A stretch of 28,335 nt of DNA from a virus: IMG/VR virus record IMGVR_UViG_3300023231_000029, positions 1-28,335 of that record; one strand, 5' to 3'. Made by a program: the position numbers and the translations under genes. The notes beneath the pieces were generated by a model. The model ran no database searches and was not told where the DNA came from. It saw only the letters and a program-made list of their open reading frames with translations. Below are positions 1 through 28,335 of this stretch, piece after piece (positions within the stretch are counted from its first letter, which is position 1; each line of letters opens with the position of its first letter).

Positions 1-1345
1 CTTCTCCTTTTACACTATGAATGGTTGCAATTTTAATTCTAGCTTTTTTACTTAGATCCTCGCTGCTCGCCACTAGTTCCTGGATATGTAATTTTTGTTC
101 TTCGGTTACATTCAATAGTTCCCAGCTGCCCGTTACTAGAAGCCCGTGGTTCAGCATCAACTCATCGATGTCTACGGTATCCACTCCGTCCAGAGACTTG
201 CCTCCAGAGAATTTATATTTCACTTGCTCATCTTTAACGGTTAAGTATTCATAGACCTGTTGTGCTTCTGCACCTGAAACACTGGCACCTTTGTTTAAAC
301 GATTCCAGATACTAATTGCTTGTACTAAGTCATTAGGAAGTAAAGGATTATATTTACATTCAAACCTATGTCCCAGAGACATCATATACTCTACAATGGG
401 TTTCATTTGATTGTTGGTCCTAGTTAAAATCATCCAGTTACCTGTACTAAAATCTAATTGCTCTAAACTGGCATCTTCCACTACCATCCCGGTTGCATCT
501 CTAGGGATCCAAACCTTCTCTCTTCGTTGCTCTACGTTCTCTAAGATAGACATAGCTACTCGATGCACGCTTCTAGGGACTCGTCTCGATTCTGTTTGTG
601 GATCTAAAGTTCCTTCTAGGTTAATAAAAATAGTAGGGTCTGCACCTTGGAAAGAATAGATTGTCTGATCGTCATCCCCCGCAATGTAGGAACGTTTACA
701 TCGGGATTCAATGTAAAAGAACATATCCCATTGCAAGGGACTTAGATCTTGTGCTTCATCAAGAAAGACAACGTCGAGGGGTGGACATTTATCTTTCTTA
801 ACAAACTGGGATATCATGTCTGAAAATTCAAACATGGTAAAATCTCTTTTAAAATCTTCTAGGTCTTGTTTAATTTGTTGACATAAACCCATGTCAATAG
901 AATCAATAACATCTAATTCTAGTGCGGCATCATCTAGTTCAGGGATCTTTTTAGATCTCGCATAGTCAATTACTTTCATATAATTGTTTCGGTACTCTGG
1001 AATTCCACTTTCATTGGTAATGGTTTCAAACTCTAGGTCCTGACAAATGCCTGAATAGTTTTTAAATCCTTTCCAGTTGGTCCCTTGAAGTAATTGTGTA
1101 TTGGTATTGATGCCTAATTCTCTCGTCCCTAAAGCATGTAAGGTACTAACCAATACTTCTTTATTCGGATACAACATACTAATTCTATTCCTTGCTTCAT
1201 TGGAAGCTGCATTACTAAACGATACATATAAAACTTTATCAGGACTGGTGTGTTCTAGTTCACGGGCCAAGTGATGATTGATTAACCGGTAGGTCTTACC
1301 CGTTCCAGGAGGTCCAGGAATAATGGTTCTATTGGAATGGAGCAT
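1..1345 (-). CDS. UvrD/Rep-like superfamily 1 DNA helicase, 3' end outside window
   Basis: ATP-dependent DNA helicase, probably for phage replication or recombination. The 448 visible codons start at ATG 1345-1343 and run off the left edge without a stop. Walker A GPPGTGKT is at residues 11-18, Walker B LDEAQD near 195-200, motif III GDDDQTIYSFQG near 223-234, and the UvrD-type motif IHSVKGE is the last thing before the edge. This order is that of superfamily 1A helicases. Only ten residues precede Walker A, so the usual upstream Q motif is missing or reduced. The start overlaps the end of the primase gene by 17 bases, which suggests co-transcription and coupled translation. The N-terminal two-thirds looks intact. 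The C-terminal motifs and any fused nuclease domain cannot be seen. Confidence 0.9.
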   Translation of the reverse strand, partial: MLHSNRTIIPGPPGTGKTYRLINHHLARELEHTSPDKVLYVSFSNAASNEARNRISMLYPNKEVLVSTLHALGTRELGINTNTQLLQGTNWKGFKNYSGICQDLEFETITNESGIPEYRNNYMKVIDYARSKKIPELDDAALELDVIDSIDMGLCQQIKQDLEDFKRDFTMFEFSDMISQFVKKDKCPPLDVVFLDEAQDLSPLQWDMFFYIESRCKRSYIAGDDDQTIYSFQGADPTIFINLEGTLDPQTESRRVPRSVHRVAMSILENVEQRREKVWIPRDATGMVVEDASLEQLDFSTGNWMILTRTNNQMKPIVEYMMSLGHRFECKYNPLLPNDLVQAISIWNRLNKGASVSGAEAQQVYEYLTVKDEQVKYKFSGGKSLDGVDTVDIDELMLNHGLLVTGSWELLNVTEEQKLHIQELVASSEDLSKKARIKIATIHSVKGE

Positions 1346-2876
1346 CTTTAGCTTTATTCTTTCTAATGATTACGGTATCTAAATCTATTTTATCAACAGC
1401 CCAGATTCGTTCTGTTTTCTCATCAATCTTTTTAAAGACTTGCTTACCTTTAAAAATGTTTTGAACTAATCTCATGGTTTTATTTTTAGGATAGGTTTTA
1501 TCCGGCCAAGACTTAGTTCGTACTAAAGCTCTCCAGAAATCTTTCCATCTAAAGTAACACACACCTTCTTCTATAAATGCTTTGGACTTTTTAATATCCG
1601 ATAAAGATTTACCAGGGGCTCTGCTAACAAAATCTACTAAGACTTCTTTTAACTGAACATCAATTCTCATGTCCTCAGGAGCAGGTAAAGGTTCATTCAT
1701 TTCATTTAATAACTTAGAAATCATTTTTCTCCAGATGAGTTTGGCAATTGGAAGTAATGGTTTGTTCAACTGAGTTAAACATACAATAGAAAACTTTTCA
1801 GGATCATGTAATATTTCAGGTTCTACTTCTAAAGTTTCTCCATCTACGGTTACAAAAAACAACGGTGGATCAGAATCTAATTTTTTAATTTGTGTAATCT
1901 CCGGCATGGCTGCACCTTCTTTTCCATACTTTCTTGTGTAACAAAGTTTCTCCTGACAAAATCCACAGATAGGTTTGTCATTACATTTGTAATCATAATT
2001 CTTTTTTTCAATAGAGTTAATTACACTGATTACATCATTGGCTTTTAAAGGTGGATTTATATATCTTGCGATGTTATATTCTTCGACTTTATTTTTCCAA
2101 GTATCTGGATTAACTTTTCTTAAATACACTCCAATATTAAACAGACCATTATTTCTTCCTGCATGATCTACATCTTCTCCTTCTACAATCGCACCATTAG
2201 ATAAAATGGTTTGTAAACAAGGTGGTCCATCAGGAAAAATAGTTTCTTCGGTTTGATTCTTTTCTAATTGAACATGTATTAGTTGCTCTTTGGTCAAAAC
2301 ATGTTTATTATAATAGGCCGAAAATTGTTCCATGGTTAATGCCTTGCCAACATCATCAAACGCATAACGAACCGAACGATCCCCACCGTGATACGGCATG
2401 TTTAAAAAATTACCTACGTCTCCTCGTTCTGCTTTCACACTATTTTGTTTAGGAAATATTTCTGTCTTGGCATATCCTAAGATAGATGCCATCGCTTGTA
2501 ACTTAGTTCTCATTAACGAGGCAGGTACAAACTCACTGGTAAAACAAAACACATGTGCTCCACCGGATTTTGATCTACATAAGATCAAAGGTAATTCAAA
2601 TTTTCTTATCTTTTTTATAAATGCAGTATGATCAAAATTATACACATCAATATCAATAGCACCCCATTTGCATTCGTTGTTTTCATTAATAGGTACAATT
2701 CCTAATGCTGGTTCTACTCCGTCTATATGAGATTGCCATAAGTGATCAGTAACAGGTTGTTTAATAGTAAAAGATCTAACTTCTTGCTTTCCGTTCGGTC
2801 GAACTTCAGCTGTCTTTTTGGTTTGACCATAAGCAGTATCTAATCCCTTAAAGATTTCTTTTAGTCTTTCTAACAT
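1329..2876 (-). CDS. Archaeo-eukaryotic-type DNA primase (AEP/PrimPol-like)
   Basis: Likely makes primers, and perhaps extends them, at the phage fork. The 515-residue protein has the AEP pattern: IDID with candidate metal-binding Asp75 and Asp77, RSKSGGAH at 101-108 with the conserved Ser/His, EIFPKQ at 139-144 and GNFLNMPY at 155-162. This layout resembles primases of phages and of TOTE-type conflict systems rather than the TOPRIM DnaG/T7 type. A cysteine cluster at 298, 304, 307 and 312 (CX5CX2CX4C) may bind zinc. The C-terminal 200 residues are not recognised. The start has a GAGGG ribosome site, and a stem-loop lies just upstream. It follows the candidate DNA-binding gene and overlaps the UvrD-like helicase. 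No DNA polymerase is visible in the window. Confidence 0.85.
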   Translation of the reverse strand: MLERLKEIFKGLDTAYGQTKKTAEVRPNGKQEVRSFTIKQPVTDHLWQSHIDGVEPALGIVPINENNECKWGAIDIDVYNFDHTAFIKKIRKFELPLILCRSKSGGAHVFCFTSEFVPASLMRTKLQAMASILGYAKTEIFPKQNSVKAERGDVGNFLNMPYHGGDRSVRYAFDDVGKALTMEQFSAYYNKHVLTKEQLIHVQLEKNQTEETIFPDGPPCLQTILSNGAIVEGEDVDHAGRNNGLFNIGVYLRKVNPDTWKNKVEEYNIARYINPPLKANDVISVINSIEKKNYDYKCNDKPICGFCQEKLCYTRKYGKEGAAMPEITQIKKLDSDPPLFFVTVDGETLEVEPEILHDPEKFSIVCLTQLNKPLLPIAKLIWRKMISKLLNEMNEPLPAPEDMRIDVQLKEVLVDFVSRAPGKSLSDIKKSKAFIEEGVCYFRWKDFWRALVRTKSWPDKTYPKNKTMRLVQNIFKGKQVFKKIDEKTERIWAVDKIDLDTVIIRKNKAKDAPFQ

Positions 2877-2893
2877 TATATCCCTCTAGTTGT

Positions 2894-2917
2894 TCGGGTG
2901 GTATTGCTACCACCCGA
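2894..2917 (-). other. Perfect 10-bp stem-loop with GCAA tetraloop before the primase gene
   Basis: A perfect 10-bp inverted repeat (TCGGGTGGTA and its complement, 2894-2903 and 2908-2917) flanks four bases that read GCAA on the transcribed minus strand, a GNRA-type stable loop. It occupies the 50-base gap between the candidate DNA-binding gene and the primase gene. No U-run follows on the minus strand, so a simple intrinsic terminator is unlikely. An RNA processing or stability element, or a control on primase translation, fits better. That role is inferred. Confidence 0.75.
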
Positions 2918-2926
2918 TTGTGTCAA

Positions 2927-3640
2927 TTATTTGTTACTCAAACTTGCATTAAAGTCTTTTGCTCTTTGATACAAGCTAGCACTCGCTACTGGTCCTGCTG
3001 TTTTCACAGCATACCCATACCATTGATTCCCTTTTCCAGAATTCAATACAGTAGATATGTTATACATATGACTGTACGAAGCTGGAGTAAAAGTACCCGT
3101 AGCATCTGTCATGGTTTGTGACATTTGTAGTGATTGCCATTTTCTACTTACTTTACCTTGAGATGAACTCATAGATATTAAAGCAGTTTCTGCCGATCCA
3201 TTATCTCCCACGATAAGAACGTAGTTTTGATGTACCGTTAAAATATAATTACCATTTTGTAATCTATCTTTACCGCCATCTTTGGTTGTCTTAGATAAAA
3301 TATCAGAATTATCAGGATACATTTGTTCCGGTCTACCTGAACCAGTTCCAAACTCTGCCCATTCTTGATACTCCATTCTATAGTAACACGGTATTACGTT
3401 AATACCTTGTTCACCTGCATACAGTTTTTTAGTTACTGTATTTAGTAGCATTCCAGGTTCTGCATCTTCTACGTAATTTTGATTACGTTTCTGTGCTTCT
3501 CCTGAACTGTTTTGTAAAAGTTTTAAGATAGGTAGAGCAAGAGATTCTTGTCTTACATTCTCAAAACCTTTGTCGGCATCTTCCCTAAATAAAATAGTAG
3601 AAGGCATTTGTGCCGGTTTCTTTACTTGTACTTCGTCCAT
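2927..3640 (-). CDS. Conserved phage protein, candidate ssDNA-binding protein of replication module
   Basis: Function not established. The 237-residue protein is soluble, with no signal peptide or membrane segment. Recognisable parts are LPILKLLQ near 36-42 and a block near 67-90 with NTVTKKLYAGEQGI followed by VIPCYY and YQEWAEF. I recall this arrangement in phage proteins encoded beside replication genes. The length is similar to T7-type single-stranded DNA-binding protein, but I cannot see an OB fold or an acidic C-terminal tail; it ends in SLSNK. The start has a good AAGGAG site. It lies two bases after the coiled-coil gene and upstream of the primase, so a role in DNA replication or recombination is inferred from context. 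Confidence 0.6.
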   Translation of the reverse strand: MDEVQVKKPAQMPSTILFREDADKGFENVRQESLALPILKLLQNSSGEAQKRNQNYVEDAEPGMLLNTVTKKLYAGEQGINVIPCYYRMEYQEWAEFGTGSGRPEQMYPDNSDILSKTTKDGGKDRLQNGNYILTVHQNYVLIVGDNGSAETALISMSSSQGKVSRKWQSLQMSQTMTDATGTFTPASYSHMYNISTVLNSGKGNQWYGYAVKTAGPVASASLYQRAKDFNASLSNK

Positions 3641-3642
3641 AG

Positions 3643-4191
3643 TTAACTCCTTGTTATTTTTGTACGGTTACCCTCGTAAGGTTTAAAAAGATCAGAAGGC
3701 ACATCGAGTCCAGACTCGATGCGCTCCCTGACTAACGCCTTGAGTGTCTGAGCATGAACACCAATTTTCTGGATAGGTTCAAAGCCCTGACCTCGTGCAA
3801 GGACAGCGTAAGTTGCTGCCTTGTTATCTTCGCCACGACCAAAGGTAACGGTGATATCATTTTTAATAACATCACCTAGACCGTTATTACGAAGCCATTG
3901 AAAAGCATCCCCTTGTTTGTCGGCAGGGATAGACGCGCTGTAAAATTTTCCTACTTCTACAGACTCTCCGTCACTTAGCTTTAATTTTGTAATATTCATT
4001 TCCTTCATCATGGAAGGAATTTCAAACTCTGCTAAAACTTTTGCTTGCTCTTTTAATTTCTTAACACCTTCTTCAGCATTAGCAATTTCATCTTCTAAAT
4101 TTTTTAATTCCTGCACTTTATCGGTTAGTTGTTTTGGATCAACCACAGCTTTCATTGCATCTATTTTGTCGTCTCTAAAATCTATACTCAT
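3643..4191 (-). CDS. Coiled-coil phage protein of replication module, unknown function
   Basis: Not assigned to a function. The 182-residue protein has a charged, heptad-like coiled coil around residues 20-60 (rich in Leu, Glu and Lys), then a compact domain with KLKLSDGESVEVG, GDAFQWLRNNGLGDVI and ITVTFGRGED. It ends with a basic stretch around LKALVRERIESG and PYEGNRTK. I recall this combination in marine and other phage replication regions as a conserved hypothetical protein. It is the first gene after the strongest promoter-like sequence in the window and is followed two bases later by the candidate DNA-binding protein. It may be an accessory replication or recombination factor; that is inference from position. 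Confidence 0.7.
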   Translation of the reverse strand: MSIDFRDDKIDAMKAVVDPKQLTDKVQELKNLEDEIANAEEGVKKLKEQAKVLAEFEIPSMMKEMNITKLKLSDGESVEVGKFYSASIPADKQGDAFQWLRNNGLGDVIKNDITVTFGRGEDNKAATYAVLARGQGFEPIQKIGVHAQTLKALVRERIESGLDVPSDLFKPYEGNRTKITRS

Positions 4192-4217
4192 ATTATAACC
4201 TTTCTAATTTTCTTTCT

Positions 4218-4246
4218 AATATAATCCCTCAAAATACGTTTGTCAA
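4218..4246 (-). promoter_or_regulatory. Near-consensus sigma70-type promoter of the replication module
   Basis: On the minus strand a perfect -35 TTGACA (4246-4241) is separated by 17 bases from TATATT (4223-4218, five of six matches to TATAAT). Transcription would start near 4211, giving a leader of about 20 bases with an AGAAAGG ribosome site before ATG 4191. The -35 overlaps the stop codon of the upstream small gene. It should drive the 182-codon gene, the candidate DNA-binding protein, the primase and the helicase. Confidence 0.8.
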
Positions 4247-4596
4247 GCCTCCGAACTAACTTTTTGATATAGATCAATTTCAATTGGATAATATCTTCTT
4301 TCCTGTTTATCCCACTTCAATAAGTTATATTTACCGTTGGTAATATCAGAAACAATAGAACAGGCAACACCAATAATAGCGGGATCTCCTGTTAATAATA
4401 AATAATCTTGGGGTGTGTAATTTTGTAGCAGTTTTCTTAATTTAAAAATTAAAGGTCCTGCACTTAAAATAATTTGTGCGTTCTCAGGTAATAAAACTTT
4501 TAGTGTACCAAATTGAGAGGCACCAATAATATTAATTTTTGGTCTACCTTCTCTTGTCCCTGGGACATCTTGTATTACATATACTGTATTATTCAT
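4243..4596 (-). CDS. Small phage protein, unknown function, divergent from SNF2 helicase
   Basis: A 117-residue protein starting at ATG 4596-4594 (MNNTVYVIQDVPG). The reading frame is open further upstream to 4689, but that extension runs antisense into the SNF2 gene and across the promoter region, and the downstream start fits conserved phage proteins that begin this way. The sequence alternates hydrophobic strands (INIIGASQFG, VLLPENAQIILS) with charged segments and has no membrane helix. KYNLLKWDKQERRYYPIE lies near the C terminus. I recognise no domain. It faces away from the SNF2 helicase gene across 54 bases and is followed by the main replication promoter. That position would suit an early regulatory or replication-associated protein, but no DNA-binding motif is visible. 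Confidence 0.7.
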   Translation of the reverse strand: MNNTVYVIQDVPGTREGRPKINIIGASQFGTLKVLLPENAQIILSAGPLIFKLRKLLQNYTPQDYLLLTGDPAIIGVACSIVSDITNGKYNLLKWDKQERRYYPIEIDLYQKVSSEA

Positions 4597-4598
4597 TC

Positions 4599-4627
4599 TT
4601 GACTTTATATAACCTAATCTATATATC
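4599..4627 (+). promoter_or_regulatory. Plus-strand promoter candidate for the SNF2 helicase gene
   Basis: TTGACT at 4599-4604, then a 17-base spacer and TATATC at 4622-4627 (four of six matches). It lies 24 bases before ATG 4651, with an AGAAAG ribosome site at 4636-4641. It overlaps a candidate minus-strand promoter almost completely, so the two may compete. Confidence 0.55.
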
Positions 4628-4634
4628 TTTTCAA
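4606..4634 (-). promoter_or_regulatory. Minus-strand promoter candidate for the divergent small gene
   Basis: On the minus strand TTGAAA (4634-4629), a 17-base spacer and TATATA (4611-4606), with an alternative TATAAA at 4609-4604 and a 19-base spacer. The start codon at 4596 is only about 10 bases from the -10, so the transcript would have almost no leader. It occupies the same DNA as the plus-strand promoter candidate. Confidence 0.5.
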
Positions 4635-4650
4635 CAGAAAGAATAAGTAT

Positions 4651-6084
4651 ATGCATTATAAATTTAAAAGCAAGCCTTTTGCTCATCAATTAAAGGCCTT
4701 AGAAATGTCGTGGGACAAAAAAGTATTTGCGTACTTTATGGAAATGGGGACTGGTAAATCTAAAGTTTTGATTGATAATATTGCCATGCTTTATGACAAA
4801 GGTAGAATTAATGGAGCGTTAATTATTGCTCCTAAAGGGGTTTATAAAACTTGGACGGACGAACAAATTCCAGACCATATGCCGGAGCACATAGAAAAAG
4901 AAGTGGTATTGTGGGAATCTACAGCAGGTAAAAAGAAAGAAGAGGAACTACAAAAATTATATAAATCTTCAGACGACCTTCATATTTTAGTGATGAACGT
5001 AGAGGCTCTGTCTACTAAAAAAGGAAAAATATTTGCAGCTAAATTTTTATCTTGTCATGAGTCTATGATGGCGATTGATGAATCTACTACCATTAAAAAT
5101 CCTACGGCCATCCGAACTAAAACTATTTTAGATTTAGGAAAAGATGTTAAGTACAAAAGAATTTTAACTGGGTCACCGGTTACTAAATCACCTCTTGATT
5201 TATTTACTCAATGTTATTTTTTAGATCCCTGGTTGTTAGAACAACAATCGTATTATAGTTTTAAAACTAGGTACGCTATTACCAGACAAATCAATGTGAG
5301 CGGAAGAATGATCCACATCGTAAGTGGATACAGAAATCTTGGCGAATTATCTAATCAGTTAAAACCTTTTTCTTTTAGATGTTTAAAAGATGATTGTTTA
5401 GATCTTCCTGCAAAAACTTACATGAAACGAATCATTCAACTGACATCGGAACAACAAAAAATATATGATCAAATGAAAAAAATGGCTCTTGCAGAATTGA
5501 ATGGTAAACTTACCACGACTGCAAACGTTATTACTCAAATGATGAGATTACAACAAATTACTTCAGGTCATTTTAAATCAGATGATGGAAAAGTTCAGGT
5601 GATTAAAAATAATAGACTCAGTGAATTACTAGATGTGTTATCAGAGATGGAAGGTAAAGCAGTTATCTGGGCTCACTGGAGACATGACATTCAAACGATT
5701 GTAGACGCTGTTAAAAAAGAATATGGAGATAATTCAGTGGTTACTTATTATGGAGATACTTCTACAGACGATCGACAAAAAGCAATTAAATCTATTCAAA
5801 ATCCAGACAGTCCTGTGCGTTTCGTTGTAGGTACCCCACAAACGGGTGGTTATGGTATCACACTAACCGGTGCTAGTACCATGATTTATTATTCTAATGG
5901 ATATGATTTAGAAAAAAGAACTCAATCCGAAGCAAGGATTGACCGTATTGGTCAAACTAGAAACATGACCTACATTGATATCATTGCAGAAAAAACAATT
6001 GATGAAAAAATTGTATTAGCTTTACGAAAGAAAATTAACATTGCGTCCCAAGTTATGGGCGAAGAGTTAAAGGACTGGATTTAA
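4651..6084 (+). CDS. SNF2-family (superfamily 2) DNA-dependent ATPase/helicase
   Basis: The only plus-strand gene here. The 477-residue protein has a complete SNF2 ATPase core: a Q-motif-like AHQ near 11-13, Walker A GTGKS at 33-37, motif Ia IIAPKGVYKTW around 58-68, motif II DEST at 143-146, motif III LTGSP at 172-176, and motif VI QSEARIDRIGQ at 425-435. Phage SNF2 proteins are thought to act on replication forks, recombination intermediates or bound proteins, much as T4 UvsW does; the exact role here is unknown. It is nearly all ATPase core, with no extra chromatin- or DNA-binding domain. Its stop overlaps the stop of the convergent 65-codon gene by two bases. It is divergent from the 117-residue gene, with a promoter candidate and AGAAAG ribosome site upstream. 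Confidence 0.92.
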   Translation: MHYKFKSKPFAHQLKALEMSWDKKVFAYFMEMGTGKSKVLIDNIAMLYDKGRINGALIIAPKGVYKTWTDEQIPDHMPEHIEKEVVLWESTAGKKKEEELQKLYKSSDDLHILVMNVEALSTKKGKIFAAKFLSCHESMMAIDESTTIKNPTAIRTKTILDLGKDVKYKRILTGSPVTKSPLDLFTQCYFLDPWLLEQQSYYSFKTRYAITRQINVSGRMIHIVSGYRNLGELSNQLKPFSFRCLKDDCLDLPAKTYMKRIIQLTSEQQKIYDQMKKMALAELNGKLTTTANVITQMMRLQQITSGHFKSDDGKVQVIKNNRLSELLDVLSEMEGKAVIWAHWRHDIQTIVDAVKKEYGDNSVVTYYGDTSTDDRQKAIKSIQNPDSPVRFVVGTPQTGGYGITLTGASTMIYYSNGYDLEKRTQSEARIDRIGQTRNMTYIDIIAEKTIDEKIVLALRKKINIASQVMGEELKDWI

Positions 6085-6278
6085 ATATTTTTAGTAGGAA
6101 TTTGAATATGTCTCAGAACTTTCCCTTTCTGCGGACCTCCCTTAATAACATATCCGGTAGTGCCATTACCATTAATTTCTACTTCTTTTCTACTTCTTAA
6201 AAGAGTTTCGTCTGTCAATTTTTTTAATTTTCTATCAATTTCTTTTATGATAAAACTTGTTAATCTTTCACTTGTCAT
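6081..6278 (-). CDS. Small basic phage protein, unknown function
   Basis: A 65-residue protein with a helical, charged N-terminal half (LTSFIIKEIDRKLKKL, likely amphipathic or coiled-coil) and a C-terminal part GTTGYVIKGGPQKGKVLRHIQ that could form a small beta hairpin. No membrane segment and no recognised domain. Its start overlaps the end of the preceding membrane-protein gene by four bases, a typical coupled junction, which supports it being real. Its stop overlaps the stop of the convergent SNF2 gene, so it is the last gene of the rightward block's transcript before the strand switch. Function unknown. Confidence 0.65.
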   Translation of the reverse strand: MTSERLTSFIIKEIDRKLKKLTDETLLRSRKEVEINGNGTTGYVIKGGPQKGKVLRHIQIPTKNI

Positions 6279-6460
6279 TTGGACATCCTATCTATGTGAT
6301 TATAGATTCTACCAATAACCTTGTCAAGATCCATTAATTCTTGCTGCACCATAGCTGCCATTGTTTGGAGCTCTATAAGTGATACTAATACCCAAGTAGA
6401 TAAACCCATTAAAATAGTACCTAGTAAAGCTATTAATAGTGTGTTAGTTTTTCTACTCAT
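6275..6460 (-). CDS. Small single-pass membrane protein, possible holin-like or lysis protein
   Basis: A 61-residue protein with a basic N terminus (MSRK), one hydrophobic segment around residues 7-29 (LLIALLGTILMGLSTWVLV), and an amphipathic C-terminal helix with heptad-like spacing (LMDLDKVIGRIYNHID). The start has an AAGGAGT ribosome site. The small size, single transmembrane helix and location at the end of the late genes fit a holin, a spanin-like or another lysis-timing protein, but no endolysin is visible nearby, so this is only suggestive. It overlaps the next gene by four bases and follows the AdoMet-decarboxylase-like gene by 14 bases. Confidence 0.7.
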   Translation of the reverse strand: MSRKTNTLLIALLGTILMGLSTWVLVSLIELQTMAAMVQQELMDLDKVIGRIYNHIDRMSK

Positions 6461-6474
6461 TTAATTACTCCTTT

Positions 6475-6873
6475 TTAATATTCGTATACACCGCCTTTAA
6501 GGTCTACTAAACCCGTTTCGCGGTTCAAAAACTTGTATTCGATTTTAGTTATATCAAAATCTTTTTTAATTTTTTCACATATCACTTCAGGGTCAAATTC
6601 CCCGCAAGAATATACGTCAAATTGCATTAAAGCTGGGGAAGGTTCATCCCAGACATGCATCACAATGTGTGATGTTTCTATGATAGCTGCGCCGGTAATA
6701 CCTCTATTACCTGGAACGTTATGGTAGATCACATACGGACCCATCAAGACCTTCATGTTAATACATTTAATGAAGTCTTGCAACCATTCTTTTAAGAAGG
6801 TTTCATCCATCGGTGGATTTACCGCTTCTGCTCGGACAATAAGATGTTTATGAACGAGTAGACTATCTTTCAT
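6475..6873 (-). CDS. S-adenosylmethionine decarboxylase-like pyruvoyl pro-enzyme (SpeD/SpeH family)
   Basis: The 132-residue protein matches the short bacterial SpeD/SpeH form, a self-cleaving enzyme whose new N-terminal Ser becomes a pyruvoyl cofactor. Core motif ETSHIVMH at 66-73: Ser68 is the candidate pyruvoyl residue and His73 sits five residues later, as in the characterised Thermotoga enzyme. FDVYSCGEFDP around 85-95 supplies the conserved Cys90. Two differences stand out. A Thr separates the conserved Glu from the Ser, and Ser to Cys is 22 residues rather than 20, owing to a changed PSPALMQ loop. Family members decarboxylate AdoMet for spermidine synthesis, but SpeD homologues with arginine or ornithine decarboxylase activity are known, so the substrate is open. 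It lies between two small membrane-protein genes. The ribosome site is weak, so translation may depend on the gene before it. Confidence 0.85.
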   Translation of the reverse strand: MKDSLLVHKHLIVRAEAVNPPMDETFLKEWLQDFIKCINMKVLMGPYVIYHNVPGNRGITGAAIIETSHIVMHVWDEPSPALMQFDVYSCGEFDPEVICEKIKKDFDITKIEYKFLNRETGLVDLKGGVYEY

Positions 6874-6879
6874 GGGAAA

Positions 6880-7089
6880 CTAATTAATTTGTACGAATGC
6901 AATAACTCCACTAACTAATGCACCGATTAAAATGTATAATAACTTATCTACCTTGCCGTGTATTTTATCTATGTCTTGATGAATATGTTTTTGTGTACAA
7001 CGAATATTGTCTACATCTTTTTTTACACCAGTCACATGACCATATAATGATATGATGTGTTCTCCAGTTGTTTGTGGTTTTTTAGCCAT
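6880..7089 (-). CDS. Small coiled-coil protein with C-terminal membrane anchor, holin/XhlA-like
   Basis: A 69-residue protein: an N-terminal hydrophilic helix around 8-48 with heptad spacing (VTGVKKDVDNI, IHQDIDKIHGKVDKL), then one transmembrane segment LYILIGALVSGVIAFV at about 51-66 and three residues after it. This topology, coiled coil followed by a short C-terminal anchor, is that of XhlA-type phage lysis accessory proteins. The sequence match is not strong enough to name the family. Its start overlaps the stop of the previous gene in the TAATG form, so it is translationally coupled to the collagen-like protein gene. Together with the other membrane protein across the decarboxylase gene it may form a lysis group. 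Confidence 0.7.
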   Translation of the reverse strand: MAKKPQTTGEHIISLYGHVTGVKKDVDNIRCTQKHIHQDIDKIHGKVDKLLYILIGALVSGVIAFVQIN

Positions 7090-7685
7090 TATTCGTCATC
7101 TCCAGAATCATACCCTGGGTCGTTGTCATCCCCTGGGCCTACTTCACTTCCACCACCGTAATCCCCTGCTGCATCGTTAGGACTTTCATCTTCGTCGGGT
7201 CCTCTAACATCTCCAAAAGTAGTCCCTACTGTATTTCCACCAAAAGTATCAACACCGCCATCATTAAAACCATAAGGGTTATCAAGTTGATCGTATCCGC
7301 TTAAAGCTGGATCATTATAACCAAGAACATTCCTACCTATATCATATATACCTTTACCTATATTATACATTCCTAACAAAGGAGCTAATTGTGGAGCGAA
7401 CATACCTATTCCGGTATTAACAAGGCCTCTTTCTAAAAAACTTGCATTATTATATTTACCAAATAAATCTCCAACCCCTCCAGGGCCAGGAGGTCCAGGA
7501 GGTCCTTGATTTCCATCATCACCAGAAGGAAGAAGAGCATCTTTAATTCCAGTAATCCCAGTGATTCCAGCGTTTTGAATAGTAGAAGCTAATCTAGGGA
7601 CACCGCTATAAACATCATCTACCGAAGGTACATACTCCCCTATGTCACTTAAATACTGTTGATATGCTTCGTAAATATTAGTCAT
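7089..7685 (-). CDS. Gly/Asp-rich virion-region protein with short collagen-like tract
   Basis: A 198-residue protein not assigned to a family. Residues 58-69 are four collagen-like triplets (GNQ GPP GPP GPG). A middle segment around 80-125 is moderately hydrophobic (LVNTGIGMFAPQLAPLLGMYNIGKG would span it). The last 50 residues are very rich in Gly, Asp and Glu (GDYGGGSEVGPGDDNDPG). The acidic Gly-rich tail looks disordered. Four triplets are too few for a stable triple helix alone, but phage collagen-like tracts commonly join trimeric virion proteins. The gene is coupled by TAATG overlaps to the giant virion protein gene before it and the membrane-protein gene after it. A virion or ejection-associated role is inferred from context. 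Confidence 0.65.
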   Translation of the reverse strand: MTNIYEAYQQYLSDIGEYVPSVDDVYSGVPRLASTIQNAGITGITGIKDALLPSGDDGNQGPPGPPGPGGVGDLFGKYNNASFLERGLVNTGIGMFAPQLAPLLGMYNIGKGIYDIGRNVLGYNDPALSGYDQLDNPYGFNDGGVDTFGGNTVGTTFGDVRGPDEDESPNDAAGDYGGGSEVGPGDDNDPGYDSGDDE

Positions 7686-10600
7686 TAACTTAATCCTCTT
7701 TGTTTTAAACGCATTTGTTGTTCATCAGGACTTAATAAAGCACTTTCCGTCGGTGTCAATCCTTGATTTAACGCTGCCATTGGAGGAGCAGGTGGAGTAA
7801 CTACTTGAGCATTAGGTTGAGGTTGCGGTGCTAATGGTGGAACCATAGTCACTTGCTGCTCGCTGCTAGCTGCTGGGGCCTGGCTTAAGTAATCTGTTAA
7901 AGGCAACTCTATATTAAAATCGTCATTTAAATCAAGCCTAAACATATCTCTTCTCATTTGTTGAATGACTCTAAATGTTTCTCTACTTAATCCAGCTGGA
8001 ATTTCTAGATCATTAAACTCTTCTCTCAATGCTTCTTCTTGTTCTTGAAATTTTTTTCTAGCTGTTTTAGTTATATCAAAAGGAATAAATTTATCTCTAC
8101 GAATAGCGTTGTAGTTTTTACTTTCTGCACGTTCTTTAAACAAAACAAACAAATCTTTTCTATCTGCTTCTAATATTTCTGCAGCTTGTATTTTTCTTTT
8201 TAATGTTTGAAACTCTTTAAAACGTTGTTGATTCGCTACATAATATCTTGAAATAATAGTGTCTTCATCAATAGCACCACCTTTTAATACATCTGAAGTA
8301 AATAAATTTCTTGTTTGTCTAATTCCTTGTTTAAAGTCATTAATTTTATAGTTAAGACTTTTAATCGGATTTAAAGGAATAGGTCTTAATCCTACTAATC
8401 CTGCTAATTCTTTTCCCGTGTCATATTTTTCTCCACGTTTTCCTGGGAGTTCTGCCATAGCTCTTACTAGTCGGTCGGTTTGTTTATAAGATAAAGGAGC
8501 TACTTCTATAAATGCATATTTAGCAGCCTTAGCTATTTTTTCACCCCAAGGAGCCCTATCATTCCATAACTGTCTTCCTTCTGCAGTTCGACCATTTCTA
8601 ATAATTAAATTATTCATAACGTTAAACCAAATAGACTCATCTACATAAGGTCGTACAAATCTTGTTAAACCTTTAGTTAAACCTTTTAAAACTCCTACGG
8701 TTAAGGGAGCATCAGGATTAAACGCATCTTCTGAATTTACTCCAGCGATGACTGATTGAAAGGGATTGACTACGGTATCATAAACTAAAGCTCCCGTACC
8801 ATCGATGTAATTAAAACTACCATCTTCGTTTCTAGTTAAAAACAAAGTAGAGGTTTCTGAAAAACCTGGAATAAATTCTCTAGCCGCAGAAATCATTTCT
8901 TTCGTAATTCCATACATTCCTGCTACCATAGCGGTAGCTACTACTGGTGCCGTTGCTGTTGCAGCTCCAAATCCAACTAATCTATTTAATCCCACTGTTT
9001 GTAAAATAGGATTTTGAGCTTCTTTTAATCCTAACTCCGCAATATTAGCAGCGGTCCTGGTTACTTCAATAGGAAATGATACAAAGTTTCCAGTAGGTAA
9101 TCTTCTACTTGCTTGTCCAAATTGTCCTACGTATGCATAATTAGGAACTGTGTTTCTAACAATATTAGCAGCTTCTTTCATGATAGAAAGATCGTCAGGC
9201 ATTTTTTTAATTAATCCTTTTTTTAATGCTTTAGTGTACGCATTTTTATAGGTATCAAATTCTCCTAAAAAGTTAAATATTTTCCATTGGTCATCTTCTG
9301 CTACATATACATCGGCTGCTTTCTCGTATATTTTTTTCATGGCTTTTCCAAACTTGCCAAAAAATTTCATGTACACATCTCCACCGCTTCCAATATCATC
9401 TAATAATCCTTGAATATCTCTTGCAGAAGCAGAAGAACTTACGACTTGTTCTTCTAACAAAAATTTATACATAGCCTGATCTTTAGGTGTATTACGATAC
9501 AATATTTGTGGTTGAATCGTGTTAAACGCTTGTTTAAAATTTTTTACCATAGTAACTGGGTTTTTAAATAAATTACCGGTCCCTAATGCAAATTGAGCGG
9601 ATGTTGTAAAGTTTCTAGCATGGGTAAAAGGACCTAACATTGTTTTAGATATTTGAGTTAATCCTTTAGGAATTAAAAATAAATTTCTATAAATAGTGGT
9701 CTTTGCTATATCGTCAAACAATAATTTTTCACTAAAATTAAATGCGTCTTGTAATTCTCTAGTAGTAAACTGACCATTTAAAGGATTGGTATAAATAGAT
9801 TCTCCTAAAGGAGATTTTATTTGCATACCTTGTGGGTTAGCAATAACCGGTTGATTTCTTAAATTTTTAATAGCTTGTACACGAGTAGGATACACCGCAG
9901 CACGTTCTCCTTTTTTTATTAATTCTTTAGATTGTTGTAAGACTCCATTATAAAAATCATCCTTAGCTGCCAACGTAGATAGATCGCTCATGGTGTTAAT
10001 AATGGTATTTCTTATATCTCTTTTTTGACCAAAAAATCTTTGAAAAGATCTTAAATCTTTTTCAGATTGAATTAACGTAGTAGGTTTAAAAGTACCCCCT
10101 TTAACGTTATCTGCAATATTAATAAGTTGAGTTGCCTTATCATCTAATACGCTTAATACGGTTAAAGGAAATTCTGGAGTTTTAGTAAGAGGATTAAATG
10201 TAATATTATTATAGACATCATCTATAATGTCATCCAAATCTTGAGGACCTAGATTTACTCCATTTTGTTTTGCATAACGTTTAAATACTTCTTTAACTCC
10301 ATCAATAGCAGATTGAGCTGGTTTATAATTAAGCATAGGAAGAATACTTTTACCTTCTGCTATTCTATATTCGGAATTAAAAATATTTCTCATTCGGTCA
10401 TTCATAATTTTGGAAAACTCTGAACTAGACGCATTGATATTTTTCCCTTGTAATACTGTATTTTTAAATACATTCATTTGATTTCTAACTTTCATCATTT
10501 CTCCTACTAAAACATTTCCCTGTTTTTTAGTAAGTCCTATTTCATCTAAGAAACCATAGAATTGATTTAATTGTTTACCATCAAATCCTTTAAAGACTAC

Positions 10601-11830
10601 ATTGCCTCCTTGAATAACATCATCCGTAGAAGTTAATAATTCATCTAATCTTCCTGTTAATCTTTTCCAAGCAGGATTACGACTAGACATTCCCGATTCT
10701 TTAGCAATGTTATATAAACTTTTATCAATGTCTTTAATTAAATCTCTAGCAGTAATTTGACCTCCTGCTATTTTTCCTTCTACTTTTTTTACACCTTCAA
10801 AACTTAATTGATCTTTAGCTCCCCTAGGTCTAAAAGGTTGTGCTATATATTTATCAATTAATCTATCTAACTCATCATCGCTATATTTTAAATTTTTTCC
10901 AGCTTCGGATATTCTTTTTGCAACTCTATTAAGTCCATAGGCAATAGGGACAGATACCACTGCACCTTCCGCTGCAAATTTAAAACGGTTCCATAATCTT
11001 CTAGCTGCTTCATCTTGTGTTGTAAATTTTTTGTCTCTATCTAAAGCACTGGGTCCTCCTAACACATCTCCCCAAGTTCCAATTCCTTCTAAATCTGCTA
11101 CCAGAGCAGTTCCCGTAGCTCCTCCTAAAGTAACGGCAGCAAAATTTTGTTTTCCTGATAATTTGTTAAAATTTTTAGCACTAATAGAAGCCTTTACCGC
11201 CCCTGGATTAGCTCTTGCTACTTTATTTAATTTAGCAGCTTTAGACCATTTGCCATAAATTTGTTTTGCTTTAACTGCTGCTTTAACTCCATAACTTGCT
11301 CCTACTCTTCCAAAAGCATATAACTGACCTAAGGCAGAAGTTAATTTTCCTACCGCAGAATCTTTTATAATATCTTCTGATCCTTGTACTATTTTACCAA
11401 ATACCGTATCGCTAAAATATTTTTCTAATGCAGCCACTTTTCCTTGATCGACTGGAACTCCTTCATCCTCTAAAGCATCTGCAATTTCTGCAGTCAAAGA
11501 TACTACCCCATAAGGAATTTTAATACTAAGATCTACAATTCCAGCTACAAATCCATTGATAGGATCCACATCTCCCAAAGGAGTTAATTCACTTTCTGGA
11601 ACACCTTGTACTCGTTCCGCTATTCTTCTAGCTGTTTTTCCAGCTTTTAGAAAAGTATCTCCTGCTAATTCTACGCCCTTAGGTCCAAATAAAATATCTG
11701 CAACAGGAGTAGGTTCTCCCGTTCGTTCTGGTACTTGTATAATTTTTTTAGGTTCTTCTTCTAATTCTTCTGGAATTAATTGGTAATCGGACTCGATATA
11801 GTCTTCTATATTATTAAATTCTTCCGCCAT
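7685..11830 (-). CDS. Giant probable internal virion/DNA-ejection protein
   Basis: At 1381 residues the largest protein here. It is mostly helical and Lys/Asn-rich, with several hydrophobic stretches: FVAGIVDLSIKIPYGVVSL around 92-110, VVSVPIAYGL near 295, and a membrane-like segment near 955-985 (ATATAPVVATAMVAGMYGI). The C-terminal 60 residues are Pro/Gln/Ala-rich and probably disordered. No lytic transglycosylase, protease or toxin motif is visible. Size, composition and place at the end of the tail/internal-protein block are like the large ejection proteins of podoviruses (T7 gp16 position), which enter the cell with the DNA. That assignment rests on position and size, not homology I can see. 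It has a strong AAGGAGG site at its start and is coupled by TAATG to the next gene. Confidence 0.75.
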   Translation of the reverse strand: MAEEFNNIEDYIESDYQLIPEELEEEPKKIIQVPERTGEPTPVADILFGPKGVELAGDTFLKAGKTARRIAERVQGVPESELTPLGDVDPINGFVAGIVDLSIKIPYGVVSLTAEIADALEDEGVPVDQGKVAALEKYFSDTVFGKIVQGSEDIIKDSAVGKLTSALGQLYAFGRVGASYGVKAAVKAKQIYGKWSKAAKLNKVARANPGAVKASISAKNFNKLSGKQNFAAVTLGGATGTALVADLEGIGTWGDVLGGPSALDRDKKFTTQDEAARRLWNRFKFAAEGAVVSVPIAYGLNRVAKRISEAGKNLKYSDDELDRLIDKYIAQPFRPRGAKDQLSFEGVKKVEGKIAGGQITARDLIKDIDKSLYNIAKESGMSSRNPAWKRLTGRLDELLTSTDDVIQGGNVVFKGFDGKQLNQFYGFLDEIGLTKKQGNVLVGEMMKVRNQMNVFKNTVLQGKNINASSSEFSKIMNDRMRNIFNSEYRIAEGKSILPMLNYKPAQSAIDGVKEVFKRYAKQNGVNLGPQDLDDIIDDVYNNITFNPLTKTPEFPLTVLSVLDDKATQLINIADNVKGGTFKPTTLIQSEKDLRSFQRFFGQKRDIRNTIINTMSDLSTLAAKDDFYNGVLQQSKELIKKGERAAVYPTRVQAIKNLRNQPVIANPQGMQIKSPLGESIYTNPLNGQFTTRELQDAFNFSEKLLFDDIAKTTIYRNLFLIPKGLTQISKTMLGPFTHARNFTTSAQFALGTGNLFKNPVTMVKNFKQAFNTIQPQILYRNTPKDQAMYKFLLEEQVVSSSASARDIQGLLDDIGSGGDVYMKFFGKFGKAMKKIYEKAADVYVAEDDQWKIFNFLGEFDTYKNAYTKALKKGLIKKMPDDLSIMKEAANIVRNTVPNYAYVGQFGQASRRLPTGNFVSFPIEVTRTAANIAELGLKEAQNPILQTVGLNRLVGFGAATATAPVVATAMVAGMYGITKEMISAAREFIPGFSETSTLFLTRNEDGSFNYIDGTGALVYDTVVNPFQSVIAGVNSEDAFNPDAPLTVGVLKGLTKGLTRFVRPYVDESIWFNVMNNLIIRNGRTAEGRQLWNDRAPWGEKIAKAAKYAFIEVAPLSYKQTDRLVRAMAELPGKRGEKYDTGKELAGLVGLRPIPLNPIKSLNYKINDFKQGIRQTRNLFTSDVLKGGAIDEDTIISRYYVANQQRFKEFQTLKRKIQAAEILEADRKDLFVLFKERAESKNYNAIRRDKFIPFDITKTARKKFQEQEEALREEFNDLEIPAGLSRETFRVIQQMRRDMFRLDLNDDFNIELPLTDYLSQAPAASSEQQVTMVPPLAPQPQPNAQVVTPPAPPMAALNQGLTPTESALLSPDEQQMRLKQRGLS

Positions 11831-11839
11831 GGAACCTCC

Positions 11840-12667
11840 TTAGTATCCTGGTGCTTTTACAAATTTTGTTCCGTCGTATATATAAATTTTTCCGTCCGCT
11901 GGACTAACGTATGCTCTGCCAGGGCTATACCTAGTTCTTTTACTATCAGTCGCTTCTGTTTTAAAGGACCCTATTCCAGTTTTAGGATCTACTATAATTA
12001 TTTTAGTATCTAATATGGTATTGCCTACATCTAATTTTGCTCTTAGATCTGGTGGTATTTTATTAGACTGAAGAGCTATTTTATATTTAGCTAAATTAAT
12101 TGCTTCAATTTCATCATATCCTGCTTCTTCATATTGTTTTGCTGCTTTAATCATTCTATTTTCAGGAGAGTCTCCTTTTAAGAAAGGAGAATTTTCTTTC
12201 ATGTAATTATCTAATACTAAACCTAACGCTTCATTGTAAGGTATGCCTCTTTGTTGAGCTACTAAAGCAGCTCTTTTTTCTAAAATATCTCTATCATCTT
12301 TAGTTAAATTTTTAACTGCTTGTATTCCAGCTTGTGTTTTAAATTTATTTGCTTCTGCAGTTTGTTGTGCATTTAAACCAGCACCTATTTTTGAAGCTTG
12401 TCCAAAAGCGCTTCCAAACGTTTGAAGTGCCATAGGGTCTTTGGCAGCACTTGCACCAAATCCAGTTATATAATTTCTTATGCTATCTCCTTGGCTCGGA
12501 AGCATCTTTTGATATTGGTTTTCAATAAGAATCTCGTAGGGTTCTTTTTTTTGTACGTTTCCTTGCTCTTGATAGTTTTGTCTAGGAGTTAATCCAGAAG
12601 TAATACCAGTACCTTCGGAAGTAGAACCTCCTTTTCGAAACATAGGTCTTTTAAATATATTAGGCAT
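11840..12667 (-). CDS. Probable internal virion protein with N-terminal FRKGG motif
   Basis: A 275-residue protein starting MPNIFKRPMFRKGGS, a Gly-ended basic N terminus of a kind I recall in marine phage internal proteins. It is followed by a low-complexity, Gln/Ala-rich helical region (AQQTAEANKFKTQAGIQAV near 105-122) and a helical middle with DRDILEKRAALVAQQRGI. The C-terminal 60 residues are beta-rich (KIIIVDPKTGIGSF, AYVSPADGKIYIYDGTKFV). No enzyme motif. It lies between the Gln-rich protein gene and the giant ejection-protein gene, two bases from the former and nine from the latter, so it should be made with them. Assignment as an internal/ejection or tail protein is inferred from context. 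Confidence 0.7.
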   Translation of the reverse strand: MPNIFKRPMFRKGGSTSEGTGITSGLTPRQNYQEQGNVQKKEPYEILIENQYQKMLPSQGDSIRNYITGFGASAAKDPMALQTFGSAFGQASKIGAGLNAQQTAEANKFKTQAGIQAVKNLTKDDRDILEKRAALVAQQRGIPYNEALGLVLDNYMKENSPFLKGDSPENRMIKAAKQYEEAGYDEIEAINLAKYKIALQSNKIPPDLRAKLDVGNTILDTKIIIVDPKTGIGSFKTEATDSKRTRYSPGRAYVSPADGKIYIYDGTKFVKAPGY

Positions 12668-12669
12668 GG

Positions 12670-13554
12670 TTACCTACCCATCAATGACATTAATCCACCG
12701 TAAGCAGCTGTTGGTCTTGGATTGAACATTCCATATAAATTAGCTAACGTTTGTGATGCTGCTAAACCAGGGCTAGTCATAATCGGTTGTTGAGGGCTTT
12801 GAGGTGTACCACTTGCAATTGTTCCATATATACCTGAAGCAGTTCCTAACCTTTGTAGTGGATATTGTTCTTGTAAAATATTTCCTTGTTGAATAGCATC
12901 TAGAATAGATTGAGAGTAATTTTGCGCTCCTGCACCTGTAGCCCCTAATTGTCCGGTGATACCTGATTCAAAAGCTTGTTGTTGTTGACCAAAACCTAAT
13001 TGATTTTGTAAACCTTGTTGTTGTAAACTTTGTGCTTGTGTTAAACCTTGTTGTCTTAGTGCCGCTAGCTGTCCTGCATCTGAAATATCTCTACCTCTTA
13101 AATATTCTGCTTCTCCAATTTGTCCTCGTCCTTGTCCATAAGCTCCTTGTGCATATTGACCTCCTCGTAATGTATTTAACCCTGACGCTCGCTGCTCGTT
13201 CATTAGTGCTTGAGTCGCGTCAATGACTTCTGTTTGATACGGAGACATATACGATTGATATGCACTTGGCGCAGCTAAATCTTCTGCTGCTTGTAAATAA
13301 GGTTGATATGCTGCAACACCGGTTCCAGCGCCTACTCCTGTTACATCTCCTTGAGGAGAAAATTGTAAGGATCCTAATCCTGCTTGCGTTGCGGTTCTTT
13401 GTTGAGATGCTTGAATTAATGGATTAACTTGGGAAACCTTAGGCGCCATTCCACCTATATTAACTGGTTGGTTAATTTGATCTATGGTAAGATCTGTTAT
13501 TCGTTCACCCGCTGGTTCTAAAAAAGGAGCAGGGGTAGTAATATTATAAGCCAT
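12670..13554 (-). CDS. Gln/Gly-rich internal virion protein
   Basis: A 294-residue protein of strongly biased composition: a Gln-, Ala- and Gly-rich central region (about 90-235) with runs such as QGLTQAQSLQQQGLQNQLG and GFGQQQQAFESG, predicted helical or coiled coil and repeated at roughly 8-10 residue steps. Its N terminus is Pro-rich, and the C terminus ends in GGLMSLMGR. Similar Gln-rich proteins occur between the tail hub and the giant internal protein in marine podovirus-like genomes and are taken to be internal virion proteins, like T7 gp14/gp15 by position. No direct homology is visible. It is coupled by TAATG to the preceding 355-codon gene. Confidence 0.7.
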   Translation of the reverse strand: MAYNITTPAPFLEPAGERITDLTIDQINQPVNIGGMAPKVSQVNPLIQASQQRTATQAGLGSLQFSPQGDVTGVGAGTGVAAYQPYLQAAEDLAAPSAYQSYMSPYQTEVIDATQALMNEQRASGLNTLRGGQYAQGAYGQGRGQIGEAEYLRGRDISDAGQLAALRQQGLTQAQSLQQQGLQNQLGFGQQQQAFESGITGQLGATGAGAQNYSQSILDAIQQGNILQEQYPLQRLGTASGIYGTIASGTPQSPQQPIMTSPGLAASQTLANLYGMFNPRPTAAYGGLMSLMGR

Positions 13555-14621
13555 TAAACACTTCCTCCGTTTTCAAGTTGTTTCATCATAGAATACATTT
13601 TCTGAGCACCTAAGTTAGTGTCTCCACCGCCTGCATTTCTTACTGCATCGGCTGTAAATACAAATTCGTTATTAGATAACATCGCAGGGATATCATCCTC
13701 CTTTTCTTTTATACCAATTGGCGGAACAAATCCACCCTGATCTCTATAATCTAGTTCTGCAATTCCTTGTTGATTTTGTCTAGGGTTACCTACCGGCATT
13801 CCCATTTGATCTGCTATTTGAGGAGCTGACATAATTCCGTCTTGTACTGAATTTCCATATGCATAACCCATTCTTCCACCATTCATTGCAGGTGCTCGTA
13901 CTACATCGGCTGCAGTAAAAGATGATCTAGGAGCATTGGTTGCTTCACCTGGATTATATTGTGCTCGTTTACCTGCTTGAGCGGCTTCAAATTTTGCTTG
14001 AATTTCTTCTCTTAATTTATTAATTCTTTTTTGATCTAAGTAACTTAAAGTTGTACCTGCAAGGTAAGTAGCTGCTTTAAACAACTCTTGCAATGTTTTT
14101 GGATCAGCATTCATTAATGAGTTAAATCCTTGTGAAATAAATTCTCCTACACTAGAAGCTCCGCTTTGAATACTCTCTAGTATGTCTATGCTTTTTACAG
14201 ATTCAGGTATTAAATTAGTAATCCCGTCAACTCCTCCTGAAATATTACCACCAAGTCTATCAAAAAAAGAAGATGTATCTCCAGTTCCTGCTTGGACTTC
14301 TCCTCCAAACATTCCCGGTACATTCAAACCATCTGCACCAGTTGCTTTTCCAAAACCATACGTTGCTCCCGCTTGTTTTACAGCATCGCTGATACTTCCT
14401 CGTTGATCAAATCTTCCAATACCTCTCATTGCTGCTGCAATACCTGGTTGAAAAGGTGCAACAAACGGTGCAGCTTTCACTGCAATATCTGCTATTTCAT
14501 TAGGTATAATGTTCCTTACGAATTTTTTAAATTTACTTCCAAAGCCGTAGTTCTCTCTTGCTACGCCCATAATTCCGCCGTTTTGATATAATTGTCTGCT
14601 CATCTGTGATCTAGATATCAT
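13554..14621 (-). CDS. Virion protein with conserved C-terminal PAMLSNNEFV motif
   Basis: A 355-residue protein. The N terminus, MSRQLYQNGGIMGVARENYG, has a Gly-ended aromatic motif like the neighbouring FRKGG protein. The N-terminal third has an amphipathic or hydrophobic stretch (IADIAVKAAPFVAPFQPGIAA, residues about 43-63). The middle has a charged helix KRINKLREEIQAKFEAAQAG. The C-terminal block DDIPAMLSNNEFVFTADAV, then AGGGDTNLGAQKMYSMMKQLE, is a motif I recall in structural proteins of many marine phages, near tail or ejection genes. Its biochemical role is unknown. A TAAAGG ribosome site precedes the start, and an 80-base gap upstream holds a promoter candidate. Probable tail or internal virion protein. 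Confidence 0.75.
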   Translation of the reverse strand: MISRSQMSRQLYQNGGIMGVARENYGFGSKFKKFVRNIIPNEIADIAVKAAPFVAPFQPGIAAAMRGIGRFDQRGSISDAVKQAGATYGFGKATGADGLNVPGMFGGEVQAGTGDTSSFFDRLGGNISGGVDGITNLIPESVKSIDILESIQSGASSVGEFISQGFNSLMNADPKTLQELFKAATYLAGTTLSYLDQKRINKLREEIQAKFEAAQAGKRAQYNPGEATNAPRSSFTAADVVRAPAMNGGRMGYAYGNSVQDGIMSAPQIADQMGMPVGNPRQNQQGIAELDYRDQGGFVPPIGIKEKEDDIPAMLSNNEFVFTADAVRNAGGGDTNLGAQKMYSMMKQLENGGSV

Positions 14622-14675
14622 AATCCTTTAAATATTGTTAGTAATGAAGCAGGCGCAAAAGTCCTGAAAATACAT

Positions 14676-14704
14676 ACTTTACTTGTTTTTACAGTATAGG
14701 TCAA
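14676..14704 (-). promoter_or_regulatory. Promoter candidate before the internal virion protein genes
   Basis: In the 80-base gap between the glycosyltransferase and the 355-codon gene, the minus strand reads TTGACC (14704-14699), a 17-base spacer and TAAAGT (14681-14676, four of six matches). The -35 overlaps the glycosyltransferase stop codon, as at the main replication promoter. It could give extra transcription of the block ending at 7089. Moderate support only. Confidence 0.45.
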
Positions 14705-15531
14705 TCTTTTTTAAAATCAAGATCATCCATAAACCTACCGGTATATCGATACTCACCTATATGAGTAATATATTCATCCACTAAAATGTGACATTTACCA
14801 CCTATTTCAGCCCATCTTTTACAGAATCCAAAGTCTTCTCCGTAGTACTTTTTGGTTTCTGGTTCATGATAACAATCAAAGAAGTTGTACATAAACTTCT
14901 TCTCAACCATTTCACCATTAACAATAGCGGGTTGATTAATTTTTAATTCTGGTAACTTCTCAATCATGGTATCAAACACTTCTTTTTTAATTAACATACA
15001 TCCGGTAGGAGCATGACTTACTTCTGCTACTCCATTGATTGCAGTTATTTGATTCTTTCCATCTAATTTTAACGGCCAAGTAAATCCTTGTTTAGACATA
15101 GTAGCACCGTCTTGTATATTTTTATATTTAATTCTATTAGCAATCTTATTCCAGTCTAAATCTTTTAATGGATAAGGAGCAGCTATTACATCTTTTTCTG
15201 CTGCTACTAATTTCATAATGGTATCAAAAGAAAACTCAATATCGGAATCAATAAATAACATGTGAGTGTAGGGATGTTTTTCAAATTCTTCCATAAACGC
15301 ATTGACACATAAGTTTCTACCTTGCGTTACTAAAGAAGATTTTAATAAAGAAAAAGAAACTAGAATACCATTGACCATACATTTTTGTTGAAATGCTAAT
15401 AACGCTTGAGTGTAATGAATAGAGCATTCGCTATGAACCGGAGTAGCTACAAAGATAGAAGGTAGTTTACTTACATTAGGTACTTCTTTTTTGTTATCTT
15501 TTACCCAGATAGGTTTACTTGGATCTTGCAT
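14701..15531 (-). CDS. GT-A-fold (family 2-like) glycosyltransferase
   Basis: A 276-residue cytoplasmic enzyme expected to transfer a sugar from a nucleotide sugar. It has the GT-A layout: an N-terminal Rossmann-like strand IFVATPVH at 26-33, an IDSD metal-binding DXD motif with Asp95 and Asp97, and a GEDFGFCKRW segment at 231-240 whose Glu/Asp pair is typical of a catalytic base. A further His lies at 257 in THIGEYRYTGRF. No membrane segment. Acceptor and donor are unknown; virion protein, phage DNA and host surface glycan are all possible. The gene overlaps the end of the second, GT-B glycosyltransferase gene by 17 bases and has an AAAGGAG ribosome site. Phage glycosyltransferases of this kind occur among virion genes of marine phages. 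Confidence 0.85.
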   Translation of the reverse strand: MQDPSKPIWVKDNKKEVPNVSKLPSIFVATPVHSECSIHYTQALLAFQQKCMVNGILVSFSLLKSSLVTQGRNLCVNAFMEEFEKHPYTHMLFIDSDIEFSFDTIMKLVAAEKDVIAAPYPLKDLDWNKIANRIKYKNIQDGATMSKQGFTWPLKLDGKNQITAINGVAEVSHAPTGCMLIKKEVFDTMIEKLPELKINQPAIVNGEMVEKKFMYNFFDCYHEPETKKYYGEDFGFCKRWAEIGGKCHILVDEYITHIGEYRYTGRFMDDLDFKKD

Positions 15532-16450
15532 TGATAGCTCCTTTTAAAAAGTTATTCCATAACGAACCAATACGAGTCCAGTTATAAAATCGGTTAGTAT
15601 AAATAATTTGATCTTGTAAATGTTTTTGAACAATCTCGTTGTCTAAATTACCTACCGCTGTTTCAATAGCATAGGCAAAGTTTTTAGCTAAATTTGCATA
15701 CGATTTTTGATAAGGAATATAGGCCGCATATTCTGCACACGTTTCATATAAAGCTCCATAATTGGTAGTAATACAATAGAGTCCTGCCGACATAGCTTCG
15801 AGCGCCGCGACGCACGAAGTCTCTTCAAAGATACTAGGATAAGCAAAAATATCATATTTAGGTAACTGTTTTATGATATACTCATTCGGTTTATATCCAA
15901 TGTAATTTACATTGGGTAGTTGAATAGCTTGTGTAAACAAAGCTTCAAAATTTTTATTGTTTGCTTGTTTGAATTGATCTCCATAAATTTGAGTAGAAGA
16001 ATATACATCTAAAGTAATTAGTGGATTGGTAATCATTTGCATAGCAGCTAAAATTACATTTAATCCTCTCCAAGGAGTAGAATGAAAAATAAGTTTGATA
16101 GGATCTCCTTTTTTATAACTCATTGCTCTAGGGGTTATTTCAGGGATACCATTTTTAATAACTAAACATTTCTCCGTAGGGATATCAAACATCATTCTAT
16201 ATTTTTCATAGTTCCAATGAGAATTAAATACATACCAATCATATTTAGAATGATTCGAAGTATCTTTAAACCAAGGTGCTAAATTAGCTTGATCATATGA
16301 ATTATGTTGCCATAAGATATTTACTTTATCTTTAGACAAAGGAATTTTTTCAGGGATAGAAGTAGTGATTTGAACTTGATCTAATAACCCTTTATCCGCA
16401 TGTCTTTCTAAAAACTGCACTTGCAGTTCGGTTCCACCAAGTGGCTGCAT
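15515..16450 (-). CDS. GT-B-fold (family 4-like) glycosyltransferase
   Basis: A 311-residue enzyme of the GT-B class. The N terminus has GGTE at 5-8, matching the glycine-rich nucleotide-sugar loop of this family with almost nothing before it, so the N-terminal domain is compact. Other features are WQHN around 47-50, YVFNSHWN at 73-80, FHSTPWRGL at 122-130 joining the domains, and EETSCVAALEAMSAG with the EX7E pair Glu210 and Glu218 that contacts the donor sugar. No signal peptide or membrane segment. The start at 16450 shares TAATG with the stop of a 59-codon gene, so translation is coupled. Paired with a GT-A enzyme, it could add a second sugar or act on a different acceptor. Substrates are unknown. 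Confidence 0.85.
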   Translation of the reverse strand: MQPLGGTELQVQFLERHADKGLLDQVQITTSIPEKIPLSKDKVNILWQHNSYDQANLAPWFKDTSNHSKYDWYVFNSHWNYEKYRMMFDIPTEKCLVIKNGIPEITPRAMSYKKGDPIKLIFHSTPWRGLNVILAAMQMITNPLITLDVYSSTQIYGDQFKQANNKNFEALFTQAIQLPNVNYIGYKPNEYIIKQLPKYDIFAYPSIFEETSCVAALEAMSAGLYCITTNYGALYETCAEYAAYIPYQKSYANLAKNFAYAIETAVGNLDNEIVQKHLQDQIIYTNRFYNWTRIGSLWNNFLKGAINARSK

Positions 16451-16629
16451 TATTTTTGTCCCATTATTTTCTGTAGTAAATGTAATCCTTGATTGGTAAC
16501 AGTAACAGCTGTATCTACCGCTAAATCATCTTCGTTATGATGTTGTAAAAATTCTTCTTTAGTTGCATAAGTCTTATTAGTAGACTTGCTTCTAAAGGTG
16601 TGTTCAGTAGTGGTTTCTATTTTATCCAT
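16450..16629 (-). CDS. 59-residue small phage protein, unknown function
   Basis: Read directly from the sequence: ATG at 16629-16627, TAA at 16452-16450, 59 residues beginning MDKIETTTEHTFRSK. The protein is hydrophilic, with a positively charged first half (FRSKSTNKTYATKEEFLQHH), an acidic centre (NEDDLAVDTAV) and a helical end (GLHLLQKIMGQK). No membrane segment or known domain. Support for a real gene is an eight-base overlap with the upstream gene and a TAATG overlap with the downstream glycosyltransferase gene, leaving no untranslated gap. A weak AAGAGA ribosome site sits before the start. It might be a tail or connector accessory protein, by position only. Confidence 0.65.
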   Translation of the reverse strand: MDKIETTTEHTFRSKSTNKTYATKEEFLQHHNEDDLAVDTAVTVTNQGLHLLQKIMGQK

Positions 16630-16957
16630 TCTCTTGAGATCTATCTATTAACATGTAAGACACTGCTCCGCTAACGGCATCAGCAGTACTCGCTTGCACG
16701 CTTATAGCATCTCCTGCTTCTAAATTCAAGGTATCTACTAATAGATTTGCAGTAGATTTATTTAATTGTGCATGACCTATTTGAACCGCACTTGCACCAT
16801 TCTTAGTAAGAAAAAGATCTGTATCTACATTACTAGCAGTATCATGAACCGCTTGTACCGTTTTAACAATAGCTACAGAAGAAGTACTTACGGATAATAC
16901 AATAGTTACATTAGTAGTGGTTAAATCAAATGTATTGCTTTTAAAAAAATTTGCCAT
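16622..16957 (-). CDS. Small beta-rich virion protein, unknown function
   Basis: A 111-residue protein that starts MANFFKSNTFDLTTTN and alternates short hydrophobic strands and Thr/Ser-rich turns (VTIVLSVSTSSVAIVKTVQ, GDAISVQASTADAVSGAVS), a beta-sandwich-like composition. I recall small marine phage structural proteins that start similarly; they are thought to sit on heads or tails. No enzyme motif, membrane segment or signal peptide. It lies directly after the 54-residue gene, with only the stop codon between the frames, and overlaps the next small gene by eight bases. A structural role is inferred from composition and neighbours. Confidence 0.65.
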   Translation of the reverse strand: MANFFKSNTFDLTTTNVTIVLSVSTSSVAIVKTVQAVHDTASNVDTDLFLTKNGASAVQIGHAQLNKSTANLLVDTLNLEAGDAISVQASTADAVSGAVSYMLIDRSQENG

Positions 16958-17122
16958 TTACGTTAAAAACCATTCTATTTGCGCTTGTTCATTTTTTAAA
17001 TCTTTTTGATAACCAAAGTTTAACTCATTCTTTAATGTATTCAACCCTTCGTTCAACTGTCGTTGATTAAACACATCATATTCTTCTCTTGGTTCTGGAA
17101 TCACTGCAGTAATTTTTGCCAT
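16958..17122 (-). CDS. 54-residue small helical phage protein, unknown function
   Basis: Start placed at ATG 17122-17120 (MAKITAVIPEPREEY). The frame is open to 17173, but this start has a strong AGGAGG ribosome site six bases ahead and shares TAATG with the stop of the tail hub gene; the longer frame would read deep into that gene. The protein is hydrophilic and helical, with Asn/Gln-rich charged segments (QLNEGLNTLKNELNFG, LKNEQAQIEWFLT). No domain recognised. Its position just after the tail hub/stabilisation gene suggests a small tail accessory protein, but nothing in the sequence shows this. Confidence 0.65.
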   Translation of the reverse strand: MAKITAVIPEPREEYDVFNQRQLNEGLNTLKNELNFGYQKDLKNEQAQIEWFLT

Positions 17123-19062
17123 TATCTTCTTCCTCCTGCATGAATATCTAACCTCAAGGTTCCATATCTCCAAGTTTCATCCTGACCATCGTTTTCTATT
17201 TTTAAACTAACCTGCCTACCTCTAACCCTAGTGCTTACAAAATTAGTAGTGGTACTAATAGTAAAAGGACCAGTAATTAAAGATCCTGAAGCAGATGATT
17301 GTGAATCGGTGGCTGGATAGTTAGTAAAGAACATGGTTACTTTTGCATTTCCACTTAAGTTTTTAAAGTCTGGTATAAATCTAGATACTCTCATAATATA
17401 TTCACCATCTCCTGCAATTCCTTGTTCGGAAATATCATAATCCCCTGACAAAATATAAGAAGCAATAGCAGTAGTAGATCCTCCAGCGGTTACTTCATTG
17501 GTCCCTGTTTCTTGAGCCCAGTACTGAGAAGAACCATATCTATTGGTTACCCCTTGAATGGCTGGGAAGCTCGGAGTTCCATTAGTAGTAAATTCAGTAG
17601 CGTAGGGTAAATCATAGGTAGTAGCATCATTATAGGTAGTTCTAGATAAAGAACCGGTAGTCCAACTTTGTTCGATAAAGTTATATACTACATTCCTATT
17701 AATTTGTTGCGAGCCGCTCGCTGCATAGTACCAACCCACTTCATTAAATAATGAGTTGTGATATCCATAGGTAATTTGATTAGCATCATAATTAATTCCT
17801 AATCCATCTCCTTGAGTGGTAAATACAAAATCTTCTACTAAGGATGGAAGTTGTTTTACCGTTCCATCGTACATAAAAAATCCACCACCAAAACCCATCC
17901 AGTACACCGCTCCTTGTGCATAGACGGCAGTGTGTTGCCCTAAACATCCACAGTTGGAACCAACTTGTCTTAATGAAAAAGTGTAAGGAGTTCCCACAAA
18001 TTGTATTACATAAGCTGCTTGATCGGTTAACACTAATACATAATCTTTTCCTTGTACGGCTGTTACGATTTCATTTCCTTGGTCAAGCAAGAAAGTACCT
18101 GCTGTATTAGTCGCGGTAGGAGCCCAAGTATTAATATCTTCTTGATTAGAAAAACGTACCAACATTTTGTTTTGTGTAGAAGCATCTCCGACAGTAGTTT
18201 CGGTTCCCATTAAAAATAAATGTCTATCTCTGTCAGAAACTAAACTCATTAATGATCTAGTAGGAGCATCTGCTACGATAGCAGCTCTCGTTTCTAATGC
18301 TGCAGGCTCTCCTGCTAAAGGAGTCCAAGTATAGGTAGAACCGTTTCTAGCAGTTGCAACTAACAACTGTCCATAGTTATCGAGCGACCAGGAGCCAGGA
18401 TCTAAGACCACGGTAGAAGCAGATCGTGCAGTTCCCCATGCTTCTCTTCCATAAGGACCGGTTCCAAATCCATAAGCGGGGGTTTCAAATACAGGACCAA
18501 TGGTTACATAAGGCGTAACCGTTGCAGAACCTTGAGTAGACATACCTGAACCAGATTCGGTAGTAGACATAGTAATAGTAAAATCATCATCATCTGTGGA
18601 AGTAACTTCATAAGTATTGTTAGTAAATTGACTAGCTGAAAAACCTGTTTCACCCCCAGTAGGTAAGGTAATACTAGTAAAAATAATATAAGAACCGTTT
18701 GCAACTCCATGAGCTACTTTATTAACCGTAACGGTTGCTGATCCAGTAGTAGAAGTAAAGGTAAATCCTGTAATAGGGGTCTCTAAAGGAGTAATATCAT
18801 AAAACGCTCCTTCATAATAAATAACTAGCACTTTAGAAGTACCTAGTGCTGCGTATCGAACACCAGTTAAATCAGTCCAAGTGTGTTGTCCTCTGACAGG
18901 TCCTGCTATGGTAGAGTTAACTAATTCTTCCCAACCACCTATTTTTTCAGGTTGGCCGTATCTAAAACGTACGTTATCACCGTCTACCCATTGCCCTTCG
19001 GCACCGGTCTCTGTTTGTTGTTTGTTGAATCCAGGCTTAAATTGTATCTTTTGTAAAGGCAT
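17122..19062 (-). CDS. Tail hub/DNA-stabilisation-like virion protein
   Basis: A 646-residue beta-rich protein. The N terminus MPLQKIQFKPGFNKQQTETG followed by WVDGDNVRFRYGQPEKIGGW is a recurring start in marine podovirus-like structural proteins, often called tail tubular/P22 gp10-like head-completion proteins. The middle includes repeated beta strands (YVIQFVGTPYTFSLRQVG, VYWMGFGGGFFMYDGTVK) suggesting a propeller-like or stacked beta structure. An inserted Thr/Ser-rich domain at about 105-185 (VNKVAHGVANGSYIIF) resembles one in the 200-residue connector protein. Role: probably part of the short tail or its plug. It follows the oxygenase cluster across a 72-base gap with a stem-loop and is coupled by TAATG to the next gene. 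Confidence 0.75.
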   Translation of the reverse strand: MPLQKIQFKPGFNKQQTETGAEGQWVDGDNVRFRYGQPEKIGGWEELVNSTIAGPVRGQHTWTDLTGVRYAALGTSKVLVIYYEGAFYDITPLETPITGFTFTSTTGSATVTVNKVAHGVANGSYIIFTSITLPTGGETGFSASQFTNNTYEVTSTDDDDFTITMSTTESGSGMSTQGSATVTPYVTIGPVFETPAYGFGTGPYGREAWGTARSASTVVLDPGSWSLDNYGQLLVATARNGSTYTWTPLAGEPAALETRAAIVADAPTRSLMSLVSDRDRHLFLMGTETTVGDASTQNKMLVRFSNQEDINTWAPTATNTAGTFLLDQGNEIVTAVQGKDYVLVLTDQAAYVIQFVGTPYTFSLRQVGSNCGCLGQHTAVYAQGAVYWMGFGGGFFMYDGTVKQLPSLVEDFVFTTQGDGLGINYDANQITYGYHNSLFNEVGWYYAASGSQQINRNVVYNFIEQSWTTGSLSRTTYNDATTYDLPYATEFTTNGTPSFPAIQGVTNRYGSSQYWAQETGTNEVTAGGSTTAIASYILSGDYDISEQGIAGDGEYIMRVSRFIPDFKNLSGNAKVTMFFTNYPATDSQSSASGSLITGPFTISTTTNFVSTRVRGRQVSLKIENDGQDETWRYGTLRLDIHAGGRR

Positions 19063-19083
19063 AGTTATCCATATAAATAAAGT

Positions 19084-19120
19084 GCTAGGATAGATTGGTG
19101 TGGTGGAAATCTACCCTAGC
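19084..19120 (-). terminator. 13-bp stem-loop after the oxygenase genes, terminator-like
   Basis: On the transcribed minus strand GCTAGGGTAGATT pairs with AATCTATCCTAGC over 13 base pairs with one G-U wobble and an 11-base loop. On the plus strand the wobble becomes an A-C mismatch, which points to an RNA structure in the minus-strand transcript. A U-rich but interrupted run (ACTTTATTTAT) follows. It ends the oxygenase cluster and precedes the tail hub gene, so a partial terminator or processing site is likely. Confidence 0.7.
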
Positions 19121-19134
19121 GAGTGGGAACTATA

Positions 19135-19791
19135 TCATCTTTTAAACCAAGCGGGAAGACCTAAATGTGCTCTTTTGTCAAACTTATTGTCTCCAGAACC
19201 TTTAGTCGCTTTGTTATTGTAGTGTAAAAATACTTGTCCGCAATCGGTTCCTTTAAATTTATCTCTCCAGTGTTCTAAAATATTTCCTCTATAGACCAAC
19301 ATATCCCCAGGATTTAAATCTACCCTAGTTCCTTTAGATTTAGAAGATTTATAAGCACCTGTTTTATTATCTACCCCACCTTCTTTTTTATCTGGGTTAA
19401 TATAAATAGGCCAATCGTCTCCACCTAAATTTAGAGTGGTGGATATTTCACAGCTAAACCTATCTTTATGTCTGTGCAAAATATCCCCTTTTTTATAAAT
19501 TCGTGCGTATGCGTATGTCTCAATTAATTTTAAACCTGTTTGTTTTTGCATAATAGGTTTTACTTCGGTCAGTAAAGTCTCCATGGCAATATCTCCATAA
19601 TGAGAATAGGTTTCAGGAACTTGTTGATCATTCCAGACACCGAAATAATCAGTCATAGGTGAAATGTATTTCTCATCAAATAAGGTTCTAGCTACTTTTC
19701 TTTTTAATAAAAAGTATTTGTATACAAAATCAGCAATCTCTGGTGATATTGCTTTTTTAATTACTGTGTATCCATTTTTCTCAAAACTCAT
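19135..19791 (-). CDS. Fe(II)/2-oxoglutarate oxygenase (prolyl-hydroxylase-like), third of three
   Basis: A 218-residue enzyme expected to hydroxylate a substrate using Fe(II), O2 and 2-oxoglutarate. The HKD at 108-110 (in LHRHKDRF) is the HX(D/E) iron motif, and His174 in LEHWRDKFKG is the distal ligand. CGQVFLHYNN at 184-193 ends the beta-helix core. Residues 133-160 are a Lys/Gly-rich loop inserted between strands. No signal peptide. The gene overlaps the second oxygenase gene by four bases and has an AAGGAG ribosome site. The substrate (protein, nucleotide or small molecule) cannot be told. The iron-binding triad is complete, so it should be active. It is followed by the 13-bp stem-loop. 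Confidence 0.82.
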   Translation of the reverse strand: MSFEKNGYTVIKKAISPEIADFVYKYFLLKRKVARTLFDEKYISPMTDYFGVWNDQQVPETYSHYGDIAMETLLTEVKPIMQKQTGLKLIETYAYARIYKKGDILHRHKDRFSCEISTTLNLGGDDWPIYINPDKKEGGVDNKTGAYKSSKSKGTRVDLNPGDMLVYRGNILEHWRDKFKGTDCGQVFLHYNNKATKGSGDNKFDKRAHLGLPAWFKR

Positions 19792-20483
19792 TTTTTCTCC
19801 TTGGTTGTTGTTCTCACCGTATCGGTTATCATTTTTCTCACCGCTTGTAGATTAAAGTGTATAAATCTAAATGGTTCTACTCCATCATCTACGGTGTATT
19901 GATGTTCTAAGTATGCAGGGAAAAAGATCATAGTTCCAGGTTTTGGTTTGTAATGAACTTTATCGGTACCAAAAGAAATCTCTTCTGATTTCTTTAATGG
20001 TAATTGTGACATTACTTTAGCTAATCTTGGATCATTAAACACAGGCATAGAAGTATTTTCAGAACATTCTAAAAAATAAAATCCAGAGATATGATTATCA
20101 TAATGAATATGACTATTGTGATGTCCACCACCTTTATCTGCAAATTCTTGAACCCAAAATTCTGTCCAAAATAATTCATATCCTGACATATCATAACCCA
20201 TATGATCCATCACATTCCAGCTAGTGGCTCCAATATATTCTTGTAATTGTTTTAATTTAGGATCTCCAATCAAAGAAGTAGAATGATAACTTAACCCGTG
20301 ATCCCCTATTTTTTTACCTGCCTTTTTCTCTCTATCCTTAATTGTTTTTTTTAAATTTTTTCTTGCTTGATTGATATAAGTATCACAAACTTTATTAGTA
20401 GACTTAACCCATTCAGGTGCTTCTACATGATAGATAGGGGATTGAAAATAAAGGGAGGTGGATAATGGATCTTTAATAGACAT
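19788..20483 (-). CDS. Fe(II)/2-oxoglutarate oxygenase (TIGR02466-like), second of three
   Basis: A 231-residue protein of the putative oxygenase type with an HIH..N..ISG segment: SHIHYDNHISGFYFLE at 124-139 supplies candidate iron ligands His125 and His127, and FPAYLEHQYTV near 188-197 the distal His194. PFRFIHFNLQAV around 204-215 holds Arg206, a likely 2-oxoglutarate contact. The N-terminal 70 residues are helical and Lys-rich. No canonical HXD is present: the second ligand is His or a nearby Asp129, so iron binding is less sure than in its neighbours. There is one base between it and the first oxygenase gene and a four-base overlap with the third. The ribosome site is weak, so reinitiation is likely. 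Substrate unknown. Confidence 0.78.
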   Translation of the reverse strand: MSIKDPLSTSLYFQSPIYHVEAPEWVKSTNKVCDTYINQARKNLKKTIKDREKKAGKKIGDHGLSYHSTSLIGDPKLKQLQEYIGATSWNVMDHMGYDMSGYELFWTEFWVQEFADKGGGHHNSHIHYDNHISGFYFLECSENTSMPVFNDPRLAKVMSQLPLKKSEEISFGTDKVHYKPKPGTMIFFPAYLEHQYTVDDGVEPFRFIHFNLQAVRKMITDTVRTTTKEKK

Positions 20484-20484
20484 A

Positions 20485-21225
20485 TTATTTAAACGGATAT
20501 CCTAAATTCCACATGACTAAAGAATATCTAGTTCCTTCTGTTACGGGTTTTACTCTATGCCAAACAAAGCTTGGGAATACTACAATAGAGCCTTTTGGTA
20601 AAATTTCTAGACAAGGTCTAGTAGGAGTTGGATCATCTGTATTTCTAAATTGAAATTCTAATTCTCCACCTTTATATTCTTTTGGATCGGACAAACTACA
20701 AGTCACCGATAGTTTTCTAATCTTTCCGTGAGTATCTTTATTATCTGGATTTGCATAAGGTTGATCCCAAGAATCACAATGCCAATCGTAAAATTGATTT
20801 AATTTGTATTTAGTAAATTGACAAGACTCAGAAAAATCCCATTGAAAATTCCAACCAGCACTAGCATTTGCTTGATGTATATACGGTTGAACTTCTTTAT
20901 AAATCCAACGATCATTGAGCCAAGCTATATTGGAATCTCTTTTTTTTCTTAAATCGTTTAATTCTTCTTTTTCTAATTTTGTAGCTGGATCTAATGAATC
21001 TAAATCCTCGTCTGATAAATGAGCCGTTGCTTCTGAAACTTTTCTTTTCTTCTTAGGTTTTTTTGGTTGTGCTTTTTCTTTTTTTTCTAACTCTTCTAAT
21101 TTTTTAGTTTGACCACCTGTCAACGCAATTTGCTCACGTTGTTCATTTCCATATTTTACAATATCATCACAAACCTTTGCAGGGATGGCTGATTTAAAAT
21201 ACCAGTAATAATTTGTTAAATTCAT
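20485..21225 (-). CDS. Fe(II)/2-oxoglutarate oxygenase (PKHD-hydroxylase-like), first of three
   Basis: A 246-residue enzyme. The oxygenase core has DWHCDSW with iron ligands His149 and Asp151, VVFPSFVWHRVKPV with distal His223, and TRYSLVMWN with the 2-oxoglutarate-binding Arg233: a complete PKHD-type set. A GGELEFQF strand at 187-193 joins the halves. Residues about 41-97 form a highly charged insert rich in Lys and Glu, with a lysine-rich run at 55-62 that happens to contain PKKKRKV. That insert is unusual for the family. A promoter-like element lies directly upstream. The gene opens a three-oxygenase run whose members are not close copies of one another, so duplication alone does not explain the cluster. 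Substrate unknown. Confidence 0.85.
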   Translation of the reverse strand: MNLTNYYWYFKSAIPAKVCDDIVKYGNEQREQIALTGGQTKKLEELEKKEKAQPKKPKKKRKVSEATAHLSDEDLDSLDPATKLEKEELNDLRKKRDSNIAWLNDRWIYKEVQPYIHQANASAGWNFQWDFSESCQFTKYKLNQFYDWHCDSWDQPYANPDNKDTHGKIRKLSVTCSLSDPKEYKGGELEFQFRNTDDPTPTRPCLEILPKGSIVVFPSFVWHRVKPVTEGTRYSLVMWNLGYPFK

Positions 21226-21243
21226 AAATTCTTTATATTCTTC

Positions 21244-21271
21244 TTTGTAGAATATATAACAAAAATGTCAA
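21244..21271 (-). promoter_or_regulatory. Promoter candidate for the oxygenase genes
   Basis: On the minus strand a perfect TTGACA (21271-21266), a 16-base spacer and TACAAA (21249-21244, four of six matches) lie in the 55-base gap before the first oxygenase gene. Transcription would begin near 21236, ten bases before the start codon. The spacer itself contains TATATATT, so an alternative -10 with nonstandard spacing is possible. Confidence 0.5.
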
Positions 21272-21280
21272 GTCAGTTAT

Positions 21281-21616
21281 TTACTCTGGCCACGTTCCCT
21301 GTTTCTGTGCACTAAATTGAGATTTTAAACTCCAGACACCTGCAGCTCCACCAGCTCCTACTGTAATTGAATATGGTGTTGCTCCACAAACATTAGTTTC
21401 TACATCTCTATAACCACCTGCACCACCAGCTCCACCACCACCTGAAGTCGGATTCATAGCTCCACCTCCACCGCCTCCCGCAACAGTAATTGCTTGAACA
21501 ACTCTAGTTCCTGGTTGTGTAGTTAAAGTTCCTGATGATGTTTTGGATGTAACTGTGCAGTTACCAAAACTAGTTTGGTTTGTTGTACCAATTATACCGC
21601 CGTTACCTCTAGCCAT
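21281..21616 (-). CDS. Glycine-rich tail-fibre-like protein, shortened paralogue
   Basis: A 111-residue protein starting MARGNGGIIGTTN. Residues 46-52 are AGGGGGG, then GGGGAGGAGGYRDVE and ITVGAGGAAG around 84-93, and it ends GVWSLKSQFSAQKQGTWPE. The start, glycine blocks and end align with the 305-residue protein two genes upstream, but about 200 residues of its glycine-rich body are missing. It is still an intact frame, so it may be a functional short version or a recombination product. The glycine-rich domain belongs to phage tail fibres and adhesins. A gap of 55 bases holding a promoter candidate separates it from the oxygenase genes. A receptor-binding or fibre-tip role is inferred. Confidence 0.7.
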   Translation of the reverse strand: MARGNGGIIGTTNQTSFGNCTVTSKTSSGTLTTQPGTRVVQAITVAGGGGGGAMNPTSGGGGAGGAGGYRDVETNVCGATPYSITVGAGGAAGVWSLKSQFSAQKQGTWPE

Positions 21617-21636
21617 TTAAAAATCCTTTTTGGAGA

Positions 21637-22125
21637 TTAATTGCCAGTCGCTGACCAAGATGATGTGTCTGGATCCCAAGCAAATTCTTGAGGGGTAGCA
21701 TCTGAAGTAGTGCCTAACCATCTCAAGTTGTCCTCATCCCAAACAATATTGTAAGGTGCGTTATCACCGTACGTAGTAATACTAGGATAAGTAACTGGTG
21801 CTTGCCAGTCATCATTTGCGTCTAGTAACCAAGAAGCGTAAGGTTGTTGGGAAAGAAATTTATTTTTTGTTGTATCATATACAGATCCAATTCCAGCATA
21901 TTGTTTTCTGAAATTATTATTATATGAAGTCTGCTTCCAGCTTCCACCTTTGAAGAAATTAGAACACCATGTTTCACCATCAACATGCATATCATTATCT
22001 CCAAGAGTTCCGCCATTAGCAGCAATATCGTTTCCAACTACTACTACTCTTTTTACCATCTGATGTGTATCCGATGTAAAACCAGTAGGGTCTACTTTTG
22101 ATTCTAGTTCTGCGAAATGTGCCAT
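21637..22125 (-). CDS. Conserved marine phage tail-type protein (MAHFAEL family)
   Basis: A 162-residue protein starting MAHFAELESKVD, with a hydrophobic strand VVVVGNDI around 28-35 and Trp/Tyr-rich segments: GETWCSNFFKGGSWKQTSY, YAGIGSVYD and PYASWLLDANDDWQAPV. This sequence pattern is familiar from marine myovirus and podovirus genomes, near tail-fibre genes. Its exact role is not established, and I know of no assigned enzymatic activity. It is encoded between the two glycine-rich paralogues. A TAGACA/TATAAA promoter and AAGGAG ribosome site precede it, so it probably begins a small transcript that includes the short glycine-rich gene. Confidence 0.7.
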   Translation of the reverse strand: MAHFAELESKVDPTGFTSDTHQMVKRVVVVGNDIAANGGTLGDNDMHVDGETWCSNFFKGGSWKQTSYNNNFRKQYAGIGSVYDTTKNKFLSQQPYASWLLDANDDWQAPVTYPSITTYGDNAPYNIVWDEDNLRWLGTTSDATPQEFAWDPDTSSWSATGN

Positions 22126-22142
22126 ATTTTTTCTCCTTAATA

Positions 22143-22171
22143 TTTATATTTTATTTTGTAACATTTGTCTA
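22143..22171 (-). promoter_or_regulatory. sigma70-type promoter before the 162-residue tail protein
   Basis: On the minus strand TAGACA (22171-22166, five of six) and TATAAA (22148-22143, five of six) are separated by exactly 17 bases. The start of transcription would be near 22136, a few bases before the AAGGAG ribosome site and ATG 22125. It lies in the 50-base gap after the large glycine-rich gene. Confidence 0.65.
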
Positions 22172-22175
22172 TTAC

Positions 22176-23093
22176 TTATATCCAAGTGCCACCTTTTACA
22201 TTTTCGTATACGCTATTCATATCCCATACTCCAGAAGCACATTTAGGTACTGTTTGTTGAACAATCACAACTCCGGATCCACCTGCACCACCAGCTCCAC
22301 CACCACAAGTACCTGATCCGCCACCGCCACCACCGCCAGTATTAGTTGTTCCAGCTACTCCAGTTCCACCATAACCACCACCGCCGTTACCACCACCACC
22401 TGCACCACCGGGTCCTGGTCCAATACTAGGACTAGATCCACCGCCACCACCACCACCGCCTCTTGTTGTACTATCTCCAGGCCATGCGGAAGAACCTGCT
22501 CCACCTGTACCACCGGTACCGTTTGGAAAAGAAGGTGTACTAGTATTTCCTGTTGTACCTACAGCACTTGCACCACCACCACCTGCACCGAGTCTGCCTT
22601 CTGGAATTGGATTTGACGCACCACCATTAAAACCTTGAGCGGGACTTGTAGCAGGACTAGCAGGACCAGGAGGTAAACCGCCACCACCTGAACCACCTGC
22701 ACCACCGCCTGAAATAGGGGTAGGCCCTCCTGCTTGACCACCTCCGCCGCCACCACCGTTAGATGTTATACCTATACCTACTGAATTAGTTCCTGTACTA
22801 CCTCGTGCACCAGAACCACTACATGCAGCAGGAGCACCAGCTCCGCCGGCTCCTATTGTAACTGGAGTACATCTAGCAGAAATGGGTACGGGTGTAGAAT
22901 GTCTATAACCGCCAGCACCACCACCGGCACCTTTTCTAGTACCTCCACCTCCACCACCTGCTATAACTAAAATATTTGCACTAGTGACAGTACAGTTGTG
23001 TCTTGTAAAATTACTTGATGAAGTAACAACTAATGTTTGAGTTGTGACCGTTGCTACTGATTTTGTAGGTCCAATAATTCCGCCATTTGCCAT
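22176..23093 (-). CDS. Glycine-rich tail-fibre/adhesin-like protein
   Basis: A 305-residue protein. After MANGGIIGPT and a Thr/Ser-rich stretch (about 11-38) comes the strand ANILVIAGGGGGG and then a body at about 45-275 of Gly-rich blocks (GGGGGGG near 113-119, 212-219 and 253-259) broken by Pro, Ser, Thr and Ala segments. It ends GSGVVIVQQ, then GVWDMNSVYENVKGGTWI. This is the phage glycine-rich domain; T-even-type adhesins built on polyglycine helices (such as S16 gp38) are a structural precedent. Glycine codons make the DNA a run of GGT and GGA triplets, GC-rich relative to the rest. Probably a receptor-binding or fibre-tip protein, with a good AGGAGG ribosome site. Confidence 0.75.
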   Translation of the reverse strand: MANGGIIGPTKSVATVTTQTLVVTSSSNFTRHNCTVTSANILVIAGGGGGGTRKGAGGGAGGYRHSTPVPISARCTPVTIGAGGAGAPAACSGSGARGSTGTNSVGIGITSNGGGGGGGQAGGPTPISGGGAGGSGGGGLPPGPASPATSPAQGFNGGASNPIPEGRLGAGGGGASAVGTTGNTSTPSFPNGTGGTGGAGSSAWPGDSTTRGGGGGGGGSSPSIGPGPGGAGGGGNGGGGYGGTGVAGTTNTGGGGGGGSGTCGGGAGGAGGSGVVIVQQTVPKCASGVWDMNSVYENVKGGTWI

Positions 23094-23106
23094 AGCTGAT
23101 TACCTC

Positions 23107-23469
23107 CTATGCGTCGTCCAGAATTTCGTAAGAAATCAATGCAACAAGATCCCCTGTAGCACTTGCTCCACCTTCAATGGAATCACCTTCAGTTAGATAA
23201 AAGCCATTATTTTTATCTATCAAAGATAGTGTGGCATCAGCGGGTACAGAAATAGTGCTTGCTATTGCTCTAGTGTTTGATTGGTCATTATATTTTATTG
23301 TAACATCTGCAGCGTTACTGCCATCAATGTTAGCAATCATAATTGAATTAATTTTATATACTTTATCAGCTGCTGCTGTAACTAAAGTCGTAGTTAAAGT
23401 TGTATCTAAGGCGAATGTTTCTGTTATACCTAAAATCGAACTTACATTTACTATATTTGGGTTTGCCAT
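23107..23469 (-). CDS. Small beta-rich virion protein
   Basis: A 120-residue Thr/Ala-rich protein starting MANPNIVNVSSILG. Strands such as YKINSIMIANIDGSNAADV and NGFYLTEGDSIEGGAS suggest a beta-sandwich fold of the type used by head or tail decoration proteins. It resembles in style the 111- and 105-residue small structural proteins of this window, without clear sequence identity. No enzymatic motif and no membrane segment. It has an AAAAGGAG ribosome site and lies 13 bases before the large glycine-rich gene. A structural role is inferred from composition and context. Confidence 0.65.
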   Translation of the reverse strand: MANPNIVNVSSILGITETFALDTTLTTTLVTAAADKVYKINSIMIANIDGSNAADVTIKYNDQSNTRAIASTISVPADATLSLIDKNNGFYLTEGDSIEGGASATGDLVALISYEILDDA

Positions 23470-23481
23470 AATTTACTCCTT

Positions 23482-24045
23482 TTATCCGAAAACGATTGCC
23501 ATTGCAATAGCTTTTCCTGTTGAAATTCCTGCTTCTCCAAAGCTCAAAGTACCTGATCCATCGGTAAGCATTGCTTGTCCACTTGTACCATCTGAAACCG
23601 GTAATGTATACTGATTAATAGTATTAATATCAGCGTTGACATCTACAATATTAGTACCATCTGAGTATAAAAATTTAGTACCTTTATCGGTAGTTGACCA
23701 AGTAGTTCCTGTTCCAGATACTGTTTTAAACTCTACCGTAAAAGTACCTGTGGTACCATTTTTAATAGTGTAATTTTTTTCAATAGAATCTGGGATAGTA
23801 ACAATTTGATTTCCTGTGATAGTCCCACTTAAAACAATAACTGCATTTTTACCATTAGAAATTACACCATTACTAAAATCAAGAGCAGTTGTTTGCGCAC
23901 CACCTGCAATAGAAACTGCTTCATAACCAGCAATGGCTTGTTGTACAATGTTTAAATTGGTATTAGTAATATCTCCCCATAGACCGGCTTTTTCACCAGT
24001 GACCATGAGTTCTAGTTTTAAATCTCCAGAATAGCTTGATGGCAT
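23482..24045 (-). CDS. Tail-fibre-like virion protein
   Basis: A 187-residue Thr/Gly-rich beta protein starting MPSSYSGDLKLELM. The early segment TGEKAGLWGDITNTNLNIV is a pattern I recall at the start of marine phage tail or fibre proteins. The middle has repeated strand-turn units (NAVIVLSGTITGNQIVTI, SDGTNIVDVNADINTI), and the end is ISTGKAIAMAIVFG. No chaperone, lyase or peptidase motif is visible. It probably makes a fibre or tail surface piece, possibly attaching the glycine-rich proteins encoded downstream. The gene order (187, 120, then the glycine-rich gene) would fit an assembly unit, but that is inference. Confidence 0.7.
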   Translation of the reverse strand: MPSSYSGDLKLELMVTGEKAGLWGDITNTNLNIVQQAIAGYEAVSIAGGAQTTALDFSNGVISNGKNAVIVLSGTITGNQIVTIPDSIEKNYTIKNGTTGTFTVEFKTVSGTGTTWSTTDKGTKFLYSDGTNIVDVNADINTINQYTLPVSDGTSGQAMLTDGSGTLSFGEAGISTGKAIAMAIVFG

Positions 24046-24083
24046 ATTTTATATAATTCCTTAATTAATAGTTTTTATTCAAA

Positions 24084-24947
24084 TTATGCGGCTGTGTCAA
24101 TATTATTCCAAGTGACATTAGATCCGGTAGAAACTTCAGTATACGCTACAGAGGTGCCTGTGTCAACAATTGTCCATATCTGAGACACTTCATTTCCAAG
24201 CTCTAAAGTTAACTGATTTCCTGTTAATAGTACGGATCCTGAGATCGTAAAAGTAACACTTCCTGCAGTCGTATTGATTTGTTGTCCAGTAACATCTACT
24301 AGAGTATTGGCATCTAAAACAGCGGTTCCTAAAGTGGCACTTATTTGTTGACCGGTTAAAGCCACATCCGGTGCTACATCTACGGTTCCTACAGCTGTTG
24401 ATAATTCATTTCCTACAACCGGTATATTTGCAATACCACCAACCACTACAGTTCCAGTATCGGTTTCTAAAACAAAACCAGTTACATCTGCAAAGGTAAT
24501 AGCATCGAGCGTCGCGGTGCCAGAGACAATAGATAATTCATTACCGGTAACATTAAATGCTACATCGGTTTTACCAATAGCATCTCCTAAAGAAAGTGGG
24601 ATTTGATTTCCAGATGCCATAGCATCCGGTGAAGCGTCTACAGAACTTAATGCAAAAGCAGCAGTAACACCTGTTGGTGAAGCAATTGTCAAAAGATCTA
24701 ATGTAGTATCTCCAAGATCTAAATTTAATTGTGAACCAGTAATAGGAACTTGAGTAGATATAGAATTGTTTCCCCAGTCAAGAGTACCCCAACCGAGTTC
24801 TCTTCCCCATCCTGAATTTAATTCTACAGTAGTAGTTACGTCTCCTTGAGACGTACTTAATTGAGTACCAGTGACAGATATACTTACATCACTTTGTTCT
24901 CCCCAGCTGTTTATTCCCCAGGTTAGTGTACCCCAAGTATTGACCAT
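24084..24947 (-). CDS. Beta-repeat virion protein with VTGxQL motif
   Basis: A 287-residue protein built from degenerate repeats. The N terminus has two WG-rich units (WGTLTWGINSWGE at 5-17 and GWGTLDWGNN at 52-61). From about residue 24 on, eight or more copies of a unit of 20-25 residues centre on V-T-G-x-(Q/E)-(L/I) followed six to eight residues later by Gly: VTGTQLSTSQGD, ITGSQLNLDLGD, VTGNELSIVSGT, LTGQQISATLGT, VTGQQINTTAGS, LTGNQLTLELGN. Each probably forms a beta hairpin, so the protein may be a fibrous stack. The C terminus, WTIVDTGTSVAYTEVSTG, is not repeat-like. No catalytic motif. A structural tail or fibre role is inferred; copy number could vary between related phages. Confidence 0.75.
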   Translation of the reverse strand: MVNTWGTLTWGINSWGEQSDVSISVTGTQLSTSQGDVTTTVELNSGWGRELGWGTLDWGNNSISTQVPITGSQLNLDLGDTTLDLLTIASPTGVTAAFALSSVDASPDAMASGNQIPLSLGDAIGKTDVAFNVTGNELSIVSGTATLDAITFADVTGFVLETDTGTVVVGGIANIPVVGNELSTAVGTVDVAPDVALTGQQISATLGTAVLDANTLVDVTGQQINTTAGSVTFTISGSVLLTGNQLTLELGNEVSQIWTIVDTGTSVAYTEVSTGSNVTWNNIDTAA

Positions 24948-24963
24948 AATAGGTTAGCTCCTA

Positions 24964-25404
24964 TTAGTTGCCGATTCTTAGAATAGCTGCTGAAGTGGTA
25001 AATGCTGGAAACTGAATTGTAAAAGTTCCTGAAGTCGCTGCTTTGTCTGCACCAAAATCTAATACTGCCACCGCTTTGTTAGTCGATGAAGTATTATAAA
25101 TTAAAGCTCCTCTAGCTGTGATCGTTACACCCGTAAAAGATAAATCTGCAAAATCAACAATCGCAACACCTGATGAGACTGAAGTACTTGGATTTGGTTT
25201 TACTAAGGTTCCACCGCCGGCAGCATATTGTCCAGAATTTGGAACTTCATTGGTAGAAGCATATGCCGTAGTAGTAGAATTTAACGTTGCATCAGAAGTG
25301 TACAGAGCAAGTTTAAAAGTATCACCACCAGAAAATTGAAACGTATGTTCCCCTTCTAGTAGTTCTTGTTTAAAACTGTTTGCAACCGCTTGTGTTATAG
25401 CCAT
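24964..25404 (-). CDS. Conserved marine phage structural protein (MAITQAV type)
   Basis: A 146-residue protein starting MAITQAVANSFKQELLEGEH, a start I recall in small structural proteins of cyanophages and other marine phages. After the short helical N terminus it is beta-rich and Thr/Ser-rich, with Gly turns (FSGGDTFKLALYTS, TSGTFTIQFPAFTTSAAIL). No membrane or catalytic motif. An AAGGAG ribosome site precedes it, 10 bases separate it from the 221-codon connector gene, and it lies 16 bases before the VTGxQL repeat protein gene. It is probably a tail or head-surface protein. Confidence 0.7.
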   Translation of the reverse strand: MAITQAVANSFKQELLEGEHTFQFSGGDTFKLALYTSDATLNSTTTAYASTNEVPNSGQYAAGGGTLVKPNPSTSVSSGVAIVDFADLSFTGVTITARGALIYNTSSTNKAVAVLDFGADKAATSGTFTIQFPAFTTSAAILRIGN

Positions 25405-25414
25405 AGTTTACTCC

Positions 25415-26080
25415 TTATTTTTGTTTTCCGACTTTCGGAACTCCTGTTTGGAATTCATCAGTTCGTCTTCTTCCCATTTGCTCAATTGTAAATCCTTGTA
25501 GAGCTTGTTGATATTTACCTTCATAATATTGAATCATATCAGCTGGACCTTTTAAAAATCCAAAAGCCTCTACTAGGCATGCATACAATAAGCCATTAGG
25601 AAATTCTGTACTTAAGTATGTAGTGGTATTACTACTAGATAATCCCTCTGGTTTCAAGATATAATTTATCTGCATGTTATAATTTATATCTGGGGTAGGA
25701 GCCACCACAATGGTGTTCTCATCCCAATAACTGTAATATCTAGGTAATCCTTGTACTCCAGTAGGATCATACTCCGACATGAAGCTGGTATCCCTAAAAT
25801 CTAAAAAATATCTATCTGAATTATCTGCTCCACCGGTAGAGTTAGTAATTTGACAAGACCTGATTATTAAAGTTTGATTATTAATAAGAGGGGTACTTAC
25901 AAATCGTTGCCCTGCTATAATATCTGCTTGTGCATATTGTCTATTATTATCAGAGTCTACGTCTCTTAAAAGTCTAAATTCAGTATCTGAAAGAAAGCCA
26001 TCTACAATAGTAGAGGTAAATACATTGGCATCTACTTCACAATAATCTCTAATTTTTTGTACTAATTCTGCATATGTCAT
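25415..26080 (-). CDS. Tail tubular A/head-tail connector-like protein
   Basis: A 221-residue protein. MTYAELVQKIRDYCEVD, then a helical N-terminal block with TEFRLLRDVD (about 32-42), a beta centre (RFVSTPLINNQTLIIRSCQI), a YFLDFRDTSFMSEYDP segment, and a helical C-terminal domain (LVEAFGFLKGPADMIQYYEGKYQQAL). Alternating helix-beta-helix architecture and place between the portal/capsid side and the fibre genes fit the T7 gp11-like connector that joins head and tail tube, a family common in marine podoviruses. I infer function from motif style and gene order. It is coupled by TAATG to the previous gene. Confidence 0.7.
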   Translation of the reverse strand: MTYAELVQKIRDYCEVDANVFTSTIVDGFLSDTEFRLLRDVDSDNNRQYAQADIIAGQRFVSTPLINNQTLIIRSCQITNSTGGADNSDRYFLDFRDTSFMSEYDPTGVQGLPRYYSYWDENTIVVAPTPDINYNMQINYILKPEGLSSSNTTTYLSTEFPNGLLYACLVEAFGFLKGPADMIQYYEGKYQQALQGFTIEQMGRRRTDEFQTGVPKVGKQK

Positions 26081-26682
26081 TATGGTTGTAAAGTAATTGG
26101 TCCTGAACTACAGCCAATTCCTCCTCCTTGTACATTTCCAAAAGTAGCCGTTCCCGGTATTTGGAAATAATAATAATTTAAAACATCTCCTACAATTCCA
26201 GAAGAATTTATTTGTCCTACGGTAATAGTATAACCGTTTTCATTATCAATGTCACTGATTGAGTCAAAAGTAGGAATCGGATTAAAGTAATATAAATCGT
26301 TATCATTAGTTGGATCAGGTATAATAGGACCGGTAGGAGGACTACCTGCTAAACCTCTAAATCGAACTGTATTGCCAGTGCTTAATCCATGATTTTGAGA
26401 GTTTACATTAATATAAGTACTTCCAGAATATAAAATAGTTTCAAATGGATTAGGAACTAATAACACAGTAACCGCTGGTTCTTTACGATCGGGTCTAGCA
26501 AATTGTAAACCTTGTGCATCGGTACCTGCTGGTCTTGGATTTAATTGAGGTTGTTTTGATTCAAACTCAGAAGTATGAACTCTTGCTCCATTCCACTCTA
26601 CTACCATTTCTTTGTAAGGAAATGCCATACCACTTCTATCGGAAATAAATTGTGCAAATTTTCCTCTCGATAAATTAGTCAT
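26080..26682 (-). CDS. Virion connector-type protein with inserted HG-domain
   Basis: A 200-residue protein. The N-terminal part KFAQFISDRSGMAFPYKEMV followed by VEWNGARVH is a block I recall in marine phage structural genes near the head-tail connector. It is followed by a Pro-rich loop and, at about 88-155, a Ser/Thr-rich beta domain with INVNSQNHGLSTGNTVRF and a second part ending in YTITVGQ. That domain resembles the insert in the tail hub protein. No catalytic site is visible and the start is clear: TAATG overlap with the 316-codon gene, and the stop overlaps the next start the same way. Probable structural or assembly protein of the neck; not certain. Confidence 0.65.
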   Translation of the reverse strand: MTNLSRGKFAQFISDRSGMAFPYKEMVVEWNGARVHTSEFESKQPQLNPRPAGTDAQGLQFARPDRKEPAVTVLLVPNPFETILYSGSTYINVNSQNHGLSTGNTVRFRGLAGSPPTGPIIPDPTNDNDLYYFNPIPTFDSISDIDNENGYTITVGQINSSGIVGDVLNYYYFQIPGTATFGNVQGGGIGCSSGPITLQP

Positions 26683-27632
26683 TAGACTCCTGGGTAATAA
26701 GTTCGTGGACTAATATAAGAACTAGCAGAAGAACCATCTTCTTGTAAAGCTCTTAGTAATTCATCCTCGTATAATAATTTTAATTCTTGTACACGTTGAG
26801 GTGCTAATTTTTGTGCTAAATAATAAGTAAGTCCTGAACACATTGCCGGAACAAATCTATACACTATATCCGAAGCGTTCGTGTACGATCCTGCATCTTG
26901 TATTCTTTTTACAAAAAAGAAGTTAATAGTATTTCCTGCTTCCGTAGCACTAGGTGCTAGATATAAAGTAACCGATACTCTATCAATAAGTCTTTGAACA
27001 AAATATTGAGTAGGAGTTCCTTGTTGAGACTTAGCCGATAAACCTTGATAGGTTGATCTGTCAATTTTAGTCAAAGGAAAATCTACTTGAGTAGAATTTC
27101 TATAAGAAGCTTCTAACATATCGTCATAACCATATAAAATAGTTGCATGGTCGTATACGACATCATCATCCGCGTGACTAGCTGCGGAAGTACTATTCGC
27201 GCCACGAGTGGCTCCGGTTAAACTAGTAGTGTCTGAATTTTGTCCTGAGTAAGTAATCTGTTCTGTTCCAATTAAAATAGTTCCAGAAGTAGGAAACCCT
27301 ACTAAAGAATTTAAAGGAATAGTGGTCGCTGTATCATTAATGGCTGCGGATAAACTATTGAAAACCCCACTGGAAGTTCCATCAGAAGGAGATCTATAAA
27401 AATTATAAACGATTTGACCTTGAACTAAAGTAAAAGAATTATTTTCTACTTCCCAAAATTTAAGACCTCTGTTTCCCCATTCTGAAAATAAAATATTTAA
27501 AGAACGTCTAGAAGTTCTCATGTTATTTCCAGACATAGGATTTAATCCTAATCTTTCAAAAGCTTCCGTGATAACGTCATCAATGAAGAAATTCTTATCC
27601 CAAGTATATGTGCCGGAAGTAATGTTAGTCAT
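26682..27632 (-). CDS. Head-tail connector/head completion protein (P22 gp4-like)
   Basis: A 316-residue protein. The N terminus FFIDDVITEAFERLGLNP followed by RTSRRSLNILFSEWGNRGLKFW and FTLVQGQIVYNF is a pattern common in podovirus connector proteins that link portal and tail. A Ser/Thr-rich insert at about 87-150, containing GTILIGTEQITYSG and TSLTGATRGANS, interrupts it and looks like an added surface domain. The C-terminal helical part (SGLTYYLAQKLAPQRVQELK) ends in a Ser-rich tail. The start follows the 105-codon gene by eight bases. Its stop overlaps the next gene's start as TAATG. Function is inferred from motif recall and order; head-tail joining is the best guess. Confidence 0.75.
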   Translation of the reverse strand: MTNITSGTYTWDKNFFIDDVITEAFERLGLNPMSGNNMRTSRRSLNILFSEWGNRGLKFWEVENNSFTLVQGQIVYNFYRSPSDGTSSGVFNSLSAAINDTATTIPLNSLVGFPTSGTILIGTEQITYSGQNSDTTSLTGATRGANSTSAASHADDDVVYDHATILYGYDDMLEASYRNSTQVDFPLTKIDRSTYQGLSAKSQQGTPTQYFVQRLIDRVSVTLYLAPSATEAGNTINFFFVKRIQDAGSYTNASDIVYRFVPAMCSGLTYYLAQKLAPQRVQELKLLYEDELLRALQEDGSSASSYISPRTYYPGV

Positions 27633-27640
27633 TTAGACTC

Positions 27641-27958
27641 CTACCCTGCTGTTAGACCTGGACCAGAATATTTATCTGTTAATAAAGTAACTGCAGCTAC
27701 TGTAAAAGTAGAAACATAAACTCCTTTTGGAAATAAAATTCCATCTTCAGGAAAAGAAAAATTAATAATATCTCCTGCAGGGACATCCGCTTGGAATAAT
27801 GTGTCTCCAGTTGCACTGGTAGTTTTTAAAATAACAGTACCGGACGTTGCTAGTCCTGCAACAACAATTCCTCTTAGTCTTACAGGTGGTGCTACGATTA
27901 CATTGGTAGTTGCTCCTGCAATTCTTGTTGCTTGTATGTCTGCTTTATATGAACCCAT
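27641..27958 (-). CDS. Small beta-rich virion protein after the stem-loop
   Basis: A 105-residue protein starting MGSYKADIQATRIAGATTN. It is made of hydrophobic strands and Gly/Thr turns (VRLRGIVVAGLATSGTVILK, GDIINFSFPEDGILFPKG, VYVSTFTVAAVTLL), a beta-sandwich-like pattern seen in small phage decoration or neck proteins. No domain I can name and no catalytic residues. The ribosome site AAGGAG (27970-27965) is only four bases after a strong hairpin, so folding of the hairpin could affect its translation. It is the first gene after that hairpin and is eight bases from the connector gene. Confidence 0.7.
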   Translation of the reverse strand: MGSYKADIQATRIAGATTNVIVAPPVRLRGIVVAGLATSGTVILKTTSATGDTLFQADVPAGDIINFSFPEDGILFPKGVYVSTFTVAAVTLLTDKYSGPGLTAG

Positions 27959-27974
27959 TTTATTCTCCTTAGTA

Positions 27975-27996
27975 AAGAGCTCCCGAAGGAGCTCTT
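27975..27996 (-). terminator. 9-bp stem-loop with C(UUCG)G tetraloop, partial-terminator-like
   Basis: On the minus strand AAGAGCTCC and GGAGCTCTT pair over nine base pairs around the extra-stable C(UUCG)G loop, followed by a short U-run (CUCUUUAC). It lies in the 50-base gap between the two small virion genes. The short U-run makes full termination doubtful; a partial terminator or RNA-stabilising hairpin after an abundant capsid transcript, like the terminator after T7 gene 10, is likely. Confidence 0.75.
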
Positions 27997-28008
27997 AAAT
28001 TATTTAAA

Positions 28009-28323
28009 CTACGAAGCAGCTACTGCTGTTCTAGTGTCTGCACGTAACCAGTCTGTTCCATTTGAAAAAGCATAAACTGAATTTCCAGTTGCTCCATCTG
28101 CAACGTATACAAGTACGCCTTCACTAGTTACAGCGTTTAACGCTTCTCCAGCTCTTGGTCCAGTAGCAATAGTTAGTGTAGAAATATTTGCTCCTACAGT
28201 CCAAGCTACGTTAGAACCTTGTTGTGTATCTGCTGAAGTACCTGTTACTCCTGCATTTACGTTTGCTCCTCCAATAAAACCGTTAAGTGCGGTTACTGGA
28301 CCTGTGAATGTTGTGTTTGCCAT
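28009..28323 (-). CDS. Small capsid/decoration-type virion protein
   Basis: A 104-residue Gly/Ala/Thr-rich protein starting MANTTFTGPVTALNGFIGG. After a likely flexible N terminus it has a beta-rich domain (ANISTLTIATGPRAGEAL, EGVLVYVADGATGNSVYAFS) ending DWLRADTRTAVAAS. I recall this start in marine phages next to the major capsid gene, where it may decorate the head; the capsid gene itself would be beyond the right edge. The stop TAA is 12 bases before the hairpin at 27996, an arrangement typical of the end of a capsid transcript. It has an AGGAT ribosome site near the edge. Confidence 0.65.
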   Translation of the reverse strand: MANTTFTGPVTALNGFIGGANVNAGVTGTSADTQQGSNVAWTVGANISTLTIATGPRAGEALNAVTSEGVLVYVADGATGNSVYAFSNGTDWLRADTRTAVAAS

Positions 28324-28335
28324 GATATTTATCCT

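Follow-up and report, generated by a model that had tools for sequence, protein, structure and literature searches.

Three Fe(II)/2-oxoglutarate oxygenase genes in one conserved block of a marine phage, with a very probable oxygenase under the name 'ferrochelatase'

Introduction

Why would a phage keep several Fe(II)/2-oxoglutarate (2OG) oxygenase genes side by side among the genes of its virion, and is a neighbour that databases call 'ferrochelatase' a partner in heme synthesis or a further oxygenase? The window analyzed here (the whole stretch of DNA, a 28,335-base linear virus record with most genes on the minus strand) comes from a marine phage of the type infecting SAR11 bacteria, and it carries three different 2OG oxygenase genes in one compact conserved block. 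Wittmers et al. 2022 (PMC9599517) already describe 2OG genes lying together in phages of this group and treat the 'ferrochelatase' genes as heme-synthesis partners of the 2OG oxygenases. For the Western English Channel, one study reported the phrog2954 'ferrochelatase' to be enriched in seasonal viruses (PMC11561400).

Results

Three distinct oxygenase genes between virion genes

The block consists of P1 (20485-21225, minus strand, 246 aa), P2 (19788-20483, minus strand, 231 aa) and P3 (19135-19791, minus strand, 218 aa). In agreement with the initial annotation, the open reading frames confirm three consecutive genes amid virion genes, with a spacing of 1 base between P1 and P2 and an overlap of 4 bases between P2 and P3. 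Upstream lie a glycine-rich, tail-fibre-like ORF of 111 aa (21281-21616, minus strand; PHROG tail families) and, by PHROG match, a phrog_7759 protein (T162; 21637-22125, minus strand) that adjoins the cassette in most relatives. The downstream flank is a virion structural protein of phrog_3287 (STAB; 17122-19062, minus strand; PHROG match E=2.7e-76). A profile-profile comparison of the P1, P2 and P3 families yielded no alignment of value, so the three genes are not recent copies of one another, as had also been claimed. Since dN/dS against relatives is 0.06-0.25 for P1, P2 and P3, all three are under purifying selection.

P1 is a member of the 2OG oxygenase superfamily of the prolyl-4-hydroxylase/PKHD-like kind, both by the curated Pfam profile 2OG-FeII_Oxy_3 (PF13640; E=4e-16, 60.2 bits against a cut-off of 27) and by a complete HxD...H...R motif (H149-C-D151...H223...R233) that is invariant in 27 relatives. 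It also matches phrog_61 (2.5e-35) and PiuC structures (E=7e-7). The catalytic domain resembles that of PiuC/YbiX PKHD-type hydroxylases, but the similarity is confined to the C-terminal part of P1, and the scores stay far under the PiuC/YbiX equivalog cut-off (59.5 bits at best versus 143).

P2 exceeds the curated cut-off of TIGR02466 (74.2 versus 62.5 bits) and that of PF13759 (3.2e-14; 53.6 versus 27 bits). Its AlphaFold (AF2) model (pLDDT 87.8) finds two TIGR02466 proteins as best Foldseek matches (3bvc, E=3e-11; 2rg4, E=1e-9), and profile and predicted double-stranded beta-helix together place it in the same superfamily, with HxH replacing HxD. The motif H125-I-H127...H194...R206 is invariant in 21 relatives. 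Thus, the earlier count of two full HxD...H motifs (P1 and P3) and one HxH variant stands, although the variant is no oddity: the solved homologue 2rg4 carries the identical S-H-I-H, which makes HxH a trait of the TIGR02466 family. P2 differs from these proteins in being a phage version.

P3 has the motif and predicted fold of an oxygenase

P3 matches phrog_2954, the family named 'ferrochelatase' (3.9e-48), and has no match in Pfam. Its AF2 model (pLDDT 91.3, pTM 0.88) gave 642 Foldseek matches in the PDB at E<=1e-3. The best 50 of these 642 are nearly all 2OG oxygenases; they include the P. putida prolyl-4-hydroxylase (4j25/4iw3, E~2e-8; 4iw3 is the complex with EF-Tu), a Dictyostelium PHD and PHD2, with E-values of 1.7e-8 and up, and no chelatase fold is among them. 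Free-amino-acid hydroxylases also occur among the fold matches listed. TM-scores are mostly 0.5-0.6 and therefore settle the superfamily but not the substrate.

Besides the double-stranded beta-helix of the model, P3 has a putative 2-His-1-carboxylate triad, H108-K-D110...H174, in a motif that is invariant in 24 phage relatives. A broader sample of 24, extending to T4-like cyanophages and gammaproteobacterial MAGs, likewise keeps H108, D110 and H174 unchanged, and with them Arg97, Arg176 and Gln186. In prolyl hydroxylases, an Arg or Lys on the final strand binds 2OG, and such a basic residue is usual, though not universal, among 2OG oxygenases. P3 shares its fold and HxD...H with the P. putida enzyme (4j25, 4iw3) and PHD2 but is 12-15% identical to them and lacks this canonical Arg or Lys on its final strand; Gln186 lies at about that place instead. 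As judged from the alignments, Gln186 is a real deviation from prolyl hydroxylases, and Arg97 and Arg176 might substitute for the missing 2OG-binding residue.

GenBank, PHROG 2954, PMC9599517 and PMC11561400 all use the name 'ferrochelatase', and this usage is what speaks for P3 being a ferrochelatase, or a heme-linked partner that supplies iron chemistry beside two oxygenases. The name is doubted in places: the 023Pt_psg01 entry reads 'ferrochelatase / Fe(II) dependent oxygenate', and in S-CREM1 the authors themselves call the PHROG 2954 member a 2OG oxygenase. The ferrochelatase profile PF00762 had no match at E<=1 in any of 7 phage records (the window, HTVC033P, HTVC023P, 023Pt_psg01, HTVC008M, Mosig and HTVC027P), in a search whose control was positive in 10/14 genomes. 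Deposits named 'ferrochelatase' in S-SM1, HTVC008M, Mosig, HTVC033P and HTVC023P all match phrog_2954, and none matches PF00762. The neighbours of P3 in a viral structure library are 2OG oxygenases and prolyl hydroxylases, one of them filed as 'Ferrochelatase [S-SM1]'. We therefore rejected a ferrochelatase (HemH, PF00762) identity on three grounds, namely the absent profile match, the predicted prolyl-hydroxylase-like fold and the invariant HxD...H, and we regard any such heme-linked role as extremely improbable. That P1, P2 and P3 are 2OG oxygenases and P3 is no ferrochelatase is, in our judgement, almost certain. By motif and predicted fold, we say that PHROG 2954 is an oxygenase family; the literature searched held no published correction of its label, although one may exist.

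A second name in these clusters looks wrong as well. The neighbouring genes called 'DNA endonuclease V' (PHROG 274) have no match to PF03013, whereas HxD...H is invariant across 8 phrog_274 members, one relative (L148:3927-4454) scores over the 2OG-FeII_Oxy_3 cut-off, and 'DNA endonuclease V' entries appear among the structural neighbours of P3 in the viral library.

A role in nucleic-acid modification (AlkB-, TET- or JBP-like), in repair or protection of phage DNA, would be in line with the profile search of P3 against the PDB, in which weak TET-like dioxygenase matches (E 0.03) were the sole hits at E<0.1, and with the proposal that cyanophage homologues are AlkB-like repair enzymes (PMC2984593). 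However, the TET-like matches span a short C-terminal region alone, just 2/24 P3 relatives touch 2OG-FeII_Oxy_2 (best E 0.001), P1 and P2 fall outside those families, and the block sits among virion genes. We consider such a role very unlikely.

P1 and P3 form a core that moves as a unit

The cassette idea had been made to depend on relatives not carrying these genes scattered or singly, and the comparison did not refute it. A query with P3 only found 44 distinct loci, and P1 precedes P3 in every one of them (44/44), with P2 present in 26/44. Where 2.5 kb or more of sequence precedes P3 (87 distinct loci), P1 is found in 87/87 and P2 in 69/87; because many of these were found via P2, 26/44 is the fair figure for P2. 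By these counts, P1 and P3 are an inseparable core, to which P2 is an accessory. STAB lies downstream of the cassette in 39/43 loci and, where 4.5 kb or more of upstream sequence is available, the phrog_7759 protein is near it in 35/41 loci.

The trio occurs in the same order in HTVC033P (where a small ORF separates P2 from P3), HTVC023P, 023Pt_psg01 and most IMG/VR relatives. These are the 2OG/'ferrochelatase' genes of HTVC023P-type pelagiphages covered in PMC9599517 (gp61-gp60-gp58 in HTVC033P, gp65-66-67 in HTVC023P), with the difference that here the 'ferrochelatase' partner would itself be an oxygenase.

Across relatives, identities of P1 and P3 covary (rho 0.86) while those of STAB are unlinked to the cassette (rho -0.03), which indicates that the cassette moves as a unit; in one locus (L102), P1-P3 are 94% identical and STAB 42%. 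For the phrog_7759 protein, identities correlate with the cassette over the whole set (0.78), yet close relatives show no such correlation. Orientation varies too. In L148 and L151, the cassette lies between STAB and the phrog_7759 gene on the opposite strand to both; in HTVC008M, it is encoded on the other strand from its neighbours; and in HTVC027P, the trio is missing and three other 2OG genes are inverted at the same place.

Accessory genes and longer oxygenase arrays

Relatives carry inserted genes next to P1 and P3 or between them, including DUF6445, a cupin, additional 2OG oxygenases, the 'endonuclease V' oxygenases and a flavin halogenase. The latter, a flavin-dependent tryptophan halogenase (PF04820, E<1e-100), lies inside the block in two loci (L118 and L141), and the oxygenase arrays of HTVC008M and S-CREM1 are likewise paired with a halogenase. 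A literature search on a bacterial halogenase/TonB/SapC/cupin neighbourhood found nothing.

Having several oxygenases side by side is nothing unusual in these phages. The initial annotation had held three distinct types together to be unusual, which is contradicted by HTVC008M (5 oxygenase genes in a row), S-CREM1 (9) and PMC9599517. The arrays of T4-like cyanophages (S-CREM1, S-SM1 and S-SCSM1) similarly place several unrelated 2OG oxygenases in tandem, P3-family members included, and in S-CREM1 a flavin halogenase lies beside the array; they differ in being longer, in belonging to another phage family and in having no P1-P2-P3 block.

A promoter-like element upstream of P1

A TTGACA hexamer upstream of P1 (21266-21271, minus strand) is followed at a spacing of 16 nt by a -10-like hexamer, TACAAA (21244-21249, minus strand). 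A strict promoter scan called no element at 21271, since the -10-like hexamer reads TACAAA, and the resulting statement that no promoter lies upstream of the cassette was withdrawn once the upstream regions of relatives had been compared. Close relatives have TTGACA-N16-TATAA[A/C] (TATAAA or TATAAC) at the same place, at -46/-47. TTGACA is kept in 17/60 distinct regions 5' of P1 versus 2.1% in shuffles, and TT[G/T]ACA in 32/60 versus 7.7%; this recurrence supports the element noted in the initial annotation. Compared with the sigma-70 pattern (TTGACA, 16-18 nt, TATAAT), the match is 10/12 in the window and 11/12 in close relatives at spacing 16, which is under the rule of the strict scan, and we interpret the element as a putative sigma-70 promoter. 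HTVC027P, of the same group, encodes no RNA polymerase and uses that of its host (PMC12753301), which makes a host-type promoter reasonable.

In about half of the relatives, no clear promoter of the TTGACA-N16-TATAA[A/C] type is seen, and other lineages, including HTVC023P, are without it. A separate cassette promoter is not evident in HTVC023P and 023Pt_psg01, because P1 overlaps the preceding gene there.

A covarying hairpin downstream of P3

Downstream, 14 nt past the P3 stop, lies a 13-bp hairpin with the loop TCCACCACACC (19084-19120, minus strand), one of 2 gene-strand hairpins in the window that reach 12 bp. It recurs 12-16 nt past the P3 stop in relatives, where the arms differ but stay complementary and an ACCACC-type loop is kept. 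In an alignment of 15 examples, 195/195 cells are paired and 10/13 pairs show changes on both sides, with a covariation score of 0.729 versus 0.307 in shuffles; when the partner is moved over by one column, pairing falls to <50%. Read on the gene strand, several of the pairs become G-U, and this speaks for an RNA of that strand. Among 4 isolate genomes searched, HTVC023P and 023Pt_psg01 each carry the strong form of the hairpin a single time, at this place; HTVC033P lacks the hairpin. An Rfam search of the window, hairpin included, gave no family match. The covariation thus upholds the stem-loop described in the initial annotation and identifies it as a putative new RNA element, conserved at the 3' boundary of the cassette.

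The strict scan did not report the hairpin as an intrinsic terminator. Its tail, ACTTTATTTATA, is U-rich but broken and varies among relatives; given this weak U-tract, a terminator, a 3' stabiliser and a processing site are all possible. The view of the block as a self-contained transcription unit therefore holds in part: it has its own promoter-like element and a conserved 3' hairpin, but the arrangement depends on the lineage, given the overlap of P1 with the upstream gene in HTVC023P and 023Pt_psg01. In the available part of Wittmers et al. 2022 (PMC9599517), we found no description of these promoter and hairpin boundaries.

Discussion

What the enzymes may act on

Taken together, the data are consistent with HTVC023P-type and related marine phages keeping a compact oxygenase cassette between tail-fibre genes and a virion gene. 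In the lineage of the window, the host RNA polymerase would transcribe it from its own sigma-70-like promoter, and the message would end at, or be protected by, the conserved hairpin. Each enzyme would most likely bind Fe(II) through a His-x-Asp/His...His triad and split O2 with 2-oxoglutarate, and may then hydroxylate a protein side chain, most plausibly in the tail-fibre or phrog_7759 protein encoded just upstream. P1 and P3 are its core and P2 is an accessory; in relatives, more oxygenases, a cupin, DUF6445 and the flavin halogenase take the same accessory part. To this explanation as a whole (three 2OG oxygenases under their own promoter, with P3 no ferrochelatase, hydroxylating protein side chains, plausibly of the upstream tail-fibre/phrog_7759 protein), we give an even chance.

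A protein is the most likely substrate judging from the predicted folds, as the closest folds of P3 among the best 50 of 642 matches are protein prolyl hydroxylases, with EF-Tu bound in 4iw3. The flavin halogenase found inside the block points the same way: VirX1, its characterised relative from cyanophage Syn10, has a wide, open and accessible active site and takes large substrates (PMC8407142). In favour of the neighbouring tail genes in particular, phrog_7759 adjoins the cassette even in inverted arrangements and in a different phage family (HTVC008M), and a 2OG gene overlaps the phrog_7759 homologue in DSL-LC04. The three enzymes might also act one after another, as the initial annotation suggested.

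Against a tail target, exchange of the cassette among close relatives has gone on independently of both phrog_7759 and STAB, a pattern that argues against a tight enzyme-substrate pair, so host proteins stay a serious rival. The oxygenases might modify host proteins such as EF-Tu or ribosomal proteins so that translation or metabolism stays in a condition that suits the phage. The closest solved fold relative of P3 among the best 50 of 642, the P. putida prolyl-4-hydroxylase including its EF-Tu complex, would fit this, as would the joint travel of P1 and P3 independently of the downstream virion gene. Nevertheless, the P3 fold similarity is common to hundreds of other 2OG oxygenases and the cassette sits amid tail genes in most relatives, and we consider host proteins an unlikely target overall.

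Many 2OG oxygenases act on small molecules. Phage 2OG oxygenases are accordingly classed as auxiliary metabolic genes in current papers (PMC9599517, PMC11561400 and PMC9964418), which assume substrates such as amino acids, osmolytes or lipids, and the free-amino-acid hydroxylases among the fold matches would agree with this. However, no gene in the cassette could be recognised as a transporter or pathway enzyme; its companions are further oxygenases, a halogenase and tail genes, and we think a metabolic role of this kind quite improbable.

Two more specific schemes for modifying structural proteins were dropped. Collagen hydroxylation lacks a collagen-like substrate in the structural ORFs, which hold no collagen-like repeats beyond one short GPPGPP stretch. 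Hydroxylation followed by glycosylation through the two downstream glycosyltransferases is unsupported, as HTVC027P has glycosyltransferases without the trio; in the 18.6 kb examined of HTVC033P, the trio is present and no homologues of the two glycosyltransferases were detectable.

Returning to the phage's own tail proteins, a bolder extension is a modular oxidative tailoring cassette shared by different marine phage families, in which a fixed P1 and P3 core with swappable 2OG oxygenases, cupins, DUF6445 or a VirX1-type halogenase would decorate tail proteins with hydroxyl or halogen and so tune adsorption. We put this forward as speculative and rather doubtful.

Implications

The most useful parts of this analysis are the corrected 'ferrochelatase' and 'endonuclease V' labels, the indivisible P1 and P3 core with its variable accessories, and the new covarying hairpin. 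Together with the promoter, the conserved hairpin offers precise boundaries for mapping transcripts. If PHROG 2954 is an oxygenase family, the heme reading falls away and these phages would instead keep a set of hydroxylases, which would turn a vague metabolic story into a testable question of protein modification.

Neighbouring genes and their labels in related phages

In four relatives, genes labelled 'DNA endonuclease V' (phrog_274) adjoin the cassette of three 2OG oxygenase genes, P1 to P3 (L004:8522-9004, L006:5511-6023, L202:5249-5737 and L119:4505-4999). The HxD...H motif is invariant in these genes, none of the four matches PF03013, and they look like 2OG oxygenases. In several relatives the oxygenase block also contains or adjoins a gene for a flavin-dependent tryptophan halogenase (L118:2827-4353 and L141:2878-4362, as well as L154-L158, L171, L174 and L179). 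L141 also has a phrog_1644 gene (2216-2878) that goes by the name 'minor coat protein', possibly another misleading label: it matches DUF6445 and shows a weak match to 2OG oxygenases.

Variation in and around the cassette

P1 (20485-21225) carries in this lineage a lysine-rich insert of ~35 residues that is not found in relatives of 206-212 aa; the string PKKKRKV happens to occur within it. Upstream of the cassette, the glycine-rich tail ORF (21281-21616) encodes 111 aa, while its matches in the near-identical contig L008 cover ~295 codons; the window version seems to have been shortened internally, and the same short form is present in L010. Where relatives lack the ACCACC hairpin that follows P3, there is often a shorter one (AAAACCC...GGGTTTTATG; L016, L019, L035 and L069), which overlaps with the next gene's start codon. 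A glycosyltransferase (PF00534) and a phrog_1574 protein (14701-16450) are kept 3' of the virion structural gene phrog_3287 in relatives.

Elsewhere, the window encodes a speD-like S-adenosylmethionine decarboxylase (6475-6873; PF02675, E = 4.5e-17) and a 198-aa ORF (7089-7685) with a short collagen-like stretch, GDDGNQGPPGPP.

Bacterial relatives of P3

Relatives of P3 are also present in gammaproteobacterial MAGs (L181, L182, L186 and L187), with a C-terminal SEC-C motif in two tested cases. Judged from their sequences, the genes immediately before them read like panB-panC-panD.
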